Shown: piece by piece, positions 1 to 46,537 of the stretch | How the letters are laid out: each line of letters begins with the position of its first letter | How positions within the stretch are numbered: position 1 is the first letter of the stretch | From: Deltaproteobacteria bacterium | Lineage (GTDB): Bacteria; Desulfobacterota; DSM-4660; Desulfatiglandales; Desulfatiglandaceae | Reading direction: 5' to 3' | Assembly: GCA_016927455.1 (NCBI GenBank) | Contig: JAFGMQ010000035.1 | Location: forward strand, 1-46,537 | DNA: 46,537 nt | Program-made: the position numbers and the translations under genes | The notes under the pieces: generated by a model | Database searches by the model: none | What the model was told of the DNA's origin: nothing | Seen by the model: the letters and a program-made list of their open reading frames with translations, nothing else

Positions 1-41
1 ACCGCGATAAAATCCTTTTATACCATATCCGAAAGTAATGC

Positions 42-854
42 TCAGTTTTTAGTCATTGTCAGCAGATCATAAACATCAGGCCTCCTGTCTCTGAAAATAT
101 CGTTTCTGGGCGTTACAGATTTATTCCGGGCGAGGGCTGGTGTGATCTCCGCTATGCCTGTTTCCTCCCCCGTATCGGATGCCTGAATAAGAACATTGCC
201 TCCAGGGTCTGCAATAGTTGACATGCCTGTAAAAGTAAGGTTTCCTTCTGAGCCGACCCGGTTGGCCGTGACAATAAAAATACGGTTTGTAAGGGCATGA
301 ATCGGGACTGCCTTCTGAGCAAGCCCCGGCAGGACAAGGTTTGAAGGATGGCATATTATGTCAGCCCCCTTGAGAGCCAGTATCCTCCAGACTTCAGGGA
401 ATATCCAGTCAAAGCAGATTAGCATTCCGATTTTTAAGCCGCCTGCGTCGAATACTGGAAGACCCTCGTTTCCCGGCATGAAAAAATCTTTTTCATTCAT
501 GAAAAGATGCAGTTTGCGATAGCGGCCAACATATCCTTGAGGGCTGACCAGGATAGACGAGTTGTACAGGACATCTCGATATCTTTCATTAAACCCTGAT
601 ACAATAAAAAGGCCGTTATTTTTAGACACACTTTCGAGATACTGAATAAAAAGACTGTGTTCAACCTCCTCAGAGGTTTTCCAGGCCTGTTCATAGTTTA
701 TGAAATTATAACCGGAATTGCACAATTCCGGAAGCACGATGATATCCGCTGATATTCCCTGACTTACTATTTCGTCAATTTTTTGGATAGTTGACTCCAT
801 ATCCCCAAGAACAGGAGACATCTGTATGTAACCAATTCTTTTTATCTCCGGCAT
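42..854 (-). CDS. Carbon-nitrogen hydrolase (nitrilase/amidase superfamily)
   Basis: This protein of about 270 residues is a cytoplasmic nitrilase-superfamily hydrolase that would cleave an amide or nitrile C-N bond; the substrate cannot be read from sequence. The Glu-Lys-Cys triad is visible: Glu43 in LPELCNSGYN, Lys114 in YRKLHLF and Cys147 in LICFDWIFPE. Length fits a single-domain member. I prefer the ATG at 854, which opens MPEIKRIGYIQMSP directly on the first beta strand. An upstream in-frame TTG at 884 would add ten residues. An AGAGG lies about 13 nt before the ATG, rather far for a ribosome site. It follows the cyclase gene by 53 bp on the same strand and may be co-transcribed with it. 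The family call is firm and the specificity is unknown. Confidence 0.85.
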   Translation of the reverse strand: MPEIKRIGYIQMSPVLGDMESTIQKIDEIVSQGISADIIVLPELCNSGYNFINYEQAWKTSEEVEHSLFIQYLESVSKNNGLFIVSGFNERYRDVLYNSSILVSPQGYVGRYRKLHLFMNEKDFFMPGNEGLPVFDAGGLKIGMLICFDWIFPEVWRILALKGADIICHPSNLVLPGLAQKAVPIHALTNRIFIVTANRVGSEGNLTFTGMSTIADPGGNVLIQASDTGEETGIAEITPALARNKSVTPRNDIFRDRRPDVYDLLTMTKN

Positions 855-907
855 TCTGGATTGATACCTCTGGACACACGCCAAGCTTATTTTGGAAGTC
901 TGAGTTA

Positions 908-2005
908 TCAGTCGGGGATATAAACGACAGCCCGATCGCGGCCCTGCTCCTTTGCCGTGTAAAGTGCCTTATCAGCCTCTTTCACCAGTGCTTCGGGAGA
1001 CAGACCCTGAGAAGGGATCATGGTTGAAATCCCCAGGCTCAATGTTACATAACGGCTGACTTTGGACTGGGAATGCACAATTTTGATTTGTTTTATCTCA
1101 TTTCGAATAACTTCAGCCGTATGGAGGGCACCCTCTTTATTGGTATTAGGAAGAATTACACCAAACTCCTCTCCTCCATACCGGGCAGCCAGATCTGTGG
1201 AACGCTTAACACTTTGCCTGATTGCCTCTGCTACAGAACGCAGGCAGTCATCACCCAGTTGATGCCCATAAGTGTCATTGTATAACTTAAAAAAATCAAC
1301 ATCACACATAATCAGAGAGAGGGGTGCTTCTTCTCTCTTAAGGCGTTTCCATTCCTGTTCAAGGCATTCATCGAATCGACGGCGGTTTGCCAGTTGAGTC
1401 AGACCGTCTATTATTGCAAGGTACTGGAGTTTGCGGTTCGCCTCCTGAAGCATTGCCTCAACCTTCTTTCGGTCTGCAATATCTGTAAAATTCCCAACTA
1501 TCCCTATCTTTTCGCCGCTGAGACCTATCAGAGGAGTTACGCTTAAGAGGAACGGCGGCTCGTCTTCATTTTCGCCGCACACCTGCTGAATATCATATTC
1601 AATTCGTTCTTCTCCCGTCATTATGCGGGTAAGGGGACATTTGGGGCCATGGCACAGGGGAATTGAAAAGAGGTCATAGCATTTTCTGTTAACAGCACCA
1701 TGGTTATCTGCTCCTAAAAATCGGAGAAAGGTCTGATTGATCCTCAGGACAGTGAAATCAGAATTGATAACCCATATCCCGTCAGCAGCGGCATTAAATA
1801 TCTGGTTGAGTTCCAGGTTGGCAATCTCGGCTTCAACAGCCATTTGATTGGAACGTGCAACTATTTCCTCAAATTGACTGCAGGAGGCTTCCAGTTCCTG
1901 ATTAACAGCCTCAAGCTCTGATTCAACGCGGGAAAGGATTGATGCCGATTCCTCCAATTGCCTGACCCTGAGTTCTAACTCTTCATATGTTGGTTTGCCG
2001 GACAT
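908..2005 (-). CDS. PAS-GGDEF diguanylate cyclase
   Basis: This is a predicted cytoplasmic diguanylate cyclase making cyclic di-GMP from two GTP. Residues 1-65 are a charged, probably coiled-coil leader with no membrane segment. A PAS/PAC sensor domain spans about 66-185. The GGDEF domain spans about 195-362 with an intact GGEEF active site at 277-281. An RxxD inhibitory-site motif, RSTD, lies at 268-271, exactly five residues upstream, so product inhibition is likely. The PAS part holds a Cys pair in CHGPKC (about 118-123) that could matter for sensing, but this is speculative. The start is ATG. A good sigma70-like promoter lies upstream, and the hydrolase gene follows on the same strand. 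The ligand of the PAS domain is unknown. Confidence 0.92.
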   Translation of the reverse strand: MSGKPTYEELELRVRQLEESASILSRVESELEAVNQELEASCSQFEEIVARSNQMAVEAEIANLELNQIFNAAADGIWVINSDFTVLRINQTFLRFLGADNHGAVNRKCYDLFSIPLCHGPKCPLTRIMTGEERIEYDIQQVCGENEDEPPFLLSVTPLIGLSGEKIGIVGNFTDIADRKKVEAMLQEANRKLQYLAIIDGLTQLANRRRFDECLEQEWKRLKREEAPLSLIMCDVDFFKLYNDTYGHQLGDDCLRSVAEAIRQSVKRSTDLAARYGGEEFGVILPNTNKEGALHTAEVIRNEIKQIKIVHSQSKVSRYVTLSLGISTMIPSQGLSPEALVKEADKALYTAKEQGRDRAVVYIPD

Positions 2006-2073
2006 TAAAATATGAGTACCAGAATACCGAATAGCATGTCTATTTCAGGAATCCGAGTCTGTTTTTTATAAGG

Positions 2074-2102
2074 AGTATAAGAAGATTTGCATTTGTGGTC
2101 AA
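2074..2102 (-). promoter_or_regulatory. Sigma70-like promoter for the cyclase gene
   Basis: Reading the minus strand, TTGACC (2102-2097) is followed by a 17-bp spacer and TATACT (2079-2074). Transcription would start near 2067 and leave a leader of about 60 nt before the ATG at 2005. It is called from consensus match and position only. Confidence 0.55.
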
Positions 2103-2290
2103 CGAAATAAACACACGAAATAAACAAGTTCAACTTAAAGCTTGCCAAATAATCTCTAAAAGAATACTTTTTTCTGTGAAAAAAACATTAGCAAAAATCA
2201 GTCGCTTGACCATATTATTTGAGAAGCATGTCTTTTTTAAAAGATTTTAAAAAAACAGCCCCGGAATGTCCAACGCTGACAGGATAAAAG

Positions 2291-3346
2291 ATGCTTAAAA
2301 CAGGTATTGTAAAGGATAATAGATATATGAAACACGATGCCGGTCCTTATCATCCTGAAAGTCCGGAAAGACTGGAAGTTATCTATGCCATGCTTGAGGA
2401 TTCCGACATGGTCGGGCGGTTTCAAATGGTGCCGGTAAGATGCGCTGACAGGGAAGAAATTCTTTTGATACACTCCCCTGAGTACCTGGATATGGTTGCT
2501 GGTACAGAAGGAATGGATTTTTTCTCTCTTGACCCTGACACATCTACCTCGCCGGGCTCTTATGAAGCAGCTCTTCTTGCTGCGGGAGGGCTGTGTAATG
2601 CTGTAGACATGGTCATTTCAGAAAAACTTGACAATGCCTTTGCACTGGTGCGGCCGCCCGGACATCATGCGGAAAGAGGCCTTGGCAGAGGCTTCTGCAT
2701 ATTCAACAATGTGGCAATAGCTGCAAAATATGCCCTTACTAAGCATAACCTGAAAAGGATACTTATTGTTGACTGGGACCTTCACCATGGCAACGGAACC
2801 ATGCATTCATTTGAGAATGACCCCTCGGTACTCTATTTTTCAACCCATCAATATCCTTATTACCCCGGAACAGGTTCCTTGAGCCAGGTTGGAAAAGGGC
2901 CAGGGGAAGGATTTACAATCAATGTGCCGCTGCCTGCAAGGCATGGAGATGGAGAGTACACAGGGATTTTTGAAAAAGTCTTGAAGCCGGTTGCGCTTGA
3001 ATACAATCCTCAGTTGATTCTGGTTTCAGCAGGCTTTGATATTCATCATGATGACCCTCTTGGAGGCATGCTTGTGACTCCGAATGGTTTTGCAGGTCTT
3101 ACCAGGTCTCTCATGGAAATTTCGGAAATATGCTGCGGAGGGAGAGTCGTATTTACCCTTGAGGGAGGATATGACCTGCGAGGGCTAAGGGAGTCAGTAA
3201 AGGCGGTCCTGAAGGAATTGTCCGGATTATCAAAAACTGATACTTATGATATCATGTCTCGAGCGGACCAGCAGAAACTGAGACGCACCGCCGGGCAGGT
3301 TGTTGAGGTTCAGAGGAAATACTGGAAAAGTCTGCATTTTTCATAA
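2291..3346 (+). CDS. Histone deacetylase-family (acetylpolyamine/AcuC-like) hydrolase
   Basis: This 351-residue enzyme of the arginase/deacetylase fold would remove acetyl groups from acetyl-lysine or acetylpolyamines using one zinc ion. RPPGHHAERG gives the catalytic His125-His126 pair. DWDLHHGNGT gives zinc ligands Asp163 and His165. AGFD gives the third ligand, Asp250. The EGGYD motif supplies Tyr294, the transition-state residue. There is no signal peptide, so it acts in the cytoplasm. The start is ATG with AGGAT upstream. It is followed after 23 bp by a PAS histidine kinase on the same strand, a pairing that may be functional or positional. A decayed paralogue lies at 27999-28246. Substrate (protein or polyamine) is undetermined. 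Confidence 0.92.
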   Translation: MLKTGIVKDNRYMKHDAGPYHPESPERLEVIYAMLEDSDMVGRFQMVPVRCADREEILLIHSPEYLDMVAGTEGMDFFSLDPDTSTSPGSYEAALLAAGGLCNAVDMVISEKLDNAFALVRPPGHHAERGLGRGFCIFNNVAIAAKYALTKHNLKRILIVDWDLHHGNGTMHSFENDPSVLYFSTHQYPYYPGTGSLSQVGKGPGEGFTINVPLPARHGDGEYTGIFEKVLKPVALEYNPQLILVSAGFDIHHDDPLGGMLVTPNGFAGLTRSLMEISEICCGGRVVFTLEGGYDLRGLRESVKAVLKELSGLSKTDTYDIMSRADQQKLRRTAGQVVEVQRKYWKSLHFS

Positions 3347-3369
3347 TAGACTATTTGAAGGCGTGATCT

Positions 3370-4659
3370 GTGAAGCGTAATATTTATTCAGCTATTGTTG
3401 AAAGCATGAGTGACGGATTGCTGGTGCTTGATTTTCAGGGATTTATAACCCACATAAACAGATCAGGCTTAAGCCTTCTGGGCCTCGAAACAGAAGAAAC
3501 CAGAAAAAAGACTTATGTTCAGCTTTTTATGGGCGAACCGGAAAACGACGAATTTAACGATATCCTTTTTGCCGGAATTCAGAACAAGGAAACAAGGCTT
3601 TACAGAGAGGTCCCTTACAGAAGGCCGGACAGAGGCCTTATTGATCTGGCTGTTACCACGTCATTTTTAAGGGATAACAGCGGAAATCAGGGAAATACAG
3701 GCATCGTGGCGGTTTTCAGGGACATATCTGAATTAAAGGCATTAAACCGTGCCCGGGAACGGGTCCTTGATCATCTTTCTCACGAACTGAGGACCCCCCT
3801 GTCCATCATTACAGCTACATTGAAAAGGATGCAGACTCCAGATAACATGAAATCTGTTGAAAGGATCAATCGCAACCTGACCAGGCTTCAGGATATACAG
3901 TTAGAGGTTGAAGACATCGTGAAAAGAAAGGCTTCTCATGAAGAGATAAAGCATGGCAACAGCCTTGACCAGACTCTCGACCTTCTGGCTGTGCTGGCAG
4001 AGGACTGTTCTGAACATAATACTTCAATACAGACGGTTGAAGAAATGGTTAGGGAGCATTTTGTCGTGAAGGAATCCGATGTTAAGGGCATTAGTCTGGG
4101 AGAGTGCATCCTCAAAGCAGTTGACCGGGCGAAGGAGCTTTCTTCTCACAGGGACATGGAACTTGAGGCAGAAATCGCGGAAGACAGCTTTCTGCCGATT
4201 GATAACGATGTCCTTGAAAAAGTTTTTATTGGCATTATAAAAAATGCCATAGAGAATACCCCTGATGGCGGCAGGATAATGGTGATGGTCAGGACAATGC
4301 CTGGAATAATTGAAGCAGAAATAAAAGACACGGGAGTGGGTATAACTGCTGAAAGCCAGAAACAGATTTTCAGTGGTTTTTATCATGCAAAGGAAACAGA
4401 CCTTTATTCAACCAGAAGCCCTTTTGATTTTGGTGCCGGCGGCAAAGGTCTGGACCTTTTGCGTGTAAAAATATTCTCGGGCATCTATCAGTTCAATGTA
4501 GAATGCTTCAGCAGGCGGTGCAAATACATACCAGGGGAAAAAGATTCCTGTCCCGGGGCGATTTCGGGGTGTCGTCATATTCAAAACAGGGAGGAATGCT
4601 TTCAATCAGGCGGTACAGCTTTTAAACTCTCATTTTCAACCGGCAGGATGGCAAACTGA
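3370..4659 (+). CDS. PAS-domain sensor histidine kinase with Cys-rich insert in the ATPase domain
   Basis: This 429-residue soluble kinase starts at GTG. A PAS domain occupies about 5-120. A HisKA helix carries the phospho-acceptor His138 in LSHELRTPLS, and the HATPase domain runs from about 245 to the end. The N box is at Asn292/Asn296, DTGVGI lies at 320-325 and the G2-like GAGGKGLDLL at 355-364. Between the last strand and the GGTAF motif (414-418) is an insert with five cysteines: Cys379, 384, 394, 401 and 410. That spacing (C-x4-C-x9-C-x6-C-x8-C) suggests a metal, Fe-S or thiol-redox site, which is inference. No membrane segment is visible. No response regulator is adjacent. It lies between the deacetylase gene and a small membrane protein gene. 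Confidence 0.88.
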   Translation: MKRNIYSAIVESMSDGLLVLDFQGFITHINRSGLSLLGLETEETRKKTYVQLFMGEPENDEFNDILFAGIQNKETRLYREVPYRRPDRGLIDLAVTTSFLRDNSGNQGNTGIVAVFRDISELKALNRARERVLDHLSHELRTPLSIITATLKRMQTPDNMKSVERINRNLTRLQDIQLEVEDIVKRKASHEEIKHGNSLDQTLDLLAVLAEDCSEHNTSIQTVEEMVREHFVVKESDVKGISLGECILKAVDRAKELSSHRDMELEAEIAEDSFLPIDNDVLEKVFIGIIKNAIENTPDGGRIMVMVRTMPGIIEAEIKDTGVGITAESQKQIFSGFYHAKETDLYSTRSPFDFGAGGKGLDLLRVKIFSGIYQFNVECFSRRCKYIPGEKDSCPGAISGCRHIQNREECFQSGGTAFKLSFSTGRMAN

Positions 4660-4721
4660 TTTCATTAATGTTTCTGAAACCTGTCTGTTTGTAAAAGGCA
4701 GATGATGAGGAGGATAGTTCA

Positions 4722-5036
4722 GTGGCATTTCTAAAAAGAGTCCTTTTTTGGGGGTTACTAGTGACTGTTTTATACATTTTACTGGGATACCATTTTATCT
4801 ACATTGGAAGCAGAAACTTCAAAATCCTTAAAAAAACAAGGCTTACACTGAATTATACTTTTTTTAGCGTAGCATTAAGGACAAACGAAGGCATTCTTGC
4901 TGTTGACGAACTGAGAAAGGCCGGCATAGCTGATCTGCTGGTAGATGTGGGCTTGATGAGTGAAGAAGCCAGAGACAGGATACTTGAAAAGTATGAAGAG
5001 GAAGATTCGGAAACTAAAGAGCAAAATCAACCTTGA
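4722..5036 (+). CDS. Small single-pass membrane protein, function unknown
   Basis: This 104-residue protein starts at GTG 4722 behind a strong GAGGAGG site. Residues about 6-28 form one hydrophobic helix, preceded by Lys5-Arg6. The rest is polar, probably cytoplasmic, with a helical acidic tail rich in Glu and Lys. I do not recognise the family. It follows the kinase by 62 bp on the same strand and could be its last operon member. Its 3' end overlaps by 23 bp the 3' end of the convergent siroheme decarboxylase gene. The ribosome site and clean membrane topology make it a credible gene. Confidence 0.7.
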   Translation: MAFLKRVLFWGLLVTVLYILLGYHFIYIGSRNFKILKKTRLTLNYTFFSVALRTNEGILAVDELRKAGIADLLVDVGLMSEEARDRILEKYEEEDSETKEQNQP

Positions 5037-5463
5037 TCTTGAAAGTCCTTACGGCAGGCAGGTTTAATATCTCCTTTACTCCGGTTTCAATGCTTATGTC
5101 TCTTAATGCACTGTCAATAAAAGCCATATCTTCGGCAATAAATGTAAACCAGACATTGTAGGCATGATTTCTCAGATAGTTGTGAGTTACACCCGGATAC
5201 CGGTTCACGGCTTCAACAAAATGATCAAGTTTTTCTTCGGGAACCTTTGCAGCGCAAAGAGTGCTTGTGAAATTGAGGCCCCTTGAGTTGAAATTCCCGC
5301 CTATTCTCCTGATGATCCCGTTTGATTTCATTCTCTTTATCCTTTCCAGAACTTCATCCTCCGATAAATCAAGGCGCATACCGATTTCAAGGAAAGGACG
5401 GGAGGCAACAGGGAAAAATGACTGTATCTCATTCAGGATCTTTTTATCAGTATCATCAATCAT
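5014..5463 (-). CDS. Siroheme decarboxylase subunit (AhbA/AhbB family, Lrp-like)
   Basis: This protein has an N-terminal Lrp/AsnC-type winged helix (about 5-60) and a C-terminal domain with GVTHNYLRNHAYNVWFTF, typical of AhbA/AhbB and NirD/L/G/H proteins. These decarboxylate siroheme to didecarboxysiroheme in the alternative haem or d1 pathways. I place the start at ATG 5463 (149 residues), which has AAGGGA 6 nt upstream; the longer TTG start at 5511 would run into ahbD. It follows ahbD by 13 bp and hemB lies upstream, so all three are probably co-transcribed. The enzyme is normally a heterodimer of AhbA and AhbB, but only one subunit is in the window, and I cannot say which. Confidence 0.85.
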   Translation of the reverse strand: MIDDTDKKILNEIQSFFPVASRPFLEIGMRLDLSEDEVLERIKRMKSNGIIRRIGGNFNSRGLNFTSTLCAAKVPEEKLDHFVEAVNRYPGVTHNYLRNHAYNVWFTFIAEDMAFIDSALRDISIETGVKEILNLPAVRTFKIKVDFAL

Positions 5464-5476
5464 CAAAAATCCCTTT

Positions 5477-6550
5477 TCAGGGTTGAAAAGCGCAAAGGGG
5501 TTCCTCTGCAAGAAAATCGCCTGTCATTTCAAATGCCCTTGCCCTGCAGCCGCCGCAGAATCTGAGATATGGGCATCGGCCGCATTTTCCCTTATATGAA
5601 GAGAAATCCCTCAATTGCTTAAACACCTCAGATTCCTCCCAGACAGACTGGAAAGAGGCATCCTTCAAATCCCCGCAGTTCAGCTCAAGATAACCGCAGG
5701 GCTGAACAATCCCGTCGTGTGAAATAAAGCAGAATGATGTCCCGCCCAGGCATCCGCGTGTCACAGCGTCAAGGCCATATGTTGCGTAATTCACCTGCTG
5801 CCCATTTTTATGAGCCTCCTCGCGCAGTATCCTGTAATAATGCGGGGCACAGGTGGCCTTCAGGTGAAGCGGGGCTTTTTCGGTCTGGCGGAAGAACCAG
5901 CGCAGGAGGCTGTCATATTCAGAAGCCGTTATTTCCTGATCCGCCATCTCCCTTGCACGGCCTGTGGGTACCAGAAAAAAGAGATGAAAGGCCACTGCGC
6001 CAAGGCGTATTGCCAGATCAAGTATCTCTTGAATATCATGGGCATTAGACTTGGTTACAGTTGCATTTATTTGGAACTCCAGATTATTTTCCTTAAGCAG
6101 GTTAATCCCATTCATGGCCTTTTTGAAGGCTCCGGGCACCTTTCTGAATCTGTCATGCTGTTCTTCACCGGCCCCGTCAATGGAAATGCTTACTCTCTGT
6201 ATCCCCGACGTCTTCATCCTTTCAACAAGTTCTCCTGTCAGCAGAGTTCCATTGGTAGCCATTACCATCCGAAGTCCAAGATTTGTGCCATGTTCTGCAA
6301 GATCAAAAATATTTTCTCTCAAGAGAGGTTCGCCGCCGGTTAAAATAACAATAGGCTTTGCTACAAGACTTATCTGTTCGAGGATTTCGAGGCATTTTGC
6401 AGTATCAAGTTCATCCGGATAAGGCCCTCCATCAGAGCCTGCCCTGCAGTGAATACAATTCAGATTGCATTTTCTTGTGACTTCCCAGGCAACAAGCCTC
6501 AGTTCAGCTTTAAATTTGCTATTATGTTTAGCTTTATTGATATTAGACAT
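5477..6550 (-). CDS. ahbD: Radical SAM/SPASM haem synthase AhbD
   Basis: This 357-residue enzyme of the alternative haem pathway would convert iron-coproporphyrin III to haem b by oxidative decarboxylation of two propionates. The radical SAM CxxxCxxC is at Cys28, Cys32 and Cys35 (TRKCNLNCIHC). TGGEPL follows as the SAM-binding motif. A C-terminal SPASM-type set of cysteines (CGYLELNC, then CGRCPYLRFCGGCRA) would hold auxiliary Fe-S clusters. VPTGRA and ATCAPHYYR also match my memory of AhbD rather than AhbC. The start is ATG. It sits between hemB (29 bp upstream) and the decarboxylase subunit, which supports the assignment. A related NirJ or AhbC role is the main alternative. Confidence 0.87.
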   Translation of the reverse strand: MSNINKAKHNSKFKAELRLVAWEVTRKCNLNCIHCRAGSDGGPYPDELDTAKCLEILEQISLVAKPIVILTGGEPLLRENIFDLAEHGTNLGLRMVMATNGTLLTGELVERMKTSGIQRVSISIDGAGEEQHDRFRKVPGAFKKAMNGINLLKENNLEFQINATVTKSNAHDIQEILDLAIRLGAVAFHLFFLVPTGRAREMADQEITASEYDSLLRWFFRQTEKAPLHLKATCAPHYYRILREEAHKNGQQVNYATYGLDAVTRGCLGGTSFCFISHDGIVQPCGYLELNCGDLKDASFQSVWEESEVFKQLRDFSSYKGKCGRCPYLRFCGGCRARAFEMTGDFLAEEPLCAFQP

Positions 6551-6579
6551 TTAATCAACCATAATCCATATTGTGTTAT

Positions 6580-7542
6580 TTATCCGAGTTCGAGGGCCGC
6601 TTCTTTGGCAAAGTAGGTCAGGATCAGATCCGCTCCAGCCCTCTTTATTGAAATGAGCATTTCCATCATAACCTTTTTCCCGTCTATCCATCCCTTCATG
6701 TCAGCGGCCTTGACCATGGCGTACTCTCCACTTACGTTATATGCCGCAACTGGGATAAGACTGATTTCACGTACATTTCTGACTATATCCAGATAGGGTA
6801 GAGCGGGCTTAACCATTATTATATCAGCACCTTCTTCAATATCCAGCTCAGCCTCTCTCAATGCTTCCAGGGCATTTGCAGGGTCCATCTGATAACCCCT
6901 GCGGTCACCAAAACCGGGAGCTGAATCGGCAGCCTCCCTGAATGGCCCGTAGAAAGCAGAGGCATACTTAACTGCATAGGAAAGTATGCCGGTACCTGTA
7001 AAATTTCCATTTTCCAGGGCATTTCTGATTGATGATACTCTGCCATCCATCATATCTGAAGGGGCAACAAAATCAGCTCCTGCCTTTGCATGGGATACTG
7101 CCTGTATTGCAAGCAGTTCAAGCGTGGAATCATTGTCAACATCCCCGTTCTTTATTATTCCGCAATGTCCATGGTCAGTATATTCACACAGACAGACATC
7201 GGTTATTACAACCATATCCGGCAGATGATTCTTTATTTCTGAAACGGCCCTCTGGACAATCCCGTCCTCGGCCCATGAACTGCTCCCTGTCGAATCCTTA
7301 TATTCAGGAACCCCGAATAAAAGTATGGATGGAATACCTGACGACCAAAGCTCCTCTGCCTCTTTAACGACAGTGTCAACAGAAAAGTGAAACTGGCCCG
7401 GCATTGAAGGAATCGGTTCCTTTCTGCCTTTTCCGTATTTCACAAAAAGCGGAGCAATAAAATCCTTGACTGAAAGAGATGTCTCTCTTACCATTTCCCT
7501 TATCACGGGGTTTCTTCTGAGTCTTCGTGGCCGTATAATCAT
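6580..7542 (-). CDS. hemB: Delta-aminolevulinic acid dehydratase (porphobilinogen synthase)
   Basis: HemB condenses two 5-aminolevulinate molecules to porphobilinogen, the first common tetrapyrrole step, in the cytoplasm. Its 320 residues are the usual length. The two active-site lysines are Lys192 (YAVKYAS) and Lys245 (MVKPALPY), the latter forming the Schiff base. The Cys117, Cys119, Cys127 set ([12 protein letters not shown]) marks a zinc-dependent enzyme. The start is ATG with AGGTG upstream. It leads the hemB-ahbD-ahbA/B run, tying early tetrapyrrole synthesis to the siroheme-dependent haem branch. Confidence 0.97.
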
Positions 7543-7579
7543 ATTTCACCTTTTTTTCATTATGCGCTGAAAGCCTTTT

Positions 7580-7594
7580 CCCCCATGCAGGGGG
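7580..7594. terminator. GC-rich hairpin between M48 gene and hemB
   Basis: CCCCC (7580-7584), a 5-nt loop and GGGGG (7590-7594) form a perfect short stem between the M48 protease stop and the hemB start. The flanks are pyrimidine-rich on the plus strand, but no clean U-run follows on the minus strand. A terminator for the protease transcript is possible and unproven. Confidence 0.3.
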
Positions 7595-7648
7595 CCTTTC
7601 CTTTATTCAAATCCCTTGAATCGCAGTGCTGATTCAGAGTAAAATGGA

Positions 7649-8500
7649 TCACTGTTTCCTGTATCTTTCATAATAAGGCAGTGCTTCAGCAACATGGACC
7701 TTCAGATCCGCTATCCTTGAATCAGGGGCAGGATGGGTGGACAGGAATTCAGGAGGATGTTTTCCCCCGCCTTTTTGCCTCATTCTCTCCCAGAAATTTA
7801 TTGCTTCGCGCGGGTCATAACCTGCCCTGGACATGATGGACAAACCGATTCGATCAGCCTCATATTCATGCAGGCGACTGTAGGGAAGCAAAAAGCCCAC
7901 GGAAGCACCCATGCCAAATGCAGCCATAAACAGATTTTTAGTCCTATCCGGCTTTTCCTGCAATGCGACTGAAAGGGCAACTCCTCCCATGCTTACCAGC
8001 AATGCCTGACTCATTCGCTCATTTCCATGGTTTGCGATTGCATGTGCAACCTCATGTCCAAGAACAACGGCAAGACCGTTTTCATCCTTGGTAAAGGGAA
8101 GGATTCCTGTGTAAACTGCAATCTTCCCCCCGGGCATGCACCAGGCATTAACCGTGTTATCATCTTCGATCAAGTTGAATTCCCATTTGAAATATTTTAT
8201 CTGCTCCTCAAGGCCGTAATCTTCGAGAAAAGATTCCGCTGCGGCAGAAATCCTTTCCCCGGTCCTTTTTACCATAACTACTTTTTCCGGGTCTGTACAT
8301 ATCTTTGATTTCTTAAGCACATCATCATATTGCTGGAGGCTGAGTGCCAGCATCTGTGACTGAGGCAGAATATGCAGACCTTTCCTCTGGGTAAGAGGAA
8401 TTTCAGCGCAGGATATGAAAAGCATCAATGATGAAACTGCAGCTATCCAGCAAAAAAAAGTTTTCAAAGTTTTTATATTCAATCTTTTGTTCCTCAACAC
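7649..8500 (-). CDS. M48-family metalloprotease lipoprotein
   Basis: This 283-residue zinc metalloprotease of the M48 (BepA/LoiP-like) group probably works in envelope protein quality control from the inner face of the outer membrane. A basic N-terminus and hydrophobic stretch end in FISC, giving a lipoprotein cysteine at about Cys31. HEVAH at 149-153 supplies the zinc-binding His pair and catalytic Glu150. The third ligand is Glu214 in HEYEADRIG. I place the start at GTG 8500 because AAGGAG sits 6 nt upstream. It is transcribed alone toward hemB, with a hairpin between. C-terminal TPR repeats, as in BepA, are absent. Confidence 0.9.
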   Translation of the reverse strand: MLRNKRLNIKTLKTFFCWIAAVSSLMLFISCAEIPLTQRKGLHILPQSQMLALSLQQYDDVLKKSKICTDPEKVVMVKRTGERISAAAESFLEDYGLEEQIKYFKWEFNLIEDDNTVNAWCMPGGKIAVYTGILPFTKDENGLAVVLGHEVAHAIANHGNERMSQALLVSMGGVALSVALQEKPDRTKNLFMAAFGMGASVGFLLPYSRLHEYEADRIGLSIMSRAGYDPREAINFWERMRQKGGGKHPPEFLSTHPAPDSRIADLKVHVAEALPYYERYRKQ

Positions 8501-8727
8501 ATCATACTCCTTTTGAATATCACTATTTAAAGCCGGAAATATCTTGTTGAAATTATAGAAAAACCTTTTTTAACTCTGCTGCCCTGATTGCAGTACAGCC
8601 AATTTCAGCCTTTATTATCATCTGTCAGATCAAATTTGTTGTCTTACATACAGTTAATATATAAACTCAAATATTTATACTTATGTCAAGTTTTGTGCAA
8701 GGCCTTCTATGCCATTTGCGCTGACTG

Positions 8728-8756
8728 TTGCGTGTGAAAGCATTATCCGGTATAAT
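8728..8756 (+). promoter_or_regulatory. Sigma70-like promoter for the leader ORF and flippase gene
   Basis: TTGCGT (8728-8733), a 17-bp spacer and a perfect TATAAT (8751-8756) lie 24 bp before the 40-codon ORF and about 145 bp before the flippase start. Transcription would begin near 8763. This is the best consensus promoter in the 8501-8901 intergenic stretch; the left half of that stretch shows nothing else I can name. Confidence 0.6.
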
Positions 8757-8779
8757 TGACTTTGTTTATTAGCGGGGCA

Positions 8780-8902
8780 ATGACAGCAATTATTAATTCC
8801 TGTCCGGGGGAAGGAATTGCAGCCGATAATGAATTAATCGATTCTGCCTTAAATCCGGAAAGCAAATTGTATCGTCGAATAACTGAGGAAGTGCAGTTTT
8901 AA
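8780..8902 (+). CDS. Possible 40-residue leader ORF coupled to the flippase gene
   Basis: An ATG at 8780 opens 40 codons ending in TAA at 8900-8902, and the last A of that stop is the first base of the flippase ATG (TAATG). The ORF starts about 17 nt after the predicted transcription start. Its own ribosome site is weak (GGGG three bases upstream). The peptide is polar with a single Cys (Cys8) and no signal or membrane segment. The stop/start overlap suggests translational coupling, but chance occurrence of so short an ORF is quite possible. I recognise no family. Confidence 0.3.
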   Translation: MTAIINSCPGEGIAADNELIDSALNPESKLYRRITEEVQF

Positions 8903-9915
8903 TGAGACTTAATGTTAAAAAGATTATTGGAACAGGCATTCGCCTGACAATCGGCATTGGTCTTGCTTATCTGCTGATAAATCTGACACTGAAACATACT
9001 CAAACGGACCTTTGGAATGAACTTCTCGCTTCAAGATGGTTACTGCTTGCTTCAGCCCTTATATTCTACGGGGCTATTATTGCAATTACTATTTGGCGCT
9101 GGGCTATGCTGCTGAAGGTTCAGGGAATATATTTGAGGGCTGGTGATATAATCCGGTTGTCAATGATTGGAAATTTTTTCAATCTTTCACTGCCTGGAGC
9201 AGTAAGCGGCGATTTTTTAAAAATTGCCTTTCTTTCACAGCATGCAAAGGACAAAAAACTCAAAGCAGCACTGACGGTACTCCTTGACCGTGTGATAGGG
9301 CTTTTCGGCCTCTTTATTGTGGCTGTCGTCATGCTGCTGATATATATGCCTTTTTTATATTCCCTCGGCAATACCTACCGGCCGGTTAAGATTGCCGCAC
9401 TCACAGTGGGGACAGGCAGTGTTATAATGGCACTGGCTATTGCATTAGTAATCTGTGGCGGCGCACTGATGCACCATCCCCGGATCGGGGGATTGATCAG
9501 ACGTGGAAAAGGCAGGCTTCCGGATTTTATTACCTCCAGGCTGGAAAGGCTCTTTGAGGCGTTACAGATGTACAACAGGACCCGGGGAACAGTATTCAAG
9601 GCTGTTCTTCTTTCCGTTCTGGTTCATGCATCCCTTGCAATTAACATGTTCGTTATCGGAGCAGCCGTCAATGAAAACGGACTTCGCCTGAGTGATTATT
9701 TCCTTGCAACCCAGGTCAGCAACGCAATAGCAGGCATCCCTGTTACTCCTGCCGGAATAGGAGCGAGGGATGCAACAATGAGCATGTTTTTAATCGCCCT
9801 CGGGGCACCCCTGGAAAAAGCCGGTGTCGTACCTGTCATCCTGACGCTTATAATTCTTTTCTGGGGACTTGTCGGAGGGATTGTCTTTTTATTTACAAGG
9901 ATTTCAAAAAAATGA
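8902..9915 (+). CDS. Flippase-like membrane protein (lysylphosphatidylglycerol synthase TM domain family)
   Basis: This 337-residue polytopic inner-membrane protein has about eight hydrophobic helices and the family features LPGAVSGDFLKIAFLS (about 95-110) and a VTPAGIGARDATMS segment near the C-terminus. Such proteins (UPF0104/AglD2-like) are thought to move lipid-linked substrates across the membrane; the synthase half of MprF is absent. GAGGAA lies 11 nt upstream of the ATG. The start overlaps the stop of a short upstream ORF. It is a single gene, with convergent panE downstream. Substrate unknown. Confidence 0.85.
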   Translation: MRLNVKKIIGTGIRLTIGIGLAYLLINLTLKHTQTDLWNELLASRWLLLASALIFYGAIIAITIWRWAMLLKVQGIYLRAGDIIRLSMIGNFFNLSLPGAVSGDFLKIAFLSQHAKDKKLKAALTVLLDRVIGLFGLFIVAVVMLLIYMPFLYSLGNTYRPVKIAALTVGTGSVIMALAIALVICGGALMHHPRIGGLIRRGKGRLPDFITSRLERLFEALQMYNRTRGTVFKAVLLSVLVHASLAINMFVIGAAVNENGLRLSDYFLATQVSNAIAGIPVTPAGIGARDATMSMFLIALGAPLEKAGVVPVILTLIILFWGLVGGIVFLFTRISKK

Positions 9916-10071
9916 CTGCATCGCAGCCTGCTCTTCGCCGGAATGACGTTTTATGGTTATATCTTTAATCGTCTGAGCAATAAAAAGCCTGATCACTGAG
10001 AAAAGATCGCAGCCTTTAATATGCCAGAGGCAGACAAGTCCCGGCACCTTGGGGTGCTCAGTGCTTTTCAA

Positions 10072-10110
10072 GATACCCCGCTGCTCTGCGGCCGGGTAGT
10101 TCATTCCGGA
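10072..10110. repeat. Dispersed palindromic repeat, copy 1
   Basis: The segment starting GATACCCCGCTGC and ending TAGTTCATTCCGG closely matches 17399-17434. Its core is an imperfect palindrome (CCCCGC to GCCGGG; the second copy has the perfect form). Nearby pieces, CTTCGCCGGAATGACG (9937-9952) and CATTCCGGATTCCAG (10103-10117), look like remnants of a second Pu/Py palindromic family. The whole 9916-10126 interval between two convergent genes appears to be built from such fragments and holds no gene. Confidence 0.6.
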
Positions 10111-10126
10111 TTCCAGCCAGTCTTCT

Positions 10127-11059
10127 TTATCTCAGGCATTCCCTGTAGGTTTCCTGAACTGCAGAGACCAGTCGCGCAAGAGTAGCGTTTACCGGTGTGG
10201 CGATTCCCATGTCCTTGCCTTCCCTGACGATTGCCCCGTTTATAGCTTCTATCTCAGTGGTTCTTTTATTCATAACATCCTGAAGCATTGATGCAATATT
10301 TCCAGATGTTGAACGGCATACTTCAAGCACGCGTTCGATCGCACTGGCATAGGGAAGATTAATTCCCTTTTTATGAGCAACTGCTACCGCTTCACTTACA
10401 GCTTCTTCCATAATTGATATTGTGCCTGATAAGGTCGGCAAGGTGCCGTTTCTAAGCCCGGTCAGGGCTGCGAGTGCGTTAATGCCGACATTGATAACCA
10501 GCTTGCCCCATATCAGATCATCAACATTTTCAGCCGAACGGGTACGAAAACCGGCAGAATTAAAGGCGTTAACAATATCTCTTATAAGCCCGGGGCGGGT
10601 CTTTTCCGGTCCTATAACCGTCTCACCCTCTCCTGCGTGCCTTACGTGTCCAGGCCCCAGGAGTGTTGCCCCTTCGGCTGTAACTCCACCAAGGACATTG
10701 GCCTTTCCGAAGACATCTTCCAGTATTTCCACATTGCCAAGACCGTTCTGAAGCGTGAGAACAACAGCTTCAGGGTTCAGCCAGGGCCTGATATCTTCTG
10801 CTGCCTGGCGGGTATCATAAGACTTCACACATATGAGGGTCACATCCGGCGCCTGTTTAGATGCACTTAAAACTGCAGGCACATGAGAAAAAAAATCGCA
10901 GCTCAAGTCTTCAATTCTAAGACCATTTTTATTTATAATATCGGCATTCTGCTGTATGCAATCCAATAAGACCACATCATGACCGGCCATTTTCAACCGA
11001 GCCGCAAAAAGACAACCCATTGCGCCTGGACCAACAACAAGGAATTTCATCATGTTCAT
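10127..11059 (-). CDS. panE: 2-dehydropantoate 2-reductase
   Basis: PanE reduces ketopantoate to pantoate with NADPH in pantothenate and coenzyme A synthesis. The N-terminal Rossmann motif GPGAMGCLFAARL (about 10-22) binds the cofactor. The LQNGLGNVE segment and the C-terminal domain with KLVINVGINALAAL carry the family's catalytic Lys and Asn. Its 310 residues are the usual length. The ATG at 11059 overlaps the panB stop by four bases (ATGA), so the two are translationally coupled. Two further in-frame ATGs follow closely, so the exact start is uncertain by a few residues. Confidence 0.94.
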   Translation of the reverse strand: MNMMKFLVVGPGAMGCLFAARLKMAGHDVVLLDCIQQNADIINKNGLRIEDLSCDFFSHVPAVLSASKQAPDVTLICVKSYDTRQAAEDIRPWLNPEAVVLTLQNGLGNVEILEDVFGKANVLGGVTAEGATLLGPGHVRHAGEGETVIGPEKTRPGLIRDIVNAFNSAGFRTRSAENVDDLIWGKLVINVGINALAALTGLRNGTLPTLSGTISIMEEAVSEAVAVAHKKGINLPYASAIERVLEVCRSTSGNIASMLQDVMNKRTTEIEAINGAIVREGKDMGIATPVNATLARLVSAVQETYRECLR

Positions 11060-11898
11060 CCTGGGTACAATTTCGAAACTTCTTCCGCTTTCATGGCAAA
11101 AGAGTGTTCTGGCCCGGGAAAGGTACCTGCTTCAACTTCCTCTTTGTATTTAATCAGAGCTCCCTTTATCTGTGGCGCCAGATTAACATATTGTTTTACA
11201 AACTTTGGCGTAAATCGCTCAAAAAGACCAACCAGATCATGATAGACAAGGACCTGCCCGTCGCATTCTTTTCCAGCCCCTATCCCTATAGTAGGGATAT
11301 GCAGTTCGTTTGTAATGCGAGCGGATAATACCTCGGGTATGCACTCCATTACAATCATAAAAGCCCCTGCTTCTTCGAGGTCCTTTGCTGATTTTATGAG
11401 CTGCCTCGCACTTTCAGCATCTTTGCCCTGAACCTTAAAACCGCTTAACTTTGTGGCGGTTTGAGGAGTGAGCCCTATATGGGCGCAGACCGGGATTCCG
11501 GCATCAACAATTGCCTTGACAACAGGTGCCATTTCGCTGCCGCCCTCAAGCTTGACGCTTTCGCAGCCGGCCTCCTTAACCAAACGGCCGGCATTTTCAA
11601 TGGCCTTTTCAATACTGACCTGATAGGACAGAAATGGCATGTCACAAATTACGAAGCTTGATTTTGCAATTCTGCATACAGCCTTGCAGTGATGGACCAT
11701 TTCGTCCATCGTTACAGGGACTGTGGAATTGTAGCCAAGCATAACCATGCCTAACGAATCCCCCACAAGAATAACATCAATGCCGGCCTGATCAACGAAA
11801 TTTGCTGAAGAATAATCATATGCCGTCATCATTGTAATTTTCTGGCCTTTTTCCTTTTTTTGCTGTAACTGGGAAATAGTAATCTTTTTTGGTTCCAT
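11056..11898 (-). CDS. panB: 3-methyl-2-oxobutanoate hydroxymethyltransferase
   Basis: PanB transfers a hydroxymethyl group from methylene-tetrahydrofolate to ketoisovalerate, making ketopantoate, the substrate of the downstream panE product. The 280-residue protein shows MMTAYDYSSA near the N-terminus, VGDSLGMVMLGY (metal-binding Asp), the PVCAHIGLTPQ segment and the conserved Glu region near VMECIPE. A strong GAGGAGG precedes ATG 11898. It heads a two-gene panB-panE unit. panC and panD are not in the window. The folate-dependent step also links it to folD at 28.7 kb, by pathway only. Confidence 0.97.
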   Translation of the reverse strand: MEPKKITISQLQQKKEKGQKITMMTAYDYSSANFVDQAGIDVILVGDSLGMVMLGYNSTVPVTMDEMVHHCKAVCRIAKSSFVICDMPFLSYQVSIEKAIENAGRLVKEAGCESVKLEGGSEMAPVVKAIVDAGIPVCAHIGLTPQTATKLSGFKVQGKDAESARQLIKSAKDLEEAGAFMIVMECIPEVLSARITNELHIPTIGIGAGKECDGQVLVYHDLVGLFERFTPKFVKQYVNLAPQIKGALIKYKEEVEAGTFPGPEHSFAMKAEEVSKLYPG

Positions 11899-11941
11899 TT
11901 AACCCTCCTCTTTAAAGTCGTTTCAGGCATAGGTTAACAGT

Positions 11942-11956
11942 TTTGTCTCGGACAAA
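11942..11956. promoter_or_regulatory. Perfect dyad upstream of panB
   Basis: TTTGTC, a 3-bp spacer TCG and GACAAA form a 15-bp inverted repeat 44 bp before the panB start, inside the predicted panB leader. It could be an operator or a small RNA hairpin. No regulator is assigned. Confidence 0.35.
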
Positions 11957-12137
11957 TTCAAGGGGACAATTTTTGCCCGGGATACATGTCAGATTTTTTT
12001 GGACAGTACAGTAAAGAGAATCGATGTAAATTCTCATGGTTCTTCTGTTACAGGATATACGCTCAATCAGTCGCAAAAACAGTAATATCTAAAACAATCA
12101 GGAAATAAAACTAAACAGAAAATCCTTAATAATAGAC

Positions 12138-12165
12138 AATATAGAATGATTGGATGCCTTGTCAA
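12138..12165 (-). promoter_or_regulatory. Sigma70-like promoter pointing at panB
   Basis: On the minus strand, TTGACA (12165-12160) is followed by a 16-bp spacer and TATATT (12143-12138). It would give a panB leader of about 230 nt that includes the 11942-11956 dyad. The -35 is perfect. The long leader is unusual and leaves room for a nearer, unseen promoter. Confidence 0.45.
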
Positions 12166-12268
12166 CAAAAACCCTGGCATGAAGATTCAAATGCAAATTA
12201 AAAACATATTGAAATCACGGATAAAAACCATGTCCTGGCAAAGCAGCTCCGGAGATCAAATTTTATGG

Positions 12269-12297
12269 TTGAACAGATTGGCTCCAGAGTATAATAT
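12269..12297 (+). promoter_or_regulatory. Sigma70-like promoter for the pilT run
   Basis: TTGAAC (12269-12274) precedes overlapping -10 candidates: TATAAT at 12290-12295 (15-bp spacer) or TAATAT at 12292-12297 (17-bp spacer). Transcription would start about 80 bp before the pilT ATG. Confidence 0.45.
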
Positions 12298-12386
12298 CTG
12301 TTCAAGAAAACTCTCTTTAAAAACCAGCCTTTCCAAATTTAAAATACCCTATTGCTTTGGCTTGCGGTATTCAGGGGGAAAACAGC

Positions 12387-13469
12387 ATGGCCCAGATTGA
12401 TGCCTTTTTTAAACTTATGAACGATCATGAGGCTTCGGACCTGCATCTAATGGCAGGCCAGCAGCCGGTATTGAGGATACAGGGTGAACTGGAAAGAGTG
12501 AAGTATAATGTCCTAAACAGTGACACCCTCAAATCAATGATTTATGAGATTGCTCCTGAATACAAGATAAAGATTTTTGAAGAAACCGGAGATGTTGATT
12601 TCGGGTATGAGATTCCCGGTCTGGCTCGTTACCGTGCAAATTTTTTCCAGCAGAGAAATGGTGTGGGTGCGGTTTTCAGGGAGATACCATCAACGATTTT
12701 GTCCTGCGATGAACTTGGACTGCCTCCTGTGATAAAAAGGCTGGCTACTCTTCCAAGGGGTCTGGTTCTGGTTACAGGGCCGACAGGCACAGGAAAGTCA
12801 ACAACCCTCGCGGCCATAATTGATGAGGCCAACAGGAATAGAAAAGAGCATATAATTACAATAGAAGATCCGATTGAATTTGTACACAAAAGTGCAAAGG
12901 CCGTTGTGAACCAGAGAGAGGTGGGACTTCATACAAAGTCTTTCAGTGCAGCCCTGAGAGGGGCTTTAAGAGAAGACCCCGATATCATTCTTGTGGGGGA
13001 AATGCGTGATATGGAGACTATTGGCCTTGCCATTGAGGCATCGGCAACCGGACACCTTGTGTTTTCAACGCTCCATACCACCAATGCCCCGAAGACAGTA
13101 GATCGAATCATAGAGGTCTTCCCGACGGCTCAGCAGGAGCAGGTCAGGAGTACTCTGGCTGATGGTCTCAGGGCAGTAGTAGCCCAGAACCTTTTCAAAC
13201 GCATCGACAAGGTTGGAAGGGTAGCGGCCCTTGAAATCATGATCGCCAATCCTGCTGTAAGAAACCTTATAAGGGAGGGAAAGACCTTTCAAATCCCTTC
13301 AATGATTCAGACAGGTAAGAAATATGGCATGCAGACACTGGATGATGCCATAATGGCATTATTAAAAAGGCGTATTATAAGCGCCGATGATGCCTATCTC
13401 AAATCAAATGAAAAATCAAAGTTTCTGCAGTTCCTGAAGAAACCTCCGACTGATTTTACCGAAGTTTGA
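12387..13469 (+). CDS. pilT: Type IV pilus retraction ATPase PilT
   Basis: PilT is the hexameric cytoplasmic ATPase that powers pilus retraction and twitching motility. Walker A is GPTGTGKST (131-139), the Asp box HIITIEDPIEF (155-165), Walker B ILVGEMRDMET (201-211) and the His box GHLVFSTLHTTNA (222-234). A conserved IRNLIREGK-like segment is present as VRNLIREGK. I use ATG 12387 (360 residues), preceded by AGGGGG; this begins MAQIDAFFKL as in typical PilT. A second PilT-type ATPase follows after 13 bp. No other pilus genes are in the window. Confidence 0.96.
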   Translation: MAQIDAFFKLMNDHEASDLHLMAGQQPVLRIQGELERVKYNVLNSDTLKSMIYEIAPEYKIKIFEETGDVDFGYEIPGLARYRANFFQQRNGVGAVFREIPSTILSCDELGLPPVIKRLATLPRGLVLVTGPTGTGKSTTLAAIIDEANRNRKEHIITIEDPIEFVHKSAKAVVNQREVGLHTKSFSAALRGALREDPDIILVGEMRDMETIGLAIEASATGHLVFSTLHTTNAPKTVDRIIEVFPTAQQEQVRSTLADGLRAVVAQNLFKRIDKVGRVAALEIMIANPAVRNLIREGKTFQIPSMIQTGKKYGMQTLDDAIMALLKRRIISADDAYLKSNEKSKFLQFLKKPPTDFTEV

Positions 13470-13482
13470 TGGAGTTCAAGCT

Positions 13483-14658
13483 ATGCGTATTCAACAGACC
13501 GATAGTATTATAACAGCCATGCTGGAATCTCATGACGGAGTTTCTGACATTGTTGTTACAGTGGACAAGCCTTTCCAGGTAATGTCATTTGGAGAGCTGA
13601 AAAAGGTATCGCTAAACCCACCGTTAAAAAAATTGACCCCCTTTCAGGCGGAAATTTTTGCGCTTAACCTGATTAACGGCGACCGCCGTTTGACTCATGA
13701 CCTTGTTACAAGGGGGTCGTGTGATTTATCATATCAACTGGCAGGGAAGGCGCGCTTCAGGGTTAATATCTTTTCCCAGAAGCGCTGTTATTCAGTTATT
13801 ATGAGACAACTGGCAGCCAGGGTTCCGACTATTGAAGAACTTAAACTTCCGCCTGCCTTTTTAAGGATGACTCAGGAAAAAAATGGCATAATCCTTGTCA
13901 CAGGGGCCACAGGCACCGGAAAAACCACATCCCTGGCCGCATTTCTTGATAGGATCAATGACACAAAACCTATTCATATAATTACACTGGAAGATCCTGT
14001 GGAATATATCCATTCTCAGAAAAAGGCCACTTTCAATCAGCGTGAGCTTGGCATGGATTTTGACTCCTTTTCTTCAGGTCTCAGGGCATCTCTCCGTCAG
14101 GCCCCTAACGTAATCCTGGTTGGCGAAATGAGAGACAGAGAAAGTGTTGAGATCGCCCTTTCTGCTGCAGAAACCGGGCATCTGGTACTCAGTACGCTTC
14201 ATACTGTTGATGCAGGACAGACGATTAACAGAATCATAGGAATGTTCGAACAGGAGGAAGAGAAGCTTATAAGGATAAGACTCGCAGATACCCTGAAGTG
14301 GGTTGTCTGCCAGAGACTTCTGCCCAAATCAGAAGGAGGGCGTGTGGCTGCCTTTGAAATCATGTGCACCAATCTCAGGGTAAAGGATGCCATTCTGCAT
14401 GGAGAATCGGAAGGCAAGACATTCTATGAAATTATCGAAGCAGGCCGACCCTTTCACATGATGACCTTTGACCAGTGTATAGCAGACCTTTATGAACAGG
14501 GCCTTATATCTGAGGAAACAGCCCTGGGTTATTCATCCAGCAGGGCGGCGATCGGCAAGGCCATTGATATCATGAAGGCTTCAAAGGGAGAAAAAACTTC
14601 TACTATTGAAGGTTTGAGTATTGACAAGGATTATGGAAAAAAGATCGGGAAGAATTAG
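13483..14658 (+). CDS. PilT/PilU-type pilus ATPase
   Basis: This 391-residue second retraction-type ATPase has Walker A GATGTGKTT, Asp box IITLEDPVEYIH, Walker B VILVGEMRDRES and His box GHLVLSTLHTVDAG. Its N-terminal domain is clearly diverged from the neighbouring PilT, and it has a C-terminal extension past the core. In other bacteria a PilU paralogue assists PilT; that role is the likely one here, from arrangement. The ATG lies 13 bp after pilT, with GGAG upstream, so the two are co-transcribed. Confidence 0.9.
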   Translation: MRIQQTDSIITAMLESHDGVSDIVVTVDKPFQVMSFGELKKVSLNPPLKKLTPFQAEIFALNLINGDRRLTHDLVTRGSCDLSYQLAGKARFRVNIFSQKRCYSVIMRQLAARVPTIEELKLPPAFLRMTQEKNGIILVTGATGTGKTTSLAAFLDRINDTKPIHIITLEDPVEYIHSQKKATFNQRELGMDFDSFSSGLRASLRQAPNVILVGEMRDRESVEIALSAAETGHLVLSTLHTVDAGQTINRIIGMFEQEEEKLIRIRLADTLKWVVCQRLLPKSEGGRVAAFEIMCTNLRVKDAILHGESEGKTFYEIIEAGRPFHMMTFDQCIADLYEQGLISEETALGYSSSRAAIGKAIDIMKASKGEKTSTIEGLSIDKDYGKKIGKN

Positions 14659-14682
14659 TTCCCTTATTAAGGAGCTCAATAA

Positions 14683-15348
14683 ATGGAAGCCGTTTGTGAA
14701 AACTGTCAGACAGTATTGAATATTCCGGACAATAAAATCCCCAATAGCGATCATCTGATTGTCCGGTGTCCGAAGTGCAAAAATAAGATATCCATATACA
14801 CTCGAAGTCCGGGAAGGGAAGATGACGTCCCGGAAATGGAAAACAGGGCTGAAAGGCCAAAAGATAGTATTATAAAGCACTTTGAAGAAAAGGACATTGC
14901 CCTTGATTCTTTCAAGGAAGGGGAGAAGCTTGCTCTGATAGTAGAAAGCGATAATCAGTTTGCCGGCGCCATTACTCAGGCTGTAAGTGAATTGGAATAC
15001 AGGTGTATTTCAGCACAGACCACGCAGGAAGCAATTAATGAGATGAGATTTCTTGAATTCAGCCTCTTGATCGTTTCTGATAAATTTTTGGCTGAGCATG
15101 ACCAGAGCCCTATCTTCGCGTACCTGAATAACCTGACCATTGATATTCGCAGGAAAATTTTCCTTGTCCTGATAGGGAGTAACTTCAAGACAATGGACAA
15201 AATGGCAGCGTTTCATATGAGTGCCAATCTGGTGATAAATAGAAAAGACCTGGGACAGCTGACAAACATTTTGAAATATTCTATCATGGATAATGAAAGG
15301 TTTTACAAGGTACTTCTTGACTGTCTCTCAGAGGCCGGGAGGCTGTAG
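14683..15348 (+). CDS. Zinc-ribbon plus pseudo-receiver protein
   Basis: This 221-residue protein starts with an MJ0042-type zinc ribbon (Cys5, Cys8, Cys29, Cys32), then a polar linker (about 40-80), then a receiver-like alpha/beta fold (about 82-200). The receiver looks degenerate. Residues around 88-90 read ESD where an acidic pair is expected. The third strand reads LLIVSDKFLAE, so the phospho-acceptor position is uncertain. The usual KP pair is replaced near NLVINRKDLG. It follows the second pilus ATPase by 24 bp with GGAG upstream and likely belongs to that operon, suggesting a regulatory role in pilus retraction. Function is not established. Confidence 0.8.
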   Translation: MEAVCENCQTVLNIPDNKIPNSDHLIVRCPKCKNKISIYTRSPGREDDVPEMENRAERPKDSIIKHFEEKDIALDSFKEGEKLALIVESDNQFAGAITQAVSELEYRCISAQTTQEAINEMRFLEFSLLIVSDKFLAEHDQSPIFAYLNNLTIDIRRKIFLVLIGSNFKTMDKMAAFHMSANLVINRKDLGQLTNILKYSIMDNERFYKVLLDCLSEAGRL

Positions 15349-15509
15349 TTGTCGACCTGAAATGTATCCGTCTGCCTGTTTATATTTTTTAGAGAATGGA
15401 CATCTAATAGAACTGAACATTAGTATGAAACATCAATTCGTAATGCAGAATTTCAGGGGAATTTAAAGCCGGGTTAAGGCCGTGGTGGCCTATGGGCCCA
15501 GGTTCCAGG

Positions 15510-16559
15510 TTATCTGGCGCCTTCAGGATCAACAGATGTATTAAGTACCTCCCCTCCTTTGACACCTTCCAGCGTTTTTGCCCATATGTTTCTCAGGCTG
15601 TCAATATTATCCTTTTCCCCAAGTGCCCAGAAAGAGCCCCCTGCCCCTGCTCCGGCAAATCTTGCTCCGCATCCTGCCTGTTCCGCCTGATCTAAAAGAA
15701 CTGCCGTAACAGGTATCATGGCCTCAGGCGTGATTTGCCTGCGATATGCCATTTCCTGCTGCAACAGATCCACTGAAAGCTTCCAGTCATGTTTTTTTAT
15801 TGCATCAGCCAGCTCATGGACAATCTCATTGACCTTCATCCATCCCTTTCTGGTCTTTCCGGAAATAAAATCATTAATCCATTTCCGGTTGGTTCTCGAT
15901 GAGACATGGCTTTTCCCGCTGTAGGCGACCAGGAGCCTCCTTGAAAAATCCTTCTGCCCGTTTCTGTCAAGAATGGAATATCTCTGAAAAGGAGATTTCC
16001 TGTTCCCATAGCTCCAGATAAAGTAATTTACTCCACCATAAACTGCTGCAGCATGATCCTGAAGGCCACAACTGCCTCCGCTTACGGCATCTTCAAGATG
16101 GTATGCAAGAAGAAGTATGTCCTTTTTTGACAGGTGTTTCCCACCGAGTGTGGACGAAAGAGCAGTTAATGCCTTCACTAATGCCACAAGAGCAGTGCTT
16201 GATCCGCCAAGAGCAGATTTAACAGGGGCCTGGGAACTTATTCGGATTTCCAGGCCATGAAAACCGAAGTAGCTGACTGCCGCAAAAAAAATCCCAAATA
16301 CTGAGTTCAGCTGGAGTTTGTCTGCAGGACATTCTTCCCTGTGAGTGAACCCTTCAGAAGAAATCCTTATAAATCCATTTTTATAAGGAGACAGTGTAAC
16401 CGAGGTCCTCAGGCTCAGGGCTGCATTAATTGTTGCAGGCCTTATCAATTCAAAGGGAAGAGCCATGGATTTGATATCCCACGTCCCTCCTGAATCAATA
16501 CGGCATGGAGCCGAGGCCTTTACAGGAAAACGCTCTAATTGACTTTTAACTGAAATCAT
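15510..16559 (-). CDS. GHMP-family sugar kinase, substrate unassigned
   Basis: This 349-residue protein is a GHMP-superfamily small-molecule kinase. APCRIDSGGTWDI (about 17-29) matches the substrate-side N-terminal motif. PVKSALGGSSTALVAL (motif 2, about 120) is the ATP phosphate-binding loop. GCGARFAGAGAGGSFWAL near the C-terminus is motif 3. The usual GLGSS is SALGGSS, as in heptose-7-phosphate and related sugar-phosphate kinases. It is the last gene of the LPS run, its ATG overlapping the NUDIX stop by four bases. A kinase for an LPS-core sugar phosphate is the natural inference; an HddA-like heptose kinase is one option. No hldE-type gene is in the window. Confidence 0.85.
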   Translation of the reverse strand: MISVKSQLERFPVKASAPCRIDSGGTWDIKSMALPFELIRPATINAALSLRTSVTLSPYKNGFIRISSEGFTHREECPADKLQLNSVFGIFFAAVSYFGFHGLEIRISSQAPVKSALGGSSTALVALVKALTALSSTLGGKHLSKKDILLLAYHLEDAVSGGSCGLQDHAAAVYGGVNYFIWSYGNRKSPFQRYSILDRNGQKDFSRRLLVAYSGKSHVSSRTNRKWINDFISGKTRKGWMKVNEIVHELADAIKKHDWKLSVDLLQQEMAYRRQITPEAMIPVTAVLLDQAEQAGCGARFAGAGAGGSFWALGEKDNIDSLRNIWAKTLEGVKGGEVLNTSVDPEGAR

Positions 16560-17107
16560 GGAATTACGTATCGCCCCTTCTGTTTCAGCCAGCAGGCAGC
16601 CATCAGGATGCCTGATATGGTCTTACAGTCCTTGATTATTCCCTCATATATCATTCTGATGGCATCATCCAGGGATATTTCATGGACTTCAAGCAATTCA
16701 TCTTTGTCAAGATTCTGCCTTGCGGATGACAGTTCTATTGCGAGAAACAGATAAATACATTCGTCTGAATAACCGGGAACCGGAATAAGTTCTCCCAGCT
16801 TATGCCAGACATGGGCATAAAAACCGGTTTCCTCTGCCAACTCCCTTTTTGCACATTCAACTGGGGTTTCGTTACCATTAAAAGTCCCCGCAGGTATTTC
16901 CCATATGAAATCCCCTACAGCATGTCTGTATTGCTTTACAAGTATCAGAGATTTTTCCTGATATAATGGCACAACCGCCGAGGCTCCGGGATGACGGATA
17001 ACCTCAAGGTCAGTTGTAACATTGTTAGGTAATGTTATGTTCTCTCTCAAAAGCCTGAAAACCTTTCCTTCATGTAATAATTTGCTGGTGTTCACTATTG
17101 CCGACAT
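16556..17107 (-). CDS. NUDIX hydrolase (ADP-sugar pyrophosphatase-like)
   Basis: This 183-residue hydrolase has a perfect NUDIX box starting at GTFNGNE and ending REL-AEETGF (G-x5-E-x7-RE-x2-EE-x-G). Upstream are VVPLYQEKSLILVKQYRHAVGD-type strands typical of ADP-ribose or nucleotide-sugar pyrophosphatases. It would hydrolyse a nucleoside diphosphate linked to another group. ATG 17107 has a GGGGG-rich site upstream. Its stop overlaps the GHMP kinase start (ATGA). That coupling suggests a joint role in handling nucleotide sugars or their by-products, which is inference. Confidence 0.93.
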   Translation of the reverse strand: MSAIVNTSKLLHEGKVFRLLRENITLPNNVTTDLEVIRHPGASAVVPLYQEKSLILVKQYRHAVGDFIWEIPAGTFNGNETPVECAKRELAEETGFYAHVWHKLGELIPVPGYSDECIYLFLAIELSSARQNLDKDELLEVHEISLDDAIRMIYEGIIKDCKTISGILMAACWLKQKGRYVIP

Positions 17108-17209
17108 TGCCTGCCCCCTGAACCTGCGGGATTTTTTTATTAAAAATAAACAGAGACAGTTTCCCTGTTATCCTTTAGCCTGAAATCAGCACAGAAAAAA
17201 ATATTTATG

Positions 17210-17383
17210 TCACTCATCTATGGGTCTGGCTTCATCAATGAGCATAATCGGGATATCATCCTTTATCTCATACAGCAACCTGCATGAGTCACAGATAAGA
17301 CCATCCTGCGTATCATTTAAATGGAGTTCTCCCTTGCATCTCGGGCATGCAAGGATTTCAAGCAGTTTCTTACTTATGCCCAT
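17210..17383 (-). CDS. Trm112-family zinc-ribbon protein (YcaR-like)
   Basis: This 57-residue ORF encodes a Trm112/YcaR-type protein: MGISKKLLEILACPRCKG, then a strand, then CDSC, then an ILYE-like IPIMLIDEARPID tail. Two CxxC pairs (Cys13/16 and Cys31/34) form a zinc ribbon. AAGGAGG lies five bases before ATG 17383, an excellent ribosome site. The family's best-known relatives activate methyltransferases, but bacterial YcaR-type proteins are uncharacterised. In Escherichia coli ycaR sits between lpxK and kdsB, so its place in this LPS run fits. It is followed by the NUDIX gene after 102 bp. Confidence 0.9.
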   Translation of the reverse strand: MGISKKLLEILACPRCKGELHLNDTQDGLICDSCRLLYEIKDDIPIMLIDEARPIDE

Positions 17384-17398
17384 TACCCCTCCTTACTG

Positions 17399-17434
17399 GA
17401 TACCCCGCTGCCTGCGGCGGGGCAGTTCATTCTT
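17399..17434. repeat. Dispersed palindromic repeat, copy 2
   Basis: GATACCCCGCTGCC to AGTTCATTC matches 10072-10110 with a few differences. Here the stem is perfect: CCCCGC (17403-17408) pairs with GCGGGG (17417-17422). It lies between the heptosyltransferase stop and the Trm112 start, inside the operon, and could act as an RNA stem affecting downstream expression. ACAGGATTACGAACG directly follows and resembles the other repeat family at 27735 and 29722. Confidence 0.6.
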
Positions 17435-17478
17435 ACAGGATTACGAACGATTTTAACGAACGGCTTCATCTAATCGCA

Positions 17479-18534
17479 TCAATGTGCCGGCAGAATATCC
17501 TGAACACCTTCCATGACTTCTTCAACTGTTATTCGTCTCATACACTCCATGGAATCACAAGTCTTTTTAAAACAGGGGCTGCATTGAATGCCTGCAGTAA
17601 TGATTCTGTGACTCGAACCATAAGGCCCGGTTCTAAATGGTGCTGTCGGACCAAAAAGGGCAACTACCCTGCACCCCATTGCAGCAGCGATGTGCATTGG
17701 GCCGGTATCCGTAGAAATAAGGGCCAGACTCCCGGAATAGAGAAAGGCAAGTTCCCTTAATGTAGTTTTTCCGGCAAGATTAACAGGTGCTTTTTTCATC
17801 ATCCTGGAAATGGATTCAATAACAGAAACATCCTGTTGGCCGCCGGTGAAAACCACTTCGCAGGAAAAATCATTCTGAAGCCTGTCGGCAAGAAGTGCAA
17901 AACGCTCATTCTCCCACAGTTTTGTTTGCCATCTGGCTATCGGATTAATACTGATAAATGGTCTTCCGTTGAGGCCATAAGATGCCAGCATCTCCCTGAC
18001 ATGCTCCCTGTCTCTCTCAGAAATCGGAATATTCCCTTGTACAACTGAAGTATCGCAGCCAAGATATTCACCAACCCTTAGATAACGATCAATTGCATGG
18101 ACATCTTTTTCAACCCTTACAGGCCGTTCATTTACAAACAGCGATGCCCCTTCCCTGGAATCGCTCATGCCTATCTTCCTGTTTCCCCTTGAAAGGGCAA
18201 CCAGGATACCACTTTTAAGAAGGCCTTGAATATCCAGGACCAGATCGTACTTGTACAGCCTCAGGTCTGCAACAAAGTCTTTTATCTCCCGGATTACCGA
18301 CAAGGAACCTTTTCTTTTCTGTATTCTCTTCTGCCATGATTTTCTTGGTGAAACAATAACCCTGTTCAACCTTGGGTGCCCTTCTATGACCTGCGAAGAA
18401 TCTTCCTCCACAAGCCAGTCAATTTCGGCATGTTTAAATTTGTCACTGAGCACCTCCAGCAGAGGCAGGGTATGAACAACGTCACCTATAGCGCTTAATT
18501 TGACAATCAGAATTCTGGACACCTCGCGGTTCAT
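17479..18534 (-). CDS. waaC: LPS heptosyltransferase I (GT9 family)
   Basis: This 351-residue GT9 glycosyltransferase would add the first heptose to Kdo of lipid A at the cytoplasmic face of the inner membrane. The start reads ILIVKLSAIGDVVHTLPLLE, the signature of WaaC-type enzymes. The nucleotide-sugar-binding C-terminal half has STDTGPMHIAAAMG and ALFGPTAPFRTGP. WLVEEDSSQVIEGHP is also WaaC-like. Its ATG lies three bases after the gmhB stop. The neighbouring waaF supports assigning this one as heptosyltransferase I; a related GT9 enzyme is the alternative. Confidence 0.88.
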   Translation of the reverse strand: MNREVSRILIVKLSAIGDVVHTLPLLEVLSDKFKHAEIDWLVEEDSSQVIEGHPRLNRVIVSPRKSWQKRIQKRKGSLSVIREIKDFVADLRLYKYDLVLDIQGLLKSGILVALSRGNRKIGMSDSREGASLFVNERPVRVEKDVHAIDRYLRVGEYLGCDTSVVQGNIPISERDREHVREMLASYGLNGRPFISINPIARWQTKLWENERFALLADRLQNDFSCEVVFTGGQQDVSVIESISRMMKKAPVNLAGKTTLRELAFLYSGSLALISTDTGPMHIAAAMGCRVVALFGPTAPFRTGPYGSSHRIITAGIQCSPCFKKTCDSMECMRRITVEEVMEGVQDILPAH

Positions 18535-18537
18535 CTT

Positions 18538-19140
18538 CTATTCCCCATGTTCATACCTGGTGTCCTGTCTGTCATTCTCAATTATCCATCTGACTGCATG
18601 AAGAAGGTCTTCTGCTACATGTACAGGTTGAAAGGGAGAGTATGGGGCCAGGTATTCCAAATCCCCCAGGCCGTAACCTGTCTTGACCAGAATGCCTTTA
18701 AGCCGAGCCCGTTGGGATAGCTCAATATCTGATAAGCGGTCACCTATTACATAAGACCTCGACATATCAATCGGGAGATCTTCGCAGGCCATCCTGACCA
18801 TGCCTGTGTCAGGCTTTCTGCAATTACATGAAATACTGTATTCTCTCACGCTTCCACCGGCATAGTGAGGGCAATAATATATGCCGTCAATGAAGGCTTT
18901 TTCCTTTTTCAGCATATCAATCATGTGTTCATGAACTTCGTTGACAAGTTCGATCGGGAAATATCCGCGTGCAACACCTGATTGATTCGATACAATTATT
19001 GCCAGAAATTGATTTCTGTTCAAGATCCTTATTGCCTCTGCAGTACCCTCGAGAATTACAAACCGGCTGATATGGTTTATATATCCCATCTGCTCGTTTA
19101 TTGTCCCATCTCTGTCTATAAACACTGCCGGCCTTTTCAT
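18538..19140 (-). CDS. gmhB: D-glycero-D-manno-heptose-1,7-bisphosphate 7-phosphatase
   Basis: GmhB removes the 7-phosphate from heptose-1,7-bisphosphate during ADP-heptose synthesis. It is a 200-residue HAD phosphatase with the catalytic AVFIDRDGTINE (motif I Asp pair), IVSNQSG (motif II), and a later GDRLSDIE motif. The zinc-binding CPHYAGGSV-to-CNCRKP segment is diagnostic of the GmhB/HisB-type phosphatases. ATG 19140 abuts the waaF stop with no gap, and waaC follows after three bases, so translation is tightly linked. The C-terminal tail is slightly longer than in E. coli. Confidence 0.92.
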   Translation of the reverse strand: MKRPAVFIDRDGTINEQMGYINHISRFVILEGTAEAIRILNRNQFLAIIVSNQSGVARGYFPIELVNEVHEHMIDMLKKEKAFIDGIYYCPHYAGGSVREYSISCNCRKPDTGMVRMACEDLPIDMSRSYVIGDRLSDIELSQRARLKGILVKTGYGLGDLEYLAPYSPFQPVHVAEDLLHAVRWIIENDRQDTRYEHGE

Positions 19141-20238
19141 TTATGTGCTTCTCCTCATGGTCTTCATTTCCTCCCATACCTCTTCCGGTTCTATCGAAAG
19201 CATACAGCGGTGATCATCCGGGCATTCGGGCTTGAGACAGGGAGCACATCGGGTATCGTGCCTGATAATCTTTGTGCTGGGTCCCCGGGGACCTGTGGCT
19301 ACGGGATCGGTAGGCCCAAAAATAGCTATTGTGGGCACCCCGAGGGCTGCAGCAATATGCATGAGTCCTGAGTCGTTTGTGACAAAAAACCGGCACAGAC
19401 CTATAATTCCCATGGCCTCTCCAAGTGATGTCCTGCCGCAGAGATTCAGTGCCTTGCGGGTCATTGAACTGCACAGATTCCTGCATATATCCGTTTCATT
19501 TTTGCTGCCCAATACAAGAACCTTTGCACCCCAATTTTCCACCGCAAGGTCCCCTATCTTTGCAAATCGATCCGCCGGCCATCTTTTGGCACCGCCGAAA
19601 ATAGCGCCGGGATTGAGTCCGATCAAAAAATCATTAGTGTTCATTCCATTTGATTCTATTATAATACGCCCTTTTTCCGTGTATTCCCTGGCGAGAAAAA
19701 CCGAAGGAAAGCCTGTCCGGGGATCCGGATTGACATGATCGGTAAAATCAGGCTGCCAGCCCATGGCCCTTAATAGATATATATAGTAATCAGTTTGATG
19801 AAACTTCAAAACCTCTTCCGTTCTGAGAACACTGTGAGTCAATAAAAATCCCCGCCCATCCGTATTATAACCGATCCTGTATCTGACATTACCAAAAAAT
19901 GCCAGGGCGGCCGCTTCAAAGGCATTCTGGAAAAGGATAGCAAGATCGAATCTTTTTTTCCGAATCAGACTGACAGTTCTTAAAATTTCTGAAAACCCTG
20001 TAAAAGCGCCTTCCCCTTTCTTGAAAGAAATGACTTCATTAACCGCAGGATGGTTTTCAAATAATGGCAAAACCCAGGGTTTCGCAAGGACAGCAATCGA
20101 GCTCGAAGGAAAAGTTTTCTTAATTGCTTCCAGCGCCGGGAGTGTCATGACGACATCTCCGACCCAGTTTGTCGCACGCACGAGGATCTTATTGATAGAT
20201 GCTTTATCAATTTGTTTTCTGGCTTTTACTTTTAGCAT
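19141..20238 (-). CDS. waaF: LPS heptosyltransferase II (GT9 family)
   Basis: This 365-residue GT9 enzyme would transfer the second heptose to the LPS inner core. ILVRATNWVGDVVMTLPALE near residue 18 is the classic WaaF start motif (NWVGD). VTNDSGLMHIAAALGVPTIAIFGPTDP is the donor-binding region. The C-terminal CAPCLKPECPDDHRCM cysteines are typical of WaaF. There are about 17 residues before the motif, so the start could be slightly later, but no better start with a ribosome site is visible. gmhB follows without a gap. Confidence 0.93.
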   Translation of the reverse strand: MLKVKARKQIDKASINKILVRATNWVGDVVMTLPALEAIKKTFPSSSIAVLAKPWVLPLFENHPAVNEVISFKKGEGAFTGFSEILRTVSLIRKKRFDLAILFQNAFEAAALAFFGNVRYRIGYNTDGRGFLLTHSVLRTEEVLKFHQTDYYIYLLRAMGWQPDFTDHVNPDPRTGFPSVFLAREYTEKGRIIIESNGMNTNDFLIGLNPGAIFGGAKRWPADRFAKIGDLAVENWGAKVLVLGSKNETDICRNLCSSMTRKALNLCGRTSLGEAMGIIGLCRFFVTNDSGLMHIAAALGVPTIAIFGPTDPVATGPRGPSTKIIRHDTRCAPCLKPECPDDHRCMLSIEPEEVWEEMKTMRRST

Positions 20239-20248
20239 GAATCATTTC

Positions 20249-20271
20249 ACAATAGACTATATTGCTATTGT
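20249..20271. other. Inverted repeat before waaF
   Basis: ACAATAG (20249-20255) and CTATTGT (20265-20271) form a perfect 7-bp inverted repeat with a 9-bp spacer, 11 bp upstream of the waaF ATG and 114 bp region after the acyltransferase. It could be a weak RNA hairpin or operator. No promoter was convincing here. Confidence 0.3.
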
Positions 20272-20352
20272 TCTAATCAAAGATTGTTAGTACATATATC
20301 CCTTGACGGGCTTTATATTATTCAGTTTGGACTTGGCAAGGTTTTGAGTTTG

Positions 20353-21258
20353 TTAAGAAACATTATCATCCGGCAAAGGACAATAATTTTTTACTTTCCA
20401 TCTTCTATGAAACCAGAACCATTGATCTGGATATTGCTTTATATACTTTTCAATAACCCTTGTGAAAAGAGCGGTATTCTGTTCGATATCCATGATCTTA
20501 TCCCCGGTTTTCCGGAGATTGACCTCTTCTTCAAATATAATCCTGTACCTTCCATCCGGATGTTTTACACAAAAAGCAGGAACCACCGGAGCCCCTGTCC
20601 TTTGTGCCAAAAGAGCCAGTCCTTTATTTGTACAAGCCGGTCTTCCCAAGAATTGAACAAACACTCCCTCATACCAGTCAACGCTTTGGTCCAAAAGTAT
20701 TCCTATTATCTTTTTCTCATTTACGGCCTTCAACACCTTTTTCATGCCACCCCGCTTGGATATAAGTTCTGCTCCAAACCTTGAACGCAGATCGCCCATA
20801 AGCCTGTCTGCCGGCGGGAAATCGATCGACCTTGCTACTGCCGCGGTTTTAGAATCAGAAAGCAGTGTCACTGCAGCAGCCATTAACTCCCAGTTTCCCA
20901 AATGCGCGCTAAGGATAAAGCCCCCTTTGCCTTTTCCAACGGCTGCCAGGAAATTCTCCCTGTTTTCAAAAACAACATATCTATCCAGATTTTCACGATT
21001 AAGCCGCAGCAGGTGAGGGACCTCGAACAGCATCTCACCAAAATGCATTAATACCCGTCTGTTAAGTCTCCTTATTTCAAACTCGGTCAAATTCTCACCG
21101 AAAGCATGTCTGAGATTGTCCAGAGAGTCCTTTGTTCGTCTCATTGGTATCATGACAAATGCCCGTCCCAATGTCCGTCCAATAAATTGACCTGCATGGA
21201 AAGGGATGAACGATAATATCCGAACAAGTAAATAAATAATCCTATAAATCAGTGTCAA
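20353..21258 (-). CDS. Lipid A biosynthesis acyltransferase (LpxL/HtrB family)
   Basis: This 301-residue inner-membrane enzyme would add a secondary acyl chain to Kdo-lipid A from acyl-ACP. An N-terminal hydrophobic anchor covers about 4-20. The catalytic HX4E motif is HLGNWE with His119 and Glu124. GILLDQS and the RTGAPVVPAFCV segment are also family-like. The start is TTG 21258, with AAGGAA 6-7 nt upstream and a 17-bp overlap with the end of lpxK; no ATG near the N-terminus would keep the anchor. Whether it is LpxL or LpxM in specificity is not decidable. Confidence 0.92.
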   Translation of the reverse strand: MTLIYRIIYLLVRILSFIPFHAGQFIGRTLGRAFVMIPMRRTKDSLDNLRHAFGENLTEFEIRRLNRRVLMHFGEMLFEVPHLLRLNRENLDRYVVFENRENFLAAVGKGKGGFILSAHLGNWELMAAAVTLLSDSKTAAVARSIDFPPADRLMGDLRSRFGAELISKRGGMKKVLKAVNEKKIIGILLDQSVDWYEGVFVQFLGRPACTNKGLALLAQRTGAPVVPAFCVKHPDGRYRIIFEEEVNLRKTGDKIMDIEQNTALFTRVIEKYIKQYPDQWFWFHRRWKVKNYCPLPDDNVS

Positions 21259-22360
21259 CGATTATTCCTTTTTTTTCAATGGCATCTCTAATTATTTTAA
21301 AAAAGGCTTCCTCTCCTGATAATAATTTAATTTTTATGGAAAGGTAGCCAATATCGAAATTTGCGGCCTCTAATGGCAATATCCTTGCCATATCCTTTTC
21401 TGTTGTAAGTATGTAGTCTGCGCCATATTTTTCTTTTTCACGGATTAACGAATCTATTTCATCACTCCTGAACCAGTAATGGTCTCTGAACGCCTTAAAA
21501 CAGACAATTTCCGCATCTAAATTCTTCAGTGTCTCCTTGAAAAAACCAGGCTGAGCTATCCCTGCAAAGGCGATCACATTTTTTCCACGTAGTAATTCAG
21601 GATCATGAATCTTCGATGAACCAGGGAATATAACTTTGTAAGGAATATGCTCAGAAAGAAAAACGGGGCGAGCTGGAAACCTGGTCCTTAGAAAGTCAAT
21701 TATCTTTGATTCGGAACCGTCCCCCCTGTAACGTGTAAGGATAAATGCGTCTGCTCTGCCAAGACTGGAGACGGATTCTCTCAGCGGACCCCAGGGAAGA
21801 AGGTGACCGTTGCCAAAGGGAAGTGTGGCATCAATTAACACTGCATTAAAATCTCTCTTCAGCTTTATGTGCTGAAAACCGTCATCCAGAATAAAGAAGT
21901 CTGAACCATATTTCTTTTTGGCATACAACCCTGCCATGTGCCGGTTTTTTGATATTACGACAGGAACACCGGGGAGCATTCTGGCAAGCAGATATGGCTC
22001 ATCTCCAGCGTGTTCCGGTCTTGCTTTTATACTTTTTTCGTCAGATACTTCAAGGAGATTTTCCCTGTTTTGCCTTCCATATCCTCTTGATAATATAGCA
22101 ACTTTATGCCCCGACTTCAAAGCCCATTCAGCCAGCATGGCAACAGCAGGGGTCTTGCCTGTTCCTCCGGCTGTCAGATTACCAATGCTTAAAACAAAGG
22201 CCGGGAGGGCCTTTTTCTTGAAAATTTTAATTCTATATGCCCATAGCCGCAGTTTGACACCAAGGCCGTATAATGCCGAAAAAGGAATCAATAAAATTGT
22301 CCAGAATCCAAACTGAGACTTCCGGTAAATTCGGGGCCAATCAGGCCCGGTGCCTTTCAT
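21242..22360 (-). CDS. lpxK: Tetraacyldisaccharide 4'-kinase
   Basis: LpxK phosphorylates the 4' position of the lipid A disaccharide at the inner membrane. The 372-residue protein has an N-terminal hydrophobic anchor (about 15-42) and the P-loop IGNLTAGGTGKTPAV at about 59-73. ILDDGFQH, another hallmark with the catalytic Asp, and LPWGPLRES follow. The ATG is at 22360, 37 bp after waaA. Its 3' end overlaps the acyltransferase start. It is a single-copy essential-type gene in lipid A producers. Confidence 0.96.
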   Translation of the reverse strand: MKGTGPDWPRIYRKSQFGFWTILLIPFSALYGLGVKLRLWAYRIKIFKKKALPAFVLSIGNLTAGGTGKTPAVAMLAEWALKSGHKVAILSRGYGRQNRENLLEVSDEKSIKARPEHAGDEPYLLARMLPGVPVVISKNRHMAGLYAKKKYGSDFFILDDGFQHIKLKRDFNAVLIDATLPFGNGHLLPWGPLRESVSSLGRADAFILTRYRGDGSESKIIDFLRTRFPARPVFLSEHIPYKVIFPGSSKIHDPELLRGKNVIAFAGIAQPGFFKETLKNLDAEIVCFKAFRDHYWFRSDEIDSLIREKEKYGADYILTTEKDMARILPLEAANFDIGYLSIKIKLLSGEEAFFKIIRDAIEKKGIIVDTDL

Positions 22361-22397
22361 TAAATGTATCTCCCTTTTGTTTTTCGGAAGGGAAAAA

Positions 22398-23696
22398 TTA
22401 CAATGCCTTCTGCAATGGAAAAGCAGTTTGCTCTGTCATGGTATGAGTAATATATGATATGATTTCTTCAATGGCCCCACGATTTTTCTCAGCAAATTCT
22501 TTCGCCTGCCTGCTCATGTTATGCCTCATTTCGGCATGGGCTAAGATTCTGCTCATCCCATCATAAAGCTCCTTTTCATTTTTTACCTGTATTCCGCCTC
22601 CTGACTCAAGCAGTAATTCCGACATTAAAGCAAAATTGTGCATGTAAGGTCCAAATAAAACAGGGCAGCCAAAAGCGGCAGGTTCCAGCAGATTATGTCC
22701 TCCTACCGGGACCAGAGATCCTCCCACAAAACTTATCTGGCTCAGGCCATAGATGCGATCAAGCTCCCCCATTGTATTCAGAATAAAGACATCGCCTGTG
22801 CTTCCCTTTGATTTGATCTCTGTTTTTAATACAGCCTTAAACCCTTTAAGTCGTGCCTTTTTAAAAATTTCTTCTGACTGTTCTATCTTACGAGGGGCTA
22901 TAATAAGTCTCAGATTTGGGAATAAAGGCCTGAGTCTCCTGAAAGCATTTAACAATATCTCTTCCTCGCCACTATGTGTGCTGCCTGCCACCCATATCAG
23001 ATCTTCAGGTTGAAGCCCAAGAATATTCATCCATCTGCTGCGTTCATCATTATTCATTGGAACCCACTGGCGATCAAATTTTATATTCCCAACCGTAATG
23101 ACCTTTTCCTCTGGACGTACCCCTGCCCGCAAAAGCCTTTGCCTGTCAAGATCAGACTGCATAAGACACAGATTAATCGGTTCAAAGAGTTTTCGGGTAA
23201 AAAATGACATCCTTCGGTATGCCTTAAATGTGTGCGGTGAAACCCGGCCGTTAACGAGCAGGGTAATAATACCCTTCTTCTTTAAAAAGGCAGGAAGACC
23301 CGGCCATATATCGGTTTCAACCAGAATAAAGACTGAGGGTCTGATATAGTTGAAAATTCTGTATACACACCAGCAAAAATCCAAAGGCATTAAGAGTAAT
23401 GCCTTCACTCTTCCCTCCAGCTTTTCCCGGGCAACAGCCATGCCCCTGGATGTTGTCACAGTAAAAACAATGTCTCTTTCCGGAAATTTACGGGCAATAG
23501 CTTCGACCAGCGGAACAGCCGAAATTACTTCTCCCACCGAGAGTGCATGAATCCATATGTTTCCCTCTTGAAGGGTAATTGAAGGGAATGCCAGCGCAAG
23601 CTTTCCGGCGATTTCTTCCTTTCGACAAAACAATAATATCGGGACAGCAAAAACAAGTACTGAAAGCCATACAAAATTGTAAAGGTAAATCAGCAT
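22398..23696 (-). CDS. waaA: Kdo transferase
   Basis: WaaA (KdtA) transfers Kdo from CMP-Kdo to lipid IVA at the cytoplasmic face of the inner membrane. The 432-residue protein has an N-terminal anchor (about 3-22) and WIHALSVGEV, matching the acceptor-side motif with the catalytic Glu. VNGRVSPHTFKAYRR, WVAGSTHSGEEE, and SFVGGSLVPVGGHNLLEPAAFG (CMP-Kdo binding) are all typical. It is the first clear LPS gene after the NtrY-like kinase, 110 bp downstream of it. No strong ribosome site is seen before ATG 23696. Confidence 0.95.
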   Translation of the reverse strand: MLIYLYNFVWLSVLVFAVPILLFCRKEEIAGKLALAFPSITLQEGNIWIHALSVGEVISAVPLVEAIARKFPERDIVFTVTTSRGMAVAREKLEGRVKALLLMPLDFCWCVYRIFNYIRPSVFILVETDIWPGLPAFLKKKGIITLLVNGRVSPHTFKAYRRMSFFTRKLFEPINLCLMQSDLDRQRLLRAGVRPEEKVITVGNIKFDRQWVPMNNDERSRWMNILGLQPEDLIWVAGSTHSGEEEILLNAFRRLRPLFPNLRLIIAPRKIEQSEEIFKKARLKGFKAVLKTEIKSKGSTGDVFILNTMGELDRIYGLSQISFVGGSLVPVGGHNLLEPAAFGCPVLFGPYMHNFALMSELLLESGGGIQVKNEKELYDGMSRILAHAEMRHNMSRQAKEFAEKNRGAIEEIISYITHTMTEQTAFPLQKAL

Positions 23697-23806
23697 AAGT
23701 ATGGTCTCGTATTAAATCAGATTCGGGGCTGTTTGAAAAAACCCCATACCTGGCCTGCATATAGAATCAGTATTCCTGAACTGTTCTGCATGAAGCGCTT
23801 CTTCAA

Positions 23807-26041
23807 TCATACCCTGACAGACAATTCAATAATAAATTTAGTCCCTTTAGGCTTATTGTCCTGGATTCTTATAAAACCATTATGATCGGTAATTATAGTG
23901 TTAACAATTGCAAGACCCAATCCTGTACCTCCCTTTTTTGTAGAAAAATAGGGTTCGAAAATACGAGTTTTATTTTCGGGAGATATCCCTCTCCCTTTGT
24001 CTGCTATCTCAATACATACCATCTGAAGGACATTGTCATACCTGAGATCGATAAACACTTCTCCTTTGGCATCAATTGCCTCGATGGCATTATCGAGAAG
24101 ATTGATAATAACTCTTTTTATCTGTTCTCTGTCCAGATTAAACACAGGGATATCAGAAGCATGCCTGAAAATAAAGCTCACATCTTTATGTGCTTCTTTA
24201 TACAGGCTCAATGCCTCACTAATAATTTCCCGGATATCTGCCGGAGCAGGGTTTGATGCGGGCATGCGTGCAAAATTGGAAAATTCATTTACCAGTCTTT
24301 TCAGTTCTTCTACCTGTCTGATAATCATCTCGGTACACTCATGGAATACTTTGCCTTCTTCATTTTCAAGTTTTTTTCCATATCTTTTCCGGAGGCGTTG
24401 AGCAGAGAGCTGGATTGGAGTCAGCGGGTTTTTGACCTCATGGGCTATGCGTGTTGCAACTTCCCGCCATGCAGCCATGCGCTGTGACTTTTCGATCTCA
24501 CTCAAGTCTTCAAAAACAGCAACAAGCCCCAGATAGTTCTGGCGATCATCCCGCAGAACATTAAGATAAACAAGAATAGCAAGATTTTTGTTTTCCAGAG
24601 GTATCTTAATCTGCCTTCTTAAAAAGCCCTTCTTGAAAAGCCCTTCGTCATTGATAAAACCATCTATTATTCTGCTGTATTCATTTGAGAGAATTTCTTT
24701 ATAGTTTTTGCCAATGATACTTGCCGGGTTTGTTATATTAAGCATCTTCTCAGCCGATTTATTTACTGTAAGGATTTTGCCGTTAGCATCCGCAGATACC
24801 ACTCCGGCGGCTACATTTGCCAGAACAATCTCCATATACAAACGCCTCTGTTCCAACTCCAGATTGCTCTTTATGAGTTGCCTGTTGGCCATTTCAAGCT
24901 TATTTTTGCCCGTTTTAAGGTCCAGAGTCATTCTGTTGAAAGAGTTGACAAGTGCACCTATCTCATCCTTGGCCTCTAAATCAATGAAAAAATCATAATT
25001 CCCTGACGCAATCCTGTTGGTTGCCTCAGCCAGTTCCTTAATCGGTATGGTTATTTCTTTGGAAAGATAAAACCCGAACCACACTGAAGAAAAAACAATG
25101 AGAAGAGTAACTATAGACAGAGCGATCACATGGCTGATTTTAATAGGTTTTTTAAGCATCTTTAGTTGGCGGTATTCCTGAAGTCCTCTCGAAATAGCCT
25201 TGAGACGGTTAACAAATGAGCCTGGAACAAATTTTCCCAAGACCACAAGGCCTACTACTGCCTTTGTCTCTGTCCTTGAGAAAATGGGGACTATGCCTCT
25301 TATCAGGTCTCCGTGGGCTGCTGATTGAATATACTGGCTGTCTGTTCCTTTTTCAAAGGTCTTTAGCAGGATTTCTTTTTCAGGTCCTTTAAACGGGCTC
25401 AAGTCAATCCTGTTATCTCTTGATGCAGTCCTCAGTTCCAGTTCAGCCGATAATACTTCAACTGAGGTTAATCCATATTCTTTCTGTTTCTCACGAACGA
25501 ATTTTTCAATTACATCCTTCTTTGAAAGCAGAATATATCCTTCATGGGTTATTATTCGGCTCATACTGTTTCCAAAATATAGAATTTCATCTGAGATTCT
25601 TTCGTAATAATCCTGTCCAACTTCAAGGGAATTTTTCAAAGACTGCTCAATCTGAAGATTAAACCAGTATTCTATTGAAGAAGATATGAATTGCACGGAT
25701 ACAAAAAACAGAATTGCAGTTGGCAACAGCGAAAGGGTCACAAAGGCAAGCACAAGTTTAGTCCTTAGCTTGGCCCCCATGATGTTTTTCTTTCTCTCAA
25801 AGAGGAGCTTTACCAGGTTCCGGACAGTAAGAAAAAGAAGCAGAAGAAGGAGGATTATATTTATATTGATTAATGAAAAAATCAGGATGCTGTGGGAAAC
25901 TGGAAGATCCAGGCCCAGATCAAATACCTTGATGCCCAGAAACACCAGAAAACAAATTGCGGCAAAAAGAATAATCACCAGACGCCGTTCACGGCGGCGC
26001 CTGATAAGGTCATTCTTTTTTGCTTCTATATAGTAATTCAT
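23807..26041 (-). CDS. NtrY-like membrane sensor histidine kinase
   Basis: This 744-residue sensor kinase has hydrophobic helices at about 20-42, 50-72, 97-120 and 301-325, with a periplasmic sensing region of about 180 residues before the last helix. A HAMP domain (about 325-380), PAS domain (about 400-515), HisKA with phospho-acceptor His534 in RIAHEVKNPLTPIQ, and HATPase with N box and KGGTGLGLAIV follow. The HEVKNPLTPIQLSAQRL run is characteristic of NtrY. The partner regulator NtrX is not next to it: the next gene is waaA. It may therefore be an orphan kinase or signal to a distant regulator. Its location suggests an envelope signal, by inference. Confidence 0.9.
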   Translation of the reverse strand: MNYYIEAKKNDLIRRRRERRLVIILFAAICFLVFLGIKVFDLGLDLPVSHSILIFSLININIILLLLLLFLTVRNLVKLLFERKKNIMGAKLRTKLVLAFVTLSLLPTAILFFVSVQFISSSIEYWFNLQIEQSLKNSLEVGQDYYERISDEILYFGNSMSRIITHEGYILLSKKDVIEKFVREKQKEYGLTSVEVLSAELELRTASRDNRIDLSPFKGPEKEILLKTFEKGTDSQYIQSAAHGDLIRGIVPIFSRTETKAVVGLVVLGKFVPGSFVNRLKAISRGLQEYRQLKMLKKPIKISHVIALSIVTLLIVFSSVWFGFYLSKEITIPIKELAEATNRIASGNYDFFIDLEAKDEIGALVNSFNRMTLDLKTGKNKLEMANRQLIKSNLELEQRRLYMEIVLANVAAGVVSADANGKILTVNKSAEKMLNITNPASIIGKNYKEILSNEYSRIIDGFINDEGLFKKGFLRRQIKIPLENKNLAILVYLNVLRDDRQNYLGLVAVFEDLSEIEKSQRMAAWREVATRIAHEVKNPLTPIQLSAQRLRKRYGKKLENEEGKVFHECTEMIIRQVEELKRLVNEFSNFARMPASNPAPADIREIISEALSLYKEAHKDVSFIFRHASDIPVFNLDREQIKRVIINLLDNAIEAIDAKGEVFIDLRYDNVLQMVCIEIADKGRGISPENKTRIFEPYFSTKKGGTGLGLAIVNTIITDHNGFIRIQDNKPKGTKFIIELSVRV

Positions 26042-26439
26042 AAAGAGCAGGCTTATTGAATTTAAAAAAGGAGGTTATTTAAAAAACCAACCTTTTTCTT
26101 TGTTCATACATCATGATCTCGGATTTGGTCATCTAAAACATTACCAACCAAAGAGAAAAACATAAGCCTGTATAATACGTTAGGCTATTCTGAAAAGCAA
26201 GGGTTATAGCCTGATGTTAGACGGGCGCAGAAGAGAGTAACGGCGCGTTTCCGGGACAGGGTGAATTTTAAGGATTTCATAGGCCTGCTTTCTTTTTCCG
26301 GGCCAGAAGCTGAAGGACACCTCGGCAGTTTGTTTGCCAGCCTTTTATAATCAAAATGGACCTATTTTACCCACGAGTTGGCGCATTACGTGAAAGTTGA
26401 GATGACCCGAGCGAAGGGGATGGGCGCTCCGGGGAGCCA
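26042..26439. other. Intergenic stretch upstream of the NtrY-like gene
   Basis: This 398-bp region shows no credible gene. It holds the AT-rich hairpin at 26065-26097 and an inverted repeat AGGCTAT (26182-26188)/ATAGCCT (26206-26212) with a 17-bp loop. GC content rises toward the AbrB-family gene, consistent with that gene and its 3' flank having come in together. Confidence 0.5.
26065..26097. terminator. Bidirectional hairpin with A/T-rich flanks
   Basis: AAAAAGGAGGTT (26065-26076) pairs imperfectly with AACCAACCTTTTT (26085-26097) around an 8-bp loop. T-runs follow the stem on both strands. It lies downstream of the AbrB-family gene and just before the NtrY-like start, so it could stop the incoming leftward transcript. 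The stem is AT-rich and weak. Confidence 0.3.
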
Positions 26440-27519
26440 TCAGATATGCAGTCCCGTGCCTTGATCTTTGAACCAGCTTATTCTGCATAGCAAACGAGCC
26501 ACCATTGGACCTGTAAGTAACACAGCAAACAAGCGCAGGGTCTGCAGAGAAAGCACAAAAGGAACGTCACAACCACTGCCCATGGCGATAATGACCACAG
26601 AGTCCAATCCGCCGGGACTGGCAGCCAAATAGGCACTCAGGGGATCAACGCCGGCCCAGGCAGTCAGCATCCACGCCGTCCCACCGCATAGCGCCATGAG
26701 CCCTAAGATGGCCAGCAATTGTTGGGGTATGGCCAGCAGGGCATAGCGGAAGGTCTCTGGCGTGAAACGCAGGCCAATGTACCAGCCCAGACTTGCGTAG
26801 GCGCTCCAGAGCAGCCATGGCGGCAATGTAATAACCATAAGACCCAGGGAGTTCAGCGCAGCCCCAACCACCATGGGCAAGAGCAAAGCTCCGGCCGGAA
26901 TGCGTCCCAGGCGGCCGAGTATAAAGCCTGAAGCCACAAGAATCAGAGTCTGGATCAGGTGGCCTAAGGGGGCATCGAAGCCCATTGACCAACTTCGCTC
27001 AGTCAATTCGGCAGTGTGCTCCAGCAGCAGTCGAGAAACACCCGATGCCGTGAGAACCACAACAAATATCCTCAGATACTGCATGAACGCCACCATTCGG
27101 ATGTCAGCGCCGAAGGACTCGGCCATGGCCGTCATTGCAACGGCTCCGCCCGGCGAGGTACCCCACGCCGCGGTGTTTCCCGGAAGGGTACCGAAGCGCA
27201 TGAGCCCAAGCCCGACAAGTGCTCCGAAAACAATGACCATTGCGACGGCCAGAAGCATAACCGGCCAGTTGAAAACCAGGGAAGCCAATATGGAAGGGTT
27301 GATGGTCAACGCCACCATGCAGCCCACAACTGATTGGGCTGCTGAAAATGCCCAAAAGGGCACATACAGATCTGCGCCTCGCAAAGCAAAGACCAGGCCG
27401 ACAAGCATGGGACCAAGCAGCATTGCCGCCGGAACAGATGCCCATTGCAGACATAAGGACAACAGGGCTGATGCGGGGATCAGCACGGCCCATAGGCCAG
27501 TTTTTCGGATTTTGGACAC
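26440..27519 (-). CDS. AbrB-family membrane transporter-like protein
   Basis: This polytopic membrane protein of about 359 residues has roughly ten hydrophobic helices arranged as two similar halves. Each half has a glycine-rich turn: GTLPGNTAAWGTSPGGAVAM and YLAASPGGLDSVVII. That is typical of the AbrB/ammonia-monooxygenase-regulator membrane family, whose members are poorly characterised. I place the start at GTG 27519 (AAGGT upstream); an upstream TTG at 27573 adds 18 residues. Two 60-bp lines inside the gene count 62% and 72% GC, against 43% in a line of the neighbouring kinase. It lies among repeats and gene debris, so recent horizontal acquisition is likely. Confidence 0.82.
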   Translation of the reverse strand: MSKIRKTGLWAVLIPASALLSLCLQWASVPAAMLLGPMLVGLVFALRGADLYVPFWAFSAAQSVVGCMVALTINPSILASLVFNWPVMLLAVAMVIVFGALVGLGLMRFGTLPGNTAAWGTSPGGAVAMTAMAESFGADIRMVAFMQYLRIFVVVLTASGVSRLLLEHTAELTERSWSMGFDAPLGHLIQTLILVASGFILGRLGRIPAGALLLPMVVGAALNSLGLMVITLPPWLLWSAYASLGWYIGLRFTPETFRYALLAIPQQLLAILGLMALCGGTAWMLTAWAGVDPLSAYLAASPGGLDSVVIIAMGSGCDVPFVLSLQTLRLFAVLLTGPMVARLLCRISWFKDQGTGLHI

Positions 27520-27998
27520 CTGTACCTTAGGCAGCCTATGCGGCCTTGTTGTTCTCCCGGGAGACGCAGCCAAAGTGACTACAGCCTCTTATTAGTCTGT
27601 TGAAAAAGTCCGTTTTGAGAAGGCCGAGGGGGGACGGGATGAAATACTACTTGCTTGATTGAAGATTAGTCAAGGGCTTTCCTGTTTCTGTTTCTCTCCG
27701 TGCATCCTGACGTTCGTTACCAGAGCAGGAATTTTTTGACAGGATTAACAGGATTTTCAGGATGGCAGCTTTTCTTTAGCGGTGCATGGGATGTGACTTA
27801 AAAAGGACAGGTCATCTGATCAGCATTGACTGAGCCGTTAGAAATATTACGGCATGGGTAATGACTGAAGAGGATCTGCCTCTTTATAATTTAAGTCTGG
27901 CATATCCAGGAAAAGAAGACAATAACCTCGATGATACTATTTCGGTTATACCGGTCTCAGGTATTTCAGAATTGCTGATAGCATGATGTTAAGACTGT
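27520..27998. other. Gene-poor stretch with repeat fragments
   Basis: This stretch between the AbrB-family gene and the pseudogene has no gene I can support. It contains the CAGGATT repeat cluster at 27735-27763 and one 41-codon ORF (27861-27986) without a ribosome site or recognisable product. It looks like decayed or rearranged sequence. Confidence 0.5.
27735..27763. repeat. CAGGATT repeat cluster
   Basis: Three near-tandem units (GACAGGATT, AACAGGATT, TTCAGGAT) follow TTT. The first half recurs at 29722-29741 (TTTGACAGGATTACAAC) and in part at 17435. This matches a kind of dispersed repeat common in related genomes, from memory. Confidence 0.5.
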
Positions 27999-28246
27999 AG
28001 CGAAGGAGCCCTTTATTCAGCAGGAGGGTGTGTTGAGGCCACTTACAAAATACTCTCCGGAGAGATTAAAAACGCCCTTGTTTTTACCGTCGCAGCAGGC
28101 CACCGTATTTGGCTGCTGAAGTCAAAGCATGTTCGGAAGAGGTCTGCGGCGGCAGGTACCTTGTATTGACCCGCGGGGGCAACCGGGCCGATGTGGCGGA
28201 ATATATCTTTCCAAGGATTATCGAGATCCTGACCGCGAAGGAATAA
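27999..28246 (+). pseudogene. Histone deacetylase-family gene remnant
   Basis: Two frames encode pieces that align without gaps to the intact deacetylase at 2291-3346. In the first (27999-28103), SEGALYSAGG...NALVF-TVAAGHR matches YEAALLAAGG...NAFALVRPPGHH, residues about 91-126 of the intact protein. In the second frame (about 28115-28246), SEEVCGGRYLVLTRGG matches SEICCGGRVVFTLEGG, residues 278-293, and runs on to a C-terminal-like end before TAA. About 150 residues carrying the zinc ligands are missing between them, with a frame change at the junction. The catalytic RPPGHH has decayed to TVAAGHR. The remnant ends 13 bp before tRNA-Pro. It cannot make a working enzyme. Confidence 0.75.
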
Positions 28247-28258
28247 AGATATCTTGAA

Positions 28259-28335
<77 letters not shown>

Positions 28336-28361
28336 AACGAGATTGGATAAGATAAAAAATT

Positions 28362-28390
28362 ATCTTATTTAGAGATATAACACAAGTCAA
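28362..28390 (-). promoter_or_regulatory. Promoter of tRNA-Pro
   Basis: On the minus strand TTGACT (28390-28385), 17 bp, then TAAGAT (28367-28362). Transcription would start near 28355, about 20 bp before the mature tRNA end. Confidence 0.6.
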
Positions 28391-28504
28391 TTTTATCTTT
28401 ACTAAACTCTTGACCTGCAATAAGGTTGCCTTTATAATTTTTTCCCGAACAAAAAGCAATAATATTGAAATTTATCTTAAAAAAATTTTCAGGAGCTTGA
28501 TGAG

Positions 28505-28684
28505 ATGGATCTTTTCAGGAAAATTGGTATCGGAATAGTTATGATTGTACCCGGTTTCGTATTTGGAGCCATGGTTTGGGGATTTTTTGAATCCTGGCTG
28601 GCGGTTCTCGGCCTCGAGATAGTTATGATAATAATCTATGCAATGATAATTTCAGGAAAATTCGTATCAGCAGAAGGCAGATAA
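28505..28684 (+). CDS. Small hydrophobic membrane protein (59 residues)
   Basis: ATG 28505 has AGGAG nine bases upstream and opens 59 codons ending in TAA. The peptide starts MDLFRKIGIGIVM and has two hydrophobic stretches (about 7-25 and 29-50), giving a helical hairpin, and ends in a polar tail. The family is unknown to me. It reads divergently from tRNA-Pro and convergently with folD. The ribosome site and membrane-protein composition support it as a real gene too short for usual ORF limits. Confidence 0.6.
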   Translation: MDLFRKIGIGIVMIVPGFVFGAMVWGFFESWLAVLGLEIVMIIIYAMIISGKFVSAEGR

Positions 28685-28735
28685 CAGATCGACCGGCAGT
28701 GACAGAGCAGGCTTATTCTAATAATTCAGGAATAG

Positions 28736-29650
28736 TTATGCCTGCATAATACCCAGCCTGTATTTCAGGGAGTTCAGTGTATTCTTCATAAGCATTGTAA
28801 TGGTCATGGGGCCTACTCCTCCTGGTACAGGCGTTATTGCCCCCGCAATTTTTCTGGCTTCTTCAAAATCCACATCCCCGCGCAGGACAGCTACTTTCTT
28901 TCCTGTCTTTTCACTGATCTTTTCTCCAACGCGGTTTACTCCTACATCAATCACGCATGCCCCCGGCTTTATCCATTCGGGGCTCACAAGCCCTGGAACG
29001 CCTGCCGCAACAATGAGAATATCAGCCCTTCTGCAATGTGAAGCAAGATCCTTTGTGTGCGTATGAACAACGGTCACCGTTGCATTAGCGTGCGGATCCT
29101 TCTGTAAAAGCATATTGGCAATCGGTTTTCCGACAATGTTTGAGCGGCCTACTACAACAACCTCTGCGCCATCGGTATTGACACCGGCACGAATAATCAT
29201 CTCCTGAATTCCGGCAGGAGTACATGGCGGAAATTTTACCTCTGATCCCCCAAGCATCAAACGTCCGATATTTATAGGATGAAATCCGTCAACATCCTTA
29301 TCCGGGTCAATTGCATAGAGTACCTTTTTTTCGTCTATATGTTCAGGGAGAGGCAACTGGACAAGTATTCCATGAATCGTGGGATCATTATTGTATTTCG
29401 CAATCAGGGAAAGCAGATCCTCTTCTGAAATGTCTGTTGGCTGGCTGTCCTGGACTTCCTTGAAGCCAAGACTATTCGCCGTTTCAACCTTCAGGGTAAC
29501 ATAGGATAAGGAGGCAGGATTATCGCCAACAAGGATTGTCGTCAGACCGGGAACCAAGCCGTATTCAGCCTTTATTTCCTGGACCTCTTTCCGGATATCA
29601 CTCAGTATTTCTTCACGGATATCTATCCCTTTTATTATTTTTGCGGCCAT
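28736..29650 (-). CDS. folD: Methylenetetrahydrofolate dehydrogenase/methenyltetrahydrofolate cyclohydrolase
   Basis: FolD interconverts methylene-, methenyl- and formyl-tetrahydrofolate in the cytoplasm, feeding purine, methionine and (in anaerobes) acetyl-CoA pathways. The 304-residue protein has Tyr50 and Lys54 in SYVTLKVETA, PLPEHIDE, DVDGFHPIN, the NADP-binding GRSNIVGKPIANML, and the C-terminal PVPGGVGPMT signature. ATG 29650 has AAGGTAAG upstream. It is a single gene. In this kind of organism it would fit the methyl branch of a C1 pathway, but no other such genes are nearby. Confidence 0.97.
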   Translation of the reverse strand: MAAKIIKGIDIREEILSDIRKEVQEIKAEYGLVPGLTTILVGDNPASLSYVTLKVETANSLGFKEVQDSQPTDISEEDLLSLIAKYNNDPTIHGILVQLPLPEHIDEKKVLYAIDPDKDVDGFHPINIGRLMLGGSEVKFPPCTPAGIQEMIIRAGVNTDGAEVVVVGRSNIVGKPIANMLLQKDPHANATVTVVHTHTKDLASHCRRADILIVAAGVPGLVSPEWIKPGACVIDVGVNRVGEKISEKTGKKVAVLRGDVDFEEARKIAGAITPVPGGVGPMTITMLMKNTLNSLKYRLGIMQA

Positions 29651-29973
29651 CTTACCTTACCTTTCCCGGACTGTCCCTGTCCGGTTGGATTTAATTCAGC
29701 TTAAGGTGACATTGAGATTTTCTTTGACAGGATTACAACATGCATATATATACCCTGATGAACGGAAATATCAATCATTAGTTAGTTGCAGTACTGACAA
29801 GGTTATGTAACATGGTTTTTTCAGTCCCATTAAACTCGCCTGCAGATGACTCTTTTATATCCTCTTGCAGCTTAATGTTGACATAACTTTTTTTAGTAAT
29901 ACTGATTACATGTCAGGCTCCCTCGGTATTACAGGAGATTCTTTTACAGCGGTTAGGCAGGAAGGCAGTAATT
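29651..29973. other. folD / zinc-ribbon gene intergenic region
   Basis: This 323-bp divergent region holds a repeat unit with promoter-like hexamers (TTGACA 29724-29729, 17 bp, TATATA 29747-29752) and another TTGACA at 29878-29883 without a good -10. I see no gene in it. Confidence 0.5.
29722..29741. repeat. CAGGATT repeat, second copy
   Basis: TTTGACAGGATTACAACATG repeats the start of the 27735-27763 cluster. The embedded TTGACA with a downstream TATATA at 17-bp spacing also looks like a rightward promoter, but it is 220 bp from the next start. Confidence 0.4.
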
Positions 29974-30228
29974 ATGAAATGCTCAATATGTGGAATTTCT
30001 CTTGATCTAGTTGACTATTCAACTGGTGAAAACTGGGTGTCCGTTTTCTATGAAGGTGATGAAGAGCATGGCCCGATATGCTCATCCTGCTTTAATCAGT
30101 TCATTCGTGTGGGAAAAGATGGTGAATTTGAGCTCAAGGATGAATATCGGGGCCGAATCGTCTATAATGAGCAGGCTGATGAAATAGGCCATTATATAAC
30201 CATAGACCTGGGATCAATCCTGAATTAG
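29974..30228 (+). CDS. Small zinc-ribbon protein, function unknown
   Basis: This 84-residue protein begins MKCSICGISL and carries a second CSSC pair about 31 residues later, forming a likely zinc-binding ribbon. The rest is acidic with a GHYITIDLGSIL C-terminus. AGGAAGG precedes the ATG. It is first in a rightward run with the metallo-beta-lactamase-fold gene (49 bp later) and thiD. I do not recognise the family; a nucleic-acid or protein partner is possible. Confidence 0.75.
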   Translation: MKCSICGISLDLVDYSTGENWVSVFYEGDEEHGPICSSCFNQFIRVGKDGEFELKDEYRGRIVYNEQADEIGHYITIDLGSILN

Positions 30229-30277
30229 GAAGTGTAAAGAGTATGTTAAATATGCATTTCGCCAAAAGGAAAATCAA

Positions 30278-30928
30278 ATGATTCTTAAGATTCTGGAAGT
30301 CGGGCCACTGATGGTTAACTGCTATATTGTTGCCGATGAAGAGACAAAAGATGCAGCCGTATTCGATCCGGCAGGAGATGTGGATGTAATCCTGAATGCC
30401 CTCAATGCGGACGATTTAAAGGTAAAATATATTATCAACACTCATGCGCACTGGGATCATGTGGGCGGGAACAGGGAACTTCAGCAGGCCACTAATGCCC
30501 CTATAATGGCACATGAAGATGAAGCCGCTTCACTGCCGACCGTTAACGAAAGGGCTGAAGTTTACGGAAGCAGTGTTCCGGGATCTGAGGCAACTCAGTT
30601 TCTTAAAGAGGGCGATTCATTTCAGACTGGTTCGATTCGCTTTGATGTTCTGGACCTGAGAGGGCATTCGGCGGCAAGCCTGGGGTTTGTTTTTGAGGGC
30701 GAGCTTGAGCTTGAAAACAGCAGGCAGAAAGTTAAACTGGTTATATGCGGTGATGCATTATTTGCCGGGAGCATAGGTCGCACAGACTTCCCGGGGGGAA
30801 ATCTGCCGCTTTTACTGGACAATATTCGAAAGAAGATATTTACCCTGCCGGAGGATACTATTGTACTCCCCGGGCATGGCCCGGCAACTACGGTCGGCAG
30901 GGAAAAGCGTTTTAATCCCTTTTTCTGA
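30278..30928 (+). CDS. Metallo-beta-lactamase-fold hydrolase (glyoxalase II-like)
   Basis: This 216-residue cytoplasmic enzyme has the dimetal-binding THAHWDH at 55-61 (His56, His58, Asp60, His61). GHSAASLGF, GDALFAGSIGRTDF and PGHGPATTVGREK supply the other ligands, all glyoxalase II-like. It probably hydrolyses a thioester or similar; persulfide dioxygenase or general hydroxyacylglutathione hydrolase-like roles are both possible. AAAGGA lies before the ATG. It sits between the zinc-ribbon gene and thiD on the same strand. Confidence 0.92.
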   Translation: MILKILEVGPLMVNCYIVADEETKDAAVFDPAGDVDVILNALNADDLKVKYIINTHAHWDHVGGNRELQQATNAPIMAHEDEAASLPTVNERAEVYGSSVPGSEATQFLKEGDSFQTGSIRFDVLDLRGHSAASLGFVFEGELELENSRQKVKLVICGDALFAGSIGRTDFPGGNLPLLLDNIRKKIFTLPEDTIVLPGHGPATTVGREKRFNPFF

Positions 30929-30970
30929 GATCACTTAACCAGGTTTACGTCCCTGAATATGGATTAAACG

Positions 30971-31804
30971 GTGATAAAGAAAAAATATCACAGAGTGCTT
31001 ACAATTGCCGGCTCGGACAGCGGCGGAGGCGCAGGAATTCAGGCTGATCTGAAGACCTTTTCAGCCCTTGGATGCTATGGCATGTCAGTCATAACTGCGC
31101 TTACTGCGCAAAATACAATCGGAGTCAGCGCCATCCATGCAGTGCCGCCGGATTTTGTTGAAAAGCAGATGGAGGCCGTTTTCAGCGATCTCGGCACAGA
31201 CGCCGTAAAAATTGGCATGCTGTACTCGGCGGAACTGGTTGAGGCGGTTGCAGGGCAGTTAAAGAAGTATAAACCTGGAAACATTGTCCTTGACCCTGTG
31301 ATGGTTTCTCAGAGCAAAGACAAGTTGACGCGGGATAGATGTATTACTGATGCCATAAAAGAACACCTTATTCCATTGACTACCGTATTTACCCCGAATC
31401 TTCCGGAAGCTTCAATGCTTCTGAACCGCAGCATTGACAAACTGGAAGACATGTACCAGGCTGCAAGGGACTTTTCCCTGTATGGAACTGAAAGCGTCCT
31501 GATTAAAGGCGGGCATCTGGATGCCGATGAAAGCGATGATCTGCTTTTTATAACCAGTGAAAACAGGCACATAGCTATCAAAGCCGGACGCATAAACACA
31601 AGAAACGATCATGGGACAGGCTGCACTCTTTCCTCTGCAATTGCCTCTTTTCTGGCCAGGGGTGATTCCATTGAAAAGGCCGTTAGAAATGCGAAAAAAT
31701 ATATTTCAGGGGCAATTAGTGCCGGCTCGGAATATCAGATAGGCTATGGTCATGGCCCGGTCCATCATTTTTATAAATTCTGGCAGGCAGACAAAGCCCC
31801 CTGA
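30971..31804 (+). CDS. thiD: Hydroxymethylpyrimidine/phosphomethylpyrimidine kinase
   Basis: ThiD phosphorylates hydroxymethylpyrimidine twice for thiamine synthesis. The 277-residue protein has the ribokinase-fold hallmark VLTIAGSDSGGGAGIQADLKTF at the N-terminus and the catalytic region NDHGTGCTLSSAIAS, with the conserved DHGTGC anion hole and Cys. The start is GTG 30971, 42 bp after the hydrolase gene, with a weak ribosome site. No TPP riboswitch is visible upstream. Other thi genes are not in the window. Confidence 0.95.
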   Translation: MIKKKYHRVLTIAGSDSGGGAGIQADLKTFSALGCYGMSVITALTAQNTIGVSAIHAVPPDFVEKQMEAVFSDLGTDAVKIGMLYSAELVEAVAGQLKKYKPGNIVLDPVMVSQSKDKLTRDRCITDAIKEHLIPLTTVFTPNLPEASMLLNRSIDKLEDMYQAARDFSLYGTESVLIKGGHLDADESDDLLFITSENRHIAIKAGRINTRNDHGTGCTLSSAIASFLARGDSIEKAVRNAKKYISGAISAGSEYQIGYGHGPVHHFYKFWQADKAP

Positions 31805-31846
31805 AATTTGGCTCCCTTCAGGGCATATGAAATACTGAAAAGGTTA

Positions 31847-32311
31847 CTATGCTTCCGGGCTCCTTTGGAAACCTGGCAGTACATATCCAAGGTCAGGTGA
31901 AAGCCTGATTTTGCTTCTGGCAAAGGTTCCGCTCCCCCTTGCAATTTCCCTTCCTTTGGAATCAAACAACTGAGACTCGCCGATAAGCAAATTTCTGGAA
32001 GCATGAACAACCCTCCCCGCAGCCTTAATCTGGGCTGATGAAACTGGCCTAAGAAAATATACATTGAAGCTTACGGTCAATACGAGAAAATCTTCAACCA
32101 CTGAATTGCACGCAAAAAAAGCTGCGTCATCAAGCGCCTTGAAATACACTGCGCCATGAACTGCACCTGCCGCATGAAAGAACCTTTCATGAACAGGTAT
32201 AACAAGCTCTGCTGCTCCCTCTGATACGGTCAGTTCCGGGGAGTAGTACTCGTTGCAGGAAGCGGATGCATACATTTGTTCCAACTTTTTATAATGTTCT
32301 TTGTCTGTCAT
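31847..32311 (-). CDS. Hotdog-fold thioesterase (PaaI-like)
   Basis: This 154-residue hotdog-fold protein has the GAVHGAVYFKALDDAAFFAC helix segment typical of PaaI-type acyl-CoA thioesterases, including the conserved His-Gly and an acidic residue pair. FLRPVSS and the GTFARS strands complete the fold. It would hydrolyse an acyl- or aryl-CoA in the cytoplasm; the substrate is unknown. AGGATATCT lies before ATG 32311. It is convergent with thiD, 42 bp away. Confidence 0.87.
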   Translation of the reverse strand: MTDKEHYKKLEQMYASASCNEYYSPELTVSEGAAELVIPVHERFFHAAGAVHGAVYFKALDDAAFFACNSVVEDFLVLTVSFNVYFLRPVSSAQIKAAGRVVHASRNLLIGESQLFDSKGREIARGSGTFARSKIRLSPDLGYVLPGFQRSPEA

Positions 32312-32895
32312 AGATATCCTCCAGAATAAGGGACGGATTATGGATTGATTTCAAAAAGTAATAGCACAATCTGCTCTTTAAAAACATCAGAACTCCATGT
32401 CTTTGTTCATTTTTACAAAAAGGAGGCAGTCAGGCCAGGCCTTTGAGCGTGGAGCTTTCATAAGAGTCTGGTGTCAAAAAAGAAAAAGCCGGATGGACGT
32501 ACAATTTATTGGATTGCTTAATGTATTAACAGCGGATGTGTTGTGAAGTTTGGTTTAATGTTCACCTGACCGGCTTTATGGGAAACACATAAGTTCTTCA
32601 GCTCTGGTATCCTATGTTATATGAAGAGGACTGCCTTATGCTGCTTTTGACAACCAGGGGAAGTTCTTTTCAGAAAGAGTTTAGTACAACTCCCTGCAAA
32701 TTATTTCTATGGTGATAACCTATTACAGCTTTCAGTTGATTAATAAAAGATTTGATTAATTATTTTGACCTGCTATTATTACGGCCTGTTTAAAAGCAAT
32801 CGATTTTATGTCACAGCAGTAACAGTCTGTCTGTAGATCAAAACCTTTTCTGAATCCTGGAGCTGTTCGAAATAACGCATAAAAACGGAACGATT
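32312..32895. other. Long intergenic region before the RND operon
   Basis: This is a 584-bp divergent region. It holds a promoter candidate (32752-32779), a direct repeat TTGATTAAT (32736-32744, 32752-32760), and inverted AAAGCCGG (32485-32492)/CCGGCTTT (32570-32577) 77 bp apart. I see only tiny ORFs and no RNA fold I can name. A local regulator gene is absent. Confidence 0.5.
32752..32779 (+). promoter_or_regulatory. Sigma70-like promoter for the RND operon
   Basis: TTGATT (32752-32757), a 16-bp spacer and TATTAT (32774-32779) lie about 115 bp before the adaptor start. The TTGATTAAT direct repeat places one copy on the -35 and one 16 bp upstream, a layout compatible with regulator binding. 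Confidence 0.4.
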
Positions 32896-34146
32896 ATGAT
32901 ATCCATGATATTGTTTAAAAAGCTCATTACTTTTGCGATGGCCCTCGCCGCCCTTTCTTTTCTGGGGTGCGGCAGCAAGGCAGAGACTGACGGGGAGGTC
33001 AATTCGCAGGAGAAAGAGGCCAGGGTTGTGAGCGTAAGGCCTGTTGAGGCTTTGCCTCCCACTGGAAGCGTTGAGTATGTTGGCACACTCGCAGCCTGCA
33101 GCAAGGTAAAGGTCTCAAGTGAAATCAGCGGCACCATAGAAAGGCTTTGTTTTGAGAAAGGTGACAGGGTTCATGAAGGCCAGCTTCTTGCCGAGATAAA
33201 CACAACACAAATACGTCTTGAGGTGAAACAGGCCCAGGCTGTACTTGCTGCAGCAAAAAGCCTCCTTAAAAAAGCTGAAAAAGGGAGCAGGCCTGAAGAG
33301 ATACTCATAGCCAGGGCCGGTCTTAAAGAGGCTGAAGCTTCATCGCTTGAAGCCGAGAATGAATTCAAGCGAATAAATGAACTCCACAGAAAGGGCGCAG
33401 TTTCAAACAGCGAATATGATTCAGCAAAAAGAATGCTTGATACGGCACTTGCAAGAAGACAGTCAGCAAAACAGCAGCTTGAGATTGCAGAGCAGGGTCC
33501 CAGGATAGAGGACAGGGATGCAGCGCGGGCAAATCTGGAAGAGGCTGAGGCGGTTCTGGCGCTTGCAGGGGATAGACTTAAAAAATCAATTATATTGGCT
33601 CCGTGCTCCGGTGCAGCTGCGTTTCGGGAAGTGGAAAAAGGCGAGGTAATATCTTTCGGCACTGTTATCACTCAGATAATAAATACCGATTGTTTTAAAA
33701 TCAGGGTTTCCGTTTCCGAGAGAGATATATATGTCTTTGAAAAACATAGCCGTTTTGATTTTAAAATAGATGCCATTCCGAATGAGGAATTTTCCTGCAG
33801 TCTGTCATTCAGATCACCTGTGGCAGATCCTGTAACACGCTCATTTCCTGTTGAGTTAACAGTGGATGATAAGAATCCGTGGATGTCTGACGGCATGACA
33901 GTGAGGGTAATGCTGCCACTTGTGAATGAAAAAAAAATGATAAAAGTTCCCGCTGCCTGGCTTGCAGAGGAAGAAGGAAGGATCGGCATGTTTATCATCA
34001 TGAACGGAAAGGCTCTTTTCAGGCCAGTCAGTCTTGGGCAGTATTATGACAGGAGGGTGGAAATCCTTTCCGGATTGAGTGACGGCGACCAGGTCATCAT
34101 TAATCCGGAGGAGATTAAGACTGGCGACCAGGTAAGGTTCAATTAG
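32896..34146 (+). CDS. RND efflux periplasmic adaptor lipoprotein
   Basis: This 416-residue membrane-fusion protein would link the RND pump to an outer-membrane channel. A short signal peptide ends in FLGC, giving lipoprotein Cys25. The lipoyl/barrel part surrounds a long alpha-helical hairpin (about 100-215) rich in Ala, Glu and Lys. The lipoyl half-motif GDRVHEGQLLAEI is before it, and the membrane-proximal domain with GLSDGDQVIINPEEIKTGDQV ends the protein. A second ATG three codons on is an alternative start. The permease follows after 34 bp. No outer-membrane factor is in the cluster. Confidence 0.93.
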   Translation: MISMILFKKLITFAMALAALSFLGCGSKAETDGEVNSQEKEARVVSVRPVEALPPTGSVEYVGTLAACSKVKVSSEISGTIERLCFEKGDRVHEGQLLAEINTTQIRLEVKQAQAVLAAAKSLLKKAEKGSRPEEILIARAGLKEAEASSLEAENEFKRINELHRKGAVSNSEYDSAKRMLDTALARRQSAKQQLEIAEQGPRIEDRDAARANLEEAEAVLALAGDRLKKSIILAPCSGAAAFREVEKGEVISFGTVITQIINTDCFKIRVSVSERDIYVFEKHSRFDFKIDAIPNEEFSCSLSFRSPVADPVTRSFPVELTVDDKNPWMSDGMTVRVMLPLVNEKKMIKVPAAWLAEEEGRIGMFIIMNGKALFRPVSLGQYYDRRVEILSGLSDGDQVIINPEEIKTGDQVRFN

Positions 34147-34180
34147 TGCGTAAATTTGATCAATACACCGAAATAAAAGC

Positions 34181-37100
34181 ATGTTTTTAACTCGATTCGC
34201 CATATCCCGTCCCATTGTTGTCCGTTTGACATTGATTCTGATCCTTGTTTTCGGCCTTTACTGTTACAATGTAATGCCAAGATATCTGGATCCGGATCTT
34301 ACAATAGGAGAAGGGCTGATTGTCACTGTCTGTCCCGGATTTTCTCCGGAAGACATGGAAAAGCTGGTGACGAAAAAGATCGAGGACGAACTCCAGGGAA
34401 TTTCCGAGATCAGGCGTTTTGAGTCTGACTCCTTTGAAAGCACTTCCAATATACATATCTATTTCAACACCCGCCTGTCAGAATATGAAATCGACCGCGC
34501 AATGCAGGAGGTTAGAAATGCTGTTGACAGGGTTGACGATCTTCCTCCTGAGGCAAAGGTCCCCAGAGTTATTGAACTGGACATCGCACTCTTTCCGGTC
34601 TGCATGGTGGGTCTCGCCGGGAATCTGCCAATGATGCAGCTTCAGGACATTGCTGAAGAAATTTCAGACGCACTTGAAAACATCAACGGGGTTTCAGAAG
34701 TTGACATTATAGGGGAAAGGGAAAGAGAGATATGGGTGGAAGTAAACCCCAGACGCATGGCTGCCTACGGCCTGTCTATTCCGGAAATTGCCCTGTCCAT
34801 AGCCGAACGGTTAAAAAACCTTCCCGGCGGCACCGTTGAAATGGGATCAAGAGAGATCTCGATACGAATGGTCGGAGAACCGCAAACACCCTTCGAGATT
34901 GGAGATATTGTTATAAAGAGCACAGGTGGGACTGATGTCTTCCTGCGGGACATAGCTGACATTGCTCCTGCTCTTGAAAAGCCCCGAATACTAACCTTTA
35001 TTGATAATAAAAATGCCCTGGTCCTTTCGGTCAAGAGGAAGAAAAATACTAATGTAATCCAGATTGTTGATAATGTGAAAGGATTTATAAAGGATATACC
35101 GTCACAGTATCCGGGCCTTAAGACTACGCTTTATTTTGACCAGTCCCGTGAAATAAAAAAGAGGATAAATGAGCTGCAGAGCAATGCAGCCCTGGGTATC
35201 CTTGCAGTCTTTTTCATCCTCTGGATATCAATGGGCTTCAGAAATGCCGCCTTTGCCTCCGTCGGAATACCGGTTTCTTTTCTTGTAACGTTTATATTAA
35301 TGAGATGGTTCAACCTTTCAATTGACGGTGTTACACTTTTCGGTCTGATTCTTGTGCTTGGAATTCTGGTTGACGATGCCATTGTTGTCCTTGAAAATGT
35401 CTTTCGTTACATAGAAAAAGGAAAGTCTGTCATGGAAGCAACCATCGAGGGAAGCAGAGAGGTCCTTGCACCGGTCCTGGCCTCGGTAACAACAACAATG
35501 GCTGCCTTTGCTCCCATACTTTTTGTTATAGGAGGAGTAATCGGACGGTACCTTTCCATATTGCCCAAGGTTGTTATATTTGCCTTAACAGCTTCACTGT
35601 TTGAAGTCTTTTTCATGCTTCCTTCCCATATTGTGGAGCTTACGCCGAAAAATGGAGAGAAAAAGGCTGTAAATAAAAGACCTGATATCTTCCGTCCATT
35701 CAGGAAGTTCTATTTCCCTTATCTGAAGGTCATACTGAAGCACAGGTATCTGTCGGTGCTGTTTATTGTCCTTTCAACAGTTTTGGCGTTTATCCTCTAT
35801 TTTCAGACCGACTTTGTCATGTTCCCCAAAAGTGATGTCTTTCCAAGGTTCGACATATATTTTGACCTCCCGGTTGGTTCCACCCTGCAGAAGGGAGAGG
35901 AGATCCTTGCGGCGCTCTCAGATCTCATAAAGAAAAGAATCGGAGATGACCTGGAGGCACCTGTCAGTGTCGCCGGAATGAAGGAGGTTAACTATGAGCC
36001 GGTTTACGGCAGTCATTACGGAATGCTGAATGTTATTTTGAAAGCCCCTGAGAAAAGGAAACACAGTGTTGTGGATTTGATGGAATCCGTCAGAAAAGAT
36101 ACAGAGAAGCTGCTTAAATCATATGGCGCAACATCTTTTTCCCTGGAGAGGATGCTTGAGGGGCCGCCTGTAGGCGCTGATCTCGATTTGAAAATCCAGT
36201 CACCTGACTGGGAGACTTCGGCTTTGATCTCAAGGATGATTCGAACCAGACTTGCACAGCATAAGGGAATAGTGGATATCCAGGATGATTTTTCAAAGTC
36301 CAAACAATTTATGGAAATTACTGCAGATGAGGCAAAGGCAAAGAGGCTTGGAATTGACCAGAGCCATCTTGTAATGGCGGTTCAATCTGCATTCCATGGC
36401 TTTGAGGTGGCAAAATACAACCAGGGAGAAAAAGAACAGGCTGTCAAACTGAAATATCCGCCGGAGTACAGGTATGATTTTGATGACCTTGTGAACCTGC
36501 GAATTGTGGTTCCCGGACACGGTGAAATTCCGCTTAAAGAACTGGCCAGGATAAGGCTTGTCCCCGGATTTCACAGCATCTATCATTACAATGGAAAACA
36601 GACCGTCCGTTTGACTGCCAGCATTAAAGAGGTGCAGCACGATGCAGAGGGGTTCTCAGGTCTTTTTTCCGGCCTGAAAGGGGAAAAAATGACGGCAGTC
36701 AGGGCCAACGGGATAGCCATTGACTATTTCAACAGCATAAAGGATGATTTCCCAGGGGCAAGGATTATTGCCGGAGGCCTGCAGGAGGAAACCAACTCAT
36801 CCTTAAAGGAATTAGGTTATGCAGGGGCAATGGCGCTTTTTCTCATATTTTTCATCCTCGCCCTTCAGTTCAATTCATTTACACAGCCATTTATTATCAT
36901 GATAACCATTCCCTTTGTAACCCTGGGCGTTATGGTGGGACTTATTGTCAGCAAAAACCCGTTGACCTTCGTGACGCTTATCGGACTCCTGACGCTCACA
37001 GGAATAGTGGTAAATGATTCGCTTGTTCTGATTGATTTCATAAACCGGTATCGCAAACAGCATCCAAAACAGTTGTACCTTGCCATTCTCCGCGGTTGCA

Positions 37101-37387
37101 GCGTTCGAATGCGGCCAATTATCCTTACATCCATTACAACAATTTGCGGCCTTGCGCCGATGGCATTCGGGCTCGGTGGAAAATCAGTCTTCTGGGCGCC
37201 TCTGGCAACGGCAATTATGTGGGGGCTGGCATTTTCGACCCTGCTGATCCTGTCTATGGTGCCGGCCTATTATGCAATCCTCGAAGATATCGGATATCTC
37301 ATAAGACATAAGAAGAGGCGGAAGGCGGATACATTGAAGGAAATAGAAGAGGCATTTCTGCATGAAGACCTGGGAACCGGCGCATAG
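34181..37387 (+). CDS. RND efflux permease (AcrB/HAE family)
   Basis: This 1068-residue inner-membrane proton antiporter has 12 expected helices with two large periplasmic loops. TM4 carries GILVDDAIVVLENV, with the paired Asp of the proton relay intact. In TM10 the sequence is GIVVNDSLVLIDF where AcrB has a Lys (GLSAKNAIL); Asn-Asp replaces Lys-Asn, as in a subset of RND pumps. It forms an operon with the adaptor and presumably exports a drug, metal or lipid-like substrate. No specificity residue pattern for heavy metals was recognised, so HAE-type is preferred. Confidence 0.95.
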   Translation: MFLTRFAISRPIVVRLTLILILVFGLYCYNVMPRYLDPDLTIGEGLIVTVCPGFSPEDMEKLVTKKIEDELQGISEIRRFESDSFESTSNIHIYFNTRLSEYEIDRAMQEVRNAVDRVDDLPPEAKVPRVIELDIALFPVCMVGLAGNLPMMQLQDIAEEISDALENINGVSEVDIIGEREREIWVEVNPRRMAAYGLSIPEIALSIAERLKNLPGGTVEMGSREISIRMVGEPQTPFEIGDIVIKSTGGTDVFLRDIADIAPALEKPRILTFIDNKNALVLSVKRKKNTNVIQIVDNVKGFIKDIPSQYPGLKTTLYFDQSREIKKRINELQSNAALGILAVFFILWISMGFRNAAFASVGIPVSFLVTFILMRWFNLSIDGVTLFGLILVLGILVDDAIVVLENVFRYIEKGKSVMEATIEGSREVLAPVLASVTTTMAAFAPILFVIGGVIGRYLSILPKVVIFALTASLFEVFFMLPSHIVELTPKNGEKKAVNKRPDIFRPFRKFYFPYLKVILKHRYLSVLFIVLSTVLAFILYFQTDFVMFPKSDVFPRFDIYFDLPVGSTLQKGEEILAALSDLIKKRIGDDLEAPVSVAGMKEVNYEPVYGSHYGMLNVILKAPEKRKHSVVDLMESVRKDTEKLLKSYGATSFSLERMLEGPPVGADLDLKIQSPDWETSALISRMIRTRLAQHKGIVDIQDDFSKSKQFMEITADEAKAKRLGIDQSHLVMAVQSAFHGFEVAKYNQGEKEQAVKLKYPPEYRYDFDDLVNLRIVVPGHGEIPLKELARIRLVPGFHSIYHYNGKQTVRLTASIKEVQHDAEGFSGLFSGLKGEKMTAVRANGIAIDYFNSIKDDFPGARIIAGGLQEETNSSLKELGYAGAMALFLIFFILALQFNSFTQPFIIMITIPFVTLGVMVGLIVSKNPLTFVTLIGLLTLTGIVVNDSLVLIDFINRYRKQHPKQLYLAILRGCSVRMRPIILTSITTICGLAPMAFGLGGKSVFWAPLATAIMWGLAFSTLLILSMVPAYYAILEDIGYLIRHKKRRKADTLKEIEEAFLHEDLGTGA

Positions 37388-37445
37388 ACTGAATACTTTA
37401 TGCTTATTAATTCCCGGATTCCTGATGTTTCACCTGCATTATTCT

Positions 37446-38018
37446 TTATTCTTCAAAGGCCTGGACCTGATATGTTGAAACTTCGATGTCTCCATTCATC
37501 CATGCATCACCCTTAAGACCCGCCTTAAGACAAAGGTGAGTCAAAAAATCCTCTTTTCCAGGCAGTTGCTCCCAGACCTGAGGCAGAAAGGTCGCCTGGT
37601 GAAAACCCTTTCCAAGGATAACGCCGTCGATGCCCGGGCGCAGCTTTGCCAGAAGGTCATTTGCATCAGAATACGAAAGAGGTTCGGGATCGGTCAGGAT
37701 GCTGATCTCAATCTTTACCCGTTCCCAATCCTTTTTTGACATGGCAGGAAAACGGGGATCCCTGAATGCGGCATTAATAGCGTTGACCCTGATACCGTCA
37801 ATCAATGATTCCTGTGGGATAATATGACCTATGCATCCCCTCAGGCTGCCGTCAATTGTAAGGGTGGCAAAAGTCCCTCGTCTTTCTCTGAAAACGGACG
37901 GCAGGTCATCCGGTTGTTCCTGTGCTTTTCGGCCGAAAAGTTCCTGCTCAATCGTTTTTCGTGCCACTGACAGGAGATATTTTCCCTGTTCTTCACTCAA
38001 ATCCTTTTTTCCCTCCAT
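37446..38018 (-). CDS. AMMECR1-domain protein (AmmeMemoRadiSam system protein A)
   Basis: This is an AMMECR1-fold protein with the invariant LRGCIGH segment, ALNA-type helix (NAINAAFRDPRFP) and a GVILG-K-G strand. Its biochemical function is unknown; in many prokaryotes it is encoded with a Memo-like protein and a radical SAM enzyme, neither of which is in the window. I choose ATG 38018 (190 residues), which has AAAGGAG five bases upstream; earlier ATG 38033 and GTG 38048 lack one. It is convergent with the RND permease. Confidence 0.88.
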   Translation of the reverse strand: MEGKKDLSEEQGKYLLSVARKTIEQELFGRKAQEQPDDLPSVFRERRGTFATLTIDGSLRGCIGHIIPQESLIDGIRVNAINAAFRDPRFPAMSKKDWERVKIEISILTDPEPLSYSDANDLLAKLRPGIDGVILGKGFHQATFLPQVWEQLPGKEDFLTHLCLKAGLKGDAWMNGDIEVSTYQVQAFEE

Positions 38019-38336
38019 TCCGGCTCCTTTCATCTTGAGGTGGTTCACTACAATAAAGCCTTATTCTTCAAAGACTGAATTTTCTATAATGCCTTTAGTC
38101 ATATATCAAGATGATAGACAAAAACAAGGCACTGTCAAGACCTATTCTCGGCCTGCCTGACCTGAACTCCTGGATTGATGAAAACAATCCACTGTTGATA
38201 CAGGAAGGGCCATTAAATTCATATTCACATTTAATAGATCAGGGCAGCAATTTCAGCTTGACGTGATGACTGTAATAATGAAAAAGGATGTGAGAGCAAT
38301 TAATGGGCGACAACTAAAGACAATAAAGGAGTCATT

Positions 38337-38978
38337 ATGGAAACTCTGAAAGAAAAAAGAGATCGTGTGATGCTTATTTATGAAGTACTGGACCCACTTT
38401 ATACCCTCGACAGGACTGCACTGAAATACAGAACTCCTTTTGAACTCCTTATCTCGACGATTTTGTCGGCACAGTGTACTGACAGGCAGGTTAACAAAGT
38501 AACTGCGGTCCTTTTTGAGAAATACAAAGGCCCCGAGGATTTCGTGAATGCTCCTGTTGAATCTCTGGAAGAGGATATCCGGCCTACCGGATTTTTCAAG
38601 AACAAGGCTAAATCCATAAAGGGTTGCTGCAAAGGGCTTCTGGAGCTTTATTCAGGCGAGGTTCCAGCCACCATGGAGGAATTGCTCAAATTGCCGGGCG
38701 TTGGGAGGAAGACAGCAAACTGTGTCCTTGGCGCTGCCTTTGATATTCCGGGTGTGGTTGTAGATACTCACGTAAAGAGGCTTGCGCAGAGGCTTGGCCT
38801 GACAGAAAATATTAACCCGGACAAGATAGAGAAGGATATTGAGGATCTGCTGCCTGAAGGAAAATGGCGCCGCTTTTCCGACCTTATGATATATCACGGC
38901 AGGGCAGTCTGTACGGCAAGGAGGCCTGATCATGATCGATGCGCAATCATCGGACTTTGCCCTTATAATTACGTCTGA
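38337..38978 (+). CDS. nth: Endonuclease III with altered Fe-S ligand motif
   Basis: Nth is a DNA glycosylase/AP lyase for oxidised pyrimidines. The helix-hairpin-helix reads LPGVGRKTANCVL with catalytic Lys125, and Asp143 lies in VVDTHVKRLA; both catalytic residues are intact. The C-terminal cluster motif is normally C-x6-C-x2-C-x5-C. Here it reads C192-x6-H199-x2-C202-x5-C208, so the second cysteine is histidine. A 3Cys:1His cluster or a weakened cluster is possible. The 213-residue length is normal. AAGGAG lies before the ATG. It is convergent with xth, another base-excision gene. Confidence 0.95.
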   Translation: METLKEKRDRVMLIYEVLDPLYTLDRTALKYRTPFELLISTILSAQCTDRQVNKVTAVLFEKYKGPEDFVNAPVESLEEDIRPTGFFKNKAKSIKGCCKGLLELYSGEVPATMEELLKLPGVGRKTANCVLGAAFDIPGVVVDTHVKRLAQRLGLTENINPDKIEKDIEDLLPEGKWRRFSDLMIYHGRAVCTARRPDHDRCAIIGLCPYNYV

Positions 38979-38999
38979 TGGACTTTTAGAAAAATCCTC

Positions 39000-39785
39000 C
39001 TAAAACACAATGTCCTGGAATTCGGCCACAACAAAGGTGTGATCAGAGGGCCTTTCAAGCATCCTTGGCTTTATGTCAATCCATGTATTACTGGATTTTT
39101 CAGCGAGAGGCGCTGTAGTTAAGACGTAGTCAATTCTCCAGCCCATTCCGCGTTTCACGGCATTAGGTATCCTGTAGTCCCAGAAAGTAAAACAGGCTCC
39201 ATCCGGCTGATGCTTCCTGAAGATATCAATAAAACCCCATTTAAAAAACTCCTGCATAACTGCCTGTTCGTCAGGGTGAAATCCTACCTGCCCTTTATGC
39301 CTTTCGGGGGCATAGACGTCTATTGGCTGCAGGGCAACATTAAAATCACCGGCAAGCAGAATAAAATCATCAGGGTCATAATTCGCGGTGATATGCCTAA
39401 GCAGATCCCTGAGCCAGCGAAGTTTATATTCAAACTTCTCACTTCCAACCTCAAACCCTTGAGGAGCATAAGCATTGATTAAAGTGATATCTCCTGTAAC
39501 AGCACTTATAAAGCGGCTCTGTTCATCAATGCCATCATAGAGATTCAGGCAGATGTCATTTAGAGGGTTCTTGCTTATTATGGCTACGCCGTTATAGGAT
39601 TTCTGTCCTGTAAATACGGCATGATAACCGGCTTCTGAAAAGGGATCGGATGGAAAATCCCTGTCCTGTACCTTGGTCTCCTGAAGAAAGAGAACATCAG
39701 GACGCTCATTATCCATCCATTCAAGAATAACTGGCAGCCTTGTACGCACTGAGTTGGCATTGAATGTTGCAAATTTGAATGTCAT
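39000..39785 (-). CDS. xth: Exodeoxyribonuclease III
   Basis: This 261-residue AP endonuclease/3' exonuclease of base-excision repair has N-terminal FATFNANSVRTRL (metal-coordinating Asn), LFLQETKV (catalytic Glu), YAPQG, LLAGDFNVAL (Asp and Asn) and the final SDHTFVVAEF (Asp-His). All expected EEP-nuclease motifs are intact. ATG 39785 lies 12 bp after the metG stop on the same strand, so it may be read from the holB-ricT-metG transcript. It is convergent with nth. Confidence 0.95.
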   Translation of the reverse strand: MTFKFATFNANSVRTRLPVILEWMDNERPDVLFLQETKVQDRDFPSDPFSEAGYHAVFTGQKSYNGVAIISKNPLNDICLNLYDGIDEQSRFISAVTGDITLINAYAPQGFEVGSEKFEYKLRWLRDLLRHITANYDPDDFILLAGDFNVALQPIDVYAPERHKGQVGFHPDEQAVMQEFFKWGFIDIFRKHQPDGACFTFWDYRIPNAVKRGMGWRIDYVLTTAPLAEKSSNTWIDIKPRMLERPSDHTFVVAEFQDIVF

Positions 39786-39797
39786 TCAGAATGATAC

Positions 39798-41690
39798 CTA
39801 TTGTACTTTACTGCCCGGAGATGTCTCTGCATCCGGCGACAGGAGGTGTATTCCTGAATTGTCTTCAGCGGCGAGCACCATCCCTCTTGATTCAACGCCC
39901 ATCAATTTGACCGGATCAAGATTTGCAACTATAATAACCTGCCTTCCTGGGAGATCCTCAGGTGAGTAACTCCCAGCAATGCCGGCGACTATTGTTCTTG
40001 GTTCGCCGATATCCACTTCAAGCTTGAGGAGTTTTTTAGACTTGGGAATTGTTTCAGCCTTTTTTATTGTACCGACTCTCAGATCCAGTTTCTGAAACAA
40101 ATCAAAGGAAATAGGATTCAATTTCTGCATGGTTTCCTGTTCCATCTGTTCTTCCTTTCTTTTGATGTTTATTCGGGGAAATAATGAAGGTGCCTTGATC
40201 AGGGGCCTGACTGGCCTCTCCTTGCCCCATGTCCTTATATTGTCGAGCTGTATATCCCTGCCTTTTGCTCCAAGACCCGACTGCATCTGAATTTTTTCAG
40301 CAGATTCCGGCATAAAAGGCCAGACAAGGACAGAAATAATTTTGATTGTTTCCATGATATGGAATATGACCGTGGAAAGCCGGCCGGGGTCAGTTTTCGC
40401 AAGCACCCAGGGAGCCATGGTGTCAATGTATTTATTAACCTTGCCGATCACCTCCCATATTGCTATCAGGGCCTTGTGAAAGTGCAGTTCTTTCATTAAT
40501 CCCTCATAGACATCAATCAATTCGATGGCATTAATTCTAAGTTCCTCATCTTCAGCACAGGATATCCCCGGTTCAGGCATTTCTCCTTTGAAATATTTAT
40601 GAACCATTGTGACGCTTCTGCTTACCAGATTTCCAAGATCATTCGCAAGGTCAGCATTTATCCTGCCCACAAAGGCCTCTTCGCTGAACTCTGAATCAAG
40701 TCCAAAGGTCATTTCACGCAACAGAAAATACCTGAAGGCATCCAGCCCATAGACATCCACAAGATCCAGGGGGCTCACGACATTGCCGAGACTCTTGGAC
40801 ATTTTGCCGGCATTCATGTTCCAGTACCCATGTACATTAAGATGCTGAAAAGGTTCAATGCCGGCTGATTTGAGCATGCAGGGCCAGTATATGCCGTGGG
40901 GTTTAAGTATATCCTTGGCGATCATATGCTGGGAATAAGGCCAGAACTGAATGAAATTTTCGCCATCAGGGTACCCCAGACCGGAGACATAATTAATAAG
41001 TGCATCGAACCAGACATAGGTGACGAATTTGTCGTCGAAGGGGAGGGTAATTCCCCACTCGAGACGGGATTTTGGCCGGGATATACAAAGGTCTTCCAAA
41101 GGGTCTTTTAAGAATGAAAGCACCTCGTTTCTGTACCTTTCAGGCCTGATGAAATCAGGATTCCGATGAATATGGTCTATAAGCCAGTCCTGATATTTGC
41201 TCATCTTGAAGAAATAGTTTGCTTCCTTTATCTTTTCAGGCTCTGTCTGATGATCGGGGCATTTCCCGTTTACGAGTTCCTTTTCAGTATAAAAGCGTTC
41301 GCATCCAAAACAGTAAAGGCCTTCATACTCACTGAAATAGATATCACCCTTTTCCTTCACACTGTTCAGTATTAATCTGACAGTTTCTATATGTTTAGTG
41401 TCCGTAGTCCGGATGAAACCGCTATTTGTGATATTCAGCCTCGGCCAGAGAAGCCTGAAGATCGAGCTGATCCTGTCCACATATTCTTTCGGGGACTGCC
41501 CGGCTTCTTTGGCAGCAGAAACAATCTTGTCTCCATGTTCATCCGTTCCTGTAAGAAAAAATGTCCTTGTTCCGGTGAGCATGTAAAAACGGTTCAACAC
41601 ATCAGCCACTATAGTCGTATAGGCATGGCCTATGTGTGGCTCTGCATTGACATAATATATAGGTGTAGTTACGTAAAATTTACTGTTCAA
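39798..41690 (-). CDS. metG: Methionyl-tRNA synthetase with C-terminal tRNA-binding domain
   Basis: MetG charges tRNA-Met. The class I HIGH motif is HIGH at 19-22 and KMSKS is KMSKSLG. A zinc knuckle reads CFGC...CPDH, a C-x2-C/C-x2-H type seen in other MetRS. The last 110 residues (LDLRVGTIKKAE to AEDN) form the EMAP/Trbp111-like tRNA-binding dimerisation domain. The 630-residue length is normal for the fused form. The start is TTG 41690, overlapping the ricT stop by four bases (TTGA); the family sequence FYVTTPIYYVNAEPH requires this early start. Confidence 0.96.
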   Translation of the reverse strand: MNSKFYVTTPIYYVNAEPHIGHAYTTIVADVLNRFYMLTGTRTFFLTGTDEHGDKIVSAAKEAGQSPKEYVDRISSIFRLLWPRLNITNSGFIRTTDTKHIETVRLILNSVKEKGDIYFSEYEGLYCFGCERFYTEKELVNGKCPDHQTEPEKIKEANYFFKMSKYQDWLIDHIHRNPDFIRPERYRNEVLSFLKDPLEDLCISRPKSRLEWGITLPFDDKFVTYVWFDALINYVSGLGYPDGENFIQFWPYSQHMIAKDILKPHGIYWPCMLKSAGIEPFQHLNVHGYWNMNAGKMSKSLGNVVSPLDLVDVYGLDAFRYFLLREMTFGLDSEFSEEAFVGRINADLANDLGNLVSRSVTMVHKYFKGEMPEPGISCAEDEELRINAIELIDVYEGLMKELHFHKALIAIWEVIGKVNKYIDTMAPWVLAKTDPGRLSTVIFHIMETIKIISVLVWPFMPESAEKIQMQSGLGAKGRDIQLDNIRTWGKERPVRPLIKAPSLFPRINIKRKEEQMEQETMQKLNPISFDLFQKLDLRVGTIKKAETIPKSKKLLKLEVDIGEPRTIVAGIAGSYSPEDLPGRQVIIVANLDPVKLMGVESRGMVLAAEDNSGIHLLSPDAETSPGSKVQ

Positions 41691-42532
41691 TTTTCCGACT
41701 GGTTACTCCTTTTCGTTTTTTTTCTAAAAAAGCCTTCATGGATAAGATCCTGAACAGGCACATCAATTTCATTACCTGATTCAAGCATAACTGTCACTGA
41801 TTCATTCAGGATATTCTGGCGGGTAACCTTGCCTTCACCTTCCTTTGTTGTCACCTTTTTTCCTATCCTGGGGAGATTTTTCTTTATTGCCTCATAATTT
41901 TCATACTCAAAATTCAGACAGCACATGAGGCGACCGCACATGCCTGAGATTTTGGCCGGATTAAGAGAGATATTCTGTTCTTTAGCCATCTTTATGGTCA
42001 CCGGGGCAAAGTCGTTTAGAAAAGAGGCACAGCACAAAGGCCGACCGCAAATTCCCAGGCCTTCAACCATTTTTGCCTGGTGCCTGACCCCTATCTGTCT
42101 CATCTCTATTCTCGTCCGAAACCTGGCCCCCATTTCTTTCACAATTTCTCTGAAGTCAACTCTTCCATCCGCTGTAAAATACACAATAATCTTACTCCCG
42201 TCGAAACGTCTTTCAACGGATACAGGGAACATTGAAATGGCCTTTTTTTCAATCAGTTCACAACAGAACCTGTAGACGTTTTCTTCAGTGGCAATGTTTT
42301 TTTCGTGCCTTTCAATCTCTTCTTTAGTTGCCATATGAGAGATTTTCCGGATTTGCCGTTTGGAGTGTTCAAGTTCAGCTCCTGATCTTGCACTAGTGCA
42401 TACACAGGCAATTTCCGGACCCTCTTCGGTAAAAATGATGACCCTGTCTCCTTTTTTGAGCACAAAATGCCCGGAGTCAATATCGTATACCTTTCCTTTA
42501 TCCCTGATCCTGACACCAAAAATCTTATTCAT
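41687..42532 (-). CDS. ricT: PSP1-domain protein, RicT/YaaT family
   Basis: This 281-residue protein has the PSP1 C-terminal domain with conserved cysteines GICGRPLCCASF and GMCGRLMCCLNF, which bind Fe-S cluster(s) in the Bacillus Ric complex. In Bacillus subtilis RicT (YaaT) with RicA and RicF supports mRNA processing and developmental phosphorelays. In Desulfobacterota its role is not established. The holB-ricT-metG order echoes the Firmicutes holB-yaaT neighbourhood. ATG 42532; its stop overlaps the metG start, so translation is coupled. Confidence 0.92.
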   Translation of the reverse strand: MNKIFGVRIRDKGKVYDIDSGHFVLKKGDRVIIFTEEGPEIACVCTSARSGAELEHSKRQIRKISHMATKEEIERHEKNIATEENVYRFCCELIEKKAISMFPVSVERRFDGSKIIVYFTADGRVDFREIVKEMGARFRTRIEMRQIGVRHQAKMVEGLGICGRPLCCASFLNDFAPVTIKMAKEQNISLNPAKISGMCGRLMCCLNFEYENYEAIKKNLPRIGKKVTTKEGEGKVTRQNILNESVTVMLESGNEIDVPVQDLIHEGFFRKKTKRSNQSEN

Positions 42533-42580
42533 ATTTATCCCAGACTAAATTAAATTTGAACCTGTCCTTAGCAAGTCCTT

Positions 42581-43627
42581 TCAAGATGTTGTTTGTATTT
42601 TGTCCAGTGCGAGATTCCTCAGGCAGATAACAGTGTACTCCATCACAATTTTAGAATTCCGCATTCTTATTATATCCGTTTGAGCCTGATCTATCTTCAT
42701 CATGGCCTTAATAAGGTTTGTCATCTTATAATTTTTTGAAGTATTTTTCAAATCATACTGAAAATCAGGGTTTATAAGCAAATCTGTGCGGCAGTCGTCT
42801 TTAACAAGCAGAAGATCCCTGTACCAGTTCTGCCAGACGCCCAGGATATCCAAGACCCCGGTCTCCTCGCCATCTGATGAATTTTTCGCTGATTTTGCTT
42901 TTCCAGTTGCATATTCAAGAGCCATTTCAAAGGCTTCGTCTCCTGACATTGCAGGAAGGTTAATGAGACTTAATAACCATTTCTGCCGTTTATCAAGGAA
43001 ATCATTTTCGCTCATTTTAATAGCAAGGCCAAGACTGCCACCGGAAGTCTTGGCCAGAATCATTGCTGTTTCCTCATTCAACCCTCTTTCTTTAACAAGC
43101 CAGGCAGTTATTTCCTGAACTGGCAGGGGCTGAAAGTTGATTCTCTGGCAACGTGACACTATGGTCGGCAATAGATTTAAAGATTCTGAAGCCTTGAGGA
43201 TGAAAATTGTTCCGGAAGGGGGTTCTTCCAGGGTTTTTAAAAAGGAGTTGGCCGCCTCGGATGTCATTGCCTCGGACTGATGAAGGACACACACTCTGTA
43301 TTTACCGGCCACCGGTGCGAAGCTGAGTTGTCGATTCAGTTCCCGTATCTGATCTATTTTGATGTTTTGACCGTCAGGCAGCAGAGAGATAAAATCGGGA
43401 AAATTTCCTCCTTTCATCTGTCGGCATGGCCTGCATTCCCCGCATGCATCGGAATTTACAGGCGAAAGGCAATTAAGGGCCATTGAAAGCGCCATTGCAG
43501 TCGATGTCTTTCCTATTCCATAAATCCCTGAAAAGATATAGGCATGAGGGGTTTTATCCCTTGCCAGGACCTTTTTTAAAAAACCTTTTGCCTTTTCCTG
43601 ACCGATTATTTGGGAAAATGTAAGCAA
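42581..43627 (-). CDS. holB: DNA polymerase III delta' subunit
   Basis: HolB is the delta' clamp-loader subunit. The 348-residue AAA+ protein has a P-loop-like GIYGIGKTSTAM, a zinc finger (CLSPVNSDACGECRPCRQM), the LLPDGQNIKIDQIRE segment, LHQSEAMTSEAANSFLKTLEEPP (Walker B and sensor region) and SRCQRINFQPL. The start is TTG 43627 with GAGG six bases upstream. It is first in the holB-ricT-metG run. tmk, often upstream of holB, is not present. Confidence 0.93.
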   Translation of the reverse strand: MLTFSQIIGQEKAKGFLKKVLARDKTPHAYIFSGIYGIGKTSTAMALSMALNCLSPVNSDACGECRPCRQMKGGNFPDFISLLPDGQNIKIDQIRELNRQLSFAPVAGKYRVCVLHQSEAMTSEAANSFLKTLEEPPSGTIFILKASESLNLLPTIVSRCQRINFQPLPVQEITAWLVKERGLNEETAMILAKTSGGSLGLAIKMSENDFLDKRQKWLLSLINLPAMSGDEAFEMALEYATGKAKSAKNSSDGEETGVLDILGVWQNWYRDLLLVKDDCRTDLLINPDFQYDLKNTSKNYKMTNLIKAMMKIDQAQTDIIRMRNSKIVMEYTVICLRNLALDKIQTTS

Positions 43628-43927
43628 GAACCGCCTCTCTGTTAAAGCCTGTAATATCCATACATCAATTATAGTTGATGTCTTATTTCATCTTGTGATA
43701 GATGTTTATGTCAATAAAAAATTTTGAGAAAGGAGAATTTATAGCATACATGATGCCTGGCAGGAATAATTAAATATTTAAAAATCTTCAAGTCTTATTT
43801 CCGGCCTGGAAAAATAGCGCAGACTCAAAAATGATATTGCCCTCTAACAACCTTCATGGTATTTTAAAAAAGTGGAATATTTTAATACAAATTGTTTTTA
43901 TAGAAACTTAATCAGGATGAATGGCAG
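43628..43927. other. holB/marR divergent intergenic region
   Basis: This 300-bp region is AT-rich and holds the 20-bp dyad at 43662-43681 and a palindromic TTAAATATTTAA near 43770. I see no gene. No full consensus promoter was convincing for either gene. Confidence 0.5.
43662..43681. promoter_or_regulatory. 20-bp dyad near the holB start
   Basis: ACATCAA, 6-bp TTATAG spacer, TTGATGT. A minus-strand TATAAT (43673-43668) lies inside, so a bound protein could block holB transcription. The half-sites share TTGAT/ATCAA with the palindrome at 44574-44590, suggesting the adjacent MarR protein as a candidate binder. Confidence 0.35.
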
Positions 43928-44434
43928 ATGAATACAGAGCAAAATACATTTTCAGAACCTTCTCATGCTCAGATAAAAGACCTTATTTATCAGATCCGCA
44001 GACTCATGCAGGCAGGATCGCTATACACGAAAGAATTGGACAGAAACTACAAGGTAAGCTCTCCTCAGCTTTCTTGCCTGATTGCCCTGTATGAGGCCGG
44101 CCCTCTTCCCCCCTCCCATATAGCCAGGTATATTATGGTTAAGTCCAGCACTGTAACGGGAATAATTGACAGGCTTGAGCACAAAGGTCTGGTAAGGAGA
44201 ACAAGGAATTCACCTGATCGCAGGGTAATCAATATTGAACTTACCGATAAAGGCAGAATGCTTGCCGAAAACGCGCCATCTCCCATTCAGCAGAAGATTG
44301 TGGATGGTGTTAAGCGTCTTCCCCGAAGAAAGATAGATGAGATTATTAAGAATATAAAATTGCTTACTGATATGCTGGATGATCAGGATTTTGACCTCGA
44401 CCAACCAACTGACGAATCTAAAATACCGCTGTAA
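43928..44434 (+). CDS. MarR-family transcriptional regulator
   Basis: This 168-residue winged-helix regulator has the MarR recognition helix region SSTVTGIIDRLEHKGLVRRTRNS and wing PDRRVINIELTDKGRML. The N-terminal and C-terminal helices form the dimer arm. It has a C-terminal acidic tail. It lies 196 bp before the corrinoid-linked genes on the same strand; a 17-bp palindrome sits in that gap at the likely promoter. It is the natural candidate regulator of those genes. Its ligand is unknown. AGGATG lies upstream of the ATG. Confidence 0.92.
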   Translation: MNTEQNTFSEPSHAQIKDLIYQIRRLMQAGSLYTKELDRNYKVSSPQLSCLIALYEAGPLPPSHIARYIMVKSSTVTGIIDRLEHKGLVRRTRNSPDRRVINIELTDKGRMLAENAPSPIQQKIVDGVKRLPRRKIDEIIKNIKLLTDMLDDQDFDLDQPTDESKIPL

Positions 44435-44501
44435 AACAATCAATATACCGCTCCTTCTTGTGGCAGGCCTAGGGGTTGCCATGATGAAGTAAAAAATCTC
44501 C

Positions 44502-44525
44502 GGTCAAAGGCCTGGTCAAAGGCCT
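44502..44525 (+). repeat. 12-bp tandem duplication abutting the -35
   Basis: GGTCAAAGGCCT occurs twice back to back (44502-44513, 44514-44525), with no mismatches. The final T is the first base of the -35 TTGACA. The position suggests paired binding sites for an activator or repressor, but a simple duplication is possible. Confidence 0.6.
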
Positions 44526-44553
44526 TGACAATTGGAGTTCTTTTATATATTAC
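44525..44553 (+). promoter_or_regulatory. Sigma70-like promoter for the corrinoid genes
   Basis: Perfect TTGACA (44525-44530), 17-bp spacer, TATTAC (44548-44553). Transcription would start near 44560, about 70 bp before the activation-domain gene. The palindrome at 44574-44590 then overlaps the early leader. Confidence 0.6.
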
Positions 44554-44573
44554 TTTCAGTGCAAAATAAAATT

Positions 44574-44590
44574 ATTGATAATATATCAAT
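44574..44590 (+). promoter_or_regulatory. 17-bp perfect palindrome, candidate MarR operator
   Basis: ATTGATA-ATA-TATCAAT is a perfect inverted repeat about 15 bp after the predicted transcription start. Its size, AT-rich half-sites and location suit a MarR-family dimer. The regulator gene ends 140 bp upstream. A small hairpin CTGAAA-N5-TTTCAG (44605-44621) follows just before the ribosome site. Confidence 0.5.
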
Positions 44591-44630
44591 TCAAGCCATA
44601 TGAGCTGAAAGTCTTTTTCAGAAGGAATTT

Positions 44631-45335
44631 ATGCAGAATACAGCTACTGAGAAAAATAATATTCTTTGCGACAGTGTTGACCTGTCGCTGATATTTGGCG
44701 GGAAGGAATCATCTCGATTTACCAATTTCATCAACAATAAATCGGATGATCTGTTCAGCATTTTCAACTCAATGATCGCCCCGAGATTATCCTACAGAAC
44801 TAACAGGATAACCTCGACTGCTTATGGAACCGTATGTTTTAATGGTTGCGTGGAATTAGAAAGTGTAAAGCTCTCAAAAGTTATGAATCATTGTGAAAGT
44901 GCAGTCTGTTTTGTAGCAACTATCGGGGGGAAGATTGAAAAAGAAATAGCCAGATTGACGAATGAAAATAGCCTCTTCGATGCATATATTCTCGATTCAA
45001 TGGGATCAATGGCAGTAGAAAAAATGGCTGAAGAGTTCTGGAAAGATATGCAGAAGAAATATTTCACAGAGGACAAGGGGATAACTCTTCGTTTCAGTCC
45101 TGGTTATTGTGACTGGCCAATTATTGAACAGAATAAATTGTTTCATCGACTTTTAGATGCACGACAAACAGATGTTACGCTTACAGATTCCTGTCTTATG
45201 AATCCGCGCAAGTCCATCTCAGGGCTATTTGGCATACACCCTTTCCGTACTGGAGATGGCCCTGTTTCTCCCTACAATCCTTGTTCTGATTGCAAGAAAA
45301 GGAATTGTTCCGAGAAAAGATTTTCTCCCAAATAA
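44631..45335 (+). CDS. Stand-alone vitamin B12-dependent methionine synthase activation-domain protein
   Basis: This 234-residue protein matches the MetH activation domain without the rest of MetH. RFSPGYCDWPIIEQ, with the SAM-contacting Arg and Tyr, and LTDSCLMNPRKSISGLFG are the diagnostic segments. In MetH this domain binds SAM and rescues cob(II)alamin by reductive methylation. Here it has a C-terminal extension NPCSDCKKRNCSEKR that could hold a metal or Fe-S site. AAGGAA lies before ATG 44631. The MttB-family gene follows after 44 bp, so it may reactivate that system's corrinoid protein, or serve a split MetH elsewhere. Confidence 0.88.
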   Translation: MQNTATEKNNILCDSVDLSLIFGGKESSRFTNFINNKSDDLFSIFNSMIAPRLSYRTNRITSTAYGTVCFNGCVELESVKLSKVMNHCESAVCFVATIGGKIEKEIARLTNENSLFDAYILDSMGSMAVEKMAEEFWKDMQKKYFTEDKGITLRFSPGYCDWPIIEQNKLFHRLLDARQTDVTLTDSCLMNPRKSISGLFGIHPFRTGDGPVSPYNPCSDCKKRNCSEKRFSPK

Positions 45336-45379
45336 TTTATAAAAAGCAGCAAAGGCCACATTAATAGAGGATATTACAG

Positions 45380-46537
45380 ATGAAATCAAAAATGGGGTTG
45401 CAGGGGGGACAGTATAAACCCCTTAATGATGATGAAATTGCACAAATTCATCAGACGAGTATCAGAGTATTCGAGGAGGTCGGAATTTCAGTAAGCCTTC
45501 CTGAGGCGCGTGAGCTTTTCCGTCAGGCCGGCGCGAATGTTGATGATTCGAACCGTGTTGTTAAAATATCTGCGGGGCTTTTAGAAACACTGATAGGTTG
45601 TGCTCCGGCTGTTGTTACCCTGTGTGGCCGGGGTGAAAACGATGAACTGGACTGTGAAATAGGTGGAAAAAAGGTCTATATGGGAACCGGCGGAACAGCA
45701 CTGAATGTCCAGGACCCCGGGGCAAATGATTCACGTCGAGCAACTCTCGAAGACATCATGGACATGGCCCGCCTTGTTGATGTTCTTGATAATATTCATT
45801 TTTTTATGCTTAATGTCTATCCGAATGAACTCTCCGCTAACGAGGTTGATGTTAATAGATTTGGAACAGCATTAAATTACACAAGAAAGCACATTATGGG
45901 GGGCGTCTATACCATTGAAGGGGTAAGGAATGTCATAAAAATAGCTGAATATATTGCGGGCAGCCCCGAAAAACTCAGGGAGCGACCGTTTATTTCGATG
46001 GTAACCTGCGTTGTAAGTCCCCTGCGGCTTGATGAACATTATTCGCAGCTTACCATCGAGGTGGCTCGCAACGGGATTCCTGTTGTGGTTCCGGCTGAAC
46101 CCCTGTGCGGCGCAACATCACCTGTTACACTGGCAGGGAACCTGGTTGTGCAGAATGTGGATACACTGGCAGGGGTAATGCTTGCCCAGCTCGCCAATCC
46201 GGGGTCTCCGACACTTTATGGCTCTGTCTCATCAATTGCAGATCTCAGGACACTGAAATACCTTTCAGGCGCGGTTGAAATGGGCCTCCTGAACGCCGCT
46301 GCAGCTCAAATGGCTCAATTCTATAAGCTTCCTTATTATGCAACTGCAGGCATGTCCGATTCGAAAATAAATGATGCCCAGGCAGGATATGAATCGGCCA
46401 TTACAAACCTGATGGTAGCACTCGCGGGCGGGAACTTTATCCACGATGCAGCCGGATTTCTCGAATTCTGCATGACAGCTTCCTACGACAAACTCGTGAT
46501 AGATAATGAAATTATCGGCATGGTAATGCGAGCTGTG
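45380..46537 (+). CDS. MttB-family corrinoid methyltransferase, partial (cut by window end)
   Basis: An ATG at 45380 (GAGG upstream) opens a frame that stays open for 386 codons to the window edge; no stop is reached. The protein resembles trimethylamine methyltransferase MttB: MGTGGTALNVQDP, RKHIMGGVY, the AEPLCGATSPVTLAGNLV segment, and AGMSDSKINDAQAGYE. Family enzymes demethylate quaternary or tertiary amines and methylate a corrinoid protein. No in-frame TAG occurs through the region (about residue 334) where archaeal MttB has pyrrolysine, so it is likely a non-pyrrolysine homologue, as in glycine betaine or proline betaine enzymes. The substrate is unknown. Confidence 0.9.
   Translation, partial: MKSKMGLQGGQYKPLNDDEIAQIHQTSIRVFEEVGISVSLPEARELFRQAGANVDDSNRVVKISAGLLETLIGCAPAVVTLCGRGENDELDCEIGGKKVYMGTGGTALNVQDPGANDSRRATLEDIMDMARLVDVLDNIHFFMLNVYPNELSANEVDVNRFGTALNYTRKHIMGGVYTIEGVRNVIKIAEYIAGSPEKLRERPFISMVTCVVSPLRLDEHYSQLTIEVARNGIPVVVPAEPLCGATSPVTLAGNLVVQNVDTLAGVMLAQLANPGSPTLYGSVSSIADLRTLKYLSGAVEMGLLNAAAAQMAQFYKLPYYATAGMSDSKINDAQAGYESAITNLMVALAGGNFIHDAAGFLEFCMTASYDKLVIDNEIIGMVMRAV

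Follow-up and report, generated by a model that had tools for sequence, protein, structure and literature searches.

The DNA window analysed here, 46,537 bases long, is the complete contig C258 of a 2.55-Mb genome that was assembled in 259 contigs and is 84% complete. Its last part carries three adjacent genes on the + strand, each with a Pfam match, in the order that an earlier note on this sequence had described: a MarR regulator, a free activation domain of the methionine synthase (MetH) type and an MttB-family methyltransferase. The first gene of the locus (43928..44434) encodes the MarR-family regulator, of 168 residues (PF01047, 3.6e-18). It is followed by the gene (44631..45335) for a 234-residue stand-alone MetH-type activation (AdoMet-binding) domain protein (PF02965), here called ACT, and by mttB1 (45380..46537), which encodes a non-pyrrolysine MttB-family corrinoid methyltransferase (PF06253, 9.6e-85). 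The mttB1 gene is truncated by the assembly, the contig stopping at 46537 after 386 residues. A near-palindrome at 44515-44529, a candidate MarR operator, was not found to be conserved in relatives; a promoter scan of the locus gave no more matches than expected by chance, and no plasmid similarity was found.

PF02965 is the sole Pfam match of ACT (45.0 bits, cut-off 25; E 1.2e-11), and the PF14574 ASKHA domain was not matched in the protein. ACT is predicted to adopt the MetH activation-domain fold: its AlphaFold model (pLDDT 91.1, pTM 0.86, from an alignment of 58 sequences) has 19 Foldseek matches in the PDB at E<=1e-3, every one of them a MetH activation domain. The best match in both structure and sequence is T. 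maritima TM0269 (PDB ID: 1j6r; Foldseek E 1.8e-12, HMM comparison 3.6e-13), which is likewise a free-standing activation domain. TM0269 serves a split MetH (TM0268), whereas the partner of ACT is predicted to be the corrinoid protein of an MttB system. The activation domains of E. coli and T. thermophilus MetH (1msk, 6bm5, 8sse) show the same fold and the same RxxxGY motif, but they are part of MetH, while ACT is a separate, shorter protein with a C-terminal CxxCxxxxC tail.

The RxxxGY motif of ACT, R154-F-S-P-G-Y159 (45090..45107, + strand), aligns with that of E. coli MetH (1msk), Tyr159 corresponding to Tyr1139. This tyrosine is reported to be universally conserved in MetH, where it is required to keep the Co(II)/Co(I) potential within reach for reactivation (PMC10567725); from its conservation and its reported role we infer that ACT uses SAM. 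The tail, C218-x2-C221-x4-C226 (45282..45308, + strand), may be a metal or Fe-S ligand site. It is missing from ACT proteins that adjoin MetH, and the alignment with 1j6r, which extends to residue 207 of 214, leaves no space for such a tail in TM0269. The conservation of both elements is firmly established: across 80 ACT sequences, neither RFSPGYCD nor the tail residues C218, C221, C226 and R230 vary, and the tail is present in 79 of 79 related ORFs. The tail that had been singled out as an extra of this protein is real but not peculiar to this gene, as it marks most stand-alone activation-domain proteins outside a MetH partnership.

The frame of MttB1 contains no in-frame TAG or other stop over 45380-46537, and the Met of its AGMSDSK motif (codon 46352-46354) stands in the alignment where the solved trimethylamine (TMA) methyltransferase has pyrrolysine, which bears out the absence of pyrrolysine noted earlier. 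MttB1 scores 377.6 bits against TIGR02369, below the cut-off of 525. The closest solved structures are the TMA methyltransferase 7xcl, D. hafniense 2qne and the glycine betaine methyltransferase 9yce; MttB1 is about equally near the D. hafniense MtgB-type structures and the TMA methyltransferase (264 bits each).

The same genome encodes exactly two PF06253 genes, one PF02607 corrinoid protein and one RACo. Profile searches of the 84%-complete assembly found no PF02574 gene (the MetH Hcy domain), and no CODH/ACS CdhD match was found in it except for the pterin enzyme of the operon described here. This enzyme, a methyl-THF:corrinoid methyltransferase (305.5 bits against NF005719, cut-off 259), is encoded on contig C137, a piece of 3859 bases that starts 26 bases upstream of its gene and continues with genes for MttB2, the corrinoid protein and an Asn-synthase-like protein, the last being cut by the other contig end (L004:2-538, - strand). 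The corrinoid protein is nearest to the NCBIfam MtgC models, with scores under their cut-offs. In three related genomes (G058, G047 and G017) the order ACT, MttB1, pterin enzyme, MttB2, corrinoid protein, SAM methyltransferase, Asn-synthase-like protein is found in one run, in G058 with a MarR gene upstream of ACT. Judged by this synteny, C137 is very probably the continuation of the C258 operon, so that the corrinoid protein, which had been expected past 46537, can be placed there; the set of MttB, corrinoid protein and methyl-THF methyltransferase that is complete in relatives would here be divided between the two contigs.

A scan of genome contigs for the locus yielded 80 named loci in Desulfobacterota, Nitrospirota and Chloroflexota; they were picked for their resemblance to the ACT proteins of four operons, and the sample is biased accordingly. 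The operon is well established as a unit. In 65 of the 76 loci whose ACT gene is uncut by a contig end, MttB1 follows ACT directly and in the same orientation; in seven more a MetF gene is inserted between them. The four exceptions (L063, L077, L100 and L104) show either different corrinoid neighbours or none beside ACT. The recurrence of the ACT-MttB1 order in three phyla indicates that the neighbourhood first noticed in the window is not a product of chance. Of 79 related loci, 23 have a MarR gene upstream of ACT in the same orientation and 9 have one in the opposite orientation. The carriers are sediment sulfate reducers, Nitrospirota and Dehalococcoidia, and include the cultured Desulfatitalea alkaliphila and Desulfoferrobacter suflitae.

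Genes for OpuAC-type binding proteins of importers are close to the operon in 14 of the 80 loci, and suggest that the substrate of the operon is a quaternary amine; one of these binding proteins, that of L035, was checked against Pfam (PF04069, 4.5e-65). Downstream of the operon in Desulfurivibrio sp. AMeS2 lies a homocysteine methyltransferase gene (L268:5543-7834, a frame of 764 residues) with a weak MetF match (45 bits), an arrangement reminiscent of marine MtgBCDE, for which a dual role in glycine betaine and methionine metabolism has been reported.

Two further proteins belong to the operon. The SAM methyltransferase (420 residues; L036:5896-7158 and homologues) occurs in most operons, with a mean column identity of 70% and an invariant core. 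No NCBIfam family was matched by it, and a fold search returned generic class I methyltransferases, which carry no indication of the substrate. The Asn-synthase-like protein has lost the glutaminase Cys2, and starts with MAGIA, MSGLV, MASIA or MAAIA (C137, L034, L036, L043, L056, L113 and others); ordinary MCGIA copies sometimes adjoin it. The replacement of Cys2 suggests an amide or lactam ligase that works with another amine.

Reactivation of oxidised cobalamin is a bottleneck for corrinoid methyltransferases. MttB-type systems are considered to require ATP-driven activators of the Ram/RACo kind, and reactivation with SAM is associated with methionine synthase. The arrangement found here makes it likely that ACT repairs the corrinoid protein of a MarR-regulated methyl-transfer operon by SAM-dependent reductive methylation. 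That such a domain might serve an MttB system had been proposed in the earlier note, and the proposal gains support from the conserved operon with its two MttB proteins, pterin methyltransferase and corrinoid protein, the chemistry being inferred from the motif. The operon would read (MarR)-ACT-MttB1-methyl-THF:corrinoid methyltransferase-MttB2-corrinoid protein-(SAM methyltransferase)-Asn-synthase-like protein. MttB1, MttB2 or both would most likely take a methyl group off a methylated amine, quaternary or other, and load it onto the corrinoid protein, from which the pterin enzyme would hand it to tetrahydrofolate. Upon accidental oxidation of Co(I) to Co(II), ACT would dock on its presumed partner, the corrinoid protein, and bind SAM at the RxxxGY site, and the cobalt would be remethylated with one electron from a putative low-potential donor. 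The reaction would be the reductive methylation of the MetH/TM0269 type carried out in trans, for a stand-alone corrinoid protein instead of MetH.

The MtgB/MtgC/MtgA glycine betaine system of Desulfitobacterium and Methanolobus shares with this operon an MttB-family enzyme, an MtgC-like corrinoid protein and a methyl-THF:corrinoid methyltransferase. It differs in that the operon described here has two MttB-family proteins, a SAM methyltransferase and an Asn-synthase-like protein, and in that the activator within the operon is a MetH-type domain rather than Ram or RACo. The ATP-dependent activators RamA, RACo and AE would have the same task as ACT, bringing corrinoid Co(II) back to the active state, but they are ASKHA ATPases with Fe-S and have an unrelated fold. 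Ram-type activators have been reported from several settings. For Desulfovibrio and Phaeobacter, Price et al. (2018, PMC5764234) ascribe the reactivation of B12 to RamA-like proteins; they also report that the PF02965 domain can occur as a separate protein. A 2025 study gives RamA a part in the demethylation of glycine betaine by marine bacteria (PMC12478193), and in a methanogen glycine betaine system the activator is RamM (PMC6855144). The literature covered, which was mostly non-subscription, was searched for MttB combined with a MetH activation domain or with asparagine synthase, and for PF02965 itself. No description of the present arrangement was found, and its novelty is provisional to that extent.

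From 395 genomes of the phylum, sampled without such bias, 105 stand-alone ACT sequences were obtained and sorted by their neighbours. The 13 ACT proteins of MttB operons all have the Cys tail, and 12 keep RxxxGY. The 17 that lie beside a MetH without activation domain have RxxxGY and no tail; three further rows labelled MetH belong to other types. Near RACo, RxxxGY is lost in 17 of 18 ACT proteins and the tail is kept in all 18. Another 22, of which 18 keep RxxxGY, adjoin UroD-type, pterin or corrinoid genes but no RACo, and 32 have no recognised neighbour. In a tree built after removal of the motif and tail columns, the MttB type is separated from the MetH type, from a UroD-corrinoid type and from a motif-less 'PGSLDW' clade of 36 sequences. 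Across the tree, RxxxGY changes about five times and the tail twice.

The motif-less relatives that carry the CxxCxxxxC tail and adjoin RACo (L223, L228, L237, L238, L248, L250, L251, L253-L255, L259, L262 and others) are possibly an unrecognised partner of RACo. RACo adjacency was considered as independent evidence of motif loss, for which the counts are strong (17/18 against 1/13 in MttB operons) but phylogenetically clustered; an independent-pairs test was not significant and, with only about five motif changes, the association is a clade-level pattern. Triplets of a UroD-type methyltransferase, a corrinoid protein and an RxxxGY-bearing ACT were also observed (L203, L220, L236, L241-L244, L247 and L249; in L241 only the corrinoid partner is within reach), and may represent the same idea of reactivation in a second corrinoid system.

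The presence of RACo in the source genome raises the question of which protein restores the corrinoid. The gene is complete (C214:10939-12810, L038; PF14574) and solitary, its neighbours being a histidine kinase gene and a peptidase-like gene; contig C214 carries no corrinoid gene. RACo is encoded in 13 of 17 operon genomes, the source genome among them, and the genome has one PF02607 corrinoid protein and no other RACo partner that was found, so that RACo may well serve this protein. In that case RACo would reduce the corrinoid Co(II) to Co(I), with ACT acting as an accessory (a SAM-gated docking or base-off factor) or as a back-up repair. Such a division of labour would agree with the characterised MttB-type systems consulted here (PMC6855144, PMC12478193), which use activators of the Ram/RACo type, and with the RACo-adjacent sister clade, which suggests that the fold can cooperate with RACo. 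It is nonetheless unlikely: four of the 17 genomes lack RACo, among them CP070704 (G061), a single-contig 2.5-Mb MAG chromosome with the operon and AcsC/AcsD-type proteins; RACo is never inside the operon (two distant RACo labels among the 80 loci, on the opposite strand); and the operon ACT has the complete RxxxGY that the RACo-adjacent sister proteins have lost. Reductive methylation by ACT may then be the main route of repair rather than a back-up beside RACo.

The direction of methyl transfer could also be reversed. The operon would then be biosynthetic, with methyl-THF, the product of MetF, charging the corrinoid protein and MttB methylating an acceptor, while the SAM methyltransferase and the Asn-synthase-like protein complete the product; ACT would still repair the corrinoid. 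The MetF genes between ACT and MttB1 fit this arrangement, as do the conserved SAM methyltransferase and the Cys2-less Asn-synthase-like protein. On the other hand, many copies have MarR and OpuAC-type importer genes next to them, which suits a substrate-induced catabolism, and the known MttB-family enzymes in PMC12478193 are demethylases. We consider a biosynthetic operon distinctly improbable.

The earlier note had offered as its own alternative that ACT serves a split MetH encoded at another place in the genome and lies beside mttB by chance. Stand-alone domains of this kind do exist, as in T. maritima TM0269 (Huang et al. 2007, as cited in PMC7857596), and the tail-less ACT beside MetH is common in the phylum. 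A similar ACT in G062 adjoins a homocysteine S-methyltransferase (a PF02574 protein) and that of L077 a core-MetE-like gene, two cases that also count against a role of ACT in MttB repair. However, no PF02574 was found in 10 of the 17 operon genomes checked, which include the source genome, single-contig MAG chromosomes, D. alkaliphila and D. suflitae. Where a MetH without activation domain is present (about 808-844 residues in Eth-SRB1, MLS_D and UBA6252; G070, G071 and G073), it has its own tail-less ACT directly beside it, with RFSAGY in G070 and R[FY]SAGY in G071 and G073, in addition to the tailed ACT in the mttB operon; the operon variant of MLS_D and UBA6252 is the nearest to that of the window. 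Together with the separate clades on the tree and the gene order repeated across three phyla, this makes service to a split MetH very improbable, and chance adjacency to mttB is rejected because MetH has its own ACT in these three genomes and no PF02574 was found in 10 of 17. Co-occurrence in relatives links the tailed ACT to mttB, and the combination held to speak against such a link, a RamA-like activator next to the operon and a metH lacking its activation domain, is not what the source genome shows: RACo is on C214, and no metH was found in the 84%-complete assembly.

Since PF02574 and PF01717 are both missing from many operon genomes, the operon was also considered as an unrecognised methionine synthase, which is unlikely, as no zinc thiol-methyltransferase is recognised in the canonical operon and MesB may escape PF01717. 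Neither PF02574 nor PF01717 (MetE/core-MetE) was matched in the operon genomes G000, G017, G063, G065-G068, G072 and G074; this may be explained by MesB-type synthases, MesB being the sole methionine synthase reported for the related genera Desulfatiglans and Desulfobacca (PMC7857596). PF02965 alone undercounts ACT proteins, and single-copy counts built on it were left out of the evidence. The MetH-adjacent stand-alone domain of Eth-SRB1 (L087:4121-4750) was missed by this profile, and automated annotation probably misses many such domains.

Beyond the repair of this operon by ACT, the census allows a wider and more tentative reading, to which we give somewhat less than even weight. MetH-type activation domains might be a general corrinoid toolkit of anaerobes, the tail-less proteins serving split MetH, the tailed proteins with the SAM motif serving MttB and UroD systems through reductive methylation with SAM, in which the Cys tail would provide a metal or electron site within the protein itself, and the tailed, motif-less proteins partnering RACo. 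If true, the MttB version would be the first case in which the corrinoid protein of an MttB system is activated with SAM and without ATP. MetH-type reactivation itself is known; its predicted application to an MttB system would be new.

The conserved genes, found in anaerobic bacteria of at least three phyla, suggest an MttB system that is repaired with SAM, either in place of the ATP-driven activator normally used or alongside it. The finding also draws attention to the operon itself, which is conserved in sediment sulfate reducers, Nitrospirota and Dehalococcoidia. RxxxGY and the Cys tail would provide a sequence signature that predicts the reactivation route of an organism, and the retention of the operon across three phyla suggests that the ATP-driven and the SAM-dependent reactivation chemistries have been exchanged in evolution.
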